Assembly (NCBI GenBank): GCA_902576415.1
Contig: CACGVZ010000008.1
Location: 1-58,883 of the forward strand
Direction: 5' to 3'
DNA length: 58,883 nt
Source: an uncultured Prochlorococcus sp.
Lineage (GTDB): Bacteria > Cyanobacteriota > Cyanobacteriia > PCC-6307 > Cyanobiaceae
Below are positions 1-58,883 of the stretch, piece by piece. Below the pieces are notes generated by a model. That model was not told the origin of the DNA. It did no database searches and saw only the letters and a program-made list of their open reading frames with translations. A program made the position numbers and the translations under genes. The stretch's first letter is position 1; the number at the start of each line of letters is the position of its first letter.

Positions 1-1308
1 TCTTAGTTCATCAATTTTTTCAGCAATTATAGAAATTTGATCTTCTTTAGGATCTTCAATATCAAACTCTTGAAATGATCTATCAAATTTTTCAAATTTA
101 GAAAGGTCATTCAAAACAATTGAAGACATTTTTCTTGCGAAAACAAGACACTCCATCAGTGAATTACTTGCCAGTCTATTAGCACCATGCACACCTGTAG
201 AAGCAACTTCTCCAACAGCATATAATCCTTTTCTTGTTGAAGATGCATTCAAATCAGTTTTAACACCTCCCATCCAATAATGAGCTGCAGGAGCTACGGG
301 AATAACCTCATTTAATGGGTTAACGCCATAATCTTGACATCGACTTAAGATCGTGGGAAAGCGCTCTACAATTTTTTCTGGGTCAATATACCGAAGATCT
401 AAGCCTACATGGTCTACATTATTATCATGCATATTTTTCATAATTGCTCTACTTACCTGATCTCTAGTAGATAGATCACGATTTTCAAGATTTTTAACTG
501 GACTTTCACCATTTTTATCAACTAATATCGCCCCTTCCCCTCTAAGTGCCTCAGATATTAAGAAGCAAGGTGCACCATAAAATTTTAAAGCTGTTGGATG
601 AAATTGCACAAACTCTAAATCTTCGATAGCAGCTCCTGCTTTCCATGCAAGAGCAATCCCTTCACCAGAGGATTGAGCAGGATTTGTTGTATTGGTAAAT
701 AAGTGTCCACCCCCACCTGTAGCCAAAACAACAGCTCTAGATTTAATCCAATATAAATTTGCTCCATCAAGAACCTGAACTCCTCTACATTCTTTATTTT
801 CAATAAATAGTTCAGTTACTCTTACACCCCTGCAGTGAAGAATATTTTCTTGATTCTCAATATGATCTTCTAGAACTTCAACTAATGCTCGTCCAGTACG
901 ATCTTTAACATGTAAGACTCTTCTTCGTGAATGAGCTGCTTCCAAGGTAGTAGCTAGTTGATCATAACTTTGATCAAAAATCATCCCTAAATTCTGCAAC
1001 CTTTCTACACAACCTGGAGCTTCTTTAACTAGCATTTCTACAGCTTGAAAATCACATAGTCCATCCCCTGCTTTTAGAGTATCATTAGCATGAAGATCAA
1101 ATGAATCATCTTTTCTAACAACCGATGCAATACCTCCTTGAGCCCATCTACTGGAAGATACCTTACTAGTATTTCTATTTAAAAGAAGCACTTTTAAATT
1201 TGAGGGTAATTCAAGACAAGTCATAAGGCCAGCAGCTCCAGCGCCTATAACGATTACATCCCAATCATTTATTGGTATCGGTTCTTGCGAAAATGGCGGC
1301 CTTAACAT
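1..1308 (-). CDS. nadB: L-aspartate oxidase (3' part cut off by window edge)
   Basis: NadB oxidises L-aspartate to iminoaspartate, the first step of de novo NAD synthesis, using FAD. Reading the minus strand from the ATG at 1308 gives 436 codons with no stop before base 1, so the C-terminus lies outside the window. An FAD-binding GAGAAG motif is at residues 22-27, followed by SSRWAQGGIA and later HGANRLASNSLMECL, both typical of the succinate dehydrogenase/aspartate oxidase flavoprotein family. The start overlaps the stop of the upstream DUF3120 gene by one base (TAATG), which implies translational coupling. Identification is by motif and length; a fumarate reductase paralogue is less likely in this organism. 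Confidence 0.93.
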   Translation of the reverse strand, partial: MLRPPFSQEPIPINDWDVIVIGAGAAGLMTCLELPSNLKVLLLNRNTSKVSSSRWAQGGIASVVRKDDSFDLHANDTLKAGDGLCDFQAVEMLVKEAPGCVERLQNLGMIFDQSYDQLATTLEAAHSRRRVLHVKDRTGRALVEVLEDHIENQENILHCRGVRVTELFIENKECRGVQVLDGANLYWIKSRAVVLATGGGGHLFTNTTNPAQSSGEGIALAWKAGAAIEDLEFVQFHPTALKFYGAPCFLISEALRGEGAILVDKNGESPVKNLENRDLSTRDQVSRAIMKNMHDNNVDHVGLDLRYIDPEKIVERFPTILSRCQDYGVNPLNEVIPVAPAAHYWMGGVKTDLNASSTRKGLYAVGEVASTGVHGANRLASNSLMECLVFARKMSSIVLNDLSKFEKFDRSFQEFDIEDPKEDQISIIAEKIDELR

Positions 1309-2093
1309 TAAACCAATCCACTAAAAGTTGGTTGCAGAATTGCTAAAAAAATAAAAATACCATCAACAATTAATGTCGTTTGAATTACGTAACCAGAAAC
1401 TAAGAGTGCTTTACCACTAGTGGTATTGATTGTGCCAGAATCTAAAATTTCTTTTGAAATAAACCAAAGTACAATAGCAACAAAAACGATAATAGATAAT
1501 GATTTTATTTGAATAAGACTCTCTGAAGTTTTTTGAAGAATAATGGGTGCATTTTCAGAGTCTGCTGTAATTACCTGCTTCCATTGATCCATGATTCCAA
1601 TTAAAAATATTGTAATGTCGGTAACTGCGGTTCCAAATAAAGAAGAGATATAAAAACTTGAACCTATTTTCCAATTCGTACCAAATCCAAGTAAAGCTAA
1701 TGGGAGAACTACAGCTTCAACAGGTATATGTAGGATAGGAAATGGGCTTAACCAACCCCAGAACAAACAGCCACCAAGCCAACTTCCTGATATACCAAGT
1801 AATAATGAACTGACAATAAACCACTTGTTTGATCCTTTCTGATTCAAAACAATTGCCACTGAGACAATAACAAATGTAAAACAAAGAGCACTTATTGGTT
1901 CTAATCTAACCCAAGGGGCTTGAACAAAAATAGGTAAAATTACAAAAAAAGAAGACCACAATCTTAAAGATAAAGGATTTGATAAAAAACTATTTTCGTA
2001 TGAATCAACTGTCTTATTGGATTCATAGTTGAATTTATCTTTTACTTCTAAATTTTTTGTAATTAATTCTTTCAATGAAAAAGGGTATTTCAA
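1308..2093 (-). CDS. DUF3120 family membrane protein
   Basis: A 261-residue integral membrane protein of a cyanobacterial family that I recognise as DUF3120; its function is not known. About six hydrophobic segments are visible after a polar N-terminus of about 45 residues. The gene lies immediately upstream of nadB on the same strand and shares one base with its start codon, so the two are almost certainly cotranscribed. That linkage does not by itself prove a role in NAD metabolism. The loop between segments contains LGGCLFWGWLSPFP, a conserved-looking aromatic/proline stretch. Confidence 0.75.
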   Translation of the reverse strand: MKYPFSLKELITKNLEVKDKFNYESNKTVDSYENSFLSNPLSLRLWSSFFVILPIFVQAPWVRLEPISALCFTFVIVSVAIVLNQKGSNKWFIVSSLLLGISGSWLGGCLFWGWLSPFPILHIPVEAVVLPLALLGFGTNWKIGSSFYISSLFGTAVTDITIFLIGIMDQWKQVITADSENAPIILQKTSESLIQIKSLSIIVFVAIVLWFISKEILDSGTINTTSGKALLVSGYVIQTTLIVDGIFIFLAILQPTFSGLV

Positions 2094-2253
2094 TTAATCT
2101 AAATCGTGTTTTAGAAAACTGCGAATGACATATTTTAATAAATAAAAGGCCCATAATTTGATACCTATATTTACTTTTTTAAAAGTATTTAATACACTTT
2201 GAGTCATATATAAGTTTAGAATAAATATAATTAAGAGTATTTGGCCTTAAATT

Positions 2254-3633
2254 GTGTGGAAAGAAATTAATTATACGGAGGATCCCACTGATCTTTTGGT
2301 TCCTAATATTACTTATAAAATAAACCCTGCAGAAATTGAAAGTATTGAAGCTAATTCTATTGCTGAAGAAATAGGATTTGAATCAGGTGATTCAATTATT
2401 AGTATTAATGGGAAAAAACCAAGAGATTTAATTGATTATCAGATTCTGATTAGTGAAGAAATTTTAGAAATATCAGTTTTAGATAAAAATCATGATATTC
2501 ACAATATAAATATAGAAAAAGATCAAGATGTTAATTTAGGTATAAATTTTAAAGATGCATTATTTGATTCAATCAAGCAATGCAATAATAAATGTCCATT
2601 TTGTTTTATTGATCAACAGCCAAGTGGCAAAAGAAAAAGCCTATATATAAAAGATGATGATTACAGATTAAGTTTCCTCTATGGCTCTTATTTAACTCTT
2701 ACGAATTTAAAAAAAGAAGACTGGGAAAGAATTGCTACCCAAAAACTATCCCCACTTTTTATTTCAGTTCATGCTACTGATCCCGCCACAAGAGAAAATT
2801 TATTAAAAAATAGAAAAGCAGGAGTGATACTTGATCAAATTTCATGGTTTGAAAAAAACTCCATTCAAATACATGCTCAAATTGTTGTTTGTCCAGATAT
2901 GAATGATGGGGATATTCTTGAGAAATCAATTTTGGAACTTGCTGAATTCTACAAAAAAACCTCTCAAACAGTACTTTCAGTCGCAATAGTTCCTGTAGGA
3001 CTTACAAAATTTAGACCTGAAAATGATGGATTGAAATCAATCAGCCCAGAATACGCAAAAAAAACTATTAAACAAGTGGAGAGAATTCAAGCCTCTCTAC
3101 AAATTACTCTTGGGACTCGTTTTTGTTGGCTTGCAGACGAATGGTATTTAATTGCTGGTACAAATTTACCTAATTACAAAACCTACGAAAATATGCCACA
3201 AGAATCTAATGGGGTTGGGACTATTAGAAACTTTCTAGAAGAATTAAGAGAGAAGACTCAAAACCTACCCCAAAAAGTAAAAAAGCCAAAAAAAGTTAGT
3301 TGGATTGTTGGTAAATTAGTTTATGAAGCCCTAATTCCTACAGTTAATAAATTAAACTTAATTAATGGATTAACAATTAATTTATATGGTTTGCCGAGTA
3401 TTTATTGGGGTCAAGATCAAGTTGTTACAGGTCTTCTTACTGGAGAAGATCTAATTTACGGACTGAAAAACAAGGATTTGGGAGAAGCTGTTTACATACC
3501 TTCTATTATGTTAAAAATTAATACTGATTTATTTTTAGATGATAAAAATATTCAAGAAGTTGAGAATCAAATAAATACTAAAATTCACGTTCTTGATGAT
3601 TCAAATGATATTATTAATACTTTGATTGGTTAA
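2254..3633 (+). CDS. PDZ-radical SAM protein (DUF512, TIGR03279-like)
   Basis: A 459-residue cyanobacterial Fe-S oxidoreductase-like protein. A PDZ-like domain occupies roughly residues 20-90 (ESGDSIISINGKKP). It is followed by a CX3CX2C cysteine triad at residues 110, 114 and 117, the usual ligand set for a radical-SAM 4Fe-4S cluster, and then a C-terminal DUF512 region. The substrate is unknown. The start is GTG at 2254. It is transcribed divergently from the DUF3120-nadB pair across a 160-bp intergenic region. It is 26 bp upstream of the TolC-like gene and may be cotranscribed with it. Confidence 0.85.
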   Translation: MWKEINYTEDPTDLLVPNITYKINPAEIESIEANSIAEEIGFESGDSIISINGKKPRDLIDYQILISEEILEISVLDKNHDIHNINIEKDQDVNLGINFKDALFDSIKQCNNKCPFCFIDQQPSGKRKSLYIKDDDYRLSFLYGSYLTLTNLKKEDWERIATQKLSPLFISVHATDPATRENLLKNRKAGVILDQISWFEKNSIQIHAQIVVCPDMNDGDILEKSILELAEFYKKTSQTVLSVAIVPVGLTKFRPENDGLKSISPEYAKKTIKQVERIQASLQITLGTRFCWLADEWYLIAGTNLPNYKTYENMPQESNGVGTIRNFLEELREKTQNLPQKVKKPKKVSWIVGKLVYEALIPTVNKLNLINGLTINLYGLPSIYWGQDQVVTGLLTGEDLIYGLKNKDLGEAVYIPSIMLKINTDLFLDDKNIQEVENQINTKIHVLDDSNDIINTLIG

Positions 3634-3658
3634 TCGAATATTTTCGCAACTATAAAAC

Positions 3659-5089
3659 ATGCTTAGAAGAGTAATAAATCCTTTCTTATTATTGCCGCTT
3701 ACTCTAAGTATGAATACCTTTAATGTTCTATCGAGCGAAATAAAAAATTATATTGATAATGTTTTAGAAGAAAAACCAAATATTACTTTTGTTGATTACC
3801 AAGAAATAGAAAAACTTGTATTAAATAATCAAGAATTAAAATCATTGCAAAATCTAGTAGCCTCAGCAAGCTTTAATCTCTCAAGTCAAATTTCCAAAAG
3901 ATATCCATCCTTAGATTTTCAAGCCAATGGGTTACCAAAATATGTCGCAGGTAAAAAGTACAATAGCAATTCACCTACTTTAAAAACATCACAATTTACG
4001 GCCAATCCCTCTCTAAATATTAAATGGGATATAATTGCCCCTCTAAGAGGATCTGAAATTAAAATTGCCAAAACAAATTACAAAATTGCACAAAATAATT
4101 ATGAGATTAAGAAAAAAGATTTAATTCAAGAAGCAAGAATCAGATATCACAAATACAAAAAGTCATATCAAGATATTCAAAATAAAAAATTAACACTTGA
4201 TTTATCAATTACAAGTTTAGAAAATGCTAAAGCTAAGCTAGATGTTGGAATTGGTACAAAATTTGAAGTTCTTGAAGCACAAGCTCAATTATCTCGAGAT
4301 CAACAATCACTTAATGAAAAGAAAATAGAACATGAAATTAATAAAATTTCTCTTAAAGAGATTCTGAATGTTAAGGGAGATTTCGAAACTAATAAAGAGC
4401 AAAATCTTATAGGGTTTTGGAATTATAAATTGAATAAAAATATTAATGAGGGTTTGGATAAAAATCTTTCCTTAAAAAACCTTATTCTTCAAAAATCAAT
4501 CAAAAATAGGCAAGCAGAGAGCTTTTTAGCTCAAAATAAGCCAAATATCTATATCAGTAATTCATTATCTAGTACATTTTCAAAGGGGGACTCTCTAGCA
4601 ACTAATATCGACTCTGCAAAATCAGGATCTAATTATACAAATTCCATAAGTCTAAATTTTGCATGGAGTATTTTTGATGGCGGACAAAATAAGAACTCCT
4701 ACAAATCAAAAATAGCAGATGCAGAATCCGAAAAATATGCATATGAAAATCTAAAAAATGTTTTAACCACAAGCATTAGTAAAGCCTATTTAAATCTTAA
4801 ATTAAATGAAGAAAAAATCTTATCAACTGCAAAAGAAATATTATCAACAAAAGAGTCTTTACGGCTAGCGAGACTGAGATACGATGTTGGAATATCAACT
4901 TTAAAGGATGTACTAGTGAGACAAAAAGAATTAAGTGATGCAAAATCGAAGAATATCAATGCAATTTATAATTACAATTTGAGTTTAGATGAATTAGAAA
5001 GATTAACTTTTCTTGAAATAAGTAATAACTGTTTAGATAACGATAATACGATTAAACAAACAGAGTTTATTTGCAATATCACAAGATGA
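3659..5089 (+). CDS. TolC-family outer membrane efflux protein
   Basis: A 476-residue outer membrane factor of the TolC type, expected to form a trimeric channel for type I secretion or efflux. It begins with a Sec-type signal sequence (MLRRVINPFLLLPLTLSMN) and contains two repeated, heptad-rich coiled-coil/beta halves. Characteristic segments are KLDVGIGTKFEVLEAQAQL in the first half and RLARLRYDVGISTLKDVLV in the second. The last codons overlap the start of the phosphatase-like gene (ATGA at 5086-5089). No inner-membrane pump or adaptor gene lies next to it, so the partner transporter must be elsewhere. Confidence 0.88.
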   Translation: MLRRVINPFLLLPLTLSMNTFNVLSSEIKNYIDNVLEEKPNITFVDYQEIEKLVLNNQELKSLQNLVASASFNLSSQISKRYPSLDFQANGLPKYVAGKKYNSNSPTLKTSQFTANPSLNIKWDIIAPLRGSEIKIAKTNYKIAQNNYEIKKKDLIQEARIRYHKYKKSYQDIQNKKLTLDLSITSLENAKAKLDVGIGTKFEVLEAQAQLSRDQQSLNEKKIEHEINKISLKEILNVKGDFETNKEQNLIGFWNYKLNKNINEGLDKNLSLKNLILQKSIKNRQAESFLAQNKPNIYISNSLSSTFSKGDSLATNIDSAKSGSNYTNSISLNFAWSIFDGGQNKNSYKSKIADAESEKYAYENLKNVLTTSISKAYLNLKLNEEKILSTAKEILSTKESLRLARLRYDVGISTLKDVLVRQKELSDAKSKNINAIYNYNLSLDELERLTFLEISNNCLDNDNTIKQTEFICNITR

Positions 5090-5886
5090 ATCCACCAAAT
5101 TTAACTAATAAGCAACTAAGTGAATTAGATTCTTTATTTGAATTAGTAAGTCAACGTCAAAAAAAGATTTTGGAAATATTAATGCCAGCAATAAAGCAGA
5201 TGGATCATTATTAACAAGTTGTGATTTATGGAGTGACAAAACAATCGTAGATGGCTTAGCTTCAATAGCCCCAGGTGAGGGCGTCCTTAGTGAAGAAGGG
5301 CAAAAGTTAATTCCAAACTCAAAAGCTTATTGGGTAGTCGATCCACTCGATGGGACAACAAATTTTGCTGCAGGTATTCCTTACTGGTCTATATCAGTGG
5401 CAAGGTTCGTTGATGGTAAACCGCAATCCTCTTTTTTAATAATTCCTACCTTGAAAAAAAAGTTTGTATCCATTAAAGGCAAAGGGGTTTGGTTAAATAA
5501 CCAGATAATAGATCCTAGCCAAAATAATCATCAAAGTGAATGCGTTTCTTTGTGTAGCAGATCAATAAAAAATTTTACAAAAAAAACCAAATTCAGTATT
5601 TCCTGGCAAAATCAGACTCTTAGGAGTATCGAGTTTAAATCTTACGAGTGTAGCGATGGGACAAACTTTCGGAGCAATAGAATCAACCCCTAAGATATGG
5701 GATATTGCAGCAGCCTGGCTGCTATTAGAAGAACTCAATTGTTCTATAGAGTGGTTAGAAAAAGATCCTTTAAATTTAGTTTCAGGAGAAGACTTGAGCG
5801 ATGTTAATTTTCCATTAATTGCTTGTAGAACCTCAGAAAAAGTTGAAATTTTAAAGCCATGGGGAAATTTATTATTAGAAAAATAG
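5086..5886 (+). pseudogene. Inositol monophosphatase/CysQ-like gene broken by two frame changes
   Basis: The three pieces together make one protein of about 265 residues in the Mg2+-dependent inositol monophosphatase superfamily. Reading starts at the ATG at 5086 overlapping the tolC-like stop. The frame is lost at an A7 run (5159-5165), where eight A's would continue into DFGNISNASNKADGS. The middle piece carries the metal-site motif DPLDGTTNF. A second shift occurs in an A-rich stretch around 5566-5590. The last piece carries WDIAAAWLLLEE, the second motif of the family. The two shifts compensate (minus one, then plus one). This could be sequencing error, decay or, less likely, transcript slippage. 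The substrate (inositol-P, PAP, fructose-bisP or histidinol-P) cannot be decided. Confidence 0.8.
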
Positions 5887-5977
5887 TTGCATCATAAATA
5901 AAAAATTGCTTGAAAAATTTCTCAATCAGATACAATAAAAAATAAGCAAATAAATAAAATATTTGAAGAAAATTAAT

Positions 5978-6892
5978 ATGCAGAGAAGTTCAACATGGAT
6001 ACTGAAAAGTTTGTGGGGAGCTTGTGAGCGATGGAGCAAATCTGATTGTGTTGATTTAAGCGCTGCATTTGCATACTACACACTTCAATCATTTTTTCCT
6101 ATCCTTCTAATTTCTCTTTCAATAGCTTCATGGTTCCTAGGAAAACAAGAAGGATTAGATCAACAAATAATTGCTATTGCTGCTCAGCTTTTACCTCCTT
6201 CAGTAGTTGAGTTAGTAGAAACAACATTATTTAATTTGATAGATCAAGGTTTTGGGGCAGGTATTCTTGGGGCGATGTTTTTGCTTTTTACTGCAGGAAA
6301 TGCTTATCTATCTCTTCAAAGAGGTTCGGATAGGCTTTGGGAGGACGAAATTCCTTCTAAAAAAGTTACTGCTGCTTGGAGGGTGCAAGCTTCTAAGTTT
6401 CTCCGAAATAGGGTTGAAGCCTTTTTAATAGTATTCTTTATTGGTTTTTTAATGGTACTAGATCAAATTAGTGCAAATCTTAGGATGATACCAAGTAACG
6501 TTTTAGAAAATCTTTCAAAATCTAACAATCTTATTTCTGATTTATTATTAAAGTTGCCACTATTACAAGTTGGTCAGTTTGCAATACCACTAATTGGCTT
6601 TTCTTTAATGGCTCTTTTATTACAAGCACTTTTACCCAGTAGAAAAGTTCCATTGAAACCACTTTTACCTGGATCGTTTCTTATTGGAATTGGCCTAACA
6701 ACTTTGAACTTAGCAGTGAGTAAAAGTATTCTCTCACTTGGAGTAAGATTTCAAGCATACGGTTTTATTGGAGGTTTTCTTGTACTTACTTTGTGGGTAT
6801 GGCTATTAGGAGTGATTTTATATTTTGGACAGTGTTGGAGCGTAGTAATTGCTAGTATGACTTTAGTAAATAAAAAAAGAAATCATAGATAA
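5978..6892 (+). CDS. YihY/BrkB family membrane protein
   Basis: An integral inner-membrane protein of the YihY/BrkB family, once wrongly called ribonuclease BN; the transport or envelope role is unresolved. Six hydrophobic segments are visible. The family signature region AAFAYYTLQSFFPILLISLS is near the N-terminus and GFIGGFLVLTLWVWLLGVIL near the C-terminus. I chose the ATG at 5978, preceded by GAAGAA eight bases upstream, over the in-frame TTG at 5963, which lacks a purine-rich leader. It is 11 bp upstream of the zinc-ribbon gene on the same strand. Confidence 0.85.
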   Translation: MQRSSTWILKSLWGACERWSKSDCVDLSAAFAYYTLQSFFPILLISLSIASWFLGKQEGLDQQIIAIAAQLLPPSVVELVETTLFNLIDQGFGAGILGAMFLLFTAGNAYLSLQRGSDRLWEDEIPSKKVTAAWRVQASKFLRNRVEAFLIVFFIGFLMVLDQISANLRMIPSNVLENLSKSNNLISDLLLKLPLLQVGQFAIPLIGFSLMALLLQALLPSRKVPLKPLLPGSFLIGIGLTTLNLAVSKSILSLGVRFQAYGFIGGFLVLTLWVWLLGVILYFGQCWSVVIASMTLVNKKRNHR

Positions 6893-6903
6893 GGATAACT
6901 AAG

Positions 6904-7245
6904 GTGAATTATTTTCTTAAAGCTAATAAAAATCTTGTGACCTACTCATTGATCATACTTATCCTAATTCCAATTTTTGGATTTAACTTTTTGATTAGCT
7001 TTGTTGGAAATATCCTACTTCTTTTATTTTTAATTCCTCTTCTATTATTAGTTTTAGTGTTTATAGGCTTTAACTCTTACAAATCTAAAATTAATACATG
7101 CAGTAATTGTGGGGCAATATCATTCGGCCTTAGTGAAACCTGCATTAATTGTGGAGCAGATTTAAAGAATATAAGTAGGAATAATCAATTAGATAAAAAG
7201 CCTAGTGAAAGTACGATTGAAGTTAAAGCAGAAGAAGTTAAGTAA
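6904..7245 (+). CDS. Small membrane protein with C-terminal zinc ribbon
   Basis: A 113-residue protein with two hydrophobic segments in the first 60 residues. A CX2C...CX2C zinc-ribbon-like module follows (CSNCGAISFGLSETCINCG, about residues 73-91) with a charged tail. The start is GTG at 6904. I do not recognise a named family. The topology suggests a membrane-anchored cytoplasmic zinc finger. It follows the YihY-like gene closely and is probably in the same transcript. It converges on the downstream Hli gene with only four bases between stops. Confidence 0.65.
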   Translation: MNYFLKANKNLVTYSLIILILIPIFGFNFLISFVGNILLLLFLIPLLLLVLVFIGFNSYKSKINTCSNCGAISFGLSETCINCGADLKNISRNNQLDKKPSESTIEVKAEEVK

Positions 7246-7249
7246 TACA

Positions 7250-7396
7250 CTAACCTATTCCAATTTGTCGAAGAATACTTTGTCCAGTAATTAATTCAGT
7301 ACCAAGCCCAATCAAAATACCCATCATTGCCATACGGCCATTCCAGGTTTCTGCGAAATTTACGAATCCAAATCTTGGTTGATTGTCATTATTCAT
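7250..7396 (-). CDS. hli: High-light-inducible protein (Hli, one-helix CAB-like)
   Basis: A 48-residue protein (MNNDNQPRFGFVNFAETWNG at the N-terminus) with the chlorophyll-binding helix pattern ETWNGRMAMMGILIGLGTEL. The E..NGR..M motif is shared with plant light-harvesting proteins. Hli proteins bind chlorophyll and carotenoid in thylakoids and protect photosystem assembly under light stress. The gene is short but complete, with ATG at 7396 and TAG at 7250-7252. High-light Prochlorococcus carry many hli copies. Confidence 0.92.
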   Translation of the reverse strand: MNNDNQPRFGFVNFAETWNGRMAMMGILIGLGTELITGQSILRQIGIG

Positions 7397-7465
7397 AATT
7401 AACTAAATCATCTATCAAATCATTTTAACGTTTTAAGGAAGAATTTATGATAAATAATAAATTAT

Positions 7466-7849
7466 TTATTTAACATGTCTTACACCATCAACAGGTCGAT
7501 ACTCATCTCCAGTTAATTCCTCATATACAATGGCTGGCAATCCTGTATCAAACATTGTTTGCAAGGCTTCTTTTAACATGGGATTCCAACCTCCAGTACT
7601 AACTTTTCCATGTCTTACCGTCCAGTCCCAGGTCCCTTGAAGATCTCTGGGAAGTCTACCTTCTCTATCTCTTCGCGCGACCAAATCTAAAGATTCAACG
7701 ATCCCAACAATAACAGGATTTTTACCATAAGAAGGAGTAAGACTTAGTTCAAGTCTAACTGGATCTTCCTTAACCATTTTTAAACGAAACCTTGGTGGCA
7801 ACTTAAGAGATCTAAGTACCGCTGAGACAATTTTTGTTCTTAATTCCAA
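7466..7849 (-). CDS. Conserved cyanobacterial hypothetical protein
   Basis: A 127-residue soluble protein with no signal peptide or membrane segment. Its central part is rich in charged residues and tryptophans (RDLQGTWDWTVRHGKVSTGG). The composition and unbroken frame look like a real, constrained protein, and I believe homologues exist across picocyanobacteria, but I cannot name a function. It is 24 bp downstream of the DUF2973 gene on the same strand, so the two are likely cotranscribed. Confidence 0.7.
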   Translation of the reverse strand: MELRTKIVSAVLRSLKLPPRFRLKMVKEDPVRLELSLTPSYGKNPVIVGIVESLDLVARRDREGRLPRDLQGTWDWTVRHGKVSTGGWNPMLKEALQTMFDTGLPAIVYEELTGDEYRPVDGVRHVK

Positions 7850-7873
7850 TTTTTTTCAGTAGATGTATTTTGA

Positions 7874-8137
7874 TTAATCAGTTGTTGAACCTTTTTCTTC
7901 TAATGAAGAGTCATTGTCATTCGAAAATCTTACTGTTAATAGCTCTTCTTCTGTTATGTTTCCAGATTTATCTAAAAGTTCTGGATGTATTGTGTACTTT
8001 TTTTGTTTAAAACTGGAAGTACTGAAACGTTTATTTTTATTATCGGATATACCCCAACCATTAGACATTACTTTAAAAGCTTTCCAAACTAAATAAGTTA
8101 AGGCTGCAGAATATATGATTGGAAATAGAATAGTCAT
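7874..8137 (-). CDS. DUF2973 family small membrane protein
   Basis: An 87-residue protein with one N-terminal transmembrane segment and a cytoplasmic tail. The tail contains IHPELLDKSGNITEEELLTVRF, close to the HPELLDxxGN pattern that I recognise from the cyanobacterial DUF2973 family. The function is unknown. It is first in a two-gene minus-strand unit and diverges from the HtrA-type protease gene across 170 bp. Confidence 0.72.
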   Translation of the reverse strand: MTILFPIIYSAALTYLVWKAFKVMSNGWGISDNKNKRFSTSSFKQKKYTIHPELLDKSGNITEEELLTVRFSNDNDSSLEEKGSTTD

Positions 8138-8307
8138 CGAACTTATAAATTAGTTTATTATATGTTAAACATCATAGCCCGAAAAAAAGAAATTTAACTA
8201 TTTTAGGATATTAAATTATTCCCTAGATTCAATTAATTTAATTAGTAGTTATATTTAAATTACACTTTTGCGGTGTATTAAACTCTCGAAGAACATAAAA
8301 ATCACAA

Positions 8308-9430
8308 TTGAAAATATTCATTCAAAAGCTATTAATAATCACCTCATTAATAACAGTAGGAATTACATATCCTACAAAAGTCATATCCCAACAATTAAGT
8401 AAACCAAAAATTAATGGGGTTGATTTATATTCAAACAAATCTTTCATAACTAAAGCTGTAGAAAGAACCGGTGCAGCTGTAGTGACAATTGATACTCAAA
8501 GATATGTTAAAAAAAGAAAAATTCCTAGAAATTCTCAATTATTTCTAGACCCATATTTTGAAAGATTTTTTGGATTAGATTTACCTAATGACAATCGACC
8601 AAGGATAGAGCAAAGCCAAGGTAGTGGATTTATATTTGCAGATGGACTTATAATGACCAATGCTCATGTTGTGAATGGATCCGATAAGGTGATTGTTGGT
8701 TTAACCAACGGAAAAAAATTTGAAGCAAAACTCATAGGGCAAGACTTTTTTTACTGATTTAGCTGTGCTTAAGATTGAAGGGAAAGGACCTTGGCCAAAA
8801 GCAAAATTGGGAAATTCGGCAAAGATTAAAGTTGGTGATTGGGCTATAGCAGTTGGAAATCCATTTGGACTAGAAAATACAGTTACCCTTGGTATTATTA
8901 GTAATCTAAATAGAAATGTCACTCAGCTAGGCATATATGATAAAAAACTTGAATTGATACAAACAGACGCTGCTATTAATCCTGGCAATTCTGGAGGTCC
9001 ACTATTAAATAGCGAGGGAGAAGTAATTGGTATTAATACGTTGATAAGATCAGGTCCAGGAGCGGGTTTAAGTTTCGCAATCCCAATTAATAAAGCTAAG
9101 GAAATTGCCTATCAACTTATAAAAAATGGAAAAGTAATACACCCTATGATTGGGATTAGCTTAATAGAAGAAAGTAATTCTGAGAGAAAAAATAACGTCG
9201 TTAAAGTTGGATATGTAGTACCGAACAGTCCCGCTGAAAAGAGTGGAATCATGATAGAGGATATTATAATAAAAGTCGGCAATAAAGATATTGAAACAGT
9301 ATCAGACGTAATAGAACAAATAAGTAAAAATGGTATTGATAAACAATTAAATATATTATTGAAGCGTAGAAATAAATTTATTAAATTAAAAGTAATTCCA
9401 ACTGATATAACTAATCTAGAACGTAACTAA
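8308..9430 (+). pseudogene. HtrA/Deg-type serine protease gene with a one-base frameshift
   Basis: Together the two pieces encode a periplasmic trypsin-like protease with a PDZ domain, about 374 residues. It starts at TTG 8308 with a signal peptide of about 28 residues. The His of the triad lies in IMTNAHVV and, across the break, the Asp is in [10 protein letters not shown] and the Ser in [11 protein letters not shown] single PDZ domain follows. The frame is lost in a T7 run at 8746-8752: GACTTTTTTTACTGA reads DFFY-stop, whereas six T's would read [10 protein letters not shown]. Everything else is intact, so a sequencing error or very recent mutation is likely. Cyanobacterial HhoA/HhoB/HtrA cannot be told apart here. 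Confidence 0.87.
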
Positions 9431-9435
9431 AAGAT

Positions 9436-9579
9436 TTAATTATCATTCTGTTTAAGTATTTCCACACACCTAGAAATACATCTACCATCCCTTATATCAC
9501 AAGTAGTAATGCATTGAAAATAACTGTCAATCGGATCAGAAATTTGAAACTGTTTTTCTTGGAAATCGTAATTTTCCAT
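9436..9579 (-). CDS. Small cysteine-rich protein (47 aa)
   Basis: Reading minus from ATG 9579 gives a complete 47-residue protein. It contains four cysteines arranged as CITTC and CISRC (CX3C-X6-CX3C), the twin CX3C pattern found in small metal-binding or disulfide hairpin proteins. No signal peptide or membrane segment is visible. It lies 111 bp downstream of the ABC-F gene on the same strand and converges on the protease gene with five bases between stops. The function is unknown. Confidence 0.6.
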   Translation of the reverse strand: MENYDFQEKQFQISDPIDSYFQCITTCDIRDGRCISRCVEILKQNDN

Positions 9580-9690
9580 AAAAATTAATAAAACATATTT
9601 TTGTATTTTTAACATTAATCAGGCACGGTAAAATATGTAAAGATAAATGAGTGATCTTACTTAGCCAAATGTAAACTTTATTAAAAGGAA

Positions 9691-11319
9691 TCAAAGTTTT
9701 TTATGACTTTGAGTTTTTTCTAAAAAATATTCGTAATTACCATCATATGGAAATAACTTTGAATCTTTAATTTCGATAATTTTATTTGCAACCTTTGAAA
9801 TAAAATACCGATCATGAGAAATGATTAATAAAGAACCTTTATAATTTTTAATTGCTAGTTCTAAGTTTTCCTTAGATTGTAGATCCAAATGATTAGTTGG
9901 CTCATCCAAAAGTAGAAAATTACTAGGATTAATAATCATTAGCGCCAATGCTAATCTTGCCTTTTCTCCACCACTGAGTTGTTTAATATATTTAAAAACA
10001 GTTTCATTTTGAAAGCCAAAACCTCCTAAAAATGTTCTTACTTTTTTTTGAGACCATTCTGGAGACTTATCACATATTAAATCAATAACCCTTTCATCAA
10101 GTGAAAGTGCTTCAGCTTGATTCTGTTCATAATAGCTAGTAATTATGTTATGTTTACCAAGATTAATTTCTCCAATTTCAGGAGATATTTTTTTCATTAT
10201 AATTTTAAGCAATGTAGATTTACCACAGCCATTAGGTCCCAATATTGCGATTTTTTCCCCCGAAGAAATCTTTAAATTAACATCTAAAAAAAGAATTTTA
10301 TCCTCAAAACTATGAGACAAATTTTTTATATTTAGAACTAATTTTCCTGAGCGAGGGCAATCTGGAAAATTAAAAACAGGACTTTTTGATTTTGTTATGG
10401 GAGCTTCAATTTTAGAAATCTTGTTTAATTGTTTTTCTCTACTTTTTGCTTGAGAACTTCTTGTTGCACTAGCTCTAAATCTATCTATATACCTTTTTTG
10501 TAACTCAATTTCTTTTTGTTGTAATTGATATGCCTTATTTTGTGATTCTTCATTTAAAGATTTCTGTTCGACAAAAAAAGAATAATTCCCATTATATATT
10601 TCAGATGTTCCTCTATCTACAAAAATTATTTTTTTACATAACTTATCCAAGAAATATCTATCATGACTAATTATAATAACTGCAATTTTAAGCGACGATA
10701 GATATTCTTCCAGCCAAAAAATAGTATCTAAATCTAGATGATTTGTTGGTTCATCCAGCAAAAGTAAATCGGGTTTTTGTAAGATTATCTTTCCAAGTGC
10801 AACTTTCATCTGCCAACCACCTGAAAACTTGCCAACTAATTTATCAGCATCTTCTATAGAAAAGCCTAATTTTGGTAATAATTTTTCTACATCAGATTGC
10901 ATTTTATAACCACCTAAAGCTTCAAATTTTGCTTGATATTTTGCAAGTTGATTTACAAATATTTCAAGTTCATCTGAATGTTTTTTTGTATCCAATAATT
11001 TCATTTTTTTTTCAATTTCTAAAAGCTTGATGGCAACAATTTGTATATCTTTAAAAGAACTCTCTAGTTCCTGTCTCACTGAAACATTCAAATTACAATC
11101 AAACTCCTGCTTTAAATGGGCAATTTTAGGATTTCCCTCTTTGATGATCGTTCCACTTGTTTGCTCTTCCTCTCCAATTAAAATCTTAAATTGGGTTGAT
11201 TTACCTGCACCATTAGAACCAACTAAACCAACTTTTTCTCCTTTCTTAATCTCCCAATTAATATTTTTTAAAACAACATCTGTAGAATATATCTTGCTTA
11301 CACCTTCAAATCTAATCAC
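9691..11319 (-). CDS. ABC-F family ATPase (ribosome-associated type)
   Basis: A 542-residue soluble protein with two ABC domains and no membrane domain, as in the ABC-F family (Uup/EttA/YheS) that acts on ribosomes. The first domain has Walker A GSNGAGKST (about residues 37-45), signature FSGGWQ and Walker B LLLLDEPTNHLDLD. The second has [20 protein letters not shown] and LLLDEPTNHLDLQS. A charged linker of about 80 residues between them is the P-site tRNA interaction motif region. The subfamily cannot be fixed by eye. Confidence 0.93.
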   Translation of the reverse strand: MIRFEGVSKIYSTDVVLKNINWEIKKGEKVGLVGSNGAGKSTQFKILIGEEEQTSGTIIKEGNPKIAHLKQEFDCNLNVSVRQELESSFKDIQIVAIKLLEIEKKMKLLDTKKHSDELEIFVNQLAKYQAKFEALGGYKMQSDVEKLLPKLGFSIEDADKLVGKFSGGWQMKVALGKIILQKPDLLLLDEPTNHLDLDTIFWLEEYLSSLKIAVIIISHDRYFLDKLCKKIIFVDRGTSEIYNGNYSFFVEQKSLNEESQNKAYQLQQKEIELQKRYIDRFRASATRSSQAKSREKQLNKISKIEAPITKSKSPVFNFPDCPRSGKLVLNIKNLSHSFEDKILFLDVNLKISSGEKIAILGPNGCGKSTLLKIIMKKISPEIGEINLGKHNIITSYYEQNQAEALSLDERVIDLICDKSPEWSQKKVRTFLGGFGFQNETVFKYIKQLSGGEKARLALALMIINPSNFLLLDEPTNHLDLQSKENLELAIKNYKGSLLIISHDRYFISKVANKIIEIKDSKLFPYDGNYEYFLEKTQSHKKL

Positions 11320-11390
11320 TGTTTTAAAAAAGAATTTACAAAATCTGTGGCTTATTTACTAAAAAATATTTTGTGGAATAAAATCAAATT

Positions 11391-11567
11391 ATGAAAAGAA
11401 TAGAACAAATTGTAGTGATTTTCATAGCTGCAGCTCTTGCAATTCCAAGCTACTGGTTTTTTTGGACTTTAGCTGGTGGAGGCGGCTACAACAAAAGAAT
11501 AAAACCTATTCCTGATTCAAATAATAATTATTCGAAACCTTTTCCTAAAGACCTCCTCGAGCCTTGA
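11391..11567 (+). CDS. Small single-pass membrane protein (58 aa)
   Basis: ATG 11391 to TGA 11565-11567. One transmembrane helix (VVIFIAAALAIPSYWFFWTL) is followed by a glycine cluster and a polar, proline-rich tail. Its last 23 bases overlap the 3' end of the convergent Nif11-like gene. The size and topology resemble small photosynthetic or assembly subunits, but I recognise no named family. Confidence 0.6.
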   Translation: MKRIEQIVVIFIAAALAIPSYWFFWTLAGGGGYNKRIKPIPDSNNNYSKPFPKDLLEP

Positions 11568-11775
11568 TTAACCACATTTTAGTTGCCTCATCATCAATAG
11601 TACTCAAATATTCAATAACCTCGTCTTTAGTCACAGAAATATTTAACTCGTTACCAATATCGCATATTTTATCCAAAGCTTTTTTGGGATTGGTCAAGGC
11701 TGTCATAAACAAACTTTGTTTCTTTTTGGAATCGTTGGCTATCAACTTATAGAGCTTTTCAGCATTACTGGACAT
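11545..11775 (-). CDS. Nif11-like small protein
   Basis: A 76-residue helical protein whose layout (short N-terminus, F.....NP.KAL..I, then G..LNISVTKDEVIEYL) resembles the Nif11/N11P leader domain family. It ends in ARGGL, so a Gly-Gly pair sits at the very C-terminus, but no core peptide follows. In other bacteria such domains serve as leaders for modified peptides. Many stand-alone cyanobacterial members have no known role. No lanthionine synthetase or other maturase is nearby. Confidence 0.55.
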   Translation of the reverse strand: MSSNAEKLYKLIANDSKKKQSLFMTALTNPKKALDKICDIGNELNISVTKDEVIEYLSTIDDEATKMWLIKARGGL

Positions 11776-11809
11776 GTTTTTAAAATCTCTTTATAAATAG
11801 ATTATTACT

Positions 11810-12148
11810 TCAAGCTACATTTTGTTCATTATATTTATTAATAGATAAATCATTATCCGCATCTTCTATTTCTTTAGCTGAGGCATCTGCCATGCTTCTT
11901 GCGTCTAAACATAAAACTTTTCTTAGTTTCGCAAAGTTAGCTGCGTGAGATTTTCTACCATCTTTTTGAGCATAGTACTCAGACTGCTGAAGAATATGAT
12001 GAAGATGAGTTAATAAATATGGACTAATTACAGCTGATACCAAAACATCACTATTTTCATTATCTTGAGAATCAGAATTAATTAATCTTTTTTTCTTTTT
12101 ATCAATTATCGACCTTTTAGGCGAATCAAGTTTTCTTGAATTTTTCAT
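11810..12148 (-). CDS. Conserved hypothetical protein (112 aa)
   Basis: I start this gene at the ATG at 12148 rather than further upstream, because the upstream extension is rich in cysteine and serine and lacks a leader. The protein has a basic N-terminus, then a helical core (YYAQKDGRKSHAANFAKLRK) and an acidic tail. No family is recognised. It diverges from the ribbon-helix-helix gene across about 120 bp, a layout often seen for a regulator and its target, though this is only suggestive. Confidence 0.6.
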   Translation of the reverse strand: MKNSRKLDSPKRSIIDKKKKRLINSDSQDNENSDVLVSAVISPYLLTHLHHILQQSEYYAQKDGRKSHAANFAKLRKVLCLDARSMADASAKEIEDADNDLSINKYNEQNVA

Positions 12149-12266
12149 AGGACAATTAAAACAATTAATTGATACGGAGATATACTTCCTTACTAATAAT
12201 ATACACAAAGATAGTATCCTTGACTAACTGTGTATACTTATAAGTAACAGTTATCAACTTTGACTC

Positions 12267-12557
12267 ATGGCTACCCGTCAAAACTCAACAAATGGGAAGC
12301 CTAAATCCCCTAGAATTCAAGTAGTTTTACCTGAATTAATATGTGAACAGCTGACTATTTTAGCTAGCAACGAATCTAGGACCGTTAGCAATATGGCAAA
12401 AGTGTTAATACAGGAGGGTATAAAAAAATACTTCGATAAAGAGAGTAAATCTTTTGTTTCAGAAAAAAATTCAAATACCGAGAAATTTAGAGACGAACTT
12501 GAGAAACAAAGTGTCAGAAGATTAAAAAAGAGCGCCTCAAAGGATTCAATACTATAA
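12267..12557 (+). CDS. Ribbon-helix-helix (CopG-like) DNA-binding protein
   Basis: A 96-residue protein. Residues 14-55 match the ribbon-helix-helix fold: a beta strand (RIQVVLPELICEQL) then two helices with SNESRTVSNMAKVLIQEGI. Such proteins bind DNA as dimers and often repress their own promoter. The basic tail RRLKKSASK is consistent with nucleic-acid binding. There is no adjacent toxin-like gene, so a toxin-antitoxin role is not supported. Confidence 0.75.
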   Translation: MATRQNSTNGKPKSPRIQVVLPELICEQLTILASNESRTVSNMAKVLIQEGIKKYFDKESKSFVSEKNSNTEKFRDELEKQSVRRLKKSASKDSIL

Positions 12558-12575
12558 AAAATCTGATTAAAAAAA

Positions 12576-13280
12576 TTAGTTTTGAGGCAATTTTTGTAAA
12601 TCTACAGTTTTTCCCATAACTACCAAAATATTTCCCCTTTCCAAAATATATTTTGCCGGTGGATTTACTGTTAGCTCTTCAGCAGGTCCTGCTGCAAGAA
12701 CATTTACTAAATAATTTTTCCTCAAATTCAGATCTCTTAAAGATCTTCCAATAAATTCCTCTGGAACAGTTATTTCATCTATACCAGTTTGATTATCTAG
12801 TTCTAACCTTTCAATTAAATTTGGTCTAACTAGTTCTAAACCTAATCTTTCTCCTTGCATTCTGGAAGGGAATACAACTTTATCTGCACCAACCCTCATT
12901 AACATTTTTTCATGCAAATCGCTCGTGGCTCTTGCTATTACTCTTTTAACTTTGCTACCCTCACTATCCTTAGCGATAAGTGTTGTAGTGATACTTGCTT
13001 CAATAGGTTCACTTATGCCTACTACAACAGTATTCATTTCGAGTATTCCAGATTCCTTCATAGACTCTTCATCAGTACAGTCTACGACTCTAGCTTCTAT
13101 AGAAGGTTCCAATTGTCTCAAATCATCAATAGCTTTTTCCGAATAATCTGCAGCCAAAACATCTGCACCATTACTAATAAGTTCTCTACAAACAGCGGTT
13201 CCGAATCTTCCAACACCAACAACTGCAAAAGTTAGGGCTTCTTTTTCTCTCTTTTGAGACCACTGCCACCAATCAGCCAT
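12576..13280 (-). CDS. ktrA: KtrA/TrkA-type K+ uptake regulatory subunit
   Basis: A 234-residue cytoplasmic RCK protein. An N-terminal Rossmann NAD-binding domain with VVGVGRFGTAV (about residues 20-30) is followed by a TrkA-C domain (about 150-234). It gates the membrane subunit KtrB in response to nucleotides. It is the last gene of a three-gene minus-strand operon, 18 bp downstream of ktrB. In cyanobacteria the Ktr system is Na+-dependent and important for osmotic adaptation; that is family knowledge, not shown here. Confidence 0.88.
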   Translation of the reverse strand: MADWWQWSQKREKEALTFAVVGVGRFGTAVCRELISNGADVLAADYSEKAIDDLRQLEPSIEARVVDCTDEESMKESGILEMNTVVVGISEPIEASITTTLIAKDSEGSKVKRVIARATSDLHEKMLMRVGADKVVFPSRMQGERLGLELVRPNLIERLELDNQTGIDEITVPEEFIGRSLRDLNLRKNYLVNVLAAGPAEELTVNPPAKYILERGNILVVMGKTVDLQKLPQN

Positions 13281-13298
13281 AATAAAACTCAGTCAATC

Positions 13299-14702
13299 CT
13301 AAACATAAAGATCAGCCCTAGGATAGCCAATTCTCTTTTGTCTATCTATTCTACTCTTATAAAGAGCCTGCCAAAGTGCACTCAATAGCAAAAGAATACC
13401 AAGTCTGCCCACAAACATTCCAACAATAAGAATAAATTGGCCGAAATGATTTAATTTTGCAGTTAAACCAATATCAAAACCAACTGTTGCAAATGCAGAT
13501 ATGCAAGTAAACAAGATTTCTAGGAATGTGAAAGATTCTTTTTTAATAAACGTATTAGTTGTACTTAGTAGCATTGCCATTAAAAGAACGAAAAGCAAAG
13601 ATCCCACTGTAATACCAACTGCCTTTAAGATGACTTTATCTGAAATTAATCTATTGCTAATAATTACATCTTTCTGGCCTCTCAAAGTTGATCTAGTTGC
13701 AGCCATTAAAGCAATAAATGTAGTTGTTTTAATACCTCCACCAGTACCTCCAGTACTTGCACCAATAAACATAAGAGTCATTAATAACAATAAACCTGTA
13801 TCTGAGATAGAGTTTAAGGAGATCGGATAATTTGTAAAGCCTGCAGTTCTTGCACTCACTGTTTCAAAAATTGATGATAATAACCTCTCAAACAAATTCA
13901 AATCATTAAAAAATTGACTACTTAGCAAAGATTCCGTGATAAACAATCCTAATGATCCGAATAAAATTAGAGAGAAACTTGTCCTGATAACTAGTCTGGA
14001 ATGAAGACTCAATTTTTTATAAGAAAGATTTTTTTTATTACTCCAAATATCATCAATAACCCGCCATCCGAGTCCACCCATGACAATGAGAAAAACAAAC
14101 ACAGTATTAACCAAAAAATTTGTTCTGTAGTCTTGCAGACTATTTGACCATAGAGAAAACCCTGCATTGTTATATGCAGATATACTGTGAAAAATCGAGG
14201 ACCAAAGTCTTTCCCAATTATTTTGAATATCTACGAATCCAAACGAATATAAAACAATGGCACCAAAGGATATGATACAAGTTGCAGTGATAGCAATGCT
14301 TTGAAAAGTTCGGCCAATTCCTCCAACTCCGAATTCATCAAGAGTTTTTCCTTTATCTAATCTAGTTCTTAGCTTTGTCCCTTTTACAACAAAACCTTGT
14401 AGAAATGTGGTAATTGCCATTAATCCTAGACCACCTGATAAAAGCATAAAAGCCAAGAAAACTTGACCAAAGAAATTCAAATCGGCACCAATATCTATAA
14501 TGGTTAAGCCAGTAACGGTTATTGCAGAGGTTGATGTAAAAAATGCCTCCCACAAACCAACCTTTGAAGATGAACATAAAGGGGAACTTAAAATTAAAGT
14601 TCCAAAAAAAATAATAACCAATCCTGTAACGATAGTAAATTGAGGTACAGATAGTTTTCTGTAAGCATCTTTCAACCTGTAAACTTTACTTGTGAATTTC
14701 AC
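13299..14702 (-). CDS. ktrB: KtrB/TrkH-type K+ (Na+-dependent) transporter
   Basis: A 467-residue membrane protein of the Trk/Ktr/HKT family, with four pore-loop repeats. Selectivity-filter-like glycines are visible in TSTSAITVTGLTIID, HSISAYNNAGFSLW, ETVSARTAGFTNYP and TCISAFATVGFDIG. Loops of this kind, one per repeat, are the hallmark of the family. It sits between the SLC13-type transporter (5 bp gap) and ktrA (18 bp gap), which argues for one transcript. Confidence 0.92.
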   Translation of the reverse strand: MKFTSKVYRLKDAYRKLSVPQFTIVTGLVIIFFGTLILSSPLCSSSKVGLWEAFFTSTSAITVTGLTIIDIGADLNFFGQVFLAFMLLSGGLGLMAITTFLQGFVVKGTKLRTRLDKGKTLDEFGVGGIGRTFQSIAITATCIISFGAIVLYSFGFVDIQNNWERLWSSIFHSISAYNNAGFSLWSNSLQDYRTNFLVNTVFVFLIVMGGLGWRVIDDIWSNKKNLSYKKLSLHSRLVIRTSFSLILFGSLGLFITESLLSSQFFNDLNLFERLLSSIFETVSARTAGFTNYPISLNSISDTGLLLLMTLMFIGASTGGTGGGIKTTTFIALMAATRSTLRGQKDVIISNRLISDKVILKAVGITVGSLLFVLLMAMLLSTTNTFIKKESFTFLEILFTCISAFATVGFDIGLTAKLNHFGQFILIVGMFVGRLGILLLLSALWQALYKSRIDRQKRIGYPRADLYV

Positions 14703-14707
14703 TTTAT

Positions 14708-16516
14708 TTATCTGAAATTTAAAATTATCAATGCTGGCACTATAAATGACATTATAAGTGTTAATCCAGCTCCATATTTTGCGATATCAAAAAATCTATA
14801 TCTTCCAGGACCATAAACCATTAAATTTGTTTGATAACCCATTGGAGTTAAGAAAGATTGACTTGCTCCAAATAAAACAAGCATTATTAAAGCACTGGGT
14901 GAAATCCCTAAAACGTTTGAAAATTCAATAGCAACAGGCAAAATCAAAGCAACCGAAGCAGCATTACTTATAAATTGGGTAAGGATAACAGTCGATACAA
15001 AAATTACCACTAGTGAAAAATATAAAGGCAACCCATCAAGAGCAAAATTAAGATTGTATGCAATTAAATCTGCTAATCCTGTTACCTGCATAGCGACACT
15101 AAAGCAAGATAAGGATCCCAGCAATAAAATTACGTCCAATCTAATAGATTTTTGTATTTCTGCAGGTCTTAAACATCCAAAAGCAACCATTGCAATCACT
15201 GCCAAAAGAACTGAACCTACCAATGGAATATTAGTAACCGAAGGCAAAACCACCATTCCTATTGCAATTGCAATCGAGATAGGTTTTTTTATCAAGACAG
15301 GTAAATCATCTTCAAATTGATCTAAAATAAGCAAATCATTACTAGCCTGTAAACCTCTTATTGAATCTAACGGCGCTTGTAATAATAAAACATCCCCTGC
15401 TCTTAAAACAGCTTGGCCTAATCTCTCCTGAACAGTTTGTTGGCCTCTTCTCAGTGCCAAAACTGTTGCATTATGACGTTGCCTGAATCTTAATTCTCTC
15501 AAACTTGCACCAGCTAAAGTAGAGCCTGCTGGTAATAAAGCTTCAAAAGTTTTAGTACCTTCATCATCTGAGAAAACATTGGCTGCATCGAAAGATGTTT
15601 TATTTTCTCCTAACAGAATGGTATGTTCCTGCTGCAGCCTAAATAAGTCTGCTCTTGTAACGCGTATTATTAATCTATCATCCGGTTCAATCTTTCTATC
15701 TGCCAAAGGAGGAAGAATAACTTTTCCATTTCGTTGCAATTCCAGAACATCAACGTCAAATCTTCTTTGTAATCTACTATTTCTGACAGATTGTCCAACT
15801 AATTCTGAAGTAGAAGGAATAGTAACTTCAGTAAAGTATGAGTTCATATCGCCATTTTTAATAAACTCCTTATCTCTCCCTCTATCTGGCAAAAGCATGT
15901 CAGAAACAAGAATCATATAGGTTGTACCTATAAGCCACACAGGAATTCCAATTGAAGTCAAACTAAATAATTCCAAAGCTCCATAACCTAATTGTTGACT
16001 AATATCACTTACAAGAAGATTTACTGAGCTACCTAATAATGTCAGAGTTCCACCTAATAAAGTAGCAAAAGAGAGAGGTAATAAAACTTTTGATGGTGAT
16101 ATGTTTCTTCGCTCGCACCAACCTTCAATCAAAGGCAATAAAGATGCTACTACTGGCGTATTAGGGACAATTCCAGATATTGGAGCAATCAAAAAAGCGA
16201 TTAAAGAAATTAATTTCCTTGGCGTTCTAATACTTTCAGAAGAAATCAATTCTCTTACTCTATCTAAAGCACCACTTTTGAATAATGCAGAGGAAACTGC
16301 AAATAAACCCATAAGGGTGATTAATGAAGGGCTACCAAATCCAGCTAAAGCTTTTTCAGGAGAAAGAACCCCTGTAGCTATAAATATTCCAACACATAAC
16401 AAACCAGTCAATTCTGGCGCAATAGTATTTTTGATAAACAAAATTATTGACATTATTAAAACAACTACCGTAATTAACGCATCAAAATTATTACTAACTA
16501 CTGAAATTAGATTCAT
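14708..16516 (-). CDS. SLC13/DASS-type transporter with two TrkA-C domains
   Basis: A 602-residue membrane protein of the divalent anion/Na+ symporter (CitM/ArsB-like) superfamily. About five N-terminal and six C-terminal membrane segments are separated by a cytoplasmic region, about residues 220-390. This region holds two RCK_C (TrkA-C) domains, seen as paired SELVGQSVRNSRLQRRFDVD and STLAGASLRELRFRQRHNAT repeats. Homologues are annotated as sulfate or sodium/sulfate transporters; the substrate is not provable here. It is first in the operon with ktrB and ktrA. The nearby cysH would fit a sulfate role, but this is an inference. Confidence 0.85.
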   Translation of the reverse strand: MNLISVVSNNFDALITVVVLIMSIILFIKNTIAPELTGLLCVGIFIATGVLSPEKALAGFGSPSLITLMGLFAVSSALFKSGALDRVRELISSESIRTPRKLISLIAFLIAPISGIVPNTPVVASLLPLIEGWCERRNISPSKVLLPLSFATLLGGTLTLLGSSVNLLVSDISQQLGYGALELFSLTSIGIPVWLIGTTYMILVSDMLLPDRGRDKEFIKNGDMNSYFTEVTIPSTSELVGQSVRNSRLQRRFDVDVLELQRNGKVILPPLADRKIEPDDRLIIRVTRADLFRLQQEHTILLGENKTSFDAANVFSDDEGTKTFEALLPAGSTLAGASLRELRFRQRHNATVLALRRGQQTVQERLGQAVLRAGDVLLLQAPLDSIRGLQASNDLLILDQFEDDLPVLIKKPISIAIAIGMVVLPSVTNIPLVGSVLLAVIAMVAFGCLRPAEIQKSIRLDVILLLGSLSCFSVAMQVTGLADLIAYNLNFALDGLPLYFSLVVIFVSTVILTQFISNAASVALILPVAIEFSNVLGISPSALIMLVLFGASQSFLTPMGYQTNLMVYGPGRYRFFDIAKYGAGLTLIMSFIVPALIILNFR

Positions 16517-16565
16517 ATTAAACTTATTTAACTCAATATAACCAAAAACAATATTTCAAAAAAGT

Positions 16566-17759
16566 TTAATTGGAATTATCTTTTTTAAGAAACTTTTTAA
16601 AAATAGATTTTTTTTGAAATATCCATGAAGATGCAGATTTTAAGCTTTCCGTAATATCAGGCAACTTAGAAGCATATATAAGTCTTCTTGCTTCAAAAGC
16701 CAATTTCCCAGATAAAGTAACCCCAAGCCCAGAAATCGAAGCTTCGCCTATACCTAAGCTAATCATTTCACCATTATCTTGAAATTCAAAGGGTAACGGG
16801 TCTTTTCCTTGAATTAAAAGTTCTAAGTTGTTAGCAAGATGGTTTCCTTCCTGCATAGCGACCTGAGCAGTTATTGGTAAATCCTCCATTCCTTTAATAA
16901 CAGAAATATCACCAATAGCAAAACAGTTTTTATAGTTTTCGATTTGCAAATTATTATTAACTAAAATTCGTCCAAATTTTTTTGTTATTTGATCGGTTTC
17001 TAAGTAAGACAAATTAGGTTTAACACCTGCAGTCCAAATAACAATATCTTTATCCAAGGAAGTTATTCCAACTTCACTAGAAATACTAATCTTAGTTTCT
17101 GAGACCTCTTTAACTGTGGAATTCAAAAGAACGGTGATTTTTCTTTTTTCTAATGCTTTCTCTGCTTGTTCTCTATTAAAAATTTTGTTTTTATTGAGGA
17201 TTTCGTTTGATTTTTCTATTACATTAATTTCAAATTGGTCTACAAATATATCTTTAATTTTGCATGCCAACTCGATGCCAGAGGGACCACCTCCAACTAT
17301 GAATAACTTTTTATGCAACGCAGTATCTTGTGATTTTTTTAAAAAAGAATTTAATTTATTTAGATCGTGAACATCATTAAAAAAATAACAATTTTCATCT
17401 ACACCTTTTATAAAAAAACTATTTGGAATAGATCCTGTACAGATTACAAGATACTGATAACTTAATTTTAAGTCGTCACTAAATTCAAGAATATTTTCTT
17501 TGAAGGAAATCTTGGTTAAACAATTTCTTAAAAAAGTTATACCCGCATCAGAAAAAATATTTGCAAATTTTGGGTTGGCTTCCCAACTTCTTATTTCTTT
17601 ACTTAAAACTTCATACATTAAAGGTTTAAATATAAAGTTAGTTTCAGAATCAACCACAAGAATCGGTAAAGAAGGATTAAGTTTCTTTAAATTTAAAGCA
17701 AATGTCATACCTGCAAAACCTGCTCCAACTATTACTATTGGTTTTTGTATTGATTTCAT
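16566..17759 (-). CDS. ndh: Type II NADH dehydrogenase (NDH-2) family
   Basis: A 397-residue monotopic flavoprotein that transfers electrons from NAD(P)H to quinones without proton pumping. An N-terminal FAD-binding IVGAGFAGMTFAL (residues 10-22) and a second NAD-binding LFIVGGGPSGIELA are visible. A C-terminal IWTAGVKPN and an FAD-contacting FAIGDIS motif follow. Sulfide:quinone oxidoreductases share this fold, but the cysteines needed for sulfide chemistry are not evident in equivalent positions. It diverges from cysH. Confidence 0.85.
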   Translation of the reverse strand: MKSIQKPIVIVGAGFAGMTFALNLKKLNPSLPILVVDSETNFIFKPLMYEVLSKEIRSWEANPKFANIFSDAGITFLRNCLTKISFKENILEFSDDLKLSYQYLVICTGSIPNSFFIKGVDENCYFFNDVHDLNKLNSFLKKSQDTALHKKLFIVGGGPSGIELACKIKDIFVDQFEINVIEKSNEILNKNKIFNREQAEKALEKRKITVLLNSTVKEVSETKISISSEVGITSLDKDIVIWTAGVKPNLSYLETDQITKKFGRILVNNNLQIENYKNCFAIGDISVIKGMEDLPITAQVAMQEGNHLANNLELLIQGKDPLPFEFQDNGEMISLGIGEASISGLGVTLSGKLAFEARRLIYASKLPDITESLKSASSWIFQKKSIFKKFLKKDNSN

Positions 17760-17854
17760 TTGAGAAATATTGTTATGCGTAAATGTATTATTAAACTATA
17801 CGAATAATTTTTAAATTGAGCGAAATAAAATTAAACTCATAACCAAACTGAAGA

Positions 17855-18577
17855 ATGATTGAAAAAATCCACAAAGATATTCAAACTAACTTGAGGAAAT
17901 ATAATCAAGAGATAGTAGATATGAAGCCTCAAGGAATGCTTCAATGGGGTTATGAAAAGTTTGATAATCAATTTGCGATTACAACAAGTTTTGGTATACA
18001 GTCATCAGTCCTTTTAGATATGGTCAGTAAATTATGTTTACAAAAAAAAATCAAAATATTTTGGATAGATACAGGTTACCTTCCTCCAGAAACATACCAT
18101 TACGCTGAAAAGCTTATTGATGATTTATCCTTAGAAGTTGAAGTTCTACAAAGTGAATTATCTCCAGCAAGAATGGAGGCCAAATACGGTAAACTTTGGG
18201 AAACAAATAAAGAGAGTGATTTAGATAAGTATCATGAATTGAGAAAAATAAAACCTTTAGAAAATGGTTTAGAAAAATATAATATTTTCTGCTGGGCAAG
18301 CGGTGTTAGATCAAGTCAAACAGAAAATAGAAACAAAATGAAATTCATAGACTTAATCCGTCAAAGACTCTCTTTAAGACCTTTACTAAATTGGACAAAC
18401 AAAGATATTTTTTATTATATGGAAGAGAATAATTTACCTGCCCATCCACTTTTTATCAAAGGTTATTCTTCTGTTGGAGATTGGCATTCAAGCAGTCCTG
18501 ATGGTATTAAAACAAAGGGTAGAGATACAAGATTTAGGGGGATTAAACAAGAATGTGGAATACACACTAATAATTAA
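17855..18577 (+). CDS. cysH: Phosphoadenylylsulfate (PAPS) reductase
   Basis: CysH reduces PAPS to sulfite with thioredoxin in assimilatory sulfate reduction. This 240-residue protein has the adenine-nucleotide hydrolase-like TTSFGIQSSVLLDMV (PP-loop) near residue 49, IFWIDTGYLPPETY, and the C-terminal KQECGIH tail whose cysteine is catalytic. The cysteine pairs that bind 4Fe-4S in APS reductases are absent, which favours PAPS as substrate. It is 15 bp upstream of coaX. Confidence 0.93.
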   Translation: MIEKIHKDIQTNLRKYNQEIVDMKPQGMLQWGYEKFDNQFAITTSFGIQSSVLLDMVSKLCLQKKIKIFWIDTGYLPPETYHYAEKLIDDLSLEVEVLQSELSPARMEAKYGKLWETNKESDLDKYHELRKIKPLENGLEKYNIFCWASGVRSSQTENRNKMKFIDLIRQRLSLRPLLNWTNKDIFYYMEENNLPAHPLFIKGYSSVGDWHSSSPDGIKTKGRDTRFRGIKQECGIHTNN

Positions 18578-18592
18578 ATTGATCATATAATA

Positions 18593-19288
18593 ATGGTCTC
18601 AGATATAAATTTTTTATTAGTAGGCAATAGTAGGCTGCATTGGGCAAAATATTCTAAAAATCAATCTAAATTCTTCCATACCAAAAAAGATCAAAAAGTT
18701 CCTGAAAATATAGACTTTGATCAATTAATTTGGGCTTCTGTTGGAAAACTACCAAATCTTTTGCTTAAAAAAGAAAATGAAATAAAAACTAAAGATATTC
18801 AGTTATCAAATCTTCCTGATTATTTTGGGGTTGATAGAGCTCTTGCCTGTATTGCCGCTTTAAAAAATATTGAAAACCCCTTCAAAAAAGATTTGCTAAT
18901 TGCAGATTTTGGGACAATATTATCAATAACAAAATTGAATTCAAATGGATCTATCATTGGAGGTCAACTTCTTCCAGGATTTCTAACACAATTAAAATCA
19001 ATGGAACAAAATACAAAAAATCTTAAAGTCCCCCAAAAATATGATATTCCGATCAAAGATTTTTTAATTAATACAGAAGAAGCAATCTTAAAAGGAGTTA
19101 TCAACTCTCTTACTGGCGTAATTAATAGTTTATTTAATCCCGAAAAGGATATTTTAATAATCTGCGGGGGAGACTCTCAATTACTCACAAAATCTCTAAA
19201 GATTCAAAAAGAAAATATTATAAATGCTCCTAATTTAGTTATGGAGGGGATGATTATTCACCACCTTTCCTTAAGAAAATTAGCTTAA
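18593..19288 (+). CDS. coaX: Type III pantothenate kinase
   Basis: CoaX phosphorylates pantothenate in the first step of CoA synthesis. This 231-residue protein has the ASKHA-fold features of type III enzymes: LVGNSRLHWA at the N-terminus, the pantothenate-site DRALACIAA and LLIADFGTILSITK in place of the usual DxGT motif. A glycine-rich GGQLLPGF and a C-terminal IICGGDSQLL follow. Its last nine bases overlap the convergent peroxiredoxin gene. coaE, the last CoA pathway enzyme, is at 55.1 kb. Confidence 0.88.
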   Translation: MVSDINFLLVGNSRLHWAKYSKNQSKFFHTKKDQKVPENIDFDQLIWASVGKLPNLLLKKENEIKTKDIQLSNLPDYFGVDRALACIAALKNIENPFKKDLLIADFGTILSITKLNSNGSIIGGQLLPGFLTQLKSMEQNTKNLKVPQKYDIPIKDFLINTEEAILKGVINSLTGVINSLFNPEKDILIICGGDSQLLTKSLKIQKENIINAPNLVMEGMIIHHLSLRKLA

Positions 19289-19747
19289 TCCAAGGTCTGC
19301 AATTATATGATCAGCCATTATTGCTGCTTTTACTTTTAAGTAAATTTTTTCGATGGTACCTTCAGAATCAATTAAAAAAGTATTTCTGATCGTTCCCATA
19401 TATTCTTTTCCCATGAATTTCTTCAGTCCATAGCTATCGTAATCAGAAGAAACCTTGAAAGGTTCAGGATCAGTTAAAAGAATAAAAGGTAAATTAAATT
19501 TTTCAATAAACTTCTGATGAGAGGATGCATTATCTTTACTAATACCAAGGACAACAATATTATTTTTTTGGAGTAAATCCCAATTCTCTTTAAAATTACA
19601 TGCTTCTTTAGTACATCCTGGAGTATTATCTTTTGGATAAAAATATAGTATTATTCGTTTACCTTTAAAATCACTAAGAGAAACTTCTTTCTCAAAAGAA
19701 TCTTTTAATTTAAATTCTGGTGCTTTGTCGCCAACCTTAAGAGCCAT
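19280..19747 (-). CDS. bcp: Peroxiredoxin Q / Bcp
   Basis: A thiol peroxidase that reduces hydroperoxides using thioredoxin. I start it at the ATG at 19747 (MALKVGDKAPEFKLKD), giving 155 residues, the usual size. The peroxidatic and resolving cysteines are in PGCTKEACNF, five residues apart as in atypical two-cysteine PrxQ. Its first base coincides with the first base of the divergent phosphopantetheinyl transferase gene, so the two starts share DNA. Confidence 0.93.
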   Translation of the reverse strand: MALKVGDKAPEFKLKDSFEKEVSLSDFKGKRIILYFYPKDNTPGCTKEACNFKENWDLLQKNNIVVLGISKDNASSHQKFIEKFNLPFILLTDPEPFKVSSDYDSYGLKKFMGKEYMGTIRNTFLIDSEGTIEKIYLKVKAAIMADHIIADLGLS

Positions 19748-20403
19748 TGAAATTATTAAATGAGTATGAATATAAAATACCAAAAATTTGGTTTTATGAG
19801 ATTAAAGGTGTGCAAGATGTCGCAACTGTAGAAGAAATTCAAACTGCAAAAAAACTAACAAATTCAAGATCAAAGATTTTCTTAGAAACAAGAGGTTATT
19901 TACGACAATCACTTTCAACACTTTTTGATTTAGACCCCCTAGAAATTCCAATTAATGCTCATCCTGGAGAACCCCCAAGTTTACCTTCTGGCATGGGAAA
20001 TATAAGTTTAAGTCATTGTAAAGATGCCATTACTATAGTCTGGCATAAAGGCAAAATAGGGATTGATATTGAGAGAACAGATAGAGATTTTAACCATTTA
20101 AAATTTGCAAAAAAATATTTTTTTCATACCAATAAATCAAACCATAATAATTATTTAACAAAAAATATGGTCTTAAATCAATGGTGTGCTGTTGAAGCTG
20201 CTATAAAATGGGATCATGGAAAATTAGCTAAAGACATTAACCATTGGCAATTTTTTGAAAAGAGAAAAGAGTTAATTCATAAGAAGAAAAACATACATTT
20301 AAATTTTTCACAATTTAACTTCTACAATTGGACTATCGCTTTAGCCTACGAAGAAAAAACTTCTTTTAATTCTGAGATTATTTGTTGTTCAAAAAATTTT
20401 TAG
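19747..20403 (+). CDS. 4'-phosphopantetheinyl transferase (Sfp/HetI type)
   Basis: Transfers phosphopantetheine from CoA to acyl carrier proteins. The 218-residue frame contains ISLSHCKDAITIVW, the Mg2+-binding GIDIERTDR and the second motif WCAVEAAIKW, where the usual lysine of KEA is replaced by valine. It begins at TTG 19747. There is no in-frame ATG until well inside the conserved domain, so this weak start, or another non-ATG nearby, is required. It overlaps the divergent bcp start and the convergent rarA stop (4 bp). Confidence 0.82.
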   Translation: MKLLNEYEYKIPKIWFYEIKGVQDVATVEEIQTAKKLTNSRSKIFLETRGYLRQSLSTLFDLDPLEIPINAHPGEPPSLPSGMGNISLSHCKDAITIVWHKGKIGIDIERTDRDFNHLKFAKKYFFHTNKSNHNNYLTKNMVLNQWCAVEAAIKWDHGKLAKDINHWQFFEKRKELIHKKKNIHLNFSQFNFYNWTIALAYEEKTSFNSEIICCSKNF

Positions 20404-21689
20404 TTTTCTTTTCTTCTAAGCAGTTTTTCATATTGAGTTTTTTCCCATCCGTTATTATTTGGTTCCCATATTTTTAAACCTCTTAAAGATTTAGGAAGAT
20501 ATTCTTGTGCGACCCAATTACCTGGATGATTATGAGGATTGACATAACTAATAGAATTATTTTTTAAATGAAGTGGAACATCAAATGCATTGGTAGATTT
20601 GATTGTTTCAATTGCTTTAAAAATACTTTTCGTACTATTACTTTTTTTAGACATAGCTAAATATAAAGAAGCCTGCGTTAAAAAATATAATCCTTCTGGA
20701 AAACCAACTCTATCAAAAGCATCACAACAGGATTGTACAACTACTATGGCATTAGGATCAGCTATTCCAATATCTTCACTGGCAGATATAAGTAGTCTTC
20801 TAAAAATAAAATTAGGATCTTCACCAGCCTCTAGCATGTTAGCAAGCCAGAGTAAAGTTGCATCTGGATCAGAACCCCTTATGGACTTGATAAAGGCACT
20901 TATTACATCGTAATGATTTTGACCATTTTTATCGTAAACAATATTTTTCTTTTGAATTGCATCCTCTGCTATTGAGAGATTAATCTTGGTTTCTTTAGAA
21001 TCATTTTCAGCAGTTGTCTCTATGGCCATCTCTAGTGCATTGATTAATGTTCTTGCATCGCCGCCCGAAAATTTAATTAAATGACTTATAGCATCTTGAG
21101 TTAAATAAACCTTTTTTGATTCTTTTTGTATTGAATAGTGAGTAATGACTTTTTGTATGATTTTCTGCAAATCATTTTCTGACAACGGAAGTAATGTAAA
21201 AATACGAGACCTACTAACAAGCGCTTTGTTAACAGCAAATAAAGGGTTTTCAGTTGTAGCACCAATAAAAGTTATAGTTCCATTTTCTATTGAAGGTAAT
21301 AAAGCATCTTGCTGAACTGATGTAAATCTATGAACCTCATCAATAAATAAAATTGTTTTTCTTTTTGAATTTATTAATCTATCTTTTGCATTAGTTATCT
21401 CATTTCTTAATTCTTTAACACTTGATAATACTGCATTTAACTTAATTAATTTTGAACGAGTATTAAAGGAAATAATTTCAATTAGAGTAGTTTTTCCAAC
21501 ACCAGGAGGACCAGAAAAAATAAAATTACTAATCTTATCGTTTAATATTGCACTTCTTAAAAGCGAATTCTCATTCAGGATTGATTGTTGTCCAAAAAAA
21601 TCTTCCAAATTCTTTGGTCTTAATTGATCTGCCAAAGGTGCATTACTTTCTATTTGCGAATAATTAGTAAATAAATTTTCTGAATGCAT
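20400..21689 (-). CDS. rarA: Replication-associated recombination AAA+ ATPase RarA (MgsA)
   Basis: A 429-residue AAA+ protein that acts at stalled replication forks. Visible motifs are the N-terminal APLADQLRPKNLEDFFGQ typical of RarA/WRNIP1, Walker A GPPGVGKTT (about residues 60-68), Walker B ILFIDEVHRF, sensor 1 GATTENP and the arginine finger region VSRSRIF. The C-terminal part has IRGSDPDATLLWLANMLEAG and SASEDIGIADP, which are RarA hallmarks. It is 33 bp downstream of pgm. Confidence 0.94.
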   Translation of the reverse strand: MHSENLFTNYSQIESNAPLADQLRPKNLEDFFGQQSILNENSLLRSAILNDKISNFIFSGPPGVGKTTLIEIISFNTRSKLIKLNAVLSSVKELRNEITNAKDRLINSKRKTILFIDEVHRFTSVQQDALLPSIENGTITFIGATTENPLFAVNKALVSRSRIFTLLPLSENDLQKIIQKVITHYSIQKESKKVYLTQDAISHLIKFSGGDARTLINALEMAIETTAENDSKETKINLSIAEDAIQKKNIVYDKNGQNHYDVISAFIKSIRGSDPDATLLWLANMLEAGEDPNFIFRRLLISASEDIGIADPNAIVVVQSCCDAFDRVGFPEGLYFLTQASLYLAMSKKSNSTKSIFKAIETIKSTNAFDVPLHLKNNSISYVNPHNHPGNWVAQEYLPKSLRGLKIWEPNNNGWEKTQYEKLLRRKEN

Positions 21690-21722
21690 AAAAATAAAAT
21701 CAAAAAATCATTACTTTCAATT

Positions 21723-23360
21723 CTATGTAATAACTGTAGGAGTTTCCATTTGAGTAAGTTTTGAAATGTTTAATAAAGTATCTAAATCATTTATTAGAGG
21801 TCTCAAAGCGATCTGAGGATTTAACGAAAGATTCTGTTTAGGATTGAAAAATTTCTCAAAGTAGAGTCTTAATGTTGCACCCTTAGTTCCAGTTCCAGAA
21901 AGGCGCACAATTACTCGAGAATCATCATCAAGCACCAATCTTAAACCTTGATTTTCACTTGTGGAATTATCAACTGGATCTAAATATGAAAAGTTATCTG
22001 CAATTTTAACTAAATGGCCAGCAAAACTATTTCCTTTTAAATCTTTGAGCATAGAAGTTAGGTTACCAAAGATTTGATTAGCAATATTTGAGGGAATTGC
22101 CTCATAATCATGTCTTGAATAATAATTCCTACCAAATTGTTTCCAATGATTCTCCATCAAATCACTTACCGAACATTTTTTCTCAGCTAAAACTTGCAAC
22201 CAATACAAAACTGCCCAGAGTCCATCTTTCTCTCTCACGTGATTACTACCTGTTCCGAAACTTTCTTCTCCACATAAAGTAATTAAATTAGAATCTAAAA
22301 GATTTCCAAAAAACTTCCAACCAGTAGGTGTCTCGAAACAAGGTATATTTAATGCTCGAGCAACATTATCAACCGCTGAGCTGGTTGGCATGGATCTTGC
22401 CACACCTTTAATACCATCTTTATAACCAGGTACAAATTTTGTATTAGCAGTAATAACTGCAAGACTATCACTAGGATTAACAAAACATCCACTTCCTAAA
22501 ATCATATTCCTATCTCCATCTCCATCGCAAGCAGCACCAAAACTATAAGATTTTTTATTTAATAACAAATCAGCCAAGTGGGATGCATAAGTAAGATTAG
22601 GATCAGGATGTAAACCACCAAAATCTTTTAAAGGGTTACCATTCATGACACAATCATGTGCAAGACCCATTTTTTCAACAAAAATATTTTTTGCATATGG
22701 GCCTGTGACCGCATTCATTGCATCAAAAATTAACGAGAAATCTTTTTTTAAAAAATCACTAATTTGATCAAAATCAAAAATTTTCTCCATCAAAATAGAA
22801 TAATCTTTTAATCCATCAATAATTTCTAGGGTAGTTTCACCGTAAGGATAAGTTCCATATTCAGTAAAATCAGGTAATTGAATTTTACATATTTTATAAC
22901 TAGTTATTGATTGTGAAGCCTTGAAAATCTTATTGGTAATTATCTCAGGAGCTGGGCCACCATTAGAGATGTTCAATTTCACTCCAAAGTCACCATCAAT
23001 CCCGCCTGGATTATGGCTTGCAGAAAGAATAATTCCACCAATAGCTTTTTCTTTTCTAATTAAATGTGATGTCGCAGGAGTAGATAATAAACCGTATTTT
23101 GGAACAATAACCTTTTGGACTTTATGAGCAATACATATTTGGACAATTTTTTCTATTGCTTCAATATTGCCATATCTTCCATCACCACCAACTACTAATG
23201 TTGAACCTCTTAAATCTTCTAATGATTGTAAGATTGCTTCAATAAAAACTTCTAGATAATGTTCTTCCTGAAACCTTAAAGTACTTTTTCTTAAGCCAGA
23301 GGTGCCTGGTTTTTGATCTAGAAAAGGAGAATTGATATTAATTATACTAACTTGAGTCAT
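21723..23360 (-). CDS. pgm: Phosphoglucomutase (alpha-D-phosphohexomutase family)
   Basis: Interconverts glucose-1-P and glucose-6-P for glycogen and nucleotide-sugar metabolism. At 545 residues it is the length of the pgm/PGM1 class rather than the shorter PgcA class. The active-site serine lies in LSASHNPGGIDGDFGVK (about residues 113-129). The metal site DGDGDRN, the sugar-binding CGEESFGTGSNHVREKDG and the phosphate-binding RLSGTGTKGATLR follow in order. Confidence 0.95.
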   Translation of the reverse strand: MTQVSIININSPFLDQKPGTSGLRKSTLRFQEEHYLEVFIEAILQSLEDLRGSTLVVGGDGRYGNIEAIEKIVQICIAHKVQKVIVPKYGLLSTPATSHLIRKEKAIGGIILSASHNPGGIDGDFGVKLNISNGGPAPEIITNKIFKASQSITSYKICKIQLPDFTEYGTYPYGETTLEIIDGLKDYSILMEKIFDFDQISDFLKKDFSLIFDAMNAVTGPYAKNIFVEKMGLAHDCVMNGNPLKDFGGLHPDPNLTYASHLADLLLNKKSYSFGAACDGDGDRNMILGSGCFVNPSDSLAVITANTKFVPGYKDGIKGVARSMPTSSAVDNVARALNIPCFETPTGWKFFGNLLDSNLITLCGEESFGTGSNHVREKDGLWAVLYWLQVLAEKKCSVSDLMENHWKQFGRNYYSRHDYEAIPSNIANQIFGNLTSMLKDLKGNSFAGHLVKIADNFSYLDPVDNSTSENQGLRLVLDDDSRVIVRLSGTGTKGATLRLYFEKFFNPKQNLSLNPQIALRPLINDLDTLLNISKLTQMETPTVIT

Positions 23361-23392
23361 ATTTTTAAGAAACTTCCAAAAATCTAACTAAA

Positions 23393-23563
23393 TTAATGAG
23401 GCATTTCGGAAGTTCTTAACATAGCGATAAACCATAATGAAGAAATTAATAATGCGCTAAGAATTCCATAATTAACACCAAATTTAGAAATTGTAATTGG
23501 AACTATTAGTGGAAATGTTAACGCCCCAAACAACGGAGTTAAAGCTACAATTTTTTTCAGCAT
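23393..23563 (-). CDS. Small two-helix membrane protein (56 aa)
   Basis: Complete frame from ATG 23563 to TAA 23393-23395. Two hydrophobic stretches (VALTPLFGALTFPLIVPI and ILSALLISSLWFIAML) are joined by a short polar loop and followed by RTSEMPH. No family name is recognised. It lies nine bases downstream of the DUF4912 gene remnant on the same strand, so it is probably read from that transcript. Confidence 0.6.
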   Translation of the reverse strand: MLKKIVALTPLFGALTFPLIVPITISKFGVNYGILSALLISSLWFIAMLRTSEMPH

Positions 23564-23572
23564 TAATTTAAT

Positions 23573-24672
23573 TTAAAACCACTCAGTCTCAGCATTATCT
23601 TTTTCATTAGTATCGTCAAGTGGTGTAGTTCTATCAAATTTCATTGATATACTTTTTTCTTGCTCACCAGTTACATCAACAGCTTTAATATCATATTTTT
23701 GAGTCCCATCTCTAAACGGAACTTGAATTCTAAAAGTACCATCCGCGGCAAGAGGTACTTCTTCTCCACCTATTGTAAGTTTTGCAGAAGGCTCTGTAGC
23801 TCCATAAACAATTAATTCAGCATCAGCAACTAGCCAAAAAGATCTATTTTTAACAATTCCGCTTCCAGAATCATTTAAACCTGATGACCATTTCCCAGCT
23901 CCTGAGTCTGTAAGATTATCATTTAGGTTAGTTGAATTTACATTTTCCATAAATTCTTCAGAACCAACTTTTCTTCTTAGAGGAATATTAGTTGCAGCTT
24001 GGTATAACCTTCATGCATACCATTTTGTTCTGAAACAACAGGATTTGAAATATCTGGAATTGACTCAGAAGTAGATTCCAAATTAAAAGGTACAAATTTA
24101 TCAAGAATTTGCTCAGAAGGATGAGAACCAGGAACGTGGCTTGTAGAAGAAAATGCCAATGACATCCAGTTAAAGCCATATTTATAACCCAATTCAACTT
24201 TATAATCTCTATCTGCAAGTGGGATTGGCAAGTACCACTCAGTACTGTAGCTATCAACTGCTATCTCCCTTAGTGTCCCTTGATTCAAGTTGCTCCCTTC
24301 AGAACCGGATGCATCAAATAATCGTAGACATAATTTATTGGCTCCCAAAGATTGAGCTTTTTCTCTATCTGCATCAGAAATCTGCCAAAAAACATAAGCC
24401 CAATCTGGATCTCGGGGTAAAAAAACTACATTTGTTTTAACTTCATCACTACTATTAAGAGTATTGGACTCAAAAGTTTCTTCAGATTTTGACTGAGAAG
24501 GAGTTGTATATGTTTTTTTTGTAGATTTTTCTTGATATTTGAGAATTAAATCAACTAAAACAGCTTTTGTTTTGCGACTGTATAAAGGAACTGATAATTT
24601 ACTTGCTTCTTGACGTAATTGTCTGAGGGTAAGTGAGAGTAATTGATCTTTATTCATGATCCCATCAGCCAC
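23573..24672 (-). pseudogene. DUF4912 (Rho-N/SAP-like + DUF4912) gene with one frameshift
   Basis: The two pieces form a single protein of about 365 residues. The GTG start at 24672 has GGAG nine bases upstream. The N-terminal 45 residues look like a Rho-N/SAP-type helical domain (LLSLTLRQLRQEASKLSVPL). DUF4912 follows, with LPRDPDWAYVFWQISDADRE and DYKVELGY. A C-terminal half has SFWLVADAELIVYGATEPSA. The frame is lost at 24008-24013; one more T there would restore HERLYQAA and run through VGSEEF into the ATG at 23950. The function is unknown in cyanobacteria. Sequence error is likely because both halves remain well conserved in pattern. Confidence 0.8.
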
Positions 24673-24941
24673 TTTAAATTCTCCGTTTTTGTTTGGGATC
24701 AGTATGTTCTTTTTTTTGGGGAATTGTGTGTCTTTTTGTCCTGTCGTCAGGATCCTCTGACTACTAAAAAATTCTCAAAATTGATATTTCTCTTCAAAAC
24801 AGTTGGTATCAAAGCAATTAATTAATTTTCAAATCTTTTTTGAATGTAAATTAATTTTCTTTTTTTTTAAATTTTATTACCTGAATTTGTTAACGACTCA
24901 ACAAAAATAAATTTTTTCTTTGGGATCAATTAAGAGTAAAT

Positions 24942-25289
24942 TCAGCGTTGTTCAACTAGAAGTACTAAATCATCTATCTCTAAATCCTCAATATTTTTAC
25001 CTATTTTTTTTGAAAAAGTACTCAATTTTTCCGAAGATAATTCTAACTGCTCATAAAAAAGATCACTAAATTTTTTATCATCAAATTTCTGGGATTGGCT
25101 ATCACACCATTCTCTCAGGGAGTTTTGATTTTCAAAACTATTATCTACATTAATAGTTTTTAAAATATGGAGGCAATGAGCGAGTATTCTTAAATGATGT
25201 TTCTGCATAATAGGTAGATCAAGCTTATCAATTTCTTGAATAGTTTCAATGTTTAATGGGTTAGACAAGGGATCGAGATGATTAGACAT
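24942..25289 (-). CDS. Conserved hypothetical protein divergent from sufB
   Basis: A 115-residue helical, acidic soluble protein without cysteine clusters or a recognisable DNA-binding motif. It is therefore not SufR, the iron-sulfur repressor often found divergent from sufB in cyanobacteria, although it occupies that position (96 bp from sufB). I do not recognise the family. A role linked to the Suf genes is possible only from position. Confidence 0.6.
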   Translation of the reverse strand: MSNHLDPLSNPLNIETIQEIDKLDLPIMQKHHLRILAHCLHILKTINVDNSFENQNSLREWCDSQSQKFDDKKFSDLFYEQLELSSEKLSTFSKKIGKNIEDLEIDDLVLLVEQR

Positions 25290-25384
25290 TAATTTTTAGT
25301 TTTAATAAAGGAAAAAAACTCAATATTGGGGGTATCTTTCGTTAAAGTATATAAAGCTAATTGTAATAAGTTATTTTTGATAAC

Positions 25385-26827
25385 ATGGTTAACGAAAATT
25401 TAGTTAAAGATGTAGTAAAAGAGCCTTACAAATATGGTTTCGTTACTGATATTGAAACTGAAAAAATAGAAAAGGGATTAAATGAAGATATCATAAAATT
25501 AATTTCACATAAAAAAGAAGAGCCAAAATTTCTTCTTGATTTTAGATTAAAAGCCTTTAAAAAATGGCAAAAGATGAAAGAGCCTGATTGGGCAGCATTA
25601 GGATATAAAAAAATTGATTATCAAGATATTATTTATTACTCTGCTCCTAAGCAAAAAGAGAAAATTTCTAGCTTAGATGAGGTCGATCCCAAACTACTTG
25701 AGACTTTTGACAAATTAGGAATACCCCTCACGGAGCAAAAAAAACTCACAAATGTAGCAGTAGATGCTGTCTTTGATAGTGTTTCTATTGCCACAACTTT
25801 TAGAGAAGAACTTGCTGAACATGGAGTTATATTTTGCTCAATTAGTGAAGCAGTAAAAAATTACGGGGATTTGATTGAAAAATATTTAGGTACAGTAGTT
25901 CCAGCTAGTGATAATTATTTTGCAGCACTAAATTCAGCAGTTTTTAGTGATGGTTCTTTTGTTTATATCCCAAAAGGTGTTACCTGCCCTATGGATCTAT
26001 CTTCCTACTTCAGAATTAATAGTGGGGATTCAGGACAATTCGAAAGAACACTAATTATTGCTGAAGAATCAAGTTCTGTAAGTTATCTAGAAGGTTGTAC
26101 AGCTCCAATGTTTGATACAAATACCCTACATGCAGCAGTTGTAGAGCTTATCGCATTAGACGATGCCTCAATAAAATATTCAACAGTACAAAATTGGTAT
26201 GCTGGAGATGAAGAAGGTATTGGCGGAATTTTTAATTTTGTCACCAAGAGAGGAAAATGTTTGGGTAAGAGAAGTAAAATTAGCTGGTCTCAAGTTGAAA
26301 CAGGGTCTGCAATTACATGGAAATATCCTAGCTGTCTTCTTTTAGGGGAAGAATCTGTGGGAGAATTTTATTCAGTAGCTCTCACCAATAATCTTCAGCA
26401 AGCAGATACCGGCACAAAAATGATCCACATTGGTCCTAAGACCAAATCAACTATTGTTAGCAAAGGTATTAGTGCAGGTAACTCAAAAAATAGCTATAGA
26501 GGTCTTGTCAAAATGGGAACAAAAGCTACAGGATCAAGAAATTACAGTCAATGTGATTCAATGTTAATAGGGGATCAAGCTTCTGCAAATACATTCCCTT
26601 ACATCAAATCTCAACAACCCAATTCTGAAATTGAGCATGAGGCAAGCACATGTAGAATCTCAGAAGACCAACTTTTTTATCTCCAAAGCAGAGGCATAGA
26701 ATTTGAAGAGGCAGTATCTATGATGGTCAGCGGTTTTTGCAGAGATGTATTTAACCAATTACCCATGGAATTTGCTGCTGAGGCAGATAAGTTATTGGCA
26801 CTTAAACTAGAGGGATCAGTAGGTTAA
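25385..26827 (+). CDS. sufB: Fe-S cluster assembly scaffold SufB
   Basis: SufB is the scaffold and partner of SufC and SufD on which Fe-S clusters are built. The 480-residue protein has the conserved N-terminal region [17 protein letters not shown] and the core beta-helix with [20 protein letters not shown] and a C-terminal [21 protein letters not shown] follow, the last shared with SufD. It is first in sufBCDS, which is compact and in the usual cyanobacterial order. Confidence 0.97.
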
Positions 26828-26848
26828 TTAATCAATTTCTAAACTGAT

Positions 26849-27634
26849 ATGCAAAGTAAAATGAAAGAATCAGATCCAATTTTAGAAGTTAAAAATCTCT
26901 CTGCATCTACTGATAATCTTCCAATTTTAAAAGGAGTTTCACTTACTGTCTATCCCGGAGAAATACATGCCATCATGGGAAGAAATGGATGTGGCAAAAG
27001 CACTCTTTCGAAAATCATTGCAGGACATCCCTCTTATAATATTACAAGTGGCGATATAAAATTTTTAGGTGAAAACATCAACTCTCTAGAGCCTGAAGAG
27101 AGATCTCAATCAGGAATTTTTCTTGGCTTCCAATATCCAATTGAAATTCCAGGTGTAAGTAATCTTGAGTTTCTTAGAGTTTCAACAAATGCTAGAAGAA
27201 AATTCCTCAACAAAGAAGAATTGGATACTTTTGATTTTGAAGAATTAGTTAAAGAAAAGTTAGAAATTGTGAAAATGGATCACGCATTCCTATCAAGGAG
27301 TGTGAACCAAGGCTTTTCTGGAGGTGAAAAAAAAAGAAATGAGATTCTGCAAATGGCTTTACTTGAGCCCAAGATAGCAATATTAGATGAGACCGATTCT
27401 GGTCTAGATATCGATGCTCTAAGAATAGTGGCATCAGGAATTAAAAAAATATCTAATTCACAAACTGGAATTATACTTATTACCCACTATCAAAGATTAT
27501 TAGATGAAATTAAACCAAATTATGTCCATGTTATGTCAGACGGGCAAATCATAAAAACTGGTGATAGTGATCTTGCTCTAGAGCTTGAGGAAAAAGGGTA
27601 TGAATGGACTGATAACTTTATAAAAGAGACCTAA
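26849..27634 (+). CDS. sufC: Fe-S cluster assembly ATPase SufC
   Basis: A 261-residue soluble ABC ATPase that drives the SufBCD scaffold. Walker [10 protein letters not shown] is at about residues 46-54 and signature [14 protein letters not shown] follows. Walker B has [16 protein letters not shown], with the SufC-type DETDSGLD in place of the transporter-type DEPTSALD. It is 21 bp after sufB and 4 bp before sufD. Confidence 0.97.
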
Positions 27635-27638
27635 ACAA

Positions 27639-28856
27639 ATGGAAATTATTGAAAAAATAAAACCTAATAAATCGGATGATAACCTAACAGAAATACAAAA
27701 AATCTGTCTTCAGAAATTACAATCAAGCCCTCTCCCTAATCCTAAAAGTGAACTATGGCGACTTTCAAATAAATCAAAATTGTCAACCTTTTTAGGTTAC
27801 TCAGTTAACGAAAAAGATTCAAAGTTTGATTTACCATATCCGAAAAATTCTCAAAGTACTATTAGATTAATAATTGGTGAGAATTGCCAAATTAAATTAA
27901 TAGAGAAAAATTATTCAATACAGCAATTAAGTGAGGATGAATTACAAAAATATATCAAGGAACAGGTATCTCTTTTTAAGCAAAACGAAAATTGGAGTGA
28001 CCTACTAAATCTGTCCTTGAGTTGTAAAAATAATATTTTAGGATTAAAAATAAATGGATCAAAAATTCCTCCTATTGAAATTTTTAGTCACGCATCAAGT
28101 AATACTTTAAACGCAAAAACCCTTGTAATATTTTTTGAAAAGAATTGTGATGTTGACTTATTGCAAGTAAATCTTGGTAAAGAAAACTCTTCATTATCTC
28201 AATCAACTTTCTTTTTCTTGAAAGAAAATAGTTCCGTAAATCATGGTGTTGTTTCTTACGGAGAAAACAGATCCAATCTATTAAATTCTCTCAATGTAAT
28301 TCAACAAAAAAATAGTGCATACAACTTAGGATCTTTACATTTCAAATTCAATTATGCGAGATTTGAAATTAGTATTAAACAATCGGCGGGAAATGCTAAA
28401 ACAAATATCAAAGGTATGCAAATAACAAAAAAAGATGAGCAGATCTCAACCTATACAAAAATAGAATTTAATGGCCCAAATGGATTCCTAGATCAAATTA
28501 ATAAATCACTTGCTGATGATAAATCACATGCAATATTTGAAGGATCAATAATAGTTCCGAAAATTGCCCAGAGAACTGATGCTTCGCAATTAAGCAGAAA
28601 TTTACTTTTATCAAATCTCGCACAAATAGATACCAAACCTCAATTAGAAATAATTGCTGATGATGTCAAATGCAAACATGGGGCTACAATTTCGCAACTA
28701 AATGAAGAAGAACTTTTTTATATGCGAACAAGAGGGATCACATTAACAGAAGCAAGTAAACTACAATTAAGTTCTTACTTTCAAGAAATAATTTCATTTA
28801 TTCCCATTTCAAAAGATAAATGGGATTTGCTTGATAAACTTTTAAACGAGAATTAA
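27639..28856 (+). CDS. sufD: Fe-S cluster assembly protein SufD
   Basis: A 405-residue paralogue of SufB that forms the SufBC2D complex. The N-terminal part is divergent (SELWRLSNKSKL is the typical SufD entry motif). The C-terminal beta-helix has ADDVKCKHGATISQLNEEEL and FYMRTRGI, matching the family. The stop codon overlaps the sufS start by one base (TAATG), so translation is probably coupled. Confidence 0.95.
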   Translation: MEIIEKIKPNKSDDNLTEIQKICLQKLQSSPLPNPKSELWRLSNKSKLSTFLGYSVNEKDSKFDLPYPKNSQSTIRLIIGENCQIKLIEKNYSIQQLSEDELQKYIKEQVSLFKQNENWSDLLNLSLSCKNNILGLKINGSKIPPIEIFSHASSNTLNAKTLVIFFEKNCDVDLLQVNLGKENSSLSQSTFFFLKENSSVNHGVVSYGENRSNLLNSLNVIQQKNSAYNLGSLHFKFNYARFEISIKQSAGNAKTNIKGMQITKKDEQISTYTKIEFNGPNGFLDQINKSLADDKSHAIFEGSIIVPKIAQRTDASQLSRNLLLSNLAQIDTKPQLEIIADDVKCKHGATISQLNEEELFYMRTRGITLTEASKLQLSSYFQEIISFIPISKDKWDLLDKLLNEN

Positions 28857-30109
28857 TGGAAACGATTCAAAATTTTCCTGAAATAACGAAGAAAGACTTT
28901 CCTCTTTTAAATAAGAACTTAAAAAGTAATGAGCAAATTATTTATTTAGACCATGCTGCAACCACTCAAAAACCAGCACAAGTTTTAAAAAAGATTGATG
29001 AATATTACAAAAACTTTAATGCCAATGTACATAGAGGGGCTCATCAATTAAGTGCTAAAGCAACAGAAGAATTTGAAAATGCACGATATTTAATTAGCCA
29101 ATATATAAAAGCGAATTCAGCAAAAGAAATAATTTTCACAAGAAATGCTACTGAGGCAATCAATCTAGTAGCTAGATCATGGGGCGAATATTCATTAAAA
29201 GAAAACGATGAAATTCTCTTATCAATAATGGAGCATCATAGCAATATTGTTCCATGGCAAATGGTTGCAGCAAAAAATAAATGCAAATTAAAATTTATAG
29301 GTATAGATAAAGATGGAAAATTAGATATAGACGACTTTAAATCAAAACTAACCTCTAGAACTAAACTTGTTAGCCTAGTTCATGTTAGTAATACTCTAGG
29401 TTGCTGTAACCCAATTAAAGAAATAACTCAATTAGCTAAACAAAAAGGGGCTTTAGTGTTAATAGATGCATGCCAAAGTTTGGCTCATCAAAAACTTGAT
29501 GTGATTGATCTTAATATAGATTTTTTAGCTGGATCAGGACATAAATTATGCGGTCCTACAGGTATTGGTTTCCTCTGGTCAAGAAAAGAAATCCTAGAAA
29601 AAATTCCTCCTCTTTTTGGAGGTGGCGAAATGATTCAAGATGTTTTTGAAGAGACAAGTACTTGGGCAGAGCTGCCACACAAATTTGAAGCTGGAACTCC
29701 AGCCATTGCAGAAGCAATAGGTCTTGCAGAAGCAATCAATTATATTAACAATATTGGATTGAATGAAATTCATGAATATGAAAAGAATATTACTAAATAT
29801 TTATTTGAAAAATTAAATGAAATAGAAAATATTGAAATCATAGGTCCATCGCCGGAGATAGATCCAGACAGAGCCTCACTTGCCACCTTTTATATAAAAA
29901 ATATACATTCAAATGATATTGCTGAAATTCTTGATTCAAAAGGAATTTGCATCAGAAGTGGACACCATTGCTGTCAACCTCTTCACAGATACATTGGAAT
30001 TAAATCAACAGCTAGAATCAGCATGAATTTCACTACCAATAAAGAAGAAATTGATATCTTTATAGAAAAATTAAAAGATACTATTGATTTTCTAAAAATC
30101 AATTCTTAA
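28856..30109 (+). CDS. sufS: Cysteine desulfurase SufS
   Basis: A PLP enzyme that removes sulfur from cysteine and supplies it to the Suf scaffold. The 417-residue protein has IYLDHAATTQKP at the N-terminus and the PLP-lysine in AGSGHKLCGPTGIGFLW. The catalytic cysteine is in the group II motif RSGHHCCQPLH. It is last of sufBCDS, and its 3' end overlaps the convergent S9 peptidase gene by four bases. SufE, the usual sulfur acceptor, is not in this window. Confidence 0.96.
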   Translation: METIQNFPEITKKDFPLLNKNLKSNEQIIYLDHAATTQKPAQVLKKIDEYYKNFNANVHRGAHQLSAKATEEFENARYLISQYIKANSAKEIIFTRNATEAINLVARSWGEYSLKENDEILLSIMEHHSNIVPWQMVAAKNKCKLKFIGIDKDGKLDIDDFKSKLTSRTKLVSLVHVSNTLGCCNPIKEITQLAKQKGALVLIDACQSLAHQKLDVIDLNIDFLAGSGHKLCGPTGIGFLWSRKEILEKIPPLFGGGEMIQDVFEETSTWAELPHKFEAGTPAIAEAIGLAEAINYINNIGLNEIHEYEKNITKYLFEKLNEIENIEIIGPSPEIDPDRASLATFYIKNIHSNDIAEILDSKGICIRSGHHCCQPLHRYIGIKSTARISMNFTTNKEEIDIFIEKLKDTIDFLKINS

Positions 30110-32031
30110 ATATTTAAAGCATTTTTTAAAAATTCCTGAGATTTTTGCATTACTACTTCTTTATTATCAGTATTTCTAAAACCATGCCCTTCATTATCAA
30201 AAAAAATAACTTCTGAATATTTATTATTCTGAATCAAAATTTTTTGAATTTTTAAAGTTTGTTTATAAGAAATAACAGTATCTTTTTTTCCATGAAACAA
30301 TAAGATAGGTTTTTTTATTTTGTTTATATGATTTATCGGTGATCTATTTATAAAATCATCATGGTATATTGCATAATTTCCTATTAAAGAATTTAGATAA
30401 TCTTTTTCAAACCTATGAGTGTTGTAATGCATATCCTTCAAATCAATAACAGGATATTTACAAATTGCTGCTGTAAAAATAGAACCATATAATAAACAAT
30501 TCAGGGCAGTTAACCCACCAGCACTATTCCCAAAAATTACTACTTTTTCACTATCAACTTGATTTGATTTAACCAATTCAAGAGCTAGTGCTTTGCAATC
30601 ATAAGAATCAACAATACCCCATTTATAATTCAACCTCTCTCTATATGCTTTGCCAAATCCTGATGATCCTCCATAATTGACTTCAGCAACAAAAAATCCC
30701 TTCGACGTCCAATATTGAACTTCAGAATTATATGATCCATCAAAACATGAAGTTGGTCCGCTATGTGCTCTTACAAGGAGCGGTGGCTTTCTAAAATTTT
30801 TATTAAGCGGTCTATAAAGAAAACAATGAGTTGATTTATCTTCAAAACCTTTAAACCAAAGTGTTTCAGGTTTTGAACAATCTTTTATATGATCAAAAAA
30901 TATCTGCTCAGAAAAATTTGATAAAACTTTTTTTGCAAAATCAATTTCAAATACAATTCCCAAAAAATCAGATCCATTACCTTTTAGAAGAACTTTTTTT
31001 CGAAAAACACTGAAATCACTAATTGAGGTAAAAGGAGTAGAAAATTCTTTAACAAATTCAAGATCTTTATATTGTTCCAATATTAAACTATTTTCTTTTT
31101 TTGCTACACAAAATAAATTTTTTTTATTCCCTGAAAAAAATGTTTTTCCAGTGACCCATTGTGGTGCTCCATATTCAATCAAATTTCTCTCTACTCTTTT
31201 CTTAATGAAAATATTATCAATTTCACTAACATCTAAAAACAATAAGTTCCACCATCCAGAACTATCTTCAGAACATACCAAATGTGTTTCACTTATCCAA
31301 TAGGGTTGAAAAAAAGAAACGTTTTTTTTGGAATTTATCAGCTTATTTGAGAATTTTTTTATTTTTTTTATCTCACCATCTTGATCTATTTGAGCAAAAA
31401 ACAGCTCATTTGTTTCCCAGGGCATATATGGAGAATCCCACTCTATCCAGGAAAGTAATTTAACAGATCTATTAGAAGATAATTCTCCAGCAAAATTTTT
31501 AAATTTTTTTATTCGATTAATATCTTGTTTAGTTTTTTCTAAATTTAAAGAAAATAAATAATCTCTATTATTTATTTCACAAATTCCATACAATAAATTT
31601 TTTGTAGAAATGACAAATGACGAATCAAAATTTCCATCAATTGATTTAGATAGTTGCTTAGGTTCTTGAACTGAAACGAGATATTTATTTTTGCTTATAT
31701 CAGTTGAGGCTGCCGCTTTAAAAATTTGAAACCATACTGCCTTGGTAATCTGATCTATCCATATCAAATAAAAATTATTTTTTAAATTTATACATTTATA
31801 AGATTTACCACCATATCCATGAAAATTATTTTTAATATTATATTTTTTATTTGTTAATTGCTGGGGAATAGCTTCTTTGACATTAAATGGTCTTGCAAAA
31901 ATGGCATTTTCATTTTGACCTTCACCAACATTATCAATCCAAAAAATGATATCCCTAATAATAGTTAATTCCTTGAAAGCATTTTTTTTAGATTCAGTTT
32001 GCCTAACTTTTAACTTATCAACATTACTCAT
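30106..32031 (-). CDS. Prolyl-oligopeptidase-like serine peptidase (S9 family)
   Basis: A 641-residue protein with an N-terminal beta-propeller-like region and a C-terminal alpha/beta hydrolase domain. The catalytic Ser is in FGNSAGGLTAL, the Asp in GKKDTVISY and the His in NEGHGF, in the order and spacing of S9C acylaminoacyl/oligopeptidases. No signal peptide is visible, so it is expected in the cytoplasm. The AT-rich frame is unbroken. It diverges from def across about 75 bp. Confidence 0.88.
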   Translation of the reverse strand: MSNVDKLKVRQTESKKNAFKELTIIRDIIFWIDNVGEGQNENAIFARPFNVKEAIPQQLTNKKYNIKNNFHGYGGKSYKCINLKNNFYLIWIDQITKAVWFQIFKAAASTDISKNKYLVSVQEPKQLSKSIDGNFDSSFVISTKNLLYGICEINNRDYLFSLNLEKTKQDINRIKKFKNFAGELSSNRSVKLLSWIEWDSPYMPWETNELFFAQIDQDGEIKKIKKFSNKLINSKKNVSFFQPYWISETHLVCSEDSSGWWNLLFLDVSEIDNIFIKKRVERNLIEYGAPQWVTGKTFFSGNKKNLFCVAKKENSLILEQYKDLEFVKEFSTPFTSISDFSVFRKKVLLKGNGSDFLGIVFEIDFAKKVLSNFSEQIFFDHIKDCSKPETLWFKGFEDKSTHCFLYRPLNKNFRKPPLLVRAHSGPTSCFDGSYNSEVQYWTSKGFFVAEVNYGGSSGFGKAYRERLNYKWGIVDSYDCKALALELVKSNQVDSEKVVIFGNSAGGLTALNCLLYGSIFTAAICKYPVIDLKDMHYNTHRFEKDYLNSLIGNYAIYHDDFINRSPINHINKIKKPILLFHGKKDTVISYKQTLKIQKILIQNNKYSEVIFFDNEGHGFRNTDNKEVVMQKSQEFLKNALNI

Positions 32032-32107
32032 TTAAAAAAATATAAAGAAAGTAAATTAAAGTGCTAGTATTTTTATAGCTAAACTCTTATCTAAAAACTT
32101 TTTTAAC

Positions 32108-32713
32108 GTGGCAAACCATTTTTCACAACTTGCAAAAAAGTCAAGAACAAATGGAAACTCAGAAAAAATTGCTAAAGAACAAACAGGGAGGCCATCTCTA
32201 GATATTTATAAACTTGGTGATGATGTATTAAGACAAAATTCCAAAAGAATAACTAAAGTTGACGAATCGATTAGAAAACTTGCTAGAGAAATGCTTCAAA
32301 GCATGTATGCAGCTAAAGGAATCGGACTTGCAGCACCTCAAATTGGTATCAACAAAGAGCTTCTTGTCATAGATGTAAATTTTGAAGATTCAGCAGCAGA
32401 ACCTCTAATATTAATCAATCCAGAAATTACAGGCTTTGGGACAACCCTTAATTCATACGAAGAGGGCTGCTTAAGTATACCTGGCGTATATTTGAATGTA
32501 GTAAGACCATCAACTATAAAATTAAAATTTAGAGATGAAATGGGGAGACCTCGTAAAATGAAAGCAGATGGACTTCTAGCGAGGTGTATTCAACACGAAA
32601 TGGATCACTTAAACGGAATATTATTTGTTGATAGAGTTACATCAAAAGATGATTTGAATAAAGAACTTATAAAGGAAGGGTTCAACGAAAAAGACGTAAT
32701 TTCTATTAATTAA
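32108..32713 (+). CDS. def: Peptide deformylase
   Basis: Removes the formyl group from nascent proteins. The 201-residue protein has the three metal-enzyme motifs GIGLAAPQIG, EEGCLSIPG and QHEMDHLNG; the two His and the Cys bind the metal. The N-terminal 35 residues are a polar extension. The start is GTG at 32108. The gene is four bases upstream of the HIT-family gene. Confidence 0.96.
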   Translation: MANHFSQLAKKSRTNGNSEKIAKEQTGRPSLDIYKLGDDVLRQNSKRITKVDESIRKLAREMLQSMYAAKGIGLAAPQIGINKELLVIDVNFEDSAAEPLILINPEITGFGTTLNSYEEGCLSIPGVYLNVVRPSTIKLKFRDEMGRPRKMKADGLLARCIQHEMDHLNGILFVDRVTSKDDLNKELIKEGFNEKDVISIN

Positions 32714-32717
32714 TCTA

Positions 32718-33059
32718 ATGACTGAAACTACAATATTTCAAAAAATAATTAATGAAGAAATACCCTGCGATAAGCTTTATGAAGATGATTTTTGTATAGC
32801 GTTTAATGATATCCAAGCGCAAGCTCCAGTACATTTTTTAGTGATTCCAAAAAAGCCAATTATTAGTTTATTAGATTGTATTGAAGAAGATGCAAATTTA
32901 TTAGGGCATTTACTTTTTGTTGGTAGCAAAATAGCTAAATCAAAAAATTTAACTAATTGGAGAACAGTAATTAATACTGGCGCAGAATCGGGACAAACAG
33001 TTTTTCATTTACATATTCATTTTTTATCTGGCAGAAATATGAATTGGCCTCCAGGTTAA
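32718..33059 (+). CDS. HIT-family nucleotide hydrolase/transferase
   Basis: A 113-residue histidine-triad protein of the Hint branch. It shows FQKIINEEIPCDKLYEDD at the N-terminus and the catalytic HLHIHFLSG (HxHxHxx) near residue 98. Such enzymes cleave purine phosphoramidates, but the physiological substrate in cyanobacteria is not known. It follows def by four bases. Confidence 0.92.
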   Translation: MTETTIFQKIINEEIPCDKLYEDDFCIAFNDIQAQAPVHFLVIPKKPIISLLDCIEEDANLLGHLLFVGSKIAKSKNLTNWRTVINTGAESGQTVFHLHIHFLSGRNMNWPPG

Positions 33060-33106
33060 AACTCTCGAAAGAAATGTTTATGGGTTATAAATAAAGAAAA
33101 AACACA

Positions 33107-33385
33107 ATGAATACCCCAAATTCCTTAAATACAGAATCCAAAAATTTATTCAATTTAATATCGAAAAATTGGGAAGAGCTAGACGATTCACTCAAAACTA
33201 AGTTAATAAAAATTTGGAGAGTTTTAACTTATAAATGGCAATTACAAATTTTATTTAATCTACCTTTTCTTTTATGGTGGGTATTAGATAAATCTTTTCC
33301 AATAGTTCATAAATTTGACACAACAATCTTGAATTACTTAAATTTACCTGACTGGGCACTTTCTTTTATTGGATTTGGTCAATAG
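33107..33385 (+). CDS. Conserved hypothetical small membrane protein
   Basis: A 92-residue protein with a helical N-terminus and one hydrophobic, tryptophan-rich segment (LQILFNLPFLLWWVLDKSF). It lies between the HIT gene and the ABC transporter, on the same strand, 42 bp before the latter. I do not recognise the family. The segment could be membrane-embedded or amphipathic. Confidence 0.6.
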   Translation: MNTPNSLNTESKNLFNLISKNWEELDDSLKTKLIKIWRVLTYKWQLQILFNLPFLLWWVLDKSFPIVHKFDTTILNYLNLPDWALSFIGFGQ

Positions 33386-33427
33386 ACTGCTAAAAGTTAT
33401 AATTTCCCTATAAAACTAGTCGGAGCA

Positions 33428-35410
33428 ATGAATAAAACAGTTAATAATAAATCCAAAATACTTTACCAATTACAAAAATTAAGGAAGCTATCTCAGCCGT
33501 TTTTTCTACCTATAGATCAATGTAATGGATTTCAATTCATTTGGCTTTTGATTTCTCTTTTATTTTGTGTTGGTGGAGTAGTACTTGTTGGTCTTACAGG
33601 AATAATCAGTTTTTTTGAAAGCTTTCAACCAATTTTTCTTGAAAAGTATTTCGGAGGTGTAGTAAGTACTGTCAATTCAATTTGGGCTGGTAGTTGGGGA
33701 TTGCTTTTCTCTGCCTTATTTCTAATTGGATCAGGGAGCTTTTTTAGTTTAAGACGTCAATTAAAAAATCGTAGATGGTTACATTGGTTATTCCTTGCGA
33801 TAATTGTATTAATGCTTTTAGCTGTAAACGGAATAAACGCGGGTATTGGATTTATTGCAAGAGATTTAACAAATGCTTTAGTAGAAAAACAAGAAGATGG
33901 ATTTTATCGGATATTGGGTATTTACGCTTGTTGTTTCGCTGTGGCTCTACCAATACGTGTTTCCCAAATATTTTTTACATATAAGTTAGGAATAATTTGG
34001 AGAGAATGGCTTTCAAAAAGTTTAGTAAAAGATTATATGACTAATAAAGCTTATTACCAATTAAATCCCAATGATGAAGAACAAACCGATGTAGATAATC
34101 CAGATCAAAGAATCACGGATGATACCCGAGCTTTTACTGGGCAAAGTCTCTCTTTCACATTAGGTATTTTTGATGCCCTCCTAACATTTTCACTTAATAT
34201 TCTTATTTTATGGAGTATTAGTAAAACACTTACTTTTTCTTTATTTGGTTACGCTGCATTTGCAACTTCTATCCTTTTAATTGCTGGAAAAAATCTTGTA
34301 AAGATTGACTTTGATCAACTCAGATATGAAGCAGATTTTCGATACGGCTTAGTTCATATTAGAGATAATGCTGAATCAATAGCCTTTTACTCTGGGGAGA
34401 ATCCTGAACGAAGTGAAACTGAAAGACGCTTAGGAGAAGTGGTGAGAAACTTTAATTTACTGATTATATGGAGAGTAATAATAGACGTCATGAGAAGATC
34501 CATTAATTATGCTGGAAATTTTTTTCCATATTTAATAATGGCGATCCCTTACTTTAAAGGTGATATTGATTATGGACGCTTTATTCAGGCTAGCTTTGCA
34601 TTTGGAATGGTTGAAGGTTCGTTATTTTTCATTGTTAATCAAATCGAAGAACTTGCAAAATTTACTGCTGGTATTGGCAGATTAGAAGGTTTCCAATCAA
34701 AAGTTGAATCCATTAGTCAAATCAACCCAACAAGCAATCAAAACGTTATTTCAGATTATCCCTCAATTCTTATCAATAATGCTGACCTTTGCCCACCAGG
34801 ATCAAATAAAACAATAATTAAAAATTTAAATTTAAGCATCGACAATAATCAATCACTTTTGGTAGTAGGACCATCTGGGTGTGGCAAAACATCTTTACTA
34901 AGAATGATTAGTGGTTTATGGGAACCAAATCAGGGAGTAATTAAAAAACCAAAAATTGGGGAATTATTATTCATACCTCAAAAACCATATATGTTACTTG
35001 GTTCTTTAAGGGAACAATTATGTTATCCCACAGAGGTTAAGAAATTTAGTGATGAACATCTTACTTCTGTACTACATGAAGTAAATTTAAAAACATTAGT
35101 GGATCGGTATCCTAATCTTGATATCAAACAAGATTGGCCACGAATTCTTTCCCTAGGCGAGCAACAAAGATTGGCTTTTGCAAGACTTTTACTAAATTCT
35201 CCAAGATTTGCAGTACTTGATGAAGCAACAAGTGCTTTAGATATTAACACTGAAAAAAAACTATATAGTTTACTAAAGGAAAGAGAACTTTCTCTTATTA
35301 GTGTTGGACATAGACCTAGTTTAAAAGATTTTCATGAGAATATTTTAGAATTAAACGGAAAAGGAGACTGGAAATTATTGACTTCTGATAAGTATAATTT
35401 TAAGGATTAA
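33428..35410 (+). CDS. ABC transporter, fused permease-ATPase (SbmA/BacA-like, ABCD type)
   Basis: A 660-residue protein. The N-terminal part, about residues 1-430, has six membrane segments of the ABC_membrane_2 (SbmA/BacA, peroxisomal ABCD) family, with DNPDQRITDD as the typical EAA-like loop. The C-terminal ATPase has Walker A GPSGCGKTS, signature LSLGEQQRLAFARLL and Walker B FAVLDEATSAL. Substrates in relatives include peptides, fatty acyl-CoAs and vitamin B12. Here none can be assigned. It is followed nine bases later by an Hli gene. Confidence 0.9.
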   Translation: MNKTVNNKSKILYQLQKLRKLSQPFFLPIDQCNGFQFIWLLISLLFCVGGVVLVGLTGIISFFESFQPIFLEKYFGGVVSTVNSIWAGSWGLLFSALFLIGSGSFFSLRRQLKNRRWLHWLFLAIIVLMLLAVNGINAGIGFIARDLTNALVEKQEDGFYRILGIYACCFAVALPIRVSQIFFTYKLGIIWREWLSKSLVKDYMTNKAYYQLNPNDEEQTDVDNPDQRITDDTRAFTGQSLSFTLGIFDALLTFSLNILILWSISKTLTFSLFGYAAFATSILLIAGKNLVKIDFDQLRYEADFRYGLVHIRDNAESIAFYSGENPERSETERRLGEVVRNFNLLIIWRVIIDVMRRSINYAGNFFPYLIMAIPYFKGDIDYGRFIQASFAFGMVEGSLFFIVNQIEELAKFTAGIGRLEGFQSKVESISQINPTSNQNVISDYPSILINNADLCPPGSNKTIIKNLNLSIDNNQSLLVVGPSGCGKTSLLRMISGLWEPNQGVIKKPKIGELLFIPQKPYMLLGSLREQLCYPTEVKKFSDEHLTSVLHEVNLKTLVDRYPNLDIKQDWPRILSLGEQQRLAFARLLLNSPRFAVLDEATSALDINTEKKLYSLLKERELSLISVGHRPSLKDFHENILELNGKGDWKLLTSDKYNFKD

Positions 35411-35418
35411 CCAAAAAC

Positions 35419-35694
35419 ATGAATTCAAAAGAAGAACAAACTAACTCAGAAATCACTAATTTAGAGAATGAGAGTTTGATAAAACAGCAGAACGATCCAG
35501 ATTGCATCAAGGAACAAATTGGAGATAATAAATTAGATGAAAAATCTATAGAAATTAAAGATCAATATAAATTTGGATGGAGTAGTTATTCTGAAATAAC
35601 TAATGGAAGATTTGCAATGATTGGCTTCCTTGCAATAATATTAATTGAATTATTTAGTAGAGAATCGTTTTTAAAATGGGCAGGAATCTTATAA
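35419..35694 (+). CDS. hli: High-light-inducible/CAB-like protein with long polar N-terminus
   Basis: A 91-residue protein. The first 50 residues are polar and acidic, and the rest is one Hli helix: SEITNGRFAMIGFLAIILIE, carrying the E..NGR..M chlorophyll-binding motif. It differs from the 48-residue Hli at 7.3 kb in its long N-terminal extension. It is probably cotranscribed with the upstream ABC transporter (9 bp gap), an association worth noting because it suggests a light- or pigment-linked role. It converges directly on ycf66. Confidence 0.88.
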   Translation: MNSKEEQTNSEITNLENESLIKQQNDPDCIKEQIGDNKLDEKSIEIKDQYKFGWSSYSEITNGRFAMIGFLAIILIELFSRESFLKWAGIL

Positions 35695-36624
35695 TTAATC
35701 ATCAAATCTAGAACTGTTATCTCTAGGTTTCTTTTTGTTTGTTCCAACGTTATATCTACTATTTTGATTTTTTGCACTTGATCTAGCTGAAGAGGATACT
35801 CTACGAGTCTCACGTGTTTTTTTGGTTTGATTAGCATCTTTAAATGAAGCATCTTCTACTTGAGCAGTTGAAGTTTGCTGCCTAATAGAAGATCTTGCAG
35901 GTCTCTTTCTTGACGAAGAAGAATCATCAGGAGTAGAAATATCATCTTTTCTAGAAACTGCACGATTCATTCTTGGTCTTGACCCTGTTTTAACTTCATC
36001 CCGAGATAAAATTCGTCTCTCACCAAAACTATTTCTAGCTGATTGATCACTAATTCTATCTTCAGAAGCCTGTCTTCTTCTTCTTATAGGTTCATCATTT
36101 TTAAGCTGACTTATTTCTCTTGTAGATGGCCTGCTTCTACTTGCTGCAGCAGAGGGTATAGCTCTTGAAACATTCCTCCTACGAAATCTCCCCTCCATAT
36201 AGTCGTCTTCAAATTCATCGTCTTGAGGTTTAAATCTTCTGGATGATCTTTCAGCTTCTTCAAACCTATCGTAATCTTCATTAAATCGGCCTCTAGAATT
36301 TCTGGGCACATCAGCAATAGGATCATCATCAAAATAAGAGGACCTTCGAGCTTGATCGGTAGCAACTCCCCTCAATCGCACACTTTCATATGCGAAAAAA
36401 ACTGTAGTTCCAGCTAATAAAAACTGACCAAACTGAAGGATAGGATCTAACCTCCAGCCTTGAAAAAATAATATTCCTCCGCACAAAAGTCCTATTGCTG
36501 CGAAGAAAACATCATAATCTCTTGCTAAGGCAGGTTTAAAAGATCTCAAAAAATAGAGACCTCCCCCACATACCGCGAGAACTATACCAACAATACTGGC
36601 CCAATTGAGACTAGCATTGACCAC
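35695..36624 (-). CDS. ycf66: Ycf66 family protein
   Basis: A cyanobacterial/plastid-conserved membrane protein of unknown function. I chose the GTG at 36624 (MVNASLNWASIVGIVLAVCG), which has GGAG upstream and matches the family's N-terminus, over an ATG 14 codons upstream. Three to four membrane segments occupy the first 100 residues. A long arginine/serine-rich, low-complexity tail of about 200 residues follows. It is downstream of psbX on the same strand. Confidence 0.88.
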   Translation of the reverse strand: MVNASLNWASIVGIVLAVCGGGLYFLRSFKPALARDYDVFFAAIGLLCGGILFFQGWRLDPILQFGQFLLAGTTVFFAYESVRLRGVATDQARRSSYFDDDPIADVPRNSRGRFNEDYDRFEEAERSSRRFKPQDDEFEDDYMEGRFRRRNVSRAIPSAAASRSRPSTREISQLKNDEPIRRRRQASEDRISDQSARNSFGERRILSRDEVKTGSRPRMNRAVSRKDDISTPDDSSSSRKRPARSSIRQQTSTAQVEDASFKDANQTKKTRETRRVSSSARSSAKNQNSRYNVGTNKKKPRDNSSRFDD

Positions 36625-36704
36625 TTTCTTTCTCCAAAAATTTATTTTTAAAAGGGTTACTTTCACCCCTTATATATATAGTGTACTTAAAACTTCTATA
36701 AAAA

Positions 36705-36890
36705 CTAGCGTCTTCCTGTAGAAGTACGATCCAAGGAATCTTTCTGACTAACAAAAATCAAAAATGCAGTGGCTGGAATAACGATAAGTAAAGCAGCGGC
36801 AATAAAACTACCTATCATTCCAACTGCTGAATTATTTGCAACTTCAGCAGAAAAATCTGCGGCTAGTAATAAATTTGAAATTTGAAACAC
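36705..36890 (-). CDS. psbX: Photosystem II reaction centre protein PsbX
   Basis: A 61-residue single-helix thylakoid protein that associates with PSII near cytochrome b559 and affects quinone exchange. The hydrophobic helix ([20 protein letters not shown]) is followed by [19 protein letters not shown], as I recall for Prochlorococcus PsbX. It is followed by ycf66, a common arrangement in picocyanobacteria. Confidence 0.93.
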
Positions 36891-36971
36891 TTTTTAAATA
36901 TTAAATTCTCAATTTATAATACGAATTAAATACGTTTCAATGGGTTATTTATTAAGATGAATTAAATAATT

Positions 36972-37283
36972 GTGATTTCCTTGCTTGTGAACTCTCTTCA
37001 AATTTTAGATATTAGTTTAGGAATTTCTCTTTCATATTTAACTATAGTTTTTCTAATAAGATTAATACTTACCTGGTATCCAAAAGTTGATTTAAATAAA
37101 GGTTTATGGTTATTTATTTCAATACCATCAAGCTCCATTCTTAATTTAACACGAAAACTAATTCCTCCTATCGGAGGCGTTGATGTTGGACCGGTAATTT
37201 GGATCGGAGTTATAAGCTTTTTAAGAGAAATTTTAGTTGGCCAGCAAGGTCTTATAAAACTTGCATTACATACACATATTTGA
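36972..37283 (+). CDS. ycf19: YggT family membrane protein (Ycf19-like)
   Basis: A 103-residue protein with two hydrophobic segments separated by the family motif LIRLILTWYPKVDLNKG and followed by LTRKLIPPIGGVDVGPVIW. Plastid and cyanobacterial relatives affect nucleoid distribution and thylakoid organisation. The start is GTG at 36972. It converges on accC with about 20 bp between stops. Confidence 0.87.
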   Translation: MISLLVNSLQILDISLGISLSYLTIVFLIRLILTWYPKVDLNKGLWLFISIPSSSILNLTRKLIPPIGGVDVGPVIWIGVISFLREILVGQQGLIKLALHTHI

Positions 37284-37304
37284 TAGCAATCATTTAATTA
37301 TTTT

Positions 37305-38654
37305 TCAGTAATTTGGCAATAATTCTTCTTCTACATATTTAGTATGTATTTTACCTTGCTTAAATTTAGATTTATTCAATAAAGTCAGATGAAAGTTAAT
37401 TGTTGTAGGAATACCAGTTACTGCACATTCATTTAAAGCCCTATTCATACGTTTAATTGCAGTATTACGATCTTTCCCCCAGACTATCAATTTACCAATT
37501 AAAGAGTCATAGAAAGGAGGTATTTCATAACCGGTATAAACATGACTATCTACCCTTACACCCGGGCCACCAGGAGGAAGCCACCCAGTTATTTTTCCAG
37601 GTGATGGCCGGAAATTGTGAGAAGGATCTTCAGCATTGATTCTACATTCAATAGCATGACCGTTTAAATGGATATCATCCTGATTAAATTCCAAGTTGGC
37701 TCCGCTTGCGATTTTAATTTGCTCAGCTATTAAATCAACTCCAGTAACCATTTCAGTAACAGGATGTTCAACTTGAATCCTAGTATTCATTTCCATAAAA
37801 TAAAAATTGTCATCATCATCAACTAAAAATTCAACTGTCCCAGCTCCTTCGTAGCCGATACTTTTTGCCGCAGCAATAGCTGCATTCCCCATTTTTTTTC
37901 TTAACTCAGTGTTAATTGCAGGACTAGGAGACTCTTCTAGTAACTTCTGATGTCTTCTTTGAACTGAACAATCTCGCTCTCCTAAATGAACAACATTGCC
38001 CGATCTATCAGCCAAAATTTGAATTTCTACATGTCTTGGCTTCTTTATAAATTTCTCCATATATAAACCATCATTACCAAAAGCTGCTTCTGCCTCACCT
38101 TGAGCTGCTTTAAACATTTTCTCAAGATTATCAGAGTTTTCGACCAACCTCATACCTCTTCCTCCTCCTCCAGCAGTTGCTTTAATAATTACCGGATAGC
38201 CAATTTCATCTGCCAATTTATAAGCCTCATCAACATTTGATAACAAGCCTTTACTTCCAGGTACTGTTGGAACTCCAACTGCTTCCATAGTTTCTTTTGC
38301 TGTAGATTTATCTCCCATAGATCTAATAGCTTTAGGAGAGGGGCCAATAAAAACTATGCCGTGATCATTACACATCTCAGCAAATTTATCATTTTCAGCA
38401 AGAAATCCATAACCAGGATGAATGGCATCAACTCCTCTCGATGTAGCAGCAGCAAGTATATTTGGAATATTTAAATAACTCTTATTGCTTAACGAATCGC
38501 CAACGCAAACCGCTTCGTCAGCAAGCTGAACATGCAATGCTTTTTTATCTACAGTGCTAAAAACTGCAACGGTTGCAATACCTAGTTCTCTACAACTTCT
38601 GACAATTCGTAAAGCTATTTCTCCACGATTAGCAATTAAAACTTTTTCAACCAT
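37305..38654 (-). CDS. accC: Biotin carboxylase subunit of acetyl-CoA carboxylase
   Basis: Carboxylates biotin on AccB in the first step of fatty-acid synthesis. The 449-residue protein shows [16 protein letters not shown] at the N-terminus and the ATP-grasp glycine loop [33 protein letters not shown] and the catalytic [14 protein letters not shown] follow. It is monocistronic here; accB is not adjacent. Confidence 0.97.
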
Positions 38655-38915
38655 TATGAAAATTAAATTGAAGAAATGAAAATGACTTAAAACAAAAAAT
38701 TATTTGCCAAAGTATTTAACAAAATTTTTTTAGTGATCAGAGGACATTTTTACAATACAACCTAGAACGTTATATATGTATAAATATTTGTTTTATGCAA
38801 TAGAAAAATTATTCATGATATTCAAAAATACTCTTTTAAAACTACATGCTTATTTCAGTCAATAATGTATGATATTTTTAAGGTTTAGGTATCCCTCGGT
38901 TGCTGAGAACCCTTT

Positions 38916-38997
38916 GCGGACGTGGCGGAATTGGTAGACGCGCACGTCTAAGGAGCGTGTGGCTTAGGCCTTGCGAGTTCAAGTCTCGCCGTCCGCA
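38916..38997 (+). tRNA. trnL: tRNA-Leu, anticodon AAG
   Basis: A class II tRNA of 82 bases. The acceptor stem GCGGACG pairs with CGTCCGC, the discriminator is A, and no CCA is encoded. The D arm reads GGCGGAATTGGTAGACGC, the anticodon stem CACGT/GCGTG encloses the loop CTAAGGA, and the variable arm forms a GGC/GCC stem. The T arm is GCGAG TTCAAGT CTCGC. The anticodon is at 38950-38952. A34 would need deamination to inosine (TadA) to read CUN codons fully. Confidence 0.95.
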
Positions 38998-39022
38998 TTT
39001 AACGTATTCTGGTTTAACTGCA

Positions 39023-40288
39023 ATGAAAAAAAAATCAGTTGCAGTTGTTATAGTTTCCAATGGTCCTGGTGAATTAACTACATGGGTAAATCCTGTAGTG
39101 GATGAGCTTAACAAAATAAATAAATCACTAAGTTATAAGCAAAAACTCGATTTCACTCTTAGGTTAGTGCTCGTTCCTTGCCCAAATGCCACTGGTAAAG
39201 AATTTTTAGTTGCAAATTCATGGAATAAATTCGAATTAGTAACAGAATCCAAAAGTTTTTGGAAATTATTAATAACTCCACATTCTTTTGCAAATTGGCC
39301 AAAAAAAGGGGTGGTTATTTTCCTTGGTGGGGATCAATTATGGAGTATTTTATTAGCTAAAAGATTAGGTTATTTAAATATCACATATGCTGAATGGATT
39401 TCAAGATGGCCCCAATGGAACAACGAAATTGCAGCTATGAATATAAAAGTAAAAGAGTTAATACCTAAAAGATATAAATATAAATGTAAAGTCATTGGCG
39501 ATTTGATGGCAGATATCAAAATTAATAGTGAAATATCATTAAGAGATAAGCAAAAACACTACATTGCACTATTGCCTGGATCCAAAAAAGCGAAGCTTTC
39601 TATTGGAATTCCTTTTTTCTTAGAAGTTGCAGACCACATTGCTGAAGAAAATCAAAATATAAATTTTATAATTCCCATTGCTCCAACAACTGATAAAAGT
39701 GAATATTTATTTTTTCAAAGCAACAAAAATCCAATTGCTAAATATTACTCATCAAGAATCAAAACAATTAAAAAATTCAAAGACTCACGGTTTGATTATG
39801 TAGTTGAAACATCAAAAAATACAAAAATTTATCTAATCAAGAAACATCCTTGCTATGAAATATTAAAAGAATGTGATCTTGCGATTACAACTGTAGGAGC
39901 AAATACTGCAGAATTAGCAGCAATTACTCTTCCGATGTTAGTTGTTCTACCAACTCAACATTTAAATATGATGAATGCCTGGGATGGTATTTTTGGATTA
40001 ATTGGGAAAATTGCATTCATTAATAGATTTTTCACTTTTATAATTAAAAACTTTTATTTTAAAAAAAAGAAGTTTTTTGCTTGGCCAAATATTAAAGCGA
40101 AAAGAATGATTGTCCCTGAAAAGATAGGTAATATTTCGCCAAAAAAAATTGCAAGAGAAGTATTATTTCTCATTAAAAATAGAGATCAATTAAAAAATAT
40201 TAAAGATAATCTACACAAAGAAAGAGGTGATAAGGGTGCTGCAAAAAAGCTTGCTTCTATAATTATTAATTCTATAAAAAGACTTTAA
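39023..40288 (+). CDS. LpxB-like glycosyltransferase-fold protein (cyanobacterial)
   Basis: I start it at ATG 39023; the longer frame would run through the tRNA. The 421-residue protein begins VAVVIVSNGPGELTTWVNPV and has IALLPGSKKAKLS and ECDLAITTVGANTAELAAI, as in lipid-A-disaccharide synthase (GT19) relatives. Prochlorococcus lipid A differs from the enteric type, so the exact acceptor is uncertain. The C-terminal third is lysine-rich. It starts 25 bp after the tRNA. Confidence 0.75.
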   Translation: MKKKSVAVVIVSNGPGELTTWVNPVVDELNKINKSLSYKQKLDFTLRLVLVPCPNATGKEFLVANSWNKFELVTESKSFWKLLITPHSFANWPKKGVVIFLGGDQLWSILLAKRLGYLNITYAEWISRWPQWNNEIAAMNIKVKELIPKRYKYKCKVIGDLMADIKINSEISLRDKQKHYIALLPGSKKAKLSIGIPFFLEVADHIAEENQNINFIIPIAPTTDKSEYLFFQSNKNPIAKYYSSRIKTIKKFKDSRFDYVVETSKNTKIYLIKKHPCYEILKECDLAITTVGANTAELAAITLPMLVVLPTQHLNMMNAWDGIFGLIGKIAFINRFFTFIIKNFYFKKKKFFAWPNIKAKRMIVPEKIGNISPKKIAREVLFLIKNRDQLKNIKDNLHKERGDKGAAKKLASIIINSIKRL

Positions 40289-40291
40289 CAA

Positions 40292-41335
40292 TTACCAGGG
40301 ATCATCAATTTCAAACTTTTCTGATTTTTTATTATCTTGAATTAAATTTTGTTCATCTAGTGGTTCAATATCTAATGTTTCAGTTGCATTTTGAATCGGT
40401 CTTTTCGAAGCTAAATTAGTAGTTGGTTCTTTCTTTTGGTTAAAATCAATATTGTTTTTTTTATATGTTTCTTTAACACTATTTTGATTCTCTGTCTGAT
40501 CAGAATATTCATTATCCATATATAGCTTTTTTCTATCATTTATTTCCTCTGAAGTACCCTTTAATTCAACATATTCAAGTTCATCTTCATAATTATCTTC
40601 ATAATCATCTTGTTCAACAACTTCTTCATATTCCTCTACCAAATTATTTTGCTGTTCTAATTCAGAACCTGAAAGCAACTGATTCTCAACAGGTACAAGA
40701 TTTGCAGAGTATCCATTTGTTTCTCTTTCATCCCATGAAGAACCACCTACTCCTAGTTTCTCAAGCAGCCCACTACTTAGTTGCTTCAATTTCTCTTCAG
40801 CACCTTCATAAACAATAATCCTATCGGTACCACTACTTACAATTTCCTCAACAGGAATTTCCCAAGTACTTAAAACTCCCTCACCTAAAAGAGGAACACC
40901 AACAGCACCCATCACAAGAGAAATCAAATCTCCAGTCTCAATATCAAAAGAAAATCCAAGAACTCTTCCTAAAAGTTGTCCAGATTCTGTAATCACCTGA
41001 CAATTAATTACCTTCCCATACCTTTCTGGAGAAAAACTTTCACTCAAAGAATCTAAAGAGTCAACTAATATGACATCTCCAACTTGCTTTATACTTTCTA
41101 AAGGCATCCATTTTGGCAACCCTGGTAAAAATCTTGTGAGTGGATTATCTCTGAGTCCCAAAGCGACCACCTCTCTTCTATCGATATCAACTACAACTTC
41201 ACCAACTACTCCTAGACGCCTCCCAGTATCAGTAGTTATAACTTGGGTTCCCATTAGTTCTGACCTTAGCCATAAACGTTCGCTAGGGACAGAGTTAGGG
41301 AGATTCTTATTAGCAGATGTGTTGGACAAACTCAT
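40292..41335 (-). CDS. PRC-barrel domain protein with acidic tail
   Basis: A 347-residue protein with two PRC-barrel-like units: about residues 25-95 (MGTQVITTDTGRRLGVVGEV) and 105-180 (VITESGQLLGRVLGFSFDIE). A long glutamate/asparagine-rich, probably disordered C-terminus follows. PRC barrels occur in photosynthetic reaction centre H subunits and RNA-processing proteins; the cyanobacterial member's role is unknown. It follows smc on the same strand with a 45-bp gap. Confidence 0.8.
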   Translation of the reverse strand: MSLSNTSANKNLPNSVPSERLWLRSELMGTQVITTDTGRRLGVVGEVVVDIDRREVVALGLRDNPLTRFLPGLPKWMPLESIKQVGDVILVDSLDSLSESFSPERYGKVINCQVITESGQLLGRVLGFSFDIETGDLISLVMGAVGVPLLGEGVLSTWEIPVEEIVSSGTDRIIVYEGAEEKLKQLSSGLLEKLGVGGSSWDERETNGYSANLVPVENQLLSGSELEQQNNLVEEYEEVVEQDDYEDNYEDELEYVELKGTSEEINDRKKLYMDNEYSDQTENQNSVKETYKKNNIDFNQKKEPTTNLASKRPIQNATETLDIEPLDEQNLIQDNKKSEKFEIDDPW

Positions 41336-41380
41336 AAATGACTTTTTATCATTCTGACGTATAAATTTAAAAAAGTGTGT

Positions 41381-44300
41381 TTATGCAGCATTTGGTAACC
41401 CAACAACTTGAGTATTAGCACCTCTTGCTTGCGCAACACCAATTGTTCGTTCAGACGCACTAATCATAGGTCTCCTATGACTTACGACTATAAATTGAGC
41501 ATTTGATGACTGATTAGATATTAATTTTGACAACCTTTCAACATTTATACCATCTAAAAAACTATCAACCTCATCTAATGCGTAAAAAGGTGAAGGTTTA
41601 TACTTTTGCAAAGCAAATAGAAAACTTAAAGCAGTTAATGATTTTTCACCGCCTGACATAGAAGCTAATCTTCTGACATTTTTACCCTTAGGATGCGCAA
41701 CTAAAGTTAAGCCTCCTTCTAAGGGAGAATTAGGATTTTCAAGTTGAAGAAAACCATCTCCATCAGATAAATTTGCAAAAATTTCTCTAAAGTGTTTATC
41801 AACTTCTACAAATGCTTGCATAAAAGCCTCTTGACGCATAGTTGATACAGTTTCTATTCTCAGCAATAATTCAGATCTTTCACTAGACAAAATTTCTAAT
41901 TTTTCTCGCAAACTATTTAACCTCTCAATTAATTCTTCTAATTCATCAAGAGCTAACATATTAACAGGTTCTAAGCTTTGAAGTTTTGCATTTATGATCG
42001 AGATTTCTGATTGTAAAAATTCAAGACTCTTCCCTTCATATTCTCCAAACTGCGGCAAAGGATTAGGTAGATCTTTTTTATAATTTTCCAATTTTATTTT
42101 CTCGCTCCTCATTTCTTCTTTAAGAGAATGCATATCTCTGTCAAGATATTCAAGCTTCAACAAATAGTTATTATATTCTTGTCTTTTATTAGAAATTGAA
42201 GTGTTTAATTCATCTCTTTTCCTTCTCAATAAACCTAAATCCTTCTCTAAGGATTTCTTTTGATTATCGAGAACAAAAAGCTCTTTTTTAAATTTATCTC
42301 TTTTTTCTATCCATTCACTATGAGCAATTGAAAGTTCTTTGATAGATTCCTGCAAGTTCTTTTCTTGTAGCAAAGTTATTTTTAATGAATTATTGATACG
42401 CTCTTTATTTAAAGCAAATTGATTCTTTTGATCTAGTAATGTATCTCTCTCCTGAATGAGCAATTCAAGTTTTTTATCAAGAATATTAAAATCGTTATTA
42501 AAAGCTACTAATGATGATTTTTGATTTTTTTCATAATTAGCCTTTTGAATAGTTTGTAATTTATCAACCTGATCATAATAAGGCTTCAATTCAATTCTTA
42601 AGTGATCTAACTCGTTCACTAATAAATTATTAGCAGTATCAAGTTTATTTAATCTCGATTTACAATCCTCAATTCTTTGCGAGACAACCTTGAAAGAATC
42701 TTGATTTACTTCAATTTCTTTATTAAATGAGGCACAATCCTCAATTATTTGACTGCGGTTAGAATTTAGCTTACTAAGTCTATTATTTTTAATGATCAAA
42801 TCATTATTTGACACTTTTAAAGCTTCTTCAATAACTAATAATCTTTCTTTTATAGGACTAGAATCATCAATATCATTATTAATTCCAAACCTATAAGCCA
42901 AATCTTTATTTAACTTACTACCTCCTGTAATAGCACCACTTGCTTCTAATAATTCACCACCCAAGGTAACCAACCTACTTTTTTGTTTAGACAACCTAGC
43001 TGAGGATAAGTCTGAAAAAACCAAAGTATCTCCAAAAACATAACGAAAAACATCTGAATAGATTTCATCAAAAATAATTAAATTAATAGCTTTATCAATA
43101 AATCCATTCTCCTTATTATTTTCAAATCTTGAAATTGCATAATTCTTTTTTTGACTTTTAATTCTATTTAAAGGTAAAAAAGTTAATCTTCCTGCTTTCT
43201 TCTTTTTAAGGATTTCAATTGCTTTAGCGGCAATATGATCATTATCAACAACAATTTGTCCGAGTCTATTTCCAGCAGCAATTTCTAATGCATATCTATT
43301 TTTCTCACTTACTTCACCAAGTTGAGCTACATAACCATGTATACCCTCTAACCCTGCTTCTAATAGAATTCTAAGAGCATATGAACCTCTAGATTCATTT
43401 AAAGCTTCCTTCCTGCTTTCGAATCTGGATAAATCCTTTTCAAGCCTTAATTGCTCATGATTGAGCCTTGATTTAGTTTTAATTAATAAGTCAATTTCAT
43501 TTTTTAAAGAATTTATTTCTGAGCTATTACTTGCCAAGTTTTTATTCTTTGTATCGGATGTCTCTTTTTTTCTTTGATTTCCCTCAAAAAGTTTCTGCTT
43601 TTCTAAGTCTAAAGCTTCAATCTGAGACAATATTTCATCTTTTTGAATATTATTTTGTATGGTTTCTTCTTGAACTTTCCTTTTTTTTATTTCTAAAGGA
43701 TTAATTTGATTTTTTATACTTTCAAGCTCAACATTTAATTTGATACTTTGTTTTGAGAACTCTCCAGATTCTCCAGCCGCATCAGAAAGTTTTTTTTTGG
43801 ATAGTTTATGTTTTAAAGTGAGATCATCAATTTGCGAATTCAATTGATTTAAAAAATTATCATCAAAATTTTCTTGTCTTATCTTTTCTGACTCGATATT
43901 CCTCTTAGAAATTGCAATTTCATCTCTCTGCTTTTGTAATTTAATACCTTCTTCTTTATTTAAACTTGATATCCTATCAAGTTCTCTCAAGCTAGAATTA
44001 ATACTTCCAATATCAGAATTTACTTTTATCAAAGTATCCTCTCCTTTTTCCTTAAGCTCATTAACCAGTATTTTCAAAGCATCTTCTAAGACAGATATTT
44101 CTTGATTAATAGATTCTTTTTGTTTATTAAATAAAATTTTATTTTTTTCAATTTCACTTTCTTTTTTTTCTATAGATTCAACATGCTTAACTTGCTTATC
44201 AAAAATAAGAACTTTCTCTAATTCCTTGAATTGAAGTAGCATTGCCTTTAAATCTTTATATCGCTTTGCTTTTTCGCACTCTTTTTCAAGCTTATTTTTA

Positions 44301-44971
44301 CTAGATTGCAATTCATTTTCTAAAATTTCACATTTTTCTTGTCTTTCAAAAACGTCATTTAATTTGGCATTAGTTTGTTCTATTCTTGTATCAAAGAGTG
44401 CTACTCCTGCTAATTCATCAATAAGATTTCTCCTTTCTTTGTTATTCATTGATACTATTCTTGTTACATCACCCTGCATAACAACATTGCTACCCTCAGG
44501 GTCAACACTAATATCCCTTAATATTCTTTGTATTTGTTGTAAGGTGCATTGTTTTCCATCGGAAGTATAAGTCGAAGCGTAAGAACCACCTGGCATAAGC
44601 CTTAATTTTCTAGCAACTACCCATTCTTTTTGACCTTTATTAAGGACAATTTCTTCTTCTTCGAGTTCCAAGGGCGGAAGGTCATCTCTTGGAGACCAAT
44701 CTTCAATATTAAATTTTACCGATACAGATGTTTCAGATGATTTACCCTCTTTAACTTTGGAGTTATTTATTAGATCTGGTAATCTTTCTGCCCTCATCCC
44801 TCTACTATTAGCTAGACCTAAACAAAATAGAATTCCATCTAAAATATTACTCTTCCCAGAACCATTAGGCCCCGTTACCACTGTAAAACCTTCTTCAAGG
44901 GGAATTTTTACACTTCCCCCAAAAGATTTAAAATTTTCAAACTCGACCTGATTGATATGTACCAATCTCAA
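41381..44971 (-). CDS. smc: Chromosome segregation SMC protein
   Basis: A 1196-residue ATPase of the condensin-like SMC complex. Walker A GPNGSGKSN is at about residues 33-41. Two long coiled coils flank a hinge (about residues 510-690, with LEGIHGYVAQLGEV and GRLTFLPLNR). The C-terminal head has signature SMSGGEKSLTALSFLFALQ and Walker B FYALDEVDSFLD. Length and order are normal for bacterial SMC. The partners ScpA and ScpB are not in this window. Confidence 0.96.
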   Translation of the reverse strand: MRLVHINQVEFENFKSFGGSVKIPLEEGFTVVTGPNGSGKSNILDGILFCLGLANSRGMRAERLPDLINNSKVKEGKSSETSVSVKFNIEDWSPRDDLPPLELEEEEIVLNKGQKEWVVARKLRLMPGGSYASTYTSDGKQCTLQQIQRILRDISVDPEGSNVVMQGDVTRIVSMNNKERRNLIDELAGVALFDTRIEQTNAKLNDVFERQEKCEILENELQSSKNKLEKECEKAKRYKDLKAMLLQFKELEKVLIFDKQVKHVESIEKKESEIEKNKILFNKQKESINQEISVLEDALKILVNELKEKGEDTLIKVNSDIGSINSSLRELDRISSLNKEEGIKLQKQRDEIAISKRNIESEKIRQENFDDNFLNQLNSQIDDLTLKHKLSKKKLSDAAGESGEFSKQSIKLNVELESIKNQINPLEIKKRKVQEETIQNNIQKDEILSQIEALDLEKQKLFEGNQRKKETSDTKNKNLASNSSEINSLKNEIDLLIKTKSRLNHEQLRLEKDLSRFESRKEALNESRGSYALRILLEAGLEGIHGYVAQLGEVSEKNRYALEIAAGNRLGQIVVDNDHIAAKAIEILKKKKAGRLTFLPLNRIKSQKKNYAISRFENNKENGFIDKAINLIIFDEIYSDVFRYVFGDTLVFSDLSSARLSKQKSRLVTLGGELLEASGAITGGSKLNKDLAYRFGINNDIDDSSPIKERLLVIEEALKVSNNDLIIKNNRLSKLNSNRSQIIEDCASFNKEIEVNQDSFKVVSQRIEDCKSRLNKLDTANNLLVNELDHLRIELKPYYDQVDKLQTIQKANYEKNQKSSLVAFNNDFNILDKKLELLIQERDTLLDQKNQFALNKERINNSLKITLLQEKNLQESIKELSIAHSEWIEKRDKFKKELFVLDNQKKSLEKDLGLLRRKRDELNTSISNKRQEYNNYLLKLEYLDRDMHSLKEEMRSEKIKLENYKKDLPNPLPQFGEYEGKSLEFLQSEISIINAKLQSLEPVNMLALDELEELIERLNSLREKLEILSSERSELLLRIETVSTMRQEAFMQAFVEVDKHFREIFANLSDGDGFLQLENPNSPLEGGLTLVAHPKGKNVRRLASMSGGEKSLTALSFLFALQKYKPSPFYALDEVDSFLDGINVERLSKLISNQSSNAQFIVVSHRRPMISASERTIGVAQARGANTQVVGLPNAA

Positions 44972-45047
44972 GTCTCAATAGCTAAATAAGCTTAACTAAT
45001 TTGCAAAATTTCTCAATAGAAATATTACGTTTATTTATAAATGAATA

Positions 45048-45410
45048 TTAATAATTTTTGCTCAATCTACAAGAATTTGCCGAAATTTCAAACAAACCAT
45101 AAAGGAGTTCACCATCCAAAATGAATCGATAATATTCAGAGTCCAACTTATCAGAAACGTTTTTAAATATTCCATGATCAATTCTTTTTACAAACCCTCT
45201 GTTATCAGAAAGTTCATGTTCTATCCTAGATAGCCATACAAGTCTATGATTTGGCTGCTTAAAAATTTCTATAGAAGCTTGATTTAATAAAGGTAATTTT
45301 AAAAATTTCCAAGTTAAACAATCTATTCCATTTTCAACAAGAAAATCATAATGTATGTCTATAGATTTAGCAGAATAAACTTTATGTTCAAGCAAAACCC
45401 ATTTATTCAT
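45048..45410 (-). CDS. LigD 3'-phosphoesterase-like small protein
   Basis: A 120-residue protein. Its arrangement WVLLEHK...DIHYDFLVEN...LTW, then HRLVWLSRIEHEL and GFVKRIDHGIF, resembles the LigD_N/3'-phosphoesterase family (H, HYD, then RxDxG). In Ku-dependent repair that domain trims 3' ends. Here it stands alone, as in some archaeal and bacterial members, and no Ku or LigD ligase is nearby. Assignment rests on pattern only. It is upstream of smc on the same strand (76 bp). Confidence 0.45.
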   Translation of the reverse strand: MNKWVLLEHKVYSAKSIDIHYDFLVENGIDCLTWKFLKLPLLNQASIEIFKQPNHRLVWLSRIEHELSDNRGFVKRIDHGIFKNVSDKLDSEYYRFILDGELLYGLFEISANSCRLSKNY

Positions 45411-45493
45411 TATCTAGTTGATAAATAAATCGAATCTATTTTCAAAACAAATTTGAGCTAAAAATATATTTTATTAGAAATAATTCCTGTTAT

Positions 45494-45631
45494 TTAATTA
45501 CTTGCATCAGGAACAAATCTTAAAGCAATGAATAACAAACTTCCAGCTCCAGCGATAGCTGCGGCTACTAATCCAAAATCTGTTGGGATTGTGCGAGATG
45601 CAAAAATTAATGATGCAAATGTAATATCCAT
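45494..45631 (-). CDS. Very small membrane protein (45 aa)
   Basis: ATG 45631 to TAA 45494-45496; an in-frame ATG six codons upstream (45649) is an alternative start. The protein has a hydrophobic helix (FGLVAAAIAGAGSLLFIALR) and a short polar end VPDASN. Size and composition resemble small thylakoid subunits, but it does not match PsbX, PsbY, PetM or PsaM patterns that I know. It is probably a real gene because the codons favour an alanine/glycine helix in an AT-rich genome. Confidence 0.55.
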   Translation of the reverse strand: MDITFASLIFASRTIPTDFGLVAAAIAGAGSLLFIALRFVPDASN

Positions 45632-45819
45632 GATGAAATTTAAAATCATTTAATAAATTCAGTAATAGCTTAACAAAACCTTCTTGCAGAACAGAGTAGA
45701 TAAATAAAATGTAAATAAACTTTTATATGTTTTTGTTCTATATAAATCGCACAATTCTTTAGATAAGGGTTCCAAATTAAGAAAATAGGGTCTAATCTTA
45801 AAATAAGTATGTTTAAATA

Positions 45820-46281
45820 ATGGAGACCTACCAACCTCCCAGAGAAGAAGAAGAAAAAGAAGATAACTCTGATCTTCCCGAAAAAGAAGTTATCTCAGAA
45901 AAATGGTTACTTGAAAAAATTGACAGTTTAATACCTTTAATAAAAGAAAAATGGCCTAACATTGCACAACAAACCCTTGAAGCCACAAAAGGGAGTATTG
46001 ATGATTTAGTTGAAGTGATAGCTAGCCATAGTGGAACCTCAGCAACTGGAATAAAAAGCCAACTATTTGAAATCATTGATTCTATAAGAGAAAACAATTG
46101 GGAAATATCAGAAAAAATTGAGCCTATAGAAAGTCAATTAGAAGAATTATTAGAAGAACTGAACAATACACTTAGACCCAAAATAGAAAGTCCAATAAGA
46201 AAAAAACCACTATTATCTATTGCTATTGCGGCTGGTATTGGTTTACTAATAGGAACTCTCCTAAACAGCGGCAGAAAATAA
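45820..46281 (+). CDS. Membrane-anchored helical protein (DUF883/YqjD-like)
   Basis: A 153-residue protein with an acidic N-terminus, amphipathic helices (about residues 28-125) and one C-terminal membrane helix with a glycine pattern (LSIAIAAGIGLLIGTLL). This is the layout of ElaB/YqjD/DUF883 proteins, which are inner-membrane-tethered and sometimes ribosome-binding. The assignment is by architecture. It is one base upstream of the Holin-X-like gene, so the two form an operon. Confidence 0.65.
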   Translation: METYQPPREEEEKEDNSDLPEKEVISEKWLLEKIDSLIPLIKEKWPNIAQQTLEATKGSIDDLVEVIASHSGTSATGIKSQLFEIIDSIRENNWEISEKIEPIESQLEELLEELNNTLRPKIESPIRKKPLLSIAIAAGIGLLIGTLLNSGRK

Positions 46282-46282
46282 G

Positions 46283-46669
46283 ATGGAAAAACCCAAAAAT
46301 AAAAACTTTGCAAATACAGCTTCTAGAATTTCGGCTATCGCAAGTTCAGTGATGGATTTGCATGTAAAAATAGCTCTTCAAGAAGTGGACAGAGAAAAAA
46401 GAAGATTAATTAGTGGTGGAATATTTCTAGCAATTGGAAGCACATTACTACTATTAGTACTAATTTGCATTCATATTATTTTTTATCTTTTTCTAAAAAA
46501 TTATAATAATTGGAATATTGAATATAATTTATTGCTAATAATATTTATCGATTTATTTCTTGCAGGCTTAAGTTTGAAGCTTGGAGGAAAATTAGCCAAA
46601 GGACCTTATCTTCCTCAAACATTAGAGGGTTTAGGAAAAACAACAAAGGCCGTTTTAGGCAAAAAATAA
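46283..46669 (+). CDS. Phage-holin-superfamily membrane protein (DUF1469/Holin-X-like)
   Basis: A 128-residue protein with two hydrophobic segments. The N-terminal amphipathic region VMDLHVKIALQEVDREKRRL leading into the first helix is typical of the DUF1469 (putative holin III) family. In bacteria this family accompanies DUF883-like proteins, and that is the neighbour here. Despite the family name it is a housekeeping envelope protein and not evidence of a prophage. Confidence 0.7.
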   Translation: MEKPKNKNFANTASRISAIASSVMDLHVKIALQEVDREKRRLISGGIFLAIGSTLLLLVLICIHIIFYLFLKNYNNWNIEYNLLLIIFIDLFLAGLSLKLGGKLAKGPYLPQTLEGLGKTTKAVLGKK

Positions 46670-46670
46670 A

Positions 46671-47795
46671 TTACCTAATTAAATACTTCATCCACCTACA
46701 ATCTATCCCCCCATTACTAACAGGAATTTTCAATGAAGATTTCATTTTCAAATATTTTGTTAGTTTTGGATTTCCACTTAGCAGCCAAAATTCCCAACCT
46801 GAAAAATTATTCTTTAAGAAGATTCCCATTTGTTCATATAAATAAATCAATTCATTTTCATCGCCTAATTTTTTGCCGTATGGAGGATTACATATGATTA
46901 TCCCAGGTGTAGAACTTAATTTTAATTCTAAAAAATCATTATTTATAAGCTCAATATAATTTTCTAGTCCAGCTAATGATATGTTTACACTCGCCTGCTC
47001 AAAAACCTTTTTATTAATTTCACACCCTATTATTGTTGGTAATTTTTCATAATTTATATTTTTATTTTTTGCCCTATTTTTTTCATTAAGATAAATATCT
47101 TTCCGAAAGTCCAACCAATTCTCAAAAAGATATGCTTGATCAATATTTATTGGAACTCCAAGGAATTGGTTGACTGCCTCAATTAAAAAAGTTCCTGAGC
47201 CACACATAAAATCTATTAATGGAACTTTGCCATTCCATTGAGTCATATTTATCAATCCAGAAGCTAAATTTTCTTTTAATGGAGCATTTCCAATTGCGGG
47301 TCTATAGCCTCTTTTGTGTAGGCTTTCTACGCTGCTTTGAAGACTGAGAATTGCTTTATTATTATTTAAATGCAGATGAATTATAAAATCAGGATTATCA
47401 AGAGAAATATTTGATCTTTTATTCCAAACTGCCTGTTGCAAATCAGTTATAGAATTTTTTACTTCAAGAGCAGTGAAATGAGTATGACTTAAAGAAGCTG
47501 TTCTCCCAGTTACTTGAACATTAAAGGTTTTATCAAAGTGCAACCAATTTAACCAATCAAATGAATCTCTAACCCCCGCATATAAAGATTGCTTGTCATA
47601 GCAATTAAAACTTGCAATTTCTCTATAAAAACGAAAAGCTAATCTGGAATAGAAATGAACTCTGTAAAAAGTTGCAAAGTCACATTCAAAATTAATAAAT
47701 CTTTTATAAGTATTAATATTAAAGCCGCCTAAATTTGAAATTTCTTCTGCTAAAGATTTCTCTAGTCCCTCCGGAGAAGATGCAACTACATTCAT
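46671..47795 (-). CDS. THUMP-domain rRNA (guanine-N2) methyltransferase, RlmL/K-like
   Basis: A 374-residue SAM-dependent methyltransferase. The N-terminal THUMP-like RNA-binding part spans about residues 1-150. It is followed by PLIDFMCGSGTFLIEA (SAM-binding motif I) and the catalytic IICNPPYGKKLGD (NPPY, motif IV). NPPY marks amino-group methylation, so 23S rRNA G2445-type modification (RlmL) is likely. Older annotations call it a DNA adenine methylase, which the THUMP domain argues against. Confidence 0.88.
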   Translation of the reverse strand: MNVVASSPEGLEKSLAEEISNLGGFNINTYKRFINFECDFATFYRVHFYSRLAFRFYREIASFNCYDKQSLYAGVRDSFDWLNWLHFDKTFNVQVTGRTASLSHTHFTALEVKNSITDLQQAVWNKRSNISLDNPDFIIHLHLNNNKAILSLQSSVESLHKRGYRPAIGNAPLKENLASGLINMTQWNGKVPLIDFMCGSGTFLIEAVNQFLGVPINIDQAYLFENWLDFRKDIYLNEKNRAKNKNINYEKLPTIIGCEINKKVFEQASVNISLAGLENYIELINNDFLELKLSSTPGIIICNPPYGKKLGDENELIYLYEQMGIFLKNNFSGWEFWLLSGNPKLTKYLKMKSSLKIPVSNGGIDCRWMKYLIR

Positions 47796-47849
47796 ATACG
47801 ATAAAACTTAACAAAAAAACTATTCAATAGCCATTTTGCCTGTCAGAAT

Positions 47850-48124
47850 ATAAATGTCCAATTGGACTAGGTGATCTCAACCGATGTTTCGGACAGCGGT
47901 TCGATTCCGCTCAACTCCATTATTTGGGGTTGTAATGGTTTCGACGGGGCATAAGGAAGATGACTGAAGCCGGCTCGGTTAGAGCAAAAACACAAATGCT
48001 AACAAAATCGTTAGTTTCTCCCGTCAAACAGCACCAGTTGCTGCTTGATCCTAAAGGAGATGGGGTTATATCAGCCTTATCAACCAAATGATACGAGGAG
48101 TCTGGAAGGACTCCACTTTTTTCA
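47850..48124 (+). ncRNA. ssrA: Two-piece (circularly permuted) tmRNA
   Basis: The acceptor half comes first. It ends at 47919 with the T arm AGCGG TTCGATT CCGCT and the acceptor strand CAACTCC plus discriminator A. After six bases, the coding half begins at 47926 with GGGGTTG, which pairs with CAACTCC. The tag reading frame, 47998-48048, encodes ANKIVSFSRQTAPVAA and a TGA stop. Permuted two-piece tmRNA is known from marine picocyanobacteria. It rescues stalled ribosomes and tags proteins for proteolysis. The 5' end of the acceptor half is approximate. Confidence 0.93.
48097..48122 (+). terminator. Rho-independent terminator after tmRNA
   Basis: A perfect six-base stem GGAGTC/GACTCC with loop TGGAAG is followed by AC and a T6 run. 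It could also be the last hairpin of the coding half of tmRNA. Confidence 0.75.
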
Positions 48125-48276
48125 ATAACTAAGAAGTTGTAGTAGATAATTTATGAGTGTGTAAATATTGCTGCAAATGCTTGTATTAAAAAGAATTTTT
48201 TTAATTTTATAAGTATAAATACCGAGAAGATAAGTTTTAAATTAATTTATCTTATTAAGAAATCCAATCTTGCAAA

Positions 48277-48414
48277 ATGGAATCTAATAAAAAACTAAAT
48301 GACTTGATAATAAATCTCAAACCAAAAGTTATTAGATTCACTGGTGAAAAATTTCCCAATGAACTATGGAATAGTGGTTGTCAAATCAAAAAAAATAAGA
48401 AAATATCTAGCTAA
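48277..48414 (+). CDS. Small basic protein (45 aa)
   Basis: ATG 48277 to TAA 48412-48414. The protein is lysine/asparagine-rich with a central motif IRFTGEKFPNELWNSG and a basic tail. No membrane segment is present. It follows tmRNA by about 150 bp and ends eight bases before the convergent aldo/keto reductase stop. I do not recognise it. The ordered central motif suggests a translated gene rather than chance. Confidence 0.5.
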   Translation: MESNKKLNDLIINLKPKVIRFTGEKFPNELWNSGCQIKKNKKISS

Positions 48415-48422
48415 AAATTTAA

Positions 48423-49385
48423 TTAATTACTCGAAAAAGGATTTTTCGGCATTTTTTTTAAACATTTTTTTGAAACTTCCTGAAGTACTTTAAATTCATT
48501 TTTTTTTAAATTCCAATTAAATACATTAGATACATCTATAACTTGAGATTTTTTTCGCATTCCAACAAGTGGAATAGTTCCTTGATAACAACACCAATTA
48601 ATTGCTACTTGCGCTTGGGAAACTGACCTTTGATGCGCAATTCTTTTTAAACACCTCCGCAATTCATATGTTGGTTTTTTATAGTTTTCAAATAAGGAAT
48701 TACGAATAAAACTTTTTTCTTTATTTTCTTCTTTATCTGGATCAATACAAAGTATTCCAAAGGACAAAGGACTATAAGCAAAGAAATCAATATTATTTTC
48801 GTCACAAATTTTTTTTACCTGATATTGTTTTCCTAAATCGGGAGCAAGCAAAGAAAACTGTATTTGAACACTCTTGAGGTTCTGATTTCTTTTTGCTAAA
48901 AAATTAATTAATTTCATCAATCTTTTAGGGCCTATATTTGATAAGCCTATTTGAAAATCAAAGCCTTCATCTTTTAAATCGCAAAGATTATTCAACAGCC
49001 CTAATTCCTGCCAAGGATTGTATTTTGCAGTTGACCAATGTAATTGCACTATATCTAATTTGTTATTAAGTCTCTCTAAACTTTTCAAAAAAGGTTTATT
49101 AAAGCCTCTGTTACCTATTCTCCAGGGATAAGGTGCAAGTTTGGTTGCTACTTGAATTCTTTTTTTCTTTGCTGAAGGAGTATTTAGTAAAAATTTTCCT
49201 ATCAACAATTCACTTCTGCCCTGAAGATTCCCAGTACCGTAAGAATCTGCTGTATCAATTAGATCGAAACCTCGTCGTAACGCTTCATCATATGTCTCAC
49301 GTAAATCATCGTCATTTGTAGATTGGTAATTCCAGAAAAGCTTATTCCCCCAAGACCACGTACCTAATCCAATTCTTTTCTTCAC
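48423..49385 (-). CDS. Aldo/keto reductase family oxidoreductase
   Basis: A 320-residue TIM-barrel NADPH-dependent reductase. It has GLGTWSWGNKLFW at the N-terminus, the catalytic Asp/Tyr in FDLIDTADSYG and the lysine in VATKLAPYPWR. DIVQLHW follows in place of the usual HxH, and the cofactor loop is in GMRKKSQVIDVSN. The physiological substrate is unknown. It diverges from the ParA-like gene across 150 bp. Confidence 0.9.
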   Translation of the reverse strand: MKKRIGLGTWSWGNKLFWNYQSTNDDDLRETYDEALRRGFDLIDTADSYGTGNLQGRSELLIGKFLLNTPSAKKKRIQVATKLAPYPWRIGNRGFNKPFLKSLERLNNKLDIVQLHWSTAKYNPWQELGLLNNLCDLKDEGFDFQIGLSNIGPKRLMKLINFLAKRNQNLKSVQIQFSLLAPDLGKQYQVKKICDENNIDFFAYSPLSFGILCIDPDKEENKEKSFIRNSLFENYKKPTYELRRCLKRIAHQRSVSQAQVAINWCCYQGTIPLVGMRKKSQVIDVSNVFNWNLKKNEFKVLQEVSKKCLKKMPKNPFSSN

Positions 49386-49480
49386 TAGCCAATTTAAATA
49401 AGGAACTTTATAAGGTTATCTAAAAATATTAACTTCTTTAAAATATTTCAAAAAATAAGTTTTAAAGCATTAAAAATCAG

Positions 49481-49521
49481 TTTCTCTTGACATTGAGAAA
49501 TTATTCTCCAAAGTAAGAGAA
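49481..49521 (+). promoter_or_regulatory. Candidate promoter/operator of the ParA-like gene
   Basis: TTGACA (49487-49492) is a consensus -35 element. It is framed by an inverted repeat TTTCTC/GAGAAA (49481-49486 and 49495-49500). A second inverted repeat GAGAA/TTCTC (49495-49499, 49504-49508) and another GAGAA at about 49517 follow. No strong -10 is seen. Such repeats at a ParA-like gene suggest autoregulation. Confidence 0.45.
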
Positions 49522-49535
49522 ATAAAAATAAAAAA

Positions 49536-50207
49536 TTGTTCATTACCGTTTGCGGACAAAAAGGGGGGGTTGCCAAGACCTGTACAAGTATTCACCTTGC
49601 AAGTGTTTGGCATTCTGAAGGTAAAAAAGTTTGCATAGTCGATGCCGACAAGAATAGATCTGCTTTAGCATACGCATCAAGAGGCAATCTTCCATTTCCA
49701 GTTTTCCCCGTCAGTTCAGCTGCTAAAGCATCAAGATCATCAGAAATTGTAATAACTGATGGCCAGGCTAGCAGTGATCAAGAAGAACTTAAACACTTAG
49801 CGTATGGTTCAGATTTAGTTATCTTACCTACAACTGCAAAAGCAAGATCAGTAGAATTAACTGTTGAACTAGCTAATTTATTAAGCAACTTAAAAGTTAA
49901 CCATGCTGTAGTAATAGTAAAAGTTGATTTTAGACAGCAAAAAGCAGCGCAACAAGCCAAAGCGGCTCTAGAAAATTTTGGTTTATATGTTTTTGATACA
50001 TTTATACCCTTACTCTCAGCATTTGATAAAGCAGAAGCCTCGGGCAATGCTGTATTTGAAGCTGTAGACGATTTAGGCAGATCAGATCCTCGTCGAATGA
50101 CGGGCTGGTCTGCTTATTGTTCAATTGCCTCACAAATTCCATGCCTGATTTCGAAGCCCTCATCCGACACCAACAACTTAAACAACCAACAACCAATCAG
50201 CGCTTAA
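49536..50207 (+). CDS. ParA/MinD-like P-loop ATPase
   Basis: A 223-residue ATPase with the deviant Walker A motif GQKGGVAKT (residues 7-15), the switch-like VDADKNRSALAYASRG and a Walker-B-like region around LVILPTTAKARS. The short length and the lack of a DNA-binding extension put it with orphan ParA proteins that position cellular cargo (carboxysomes, chemoreceptors, plasmids). No parB is adjacent. The start is TTG at 49536, directly before the conserved strand FITVCGQKGG. The 3' end overlaps the next gene by 67 bp. Confidence 0.85.
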   Translation: MFITVCGQKGGVAKTCTSIHLASVWHSEGKKVCIVDADKNRSALAYASRGNLPFPVFPVSSAAKASRSSEIVITDGQASSDQEELKHLAYGSDLVILPTTAKARSVELTVELANLLSNLKVNHAVVIVKVDFRQQKAAQQAKAALENFGLYVFDTFIPLLSAFDKAEASGNAVFEAVDDLGRSDPRRMTGWSAYCSIASQIPCLISKPSSDTNNLNNQQPISA

Positions 50208-50383
50208 AAGTAGTTGATTCTCCTAATTTTGAAGAAGAACAAAAAGAAGAAGCAATAATTAAACAATCTGGATTATTAGTTAATTTTTTTGGAGGTTTTA
50301 TAGGCTCTGTAATTGGAACTTTAACAATACTGTTTCTATATATTAATGAATATCTACCATTAGATTTACTAAAACTTAAGTAG
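50141..50383 (+). CDS. Small membrane-anchored partner of the ParA-like ATPase
   Basis: An 80-residue protein. I use ATG 50141 (MPDFEALIRHQQLKQ) rather than the in-frame upstream ATG. It has a polar, charged N-terminus and one C-terminal transmembrane helix with glycines (LVNFFGGFIGSVIGTLTILFLY). The 67-bp overlap with the ParA-like gene suggests coupled expression; a ParB-like or membrane-tether partner role is an inference. The stop codon lies in copy A of the argJ-end-like repeat. Confidence 0.6.
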   Translation: MPDFEALIRHQQLKQPTTNQRLKVVDSPNFEEEQKEEAIIKQSGLLVNFFGGFIGSVIGTLTILFLYINEYLPLDLLKLK

Positions 50384-50396
50384 TATATTCGCTATT
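50378..50396 (+). repeat. argJ-end-like direct repeat, copy A
   Basis: TTAAGTAGTATATTCGCTA begins here and continues TT. It matches copy B at 52142 with one mismatch over about 20 bases. The copy overlaps the stop codon of the ParA partner gene and marks the left edge of the accessory block. Confidence 0.6.
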
Positions 50397-50439
50397 CATT
50401 GCTATACAATGATAATCACTCAAAATTGACTGCAACAAC

Positions 50440-50456
50440 TGACTTTTTATAAGTCA
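50440..50456 (+). terminator. Hairpin downstream of the ParA-like pair
   Basis: TGACTT and AAGTCA form a six-base stem with loop TTTAT. There is no clear T run, so it may be a weak terminator or only an RNA hairpin. The 200 bases from 50384 to 50584 contain no gene that I can support. Confidence 0.35.
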
Positions 50457-50584
50457 ATACGATTGTAAACAAAGTGTAAGTGGTAATTAAAAAGTGAAAT
50501 ATTGACATGATTTCTTATCAGTATATTTTGTTTCTTATAACTTAAGGTTCTTGAAACACTTAAATTACGCGCAGTTTCAACGTT

Positions 50585-51013
50585 TCAAGGATTAAAGTCT
50601 CTACATTTTGATCTTTCGTTTTCATAATTTTTTATAGCAGTATCCCATTCTGATAAATCTGCTTCTTTACCAGAAATATATAATTCCATTTGTTTCGAAT
50701 AGTTTGCTGATTCAATTCGACTATTGAATGTAGTATTGCAAAAAATTATACTTCCAAATTTTTCATAGTCCGCATAATCTCTATTTGCAGCAAATTCAGC
50801 ATTTCCCCTTAACTTATCTAATGCTTTATATTCCAAATCCTCAATACTAGGTTTTGGACGGAGTAAGAATGCTTTATAGTCCAAATTCTCAATGCTAGGT
50901 TTTGAACGGAGTAAGGATTGATTCGCTTGTGCATTTAGATATGCAAAAAGGCAAACACAAATAAGAACAACAGCAAATACTCTTATTAACCAAGTGTTAG
51001 TTTTATCCATCAT
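50585..51013 (-). CDS. Hypothetical membrane/exported protein with 16-residue tandem repeat
   Basis: A 142-residue protein with one N-terminal hydrophobic segment (LIRVFAVVLICVCLFAYLNA), either a signal anchor or signal peptide. Two copies of a 16-residue unit follow (SKPSIENLDYKAFLLR and PKPSIEDLEYKALDKL). At the DNA level the unit is 48 bp, 50820-50867 and 50868-50915, about 90% identical, so the duplication is fairly recent. A polar C-terminal region contains two cysteines. No family is recognised. It lies in the accessory block. Confidence 0.65.
   Translation of the reverse strand: MMDKTNTWLIRVFAVVLICVCLFAYLNAQANQSLLRSKPSIENLDYKAFLLRPKPSIEDLEYKALDKLRGNAEFAANRDYADYEKFGSIIFCNTTFNSRIESANYSKQMELYISGKEADLSEWDTAIKNYENERSKCRDFNP
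50820..50915 (-). repeat. Two-copy in-frame 48-bp tandem repeat
   Basis: Units 50820-50867 and 50868-50915 differ at only five positions and preserve the reading frame of the enclosing gene. This adds 16 residues (KPSIE[N/D]L[D/E]YKA core). Confidence 0.9.
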
Positions 51014-51037
51014 TATCGTAATTTCGCTCTTTTTCCA

Positions 51038-51331
51038 TTATTTATCTAATACACTTTTTACTTTATCTGAGAATTTTTGTTCTTTATCAGTTCTAGTATT
51101 TACTTTCATTGTTGTATAAATTCTAGGCGCACCTTTTGAATGAATTTTTTTATGGCATTTTTTAACACATTCAAATACTTTATCCCAATCTCCCTCTATT
51201 GCAGTTCCATTCGCTCCTAATTCATAGTTAAGACCTTCATTTTTGATAACTTCAATACACTCTTTTATATAAGGAGATAGGGAAGTTCCTACTCCAATAG
51301 GGACTAAACATAAATCAATACTTACAAACAT
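51038..51331 (-). CDS. Thiamine-binding (DUF77/MTH1187-YkoF) family protein
   Basis: A 97-residue ferredoxin-like-fold protein. It has VSIDLCLVPIGVGTSLSPYI at the N-terminus, YELGANGTAIEGDW in the middle and APRIYTTMKVNTRTD near the end, the three motifs of the MTH1187/YkoF family. Members bind thiamine or its precursors and often accompany thiamine transporters. Here no transporter is adjacent and the gene lies in an accessory block, so its role in vitamin salvage is uncertain. It is 24 bp upstream of the repeat-containing protein gene on the same strand. Confidence 0.82.
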   Translation of the reverse strand: MFVSIDLCLVPIGVGTSLSPYIKECIEVIKNEGLNYELGANGTAIEGDWDKVFECVKKCHKKIHSKGAPRIYTTMKVNTRTDKEQKFSDKVKSVLDK

Positions 51332-51418
51332 AATTACTTCCTATTTTGATAAATCTAACCATTCATATCCTAAATACTAATGTCGATAAAATGTAGCGAA
51401 AAGAATGAGTAAAAGTTT

Positions 51419-51571
51419 ACTAAAAATAAAATAAGAGGGCATTTGTTCGCCCTCTTCGAGTCGTATCCACCTCACTGTCCACAAAGTCGATGAAGTGCTT
51501 TTGACTCCTGAATTATTTCTACTCCTACTGAACGAGAAAAGATAGTCGTGACAACCACAAAGCACTTCTAC
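51419..51571 (-). ncRNA. Predicted small RNA with own promoter and terminator
   Basis: On the minus strand a sigma70-type promoter (TTGACT, 17 bases, TATTAC) precedes about 150 bases ending in a strong terminator. Inside, GAAGTGCTTT and AAAGCACTTC are perfect 10-base complements, giving a long-range helix. A weak 62-codon frame crosses the region but lacks a leader. The 309 bases between the flanking genes otherwise hold nothing. I do not recognise it as a known Yfr family. Confidence 0.55.
51420..51456 (-). terminator. Rho-independent terminator (minus direction)
   Basis: A perfect eight-base stem AAGAGGGC/GCCCTCTT with loop ATTTGTTC on the plus strand. In the minus direction it is followed by ATTTTATTTTTA, a T-rich tail. 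It is the strongest hairpin seen in the accessory block. Confidence 0.8.
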
Positions 51572-51575
51572 TCGG

Positions 51576-51604
51576 GTAATAATACTCTATGAATTTCAAG
51601 TCAA
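51576..51604 (-). promoter_or_regulatory. Predicted sigma70 promoter of the small RNA
   Basis: On the minus strand, TTGACT at 51604-51599 is followed by a 17-base spacer and TATTAC at 51581-51576. A second -10 alternative TATTAT overlaps it. Confidence 0.55.
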
Positions 51605-51640
51605 TAGGAGGACAATATAGATATAGATCTAGGAGGTCTT

Positions 51641-51823
51641 ATGAAACTATTCAATCAATTTAACATTCTTCCAAGATACTTAACTGCATTTAATTATGCA
51701 GGATTAAATCTAAACGAAACTCCAAAAGAACTTGAGAAATGTACCCCTGAGTTTCAAAACTTTTGGGAGAAAGAATGTAGAGAACATCCAACAAATCAAA
51801 ATTGTTTAATTTACTGCGACTGA
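51641..51823 (+). CDS. Small hypothetical protein 1 with strong Shine-Dalgarno
   Basis: A 60-residue soluble protein with four cysteines near the C-terminus (KCTPEF, KECREH, NCLIYCD). The leader AGGAGGTCTTATGAAACT gives an unusually strong ribosome binding site for this genome, and a second AGGAGG lies 25 bases upstream. The leader and the TGCGACT after or at the stop are nearly repeated at the next gene. No family is recognised. It is expected to be highly translated. Confidence 0.65.
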   Translation: MKLFNQFNILPRYLTAFNYAGLNLNETPKELEKCTPEFQNFWEKECREHPTNQNCLIYCD

Positions 51824-51862
51824 GTTATTAATTTTTAGTCATTATTAAAAAAAGGAGGTTTT

Positions 51863-52030
51863 ATGAAACTAACTACTCCATTCACAATTCTCAATCGTAA
51901 ATTCAATAAGATGGATTTAATCAGAGATGCAATGAAGAAAAGAAAATTGGCAACAGAAAGATTGCATGATGACTATAGAAAAATGTTCAAAAACAAAGAG
52001 CATCCAACCATAGTTAATGGATATGTTTAA
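51863..52030 (+). CDS. Small hypothetical protein 2 with strong Shine-Dalgarno
   Basis: A 55-residue basic, helical protein (DLIRDAMKKRKLATERLHDD) ending HPTIVNGYV. The leader AAAGGAGGTTTTATGAAACT is almost the same as that of the preceding gene. The two proteins share only the first residues (MKL) and a loose FxxLxR pattern, so the leaders are more conserved than the products. No family is recognised. Confidence 0.65.
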   Translation: MKLTTPFTILNRKFNKMDLIRDAMKKRKLATERLHDDYRKMFKNKEHPTIVNGYV

Positions 52031-52141
52031 CCTAGTGCGACTAAATTAAATTAGTAATAATAAGTCCTAATTTAATGTAAGCAGACCGTAAGCAACATAT
52101 TAATAATCTTCAAATCAATTAATATGACTACGTTTTAGGGT

Positions 52142-52169
52142 TAAGTTGTATATTCGCTATTAATTTCCA
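52142..52169 (+). repeat. argJ-end-like direct repeat, copy B
   Basis: Contains TTGTATATTCGCTATTAATT followed by TCCAC. It is similar to the 3' end of argJ (copy C) with five differences in about 28 bases, and to copy A with one mismatch over about 20. It separates the two accessory cassettes. Confidence 0.65.
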
Positions 52170-52236
52170 CCTTTGGCATTTAGTATATCCACCTTGCTGT
52201 AATAGATTGCTATCACTAGGGTGAATTTTTATAAAA

Positions 52237-52357
52237 TAATCACAACATAATCACAGTCGGCAAAATAATAATCACAGTTTTAGTTTTTTAAACAAAAACC
52301 ACTGAAATAATTAGGATTAATTTCTGTGATCTTTGGAGTAATCACAAAATAATCACA
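52237..52357 (+). promoter_or_regulatory. TAATCACA boxes spaced 11 bp apart
   Basis: Exact TAATCACA occurs at 52237, 52248, 52269, 52339 and 52350. Two pairs are 11 bp apart and one step is 21 bp, so the boxes lie on one face of the helix. An eight-base box with a three-base gap is the layout of PhoB/OmpR-type direct-repeat sites, but the box sequence differs from the usual Pho box. Confidence 0.6.
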
Positions 52358-52483
52358 TTTATACCAAAGGTGAGTATTCAAAATTAAAGGGGGGATGGGA
52401 ATTTCCTACTTCTCTAGAAAAGAAACAAAACATAGCATTTATAAAAATTTCTAGGAAACTAATAAATAACCAGTTCCAATGCA

Positions 52484-53650
52484 ATGAAAAAATTACTCGC
52501 ATTTTCATTACTTAGTTCTTCCATATTTCTCAGTGCTAATTCGGTAAAAGCAGATTGGGATTATTGGGTTATCAAGAAGGATGATGCAACAAGACACAAT
52601 TTGCACAAATTTTATACTTATGACACTAGTAGTGGGACAGAAACCTTTAGAACTTCTTTTTGTGAAGAAGAAATTCAAACTCTCCCAAACGGTACTGAAG
52701 TTGAAACATGCAACGTTCAAAAAATTAGTTTTAATGAAGATACTGGCCAACCAGTAGTGGAGTCATTACAAGACTATTCCTATGATCTAAGTAATGATTC
52801 TTGGACAGGTAAAACTAGAAATAGTGGGGGTTCAGGTAATACTACATGGAAGGATTCTTATGATTATGTATTTGCAATGCCAAAAATAACTAGTTCCTCG
52901 GATGGAACAATTAAGATTGGGTCAACAAATAACACATTAATTAAAAGAGAATCCAATGGAGAAATACACATTGGTAAAAACTCTTTAATAACTCCAGAAG
53001 AACATTCAACTCTTAGTGATGGTAGTAAAGTTCAACATTTATGGGCAGAAGATGAAAATGACAATAAGATTCCTATTAACATATACGGCAGTAAACTTTT
53101 AATTGATGGAGTAGAAGTAACAGCAGGAGATAGCGCACAAGTAACAACAAACAAAAATAATATTTCTACTAATACTTCCAATATCAAAAATCTCGGAGAA
53201 GGTGTAGCAGGTTCAACGGCACTTACAGCAGCATTAACCGCACTTCCTCAGACATCAAAAGAATCTAAACTAAGTTGTGGAGTTGGTACTGGTGCTTATA
53301 GCAATAAGTATGCTTTAGGTTTTGGTTGTGCCTCTAAAGTAAACGAAAGAGTTGATATAAATGCTGGAGGATCATATGTTTTTGGAGGTTCTAAATCTTA
53401 TGGAGAAGGCACTTTAGAAAGTGGTGTTATAAAAGCAGGATTTGTTTTTAAACTAGGTGAATTAAAAAAATCAACTCAAATCAGTATGAAAGAAAAAGAT
53501 GAATTGAAGCAAGAAATAAGTGATCTAAAAGCAAACAATATAAACATTATTTCTCAAAATAAAGCACTTTTAGCAAGACTAGAGCGACTAGAAAAAGTAG
53601 CACTAGGTGAGTCTAAATCAAAAGATTTAGCAACTATAAAACTACCCTAA
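52484..53650 (+). CDS. YadA-like (trimeric autotransporter-type) surface protein
   Basis: A 388-residue exported protein with signal peptide MKKLLAFSLLSSSIFLSANSV. It has a beta-rich passenger (about residues 25-215), a short heptad-like stalk (VTTNKNNISTNTSNIKNLGE) and a YadA-type anchor (about residues 245-325). The anchor carries STALTAALTALPQ and alternating GVGTGAYSNKYALGFG and ISAG-like strands. Unlike classical YadA, a coiled coil (ELKQEISDLKANN to LARLERLEKV) follows the anchor. Adhesion or surface exposure is the likely role. It is the only gene of accessory cassette 2. Confidence 0.7.
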   Translation: MKKLLAFSLLSSSIFLSANSVKADWDYWVIKKDDATRHNLHKFYTYDTSSGTETFRTSFCEEEIQTLPNGTEVETCNVQKISFNEDTGQPVVESLQDYSYDLSNDSWTGKTRNSGGSGNTTWKDSYDYVFAMPKITSSSDGTIKIGSTNNTLIKRESNGEIHIGKNSLITPEEHSTLSDGSKVQHLWAEDENDNKIPINIYGSKLLIDGVEVTAGDSAQVTTNKNNISTNTSNIKNLGEGVAGSTALTAALTALPQTSKESKLSCGVGTGAYSNKYALGFGCASKVNERVDINAGGSYVFGGSKSYGEGTLESGVIKAGFVFKLGELKKSTQISMKEKDELKQEISDLKANNINIISQNKALLARLERLEKVALGESKSKDLATIKLP

Positions 53651-53664
53651 TTAAGAAGAAATAA

Positions 53665-53683
53665 TAATCACAGTATTATCACA
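53665..53683 (+). repeat. TAATCACA/TTATCACA pair, 11 bp apart, after the YadA-like gene
   Basis: TAATCACA at 53665 and TTATCACA at 53676 repeat the box pattern found upstream of the gene. TCACAGTCGCAAAAG and AGGTGCGTATTC follow, resembling 52251-52265 and 52368-52379. The YadA-like gene is thus flanked by related direct repeats about 1.4 kb apart. Confidence 0.6.
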
Positions 53684-53731
53684 GTCGCAAAAGGTGCGTA
53701 TTCTTTTAGAGATTTTTTATTGTGATATCAA

Positions 53732-53753
53732 GTGATCCTAAAGATCACATTTT
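53732..53753 (+). terminator. Hairpin after the YadA-like gene
   Basis: GTGATC and GATCAC form a six-base stem with loop CTAAA, followed by ATTTTC. This is a weak terminator candidate. It lies just before the argJ stop on the opposite strand. Confidence 0.4.
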
Positions 53754-54992
53754 CTACGTCGTATACTCGCTATTGATTTCAACATATTTTTTAGAAAGAT
53801 CGCACCCCCAAGCTGTGCCTTTCGATTCGCCAGAATTTAGATTAAGCATAATTTTTACAATATCATCTACCAAATATCTACCTTTCATTCTGGACTTAAT
53901 ATAGTCTGTGACTTTTTGTGGATCATATTCATTTAACTTGCCTTTTTCCAAAATGTGAGCGTTTCCTATATACAAGTCAACGTCATCTAAATTAAATTTA
54001 ACTCCAGAATTACCTGCAGCAGAAATGATTCGTCCCCAATTTGGATCACAACCATGTATCGCAGTTTTTACCAAGGCAGAATTACAAATAGATTTCGCGA
54101 GCATAATGGCATCATCTGTATTTTTTGCTCCTTGAACCAAAACTTCTAATAAACAATTGGCTCCCTCTCCATCCCTTGCAATATTTTTTGCCAAGTTCTG
54201 ACATACAATATCAATCCCTTGTTGGATAATTGGAAAAAACCTTTTTTCAATTTTCTCTCCTGCATTTATTCCAACAAAAGAATCATTTGTGCTTGTCTCT
54301 CCATCAACTGATATTGCATTAAAAGATTTTTGAACCGCAATAGCAATCATTTTATCCCATTCTTCTTTTTGAATGCCCGCATCACAGGTTAGGAAAGCAA
54401 GCATTGTAGCCATGTTGGGGTAAATCATTCCAGAACCTTTTGCAAATCCTGCTATTTTTATTTTTCTACCTTGAATAATCGTCTCTATTGACACTTTTTT
54501 CAAAGTCAAATCAGTAGTTAAAATTGCTTCTGCTGCATTTTCAAAATTATTACCCTTTAAATCACTAACTAAATTCGGTAAATTTTTTACTAAATCATTT
54601 ATTTGTATTGGAACACCAATTACACCAGTTGAGCACATTAAAACTTCTTCTTCTTTTATTCCTAAAAGTTCCGCAATCTTTCCTGTAGCAATTTGAAAAT
54701 GTTGAATACCAAGATTTCCTGTACATGCATTTGCTTGACCAGAATTAATTAGTATTGCTCTGACCAAACCTGAAGTTGTTTTAATCCTTTCCTCACAAAT
54801 ATCCACACAAGAAGCTCGAACTATTGATTGGGTAAACATCCCACTAAAAATACTTCCTTCAGGAGCGAGTATTAGTGCTAAATCTTTTTTATTAGAAGCT
54901 TTTAAACCAGCAGATATCCCAGCAAAAAGAAACCCCTTGGGTGTCACCTTACTGTCATCAACAAACGACCAATTGGAATCTAACTGGCTCAA
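53754..54992 (-). CDS. argJ: Glutamate N-acetyltransferase / amino-acid acetyltransferase (ArgJ)
   Basis: ArgJ transfers acetyl groups from N-acetylornithine to glutamate in the cyclic arginine pathway. The 412-residue precursor has the autocleavage site in MATMLAFLTCDAG; the Thr becomes the N-terminal nucleophile of the beta subunit. IQINDLVKNL and DPNWGRIISAAGNSGV are also typical. Its last nine codons form copy C of the island repeat. argJ, coaE, gatB, thiO-like and ndk look like ancestral neighbours. Confidence 0.96.
   Translation of the reverse strand: MSQLDSNWSFVDDSKVTPKGFLFAGISAGLKASNKKDLALILAPEGSIFSGMFTQSIVRASCVDICEERIKTTSGLVRAILINSGQANACTGNLGIQHFQIATGKIAELLGIKEEEVLMCSTGVIGVPIQINDLVKNLPNLVSDLKGNNFENAAEAILTTDLTLKKVSIETIIQGRKIKIAGFAKGSGMIYPNMATMLAFLTCDAGIQKEEWDKMIAIAVQKSFNAISVDGETSTNDSFVGINAGEKIEKRFFPIIQQGIDIVCQNLAKNIARDGEGANCLLEVLVQGAKNTDDAIMLAKSICNSALVKTAIHGCDPNWGRIISAAGNSGVKFNLDDVDLYIGNAHILEKGKLNEYDPQKVTDYIKSRMKGRYLVDDIVKIMLNLNSGESKGTAWGCDLSKKYVEINSEYTT
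53756..53783 (+). repeat. Direct repeat copy C (3' end of argJ)
   Basis: ACGTCGTATACTCGCTATTG continues ATTTCAAC and lies inside the argJ coding end. It is the presumed source of copies A and B and marks the right edge of the accessory block. Confidence 0.65.
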
Positions 54993-55068
54993 ACTTTTTG
55001 GTATTTTAATTCATACTAACTACTCTTTAATACTAAAGAAACTAAGTAATTAGATTATTATTAATTAT

Positions 55069-55686
55069 ATGGATATTCTGCAAAAATTAAAAAACAACCA
55101 AAGAAGGATTGGTTTAACAGGAGGTATTGCAAGTGGTAAAACAACCATAACTAATTACATAAGAAAACATAAAAACATACCAATATTAGATGCAGATCAT
55201 TTTTCAAGAGAATTAATCAAACCAAACACTTATGGATATAAAAAAATTTTAGATTATTTTGGAAATAAAATTATTGATAATAAAAGCAATTCAGAAAGGG
55301 AAATAAACAGAAAACTTTTAAGGAACATTATTTTTAAACATTCAGCAAGCAAGGAATGGATTGAAAAACTACTTCACCCCTTAATTAAAGAAAGAATGAT
55401 AGAAGAATGCAGTCAATACAAAAATAATCAAACTATAGTATTGGCTATTCCATTATTGTTTGAAGCAAAATTTGAAGATATTTGCACTGAAATATGGTTA
55501 GTTAAATGTCCTAAAGAAATACAAAAAAACAGACTTATCACAAGAGATAAAATTAGCGAAAAAGAAGCATATGAATTGATAAATTTTCAATTAAGTTTTG
55601 AAGAAAAAAGAAAATTCTCAGATATTATTTTAGAGAATTCAGATGATCAAAATAAATGGATCAATACGATAAAAGAGCTTCTTTAA
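55069..55686 (+). CDS. coaE: Dephospho-CoA kinase
   Basis: Phosphorylates dephospho-CoA, the last step of CoA synthesis. The 205-residue protein has P-loop GLTGGIASGKTT (residues 16-27), the substrate-site DADHFSREL, HPLIKERM and the lid VPLLFEA-type IPLLFEAKFED. It diverges from argJ across 76 bp and converges on gatB with three bases between stops. Confidence 0.95.
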   Translation: MDILQKLKNNQRRIGLTGGIASGKTTITNYIRKHKNIPILDADHFSRELIKPNTYGYKKILDYFGNKIIDNKSNSEREINRKLLRNIIFKHSASKEWIEKLLHPLIKERMIEECSQYKNNQTIVLAIPLLFEAKFEDICTEIWLVKCPKEIQKNRLITRDKISEKEAYELINFQLSFEEKRKFSDIILENSDDQNKWINTIKELL

Positions 55687-55689
55687 GCT

Positions 55690-57162
55690 TTAGCTATTTA
55701 ATTTTTCCATAAGAAGTTTATTTGCAAGTTTAGGGTCAGCTTTACCTTTTGTTCTTTTCATAAGTTGCCCAACAAAAAAACCAAGTAACTTAGTTTTGCC
55801 ATTTTTAAATGCTTGAACTTCATTTGGATGTTCATTTATAAGTTCATCAATTATTGGTGAAATACTTGAAGAATCAGATATCATTGCCAACCCTTTTTCT
55901 TCAACTAATTTTTTTGGGGAAATATTTTTTTGAATAAGTTCAGGTAAAATTTCTTTTGCAATTTTTCCACTAATTACATTTTTTGAAATCATGTTAATCA
56001 TTTCAGCAAGATTTTCAGGACTAAGCTTTAATTCACTAAAACTAAGTTTGTTTGATTTCAAATAGCCCACAATATCACTTGTAACCCAATTTGAAGCTAG
56101 TTTAGCCTCGGCACCATTTGCTACTGTTTCTTCAAAAAAGTTTGCCATGCTTATTTCATCAGAAATTACCCTTGCATCATATGCAGACAACCCAAATTGA
56201 CTTACGTATTTATTTCTTTTCTTTGAAGGTAATTCTGGTAGTTCTTTAAACCATATTTCTTGTTGGGCTTTTGTTATTTCAATTGGACCTAAGTCAGGAT
56301 CAGGAAAATATCTATAGTCACTGCTACCTTCTTTTAATCTCATACTTTTCGTTAATTGCTTAGCTTCATCCCATAACCTAGTTTCTTGGAAAATTTTTCC
56401 TCCATTTTCATAAACTTCTATTTGTCTGGCTATTTCATAATCACAAGCCTTTTGAATTGCAGAAAATGAATTCATATTTTTTATTTCCACTTTGGTGCCA
56501 AAAGGAGCATTGGGTCCTTTTCTAACTGAAATATTGACATCGCAGCGTAATGAACCCTCTTGCATATTTCCGTCTGATACCCCTAGATATCTAACTGTTC
56601 TTCTTATCTCTGAAGCATATTCAGATGCCTCTTTACCTGATCTAATATCTGGTTTACTTACAATCTCACAAAGTGCTATTCCGGCACGATTATAATCAAC
56701 TAAAGAATACTTAGAGCCAGCTAATCTATCACTTCCTGAATGAACTAGTTTTCCGGCGTCTTCTTCCATATGTAGCCTTTCTATACCAATTTTTTTGATA
56801 TAAGGTTCTTTGTCCTTTTCAATTATTTCAACTTCCAACCAACCATTTTCAGCTAGTGGCTCATCAAATTGTGAAATTTGATAATTTTTAGGAAGATCAG
56901 GATAAAAATATTGTTTTCTATCAAATTTACAATGTTCTGCAACGTTTAAATTTAATGCTAACGAGGTTTTTACAGCATACTCAAGAACAGTCTCATTCAG
57001 AACTGGAAGAGTTCCTGGCAACCCACAAACTACAGGATCTATATGGGTATTAGGTGCATCACCAAAAGCTGTTGACGCAGATGTGAATATTTTGCTTTTC
57101 GTATTAAGCTGTACATGAGTTTCCAAACCAATCACAGCTTCCCAAGATTCCAAATTGTTCAT
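55690..57162 (-). CDS. gatB: Aspartyl/glutamyl-tRNA amidotransferase subunit B
   Basis: GatB is part of GatCAB, which converts Glu-tRNA(Gln) and Asp-tRNA(Asn) to the amides. I start at ATG 57162 (MNNLESWEAVIGLETHVQLN), the normal N-terminus, rather than 19 codons upstream. The kinase-like core has KFDRKQYFYPDLPKNYQISQ and MEEDAGKL; the YqeY-like tail ends the 490-residue protein. gatA and gatC are not in this window. Confidence 0.97.
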   Translation of the reverse strand: MNNLESWEAVIGLETHVQLNTKSKIFTSASTAFGDAPNTHIDPVVCGLPGTLPVLNETVLEYAVKTSLALNLNVAEHCKFDRKQYFYPDLPKNYQISQFDEPLAENGWLEVEIIEKDKEPYIKKIGIERLHMEEDAGKLVHSGSDRLAGSKYSLVDYNRAGIALCEIVSKPDIRSGKEASEYASEIRRTVRYLGVSDGNMQEGSLRCDVNISVRKGPNAPFGTKVEIKNMNSFSAIQKACDYEIARQIEVYENGGKIFQETRLWDEAKQLTKSMRLKEGSSDYRYFPDPDLGPIEITKAQQEIWFKELPELPSKKRNKYVSQFGLSAYDARVISDEISMANFFEETVANGAEAKLASNWVTSDIVGYLKSNKLSFSELKLSPENLAEMINMISKNVISGKIAKEILPELIQKNISPKKLVEEKGLAMISDSSSISPIIDELINEHPNEVQAFKNGKTKLLGFFVGQLMKRTKGKADPKLANKLLMEKLNS

Positions 57163-57241
57163 TATTAAAAGTCTCTTTATTAATATTATTGGATATAAAG
57201 GAAAAGAGGACCAAAACACAAATAAAAATATTAATTTTTAA

Positions 57242-58351
57242 ATGGCACAAGAAACCAAAAATTCAATATTAATAATTGGAGGTGGACTTTTAGGTTTATC
57301 TATTGCTTATGAATTTTCTAGAAATAACTTCAAAGTTTTAGTTTTAAGCAAAAACAGAAATGAATCAGCTGGATTTGTTGCTGCAGGAATGTTAGCTACT
57401 CATGCCGAAGGGCTCGAAGATGAATTACTAAAATTTGGCCAAGAAAGTCAAAATCTAATTCCAAAGTGGATACGAAGTATTGAACAAGATAGTAATATTA
57501 AATGCGGTTTAAAAAAATGTGGCATAGTAGTTCCTTTTAAAAACAAAGAAGATCTTGAAGAGTTTCCCACTTATAAATATGGAAAATATTTAAATCACAA
57601 AGATCTTCAAACAGAAATCAATGGAATGAATTCTATTTGGAAACATGGTTTACTTTTTGAACAAGATGGTCAAATAGATAACCGAAGAAAACTGATGCGT
57701 GCTCTTGAGAGAGCATGCTCCTTGAATGGAGTCGAATTTCAAGAGGGATCAGAAGTAGAGGATTTGACATTCGAAAAAAACAAAATTACAGGTGCAACAG
57801 TTTTATGTGCCACTGGGGAAATAAAAAAAATTAACTGCGAAAAAGCAATTATATGCAGCGGTGCGTGGAGTAAAAAAATTTTTAATAAGATTCCAGTCTT
57901 TCCTGTAAAGGGACAAATGCTATCAATACAAGGTCCAACAAATTTTTTGAAAAGGGTTATTTTTGGTCCAAAAACTTATCTAGTTCCCCGTGAGGATGGA
58001 CTTATTATAGTTGGAGCGACAGTTGAAAAAGATTCAAAATTTAATCAAGGTAATACTCCTAATGGAATAAAACAACTGCAAGAAGGCATTCGCTCTTTAT
58101 TGCCAGAAGCTATTAATTGGCCACAAATGGAACATTGGTGGGGCTTTAGACCTTGCACACCAGATCTAAAACCAATAATTGGAAAATCAAAAATTGAAAA
58201 TCTTTATATAGCTACAGGACATTACAGAAATGGAGTTTTATTTTCTGCAATAACAAGTGATCTTCTTTTGAAAATAGTTCAAAATAAAAATCTCAAAGAA
58301 ATAGAGAAAAGCTTTTTAGAAAAATTTAGTTTAGATAGATTTGCGATTTAA
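57242..58351 (+). CDS. thiO: Glycine oxidase-like FAD enzyme (ThiO family)
   Basis: A 369-residue DAO-type flavoprotein. An FAD-binding IIGGGLLGLSIAYEFS is at residues 11-26. It also has AAGMLATHAEG, VKGQMLSI and the C-terminal GFRPCTPDLKPIIG and GHYRNGVLFSA, as in ThiO, which forms the imine of glycine for the thiazole of thiamine. Other amino-acid oxidases share these motifs. It converges on ndk with three bases between stops. Confidence 0.85.
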   Translation: MAQETKNSILIIGGGLLGLSIAYEFSRNNFKVLVLSKNRNESAGFVAAGMLATHAEGLEDELLKFGQESQNLIPKWIRSIEQDSNIKCGLKKCGIVVPFKNKEDLEEFPTYKYGKYLNHKDLQTEINGMNSIWKHGLLFEQDGQIDNRRKLMRALERACSLNGVEFQEGSEVEDLTFEKNKITGATVLCATGEIKKINCEKAIICSGAWSKKIFNKIPVFPVKGQMLSIQGPTNFLKRVIFGPKTYLVPREDGLIIVGATVEKDSKFNQGNTPNGIKQLQEGIRSLLPEAINWPQMEHWWGFRPCTPDLKPIIGKSKIENLYIATGHYRNGVLFSAITSDLLLKIVQNKNLKEIEKSFLEKFSLDRFAI

Positions 58352-58354
58352 ATT

Positions 58355-58813
58355 TTAATTTTCAGATCGCCATTTCGAATCAGAAGTTTCCCACTCACAT
58401 AATTCCTCTTCGTTAAACCATAGATCAATTTCAAATTTTGCTGTATCTTCTCCATCAGAACCATGAATAATATTCCTTCCAATATCAATAGCTAAATCAC
58501 CTCTAATTGTTCCAGGCTCTGCTTCCAGAGGTTTTGTTGCACCTATTAGTTTTCTAGCGCTCAAAATAACTCCTTCGCCTTCCCACACCATTGCTACAAC
58601 AGGACCACTTGAAATAAAGTCTACTAAATCACCAAAAAAGGGTCTTTCTCTATGTACTCCATAATGATTTTGAGCAAGTTCTTTTGAAGGAATTAATTGC
58701 TTTAATCCAACCAATTTAAATCCTTTTTTTTCAAATCTGCCAATAATCTCAGAAACATATCCTCTTTGAACTCCATCTGGTTTAATTGCAATAAAGGTTC
58801 TCTCTTTAGTCAT
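58355..58813 (-). CDS. ndk: Nucleoside diphosphate kinase
   Basis: Equalises nucleoside triphosphate pools. At 152 residues it has the standard [16 protein letters not shown]-terminus, the nucleotide-binding [20 protein letters not shown] and the active-site histidine in [11 protein letters not shown]. Start ATG at 58813. The last 70 bases of the window carry no gene that I can support. Confidence 0.97.
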
Positions 58814-58883
58814 TTAGTTAATAATCACTCTATGTATATTCAACTTTTGGGTGGTAACTTGGCAAGTAATCATTAAAATAAAA

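Follow-up and report, generated by a model that had tools for sequence, protein, structure and literature searches.

The window examined here, a stretch of 58,883 nucleotides from an uncultured Prochlorococcus sp., carries argJ on its reverse strand (53,754–54,992; an open reading frame of 412 aa). The last six codons and the stop codon of argJ constitute an attachment site, and this site is present three times, each time on the reverse strand. Copy C (attL; 53,761–53,774, core AATAGCGAGTATAC on the argJ strand) forms the junction between argJ and what we term cassette 1, copy B (52,148–52,161, core AATAGCGAATATAC) lies between cassettes 1 and 2, and copy A (attR; 50,383–50,396) is the junction of cassette 2 with the host gene beside parA. 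With their flanks included, a repeat search placed the copies at 50,376–50,400 (A), 52,141–52,165 (B) and 53,754–53,778 (C), with copy B 92% and copy C 80% identical to copy A; past about 21–25 bp the flanks diverge from one another, the pattern expected of att sites. The core AATAGCGAATATAC corresponds to the argJ codons N-S-E-Y-T, and on the argJ strand all three copies read NSEYTT-stop with synonymous differences only. An earlier sequence-only reading had placed three argJ-end copies at about 50,378, 52,142 and 53,756, with C as the end of argJ and with A and B noncoding or over a stop codon. We confirm all of this, the positions to within 2 bp, A covering a stop codon and B being noncoding, with the qualification that the 14-mer it quoted has one mismatch in copy C.

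Cassette 1 (52,162–53,774, reverse strand; 1,613 bp) is proximal to argJ and encodes a 388-aa protein with a YadA-like membrane anchor (52,484–53,650, forward strand; PF03895, E 2e-8), the cluster of which was found in 16 occupied loci. Its ends carry repeats of the class TGTGAT, all on the reverse strand: on the left a single repeat 11 bp from the core (53,744–53,749) and a pair at 77 and 88 bp (53,667–53,683), and on the right repeats 83, 94 and 115 bp (52,239–52,276) and 185 and 196 bp (52,341–52,357) from copy B. Cassette 2 (50,397–52,161, reverse strand; 1,765 bp) is proximal to the parA partner gene. Its cargo consists of a 97-aa protein of the thiamine-binding family (51,038–51,331, reverse strand; PF01910, E 5.6e-35) and three ORFs without a Pfam match: one of 55 aa (51,863–52,030, forward strand) that recurs in several relatives, one of 60 aa (51,641–51,823, forward strand) that is 98–100% identical in eight relatives, and one of 142 aa (50,585–51,013, reverse strand) that contains a 48-bp tandem duplication. 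The left arms of this cassette belong to a different class, TTGCTTAC, seen as two copies of TGCTTAC with a spacing of 11 bp (52,077–52,094, reverse strand). On its right only one arm-like repeat remains (TGTTTAC; 50,465–50,471, reverse strand, 75 bp from copy A), and sequence comparison showed that further right-end repeats known from a relative, L018, are missing there. The block consists of two separate cassettes whose arm repeats differ, rather than of one divided element.

Beyond copy A lie conserved flanking genes, namely the 88-aa partner gene of parA (50,117–50,383, forward strand), whose stop codon overlaps attR, and a ParA-type ATPase gene (49,536–50,207, forward strand; CbiA, PF01656, E 4.7e-13). 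Neither a tyrosine recombinase ORF nor a large serine recombinase of the Ccr type was found in cassettes 1 and 2 by ORF list and Pfam, and the only tRNA or tmRNA genes of the window are at 38,915 and 47,830. The expectation that only accessory genes would lie between the copies held. Serial site-specific insertion with the gene end regenerated each time, which had also been proposed, largely held, amended to two separate cassettes.

The locus set consisted of 81 loci, the window and 80 kept relatives (argJ identity 94–99%); 37 were empty, 41 occupied and 3 undetermined. At the empty sites a single repeat copy stands where argJ and the parA partner gene meet directly. Joining the flanks of the window reproduces the empty site of L008 (AG-347-M23) with 0 mismatches over 134 bp, and 10 other empty sites compared in this way (11 of the 37 in all) showed 2–6 differences. 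The argJ-side flank was found at 35/37 attB and 44/44 attL sites and at 0/16 internal and 0/32 attR sites; the host far flank, at 37/37 attB and 31/32 attR sites, 1/44 attL and 0/16 internal sites. Such a distribution is the flank exchange expected of attB, attL and attR. NSEYTT-stop is retained in 44/44 attL, 13/16 internal and 21/32 attR sites. A GAG codon occurs in 10/44 attL versus 0/37 attB sites, so the element probably brings this codon with it. Duplicated gene-end att sites together with empty sites in relatives are a criterion of integrase-less, CIME-like elements, and this criterion is met.

These data also bear on whether the copies could have arisen by chance in AT-rich DNA or remain from a duplication of argJ. 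We found nothing in favour of such an origin and regard it as all but excluded. Exact matches to GTATAYTCGCTATT occur at only three places in the 1.29-Mb draft genome, copies A, B and C; each of the other 15 listed matches has 2 mismatches, and their number is about that of the backward control (14 matches). An origin by chance or duplication is contradicted by three results: every other genome match needs at least two mismatches, empty sites exist, and no internal or attR copy continues into the argJ flank upstream of the core. Across the genus the full 21-bp site is present in 209 of 266 genomes and the backward control in none.

The cassettes at this site are diverse. Among 76 cassettes from 53 loci we distinguished 67 DNA types, with sizes of about 0.2–7.7 kb (mostly below 4 kb and often 1–2 kb) and a few accessory genes each. 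At many cassette ends, class-specific repeats spaced by 11 bp lie to either side of the core and resemble the arm sites of lambda-type integrases; these are sequence repeats, without binding data. Both ends belonged to one arm class in 44 of 74 cassettes, compared with a mean of 10.2 and a maximum of 23 in 1000 shuffles, and none of 61 internal cassette stretches carried same-class arm repeats. This class-based control replaced one using shared 8-mers in internal stretches (mean 4.9 in 37 cassettes versus 5.9), which was confounded by repeats inside coding genes. The remaining 30 of the 74 could not be placed in one class at both ends, and some of them are hybrids. In the 16 cassettes with at least five TGTGAT repeats at their ends, the left offsets 11/77/88 occurred in 9 and the right offsets 83/94/115 in 11. 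Most TGTGAT cassettes bear related YadA-type genes, so the common offsets may partly reflect common descent. Same-type cassettes were more alike than argJ in only 1/6 DNA pairs and 9/76 protein pairs, and recent transfer is therefore shown in few cases only. The sequence-only reading had predicted empty sites and, in other strains, different cargo between the copies, and both were found. Neither outcome that would have refuted it, the same copies and cargo in all relatives or matches at chance level, occurred.

At the same site, relatives hold elements with an integrase. IntArgJ, a relative of tyrosine recombinases, occurs in two genomes of Prochlorococcus and two of other genera, in each case 120–180 bp behind argJ. 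Strong matches were found in 2 of 266 genomes of the genus (the query's own and one more), both at argJ. A search of the family (201 genomes) added two more, with the gene starting 123–127 bp behind argJ and an argJ-end repeat 6.0–6.6 kb further on, and in the class 4 of 242 genomes matched at E <= 1e-20, all of the same family. IntArgJ at argJ spans three genera, and its elements end in argJ-end repeats. The draft genome to which the window belongs (77% complete) gave no strong match. The ends of the four IntArgJ elements contain 6–7 TGTGATH repeats, compared with 0.3–0.5 in shuffles, in an arrangement similar to that of cassette 1; the exact TGTGAT distances in two of them, L064 and L158, differ from those of cassette 1. 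A tyrosine recombinase ORF is present in the L064, L158 and L052 inserts, and the serine recombinases beside IntArgJ are only 179 and 238 aa long. Five arm classes, TATAACAC, TACCACTA, AAAACACT, TATGACAC and AGTGYGATC, have no matched integrase.

By profile and fold, IntArgJ is a tyrosine recombinase; its activity is inferred. With Pfam alone the L064 protein fell below the cut-off, and a profile search with a 19-row alignment gave PDB profile matches to tyrosine recombinases. The structure model built with 19 rows had a mean pLDDT of 74 (41 in an earlier model), and Foldseek matched it to 1z1b (E 2.2e-7), with TM-scores of only 0.3–0.5; fold matches comprised lambda Int, Tn1549 Int, XerA, Cre and the integron integrase IntI4. 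The canonical catalytic set of tyrosine recombinases is R-K-H-R-H/W-Y. Residues R268, K305, R394 and Y426 are retained in all five IntArgJ-type sequences, Tyr391 replaces the His of HxxR, and Thr417 stands where Gly-His/Trp is usual. Because two positions depart from the canonical set, activity is not certain. Cassettes without an integrase of their own and integrase-bearing elements at the same site elsewhere satisfy a further CIME-like criterion. The earlier observation that no integrase is visible held for the window and, with few exceptions, for the cassettes examined, and its suggestion of a non-autonomous or decayed element held in part: since relatives have integrase-bearing elements at this site, the cassettes appear to be non-autonomous and not simply decayed.

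Could these cassettes be integron-like, with attC sites that are recognised in a folded, single-stranded form? They are tandem, carry one to a few genes, lack their own recombinase and lie beside a shared insertion point, and the fold matches include IntI4. Since lambda Int, Tn1549 Int, XerA and Cre match as well, the fold leaves the question undecided. Against this idea, what stays constant is a linear core of 14 bp accompanied by direct arm repeats, and cassette ends fold about as shuffles do (mean z −0.29 for left ends, n = 44; 0.09 for internal ends, n = 16). We rejected attC-like hairpin recognition since left and internal ends fold no better than shuffles on average, and consider an integron-like origin very unlikely.

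The explanation that we consider very likely, and the best available, is that integrases supplied in trans inserted non-autonomous cassettes at argJ; neither integration nor excision nor transfer was observed. In this view the argJ 3' end would serve as attB for a family of elements that integrate site-specifically, and tyrosine integrases would recombine the 14-bp argJ core with the identical core of a circular element. The end of argJ would be swapped for the element's own last codons, leaving argJ intact and a second core copy at the far edge, and repeated insertion would give tandem arrays. Most elements would be integrase-less cassettes, with the enzyme supplied in trans by integrase-bearing elements at argJ. 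The arm repeats would match a given integrase, TGTGAT going with IntArgJ (cassette 1), and TTGCTTAC/TTGTTCAC arms perhaps pairing with a second integrase type, Int52 (cassette 2). That the integrases are active and work in trans, that a circular intermediate exists, in which direction arrays grow and by which route cassettes pass between cells are all inferences. No viral, phage or plasmid carrier was found; this lends no support to a phage-satellite identity but does not dismiss it, as small elements may be under-represented in virus records. A first site pattern matched three IMG/VR records in viral_contigs, inside unrelated ORFs and without PF00589; it ended in TDA and missed TAG-stop sites including copy C, and a rerun ending in TRR matched one record there (L115, already among the first matches), again inside an unrelated ORF. 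Two peptide patterns for IntArgJ gave 131 stretches in viral_contigs that matched one pattern, none of them a relative, and the phage and plasmid collections gave no match.

Two rivals concern present activity. Arrays might move mainly by homologous recombination through the argJ and parA flanks, the repeats being relics of old insertions with no integrase active today. Indeed, identity to the close relative L005 is 99.7% on the argJ side of the array and 96.7% on the side of parA, a step of the kind that a recombination breakpoint produces, and most genomes searched lack a strong match to an argJ integrase. However, exact att junctions with 67 DNA cassette types, integrase elements bounded by argJ-end repeats in three genera, and the fixed arm-repeat spacing retained in many cassettes make this unlikely. 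It remains possible that cassettes 1 and 2 are dead remnants, once mobile and now fixed: their own incomplete genome has no match to argJ integrases, the right-end repeats kept in L018 are missing from cassette 2, and core copies distant from argJ decay, as the attR counts show. Against this, cores A, B and C are all intact, the eight TGTGAT arm repeats of cassette 1 lie at offsets common to relatives, and L005 holds a different cassette at the argJ-proximal place (argJ 99.6% and cassette 2 99.3% identical to the window; cassette 1 without a match).

Building on in-trans insertion, a bolder reading, for and against which we see the case as evenly balanced, is that argJ may serve a whole population as the common port of a cassette system. 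Dozens of cassettes that lack an integrase but conserve an attP-like architecture would be kept circulating by a few rare helpers of at least two integrase families, the arms having diversified with the integrases and the core being fixed by the argJ codons. If true, the system would parallel the integron in lambda-type form, and its recombinase would belong to the population instead of the cell. No photosynthetic cell in the ocean is more abundant than Prochlorococcus, which combines a tiny genome with a huge accessory gene pool. How these genes move is an open question on which the argJ locus bears: its docking site is defined, there is a candidate enzyme, cassette ends can be recognised, and a marker for a census is at hand. 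Behind one housekeeping gene, interchangeable cassettes hold genes for surface proteins, restriction-modification and other accessory functions, and it becomes testable whether many cassettes without an integrase are mobilised by rare helpers. The pairing of arms and integrases may also amount to several naturally separate integration systems that share a single chromosomal site.

Several known systems share parts of this organization. Among the Dehalococcoides ssrA-specific genomic islands, 15 of 31 lack an integration module and have been discussed as possible cis-mobilizable elements (PMC3146451). Like the argJ cassettes, they stand in tandem at a single conserved gene, each flanked by a repeat of the gene's 3' end; they differ in their tmRNA gene target and in the CcrB-type serine recombinase proposed, and the sections of that paper bearing on them contain no arm-repeat system like that at argJ (PMC3146451). 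CIMEs, named in the same paper (PMC3146451), have flanking att sites, lack an integrase and accrete in tandem beside integrase-bearing elements at ICE/IME sites. The argJ cassettes share the flanking att sites, the absence of an integrase and the tandem arrangement. Unlike CIMEs, they are much more numerous than the integrase-bearing elements found, frequently measure 1–2 kb and use several arm classes on one attB. Tycheposons, reportedly defined in Prochlorococcus by Hackl 2023, are 4–200-kb elements bordered by tRNA genes (summarised in PMC10872708). Genus, tyrosine recombinase and accessory cargo are common to both, whereas the argJ cassettes target a protein gene, are mostly below 4 kb and mostly lack a recombinase; we rejected a tycheposon identity on the insertion target, argJ rather than tRNA, and the absence of a tyrosine recombinase from the window cassettes. 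The additive flexible genomic islands of Methylophilaceae, 330 bp to 42 kb with tRNA-Lys end repeats, likewise combine the repeated last 20 nt of a gene with variable islands in a streamlined aquatic bacterium, but their target is a tRNA, and no integrase or arm sites are assigned in the relevant sections (PMC10872708). Staphylococcus SCC elements insert at the 3' end of a conserved protein gene, rlmH/orfX, form composite arrays and include members without a recombinase; they use large serine recombinases and span tens of kb. The protein-gene target and the arrays are alike, while recombinase type and size differ, and an SCC-like identity was rejected because the window cassettes contain no Ccr-type large serine recombinase. 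Integron gene cassettes also form arrays of small cassettes with the recombinase elsewhere; unlike them, the argJ cassettes show no attC-like folding, have no recombinase as a stable neighbour and use argJ itself as the attachment core. We found no report of insertion at argJ in the literature searched, and since most subscription journals were outside its scope a prior description is not excluded. Tandem integrase-less elements at the 3' end of a gene are already known; the small-cassette version with many arm classes at argJ is apparently a new form of them.

The three copies of the argJ 3' end that the sequence-only reading had claimed in the window held up in a repeat search, both as real repeats and in their placement, at 50376-50400 (copy A), 52141-52165 (B) and 53754-53778 (C). 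On the argJ strand every copy encodes NSEYTT-stop, and the differences between them are synonymous. The 14-mer GTATAYTCGCTATT has three exact matches in the window's draft genome (1,292,573 bases in 50 contigs, 77% complete), all at the argJ array; the remaining 15 listed matches carry two mismatches, a level at which the backward control gave 14. These copies, or cores, bound two gene cassettes: cassette 1, next to argJ, and cassette 2, on the parA side. We also observed a 48-bp tandem duplication (92% identical) at 50820-50915, inside a 142-aa cargo ORF, which adds 16 residues.

A scan of named genome contigs for argJ gave 451 related stretches, of which we kept the most similar 80 and added the window, for 81 loci; because only the best 80 were retained, the sample is skewed toward close relatives. 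Isolate AG-892-G09 had the closest argJ in the genome collection (99% identical as protein), and its relatives place the window in Prochlorococcus. In 37 of the 81 loci the site is empty, with the parA-adjoining gene starting no more than 60 bp from the argJ stop, and 41 are occupied by inserts of 141-9,039 bp; the partner gene was not found on the contig in the other three. Occupied loci carried two cores (24 loci), three (9), four (1) or one (7) at up to two mismatches, a count that misses cores with a TCN serine codon. When joined, the outer flanks of the window insert are identical across 134 bp to the empty site of AG-347-M23, and the ten further empty sites compared (11 of the 37 in all) differ from them at 2-6 positions. 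Genome-wide, the pattern AATAGYGARTAYACNACNTRR occurred in 209 of 266 genus genomes and its backward control in none, although a position at argJ was not confirmed for every match; by hand count of the table, 78 genomes had at least two matches and one (G199) had five.

The classes of site separate cleanly by their flanks. The argJ-side flank was present at 35/37 empty and 44/44 argJ-end sites, and at 0/16 internal and 0/32 far-end sites, while the host far flank was found at 37/37 empty and 31/32 far-end sites, 1/44 argJ ends and 0/16 internal sites. A GAG glutamate codon occurred at 10/44 argJ-end sites compared to 0/37 empty sites, and the host TCG serine variant was kept at 3/44 argJ ends. 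Occurrence of GAG at argJ ends and not at empty sites, together with retention of the host TCG at argJ ends, places the apparent exchange point between the serine and glutamate codons. The core serine codon is TCN rather than AGY in six of the 37 empty sites (L007, L017, L024, L032, L039 and L074) and also at the argJ ends of three occupied loci (L009, L046 and L068), so that a change of serine codon seems to be no bar to insertion. The argJ tail is intact at 44/44 argJ-end, 13/16 internal and 21/32 far-end sites, a pattern that could arise if selection maintained only the copy that completes argJ.

The cassette ends carry short repeat pairs, 11 bp apart. In 48 cassettes, 8-mers common to both ends of one cassette exceeded all 20,000 permutations, with the caveat that the internal control of this test was confounded by repeats within coding genes. 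Sorted into eight arm classes, 44 of 74 cassettes had the same class at both ends (shuffles: mean 10.2, maximum 23 in 1000), as did 0/61 internal control stretches; the other 30 cassettes were left without a class assignment. The classes were derived post hoc from the same data, and the shuffles were run with the classes fixed. Among the 16 cassettes having at least five TGTGAT at their ends, this motif lies at left-core distances of 11, 77 and 88 bp in nine and at right-core distances of 83, 94 and 115 bp in 11, most with another pair near 185/196. Related YadA-type genes occur in most TGTGAT cassettes, and the regularity of the offsets may therefore partly reflect common descent. Other classes have offsets of ~55/66 and 64/75/125/136 and quite different letters. 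Cassette 1 of the window has eight TGTGAT repeats (left 11/77/88, right 83/94/115/185/196); cassette 2 has a left pair of the TTGCTTAC type and lacks some right-end copies that locus L018 retains. Cassettes with unlike ends (for example in L016, L053 and L062) resemble two cassettes that would have fused through loss of the intervening site.

Cassettes were defined, as stretches of more than 200 bp between neighbouring cores, in 53 loci drawn from the window, the 80-locus set and a further 20 stretches of other genomes picked mainly for multiple copies. The resulting 76 cassettes fell into 67 types by whole-cassette DNA similarity. With the L052 insert added, the 77 inserts contained 129 ORFs (80 aa or longer), which grouped into 70 clusters; the largest cluster (26 members) includes the YadA-anchor type of window 52484-53650. 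In a Pfam scan of 72 cargo representatives, the first 25 of 74 families included cytosine methylases (3), TPR proteins (3) and two resolvases, and one case each of HaeII-, TdeIII- and Mrr-type restriction enzymes, HNH, Z1, DnaB-type helicase, Clp protease, thiamine-binding, PBP and BtuR families. Methyltransferase models made up at least 25 of the 120 PADLOC families. L172 (3299-3484), L009, L038 and L064 (274 bp) have mini-cassettes, 185-274 bp long, in which no gene is evident. That of L172 matches window cassette 1 only at the two ends of the latter, left and right, and in this resembles a MITE of the argJ cassette system.

Putative helper enzymes were found behind argJ in a few genomes. 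The 6.5-kb cassette of AG-449-P16 (L064) encodes a 468-aa tyrosine-recombinase relative, IntArgJ, starting ~140 bp after argJ, along with a ParB-N/N6-methylase protein and a serine resolvase. IntArgJ matched 10/266 genus genomes, strongly only in its own and in G109 (58%), where the integrase lies ~180 bp behind argJ, with a further core and then a TGTGAT cassette beyond it. In a family search 19/201 genomes matched, with strong matches in other genera in G333 (two copies, 50% and 41%) and G490 (47%). In these two genomes the first integrase copy begins 123-127 bp behind argJ, and the argJ end (NADYTT-stop) is repeated, with synonymous changes, 6.0 and 6.6 kb downstream; the second G333 copy follows the downstream repeat. 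Thus a strong match lies at argJ in 4/4 genomes having one, the query's own included. The ends of four IntArgJ elements hold 6-7 TGTGATH repeats compared to 0.3-0.5 in shuffles, at distances near the window-cassette values in the two other genera and longer in L064 and L158. Read by eye, the second G333 integrase has TGCGACTA instead, at nearly unchanged left offsets (11, 76, 87), as would be expected were the arms to diverge along with the integrase. The 9-kb L052 insert encodes a distant second integrase, Int52 (527 aa), at its far end. Repeats resembling TTGTTCAC/TTGCTCAC, close to the TTGCTTAC class, occur at the ends of this insert, and we hypothesize that Int52 might be paired with that class. 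Int52 matched 5/266 genomes, strongly in its own alone, and the weak matches include both IntArgJ genomes. Because many genomes are incomplete, absence of an integrase is weak evidence.

Other tyrosine recombinases were observed in these genomes. A related one of ~500 aa is present in G144 (L161 1811-5062), adjoining ORFs that by eye are ParB-like and alaS-like, and also in G054 (C1:75313-76536), ~11 kb upstream of argJ; it could belong to a further family of elements that inserts at some other target. A separate recombinase of 321-351 aa, no more than about 1 kb from a tRNA-Tyr/tRNA-Thr pair in 10 of 31 loci scanned (L118, L119, L121-L127 and L132), presumably belongs to a tRNA-site element. 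In the window's own genome, three of four tyrosine-recombinase matches are on contig C10 (9857, 47184 and 49992), suggesting a mobile island there.

The L064 integrase scores weakly in Pfam (PF00589, 17.2 bits against a cut-off of 27.1; PF13102, 21.7 against 22.3), and Int52 is above the cut-off (28.6). An iterated profile links both to Prochlorococcus recombinases that clearly pass Pfam, and a 19-sequence alignment matched solved tyrosine recombinases (3nkh, 1.9e-13; Int protein 6en0, 9.2e-13; XerA, 1.7e-11). The predicted IntArgJ structure (mean pLDDT 74) gave Foldseek matches to lambda integrase, XerA, IntI4, Tn1549 Int and Cre; TM-scores were 0.3-0.5 and rmsd was large. Arg268, Lys305, Arg394 and Tyr426, which we take to be catalytic positions by reading against the canonical tyrosine-recombinase set, are conserved in 5/5 IntArgJ-type sequences; the departures are Tyr391 at the HxxR histidine and Thr417 at the second His/Trp position. 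Most of these departures are common to ~500-aa relatives elsewhere, which disfavours simple decay of the enzyme. That IntArgJ is active is inferred, without assay data.

Comparison of the window with L005 suggests turnover beside argJ. The argJ DNA is 99.6% and cassette 2 99.3% identical, and cassette 1 is without a match in L005, which could fit gain or exchange adjoining argJ. Identity to L005 also shifts across the array (99.7% versus 96.7%), making homologous recombination of the flanks a probable contributor. The cassette 2 thiamine-binding protein shows 97% identity to that of a genome with 85% argJ identity, and cargo identity exceeds argJ identity in 9/76 protein pairs; sharing across clades occurs but is limited. 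In G042 (L159, L160) argJ is ~20 kb from the parA partner, one core copy lies on the opposite strand, and the thiamine-binding-cassette genes are divided between the two places, probably through a rearrangement with its breakpoint within the array. Integration, excision, circles and transfer are all inferred from comparative data alone, and none was observed.

Systems of this kind are already known. For the Dehalococcoides ssrA islands it is established that elements stack in tandem at the end of a gene and that some members lack an integrase (PMC3146451), and additive islands bounded by repeats occur at tRNA-Lys in Methylophilaceae (PMC10872708). The known Prochlorococcus elements, tycheposons, are located at tRNAs and span 4-200 kb (summarized in PMC10872708), and the argJ cassettes meet neither property. 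The argJ system is likely distinguished by its protein-gene target, its very small cassettes, its several arm classes around one core and its rare helpers.
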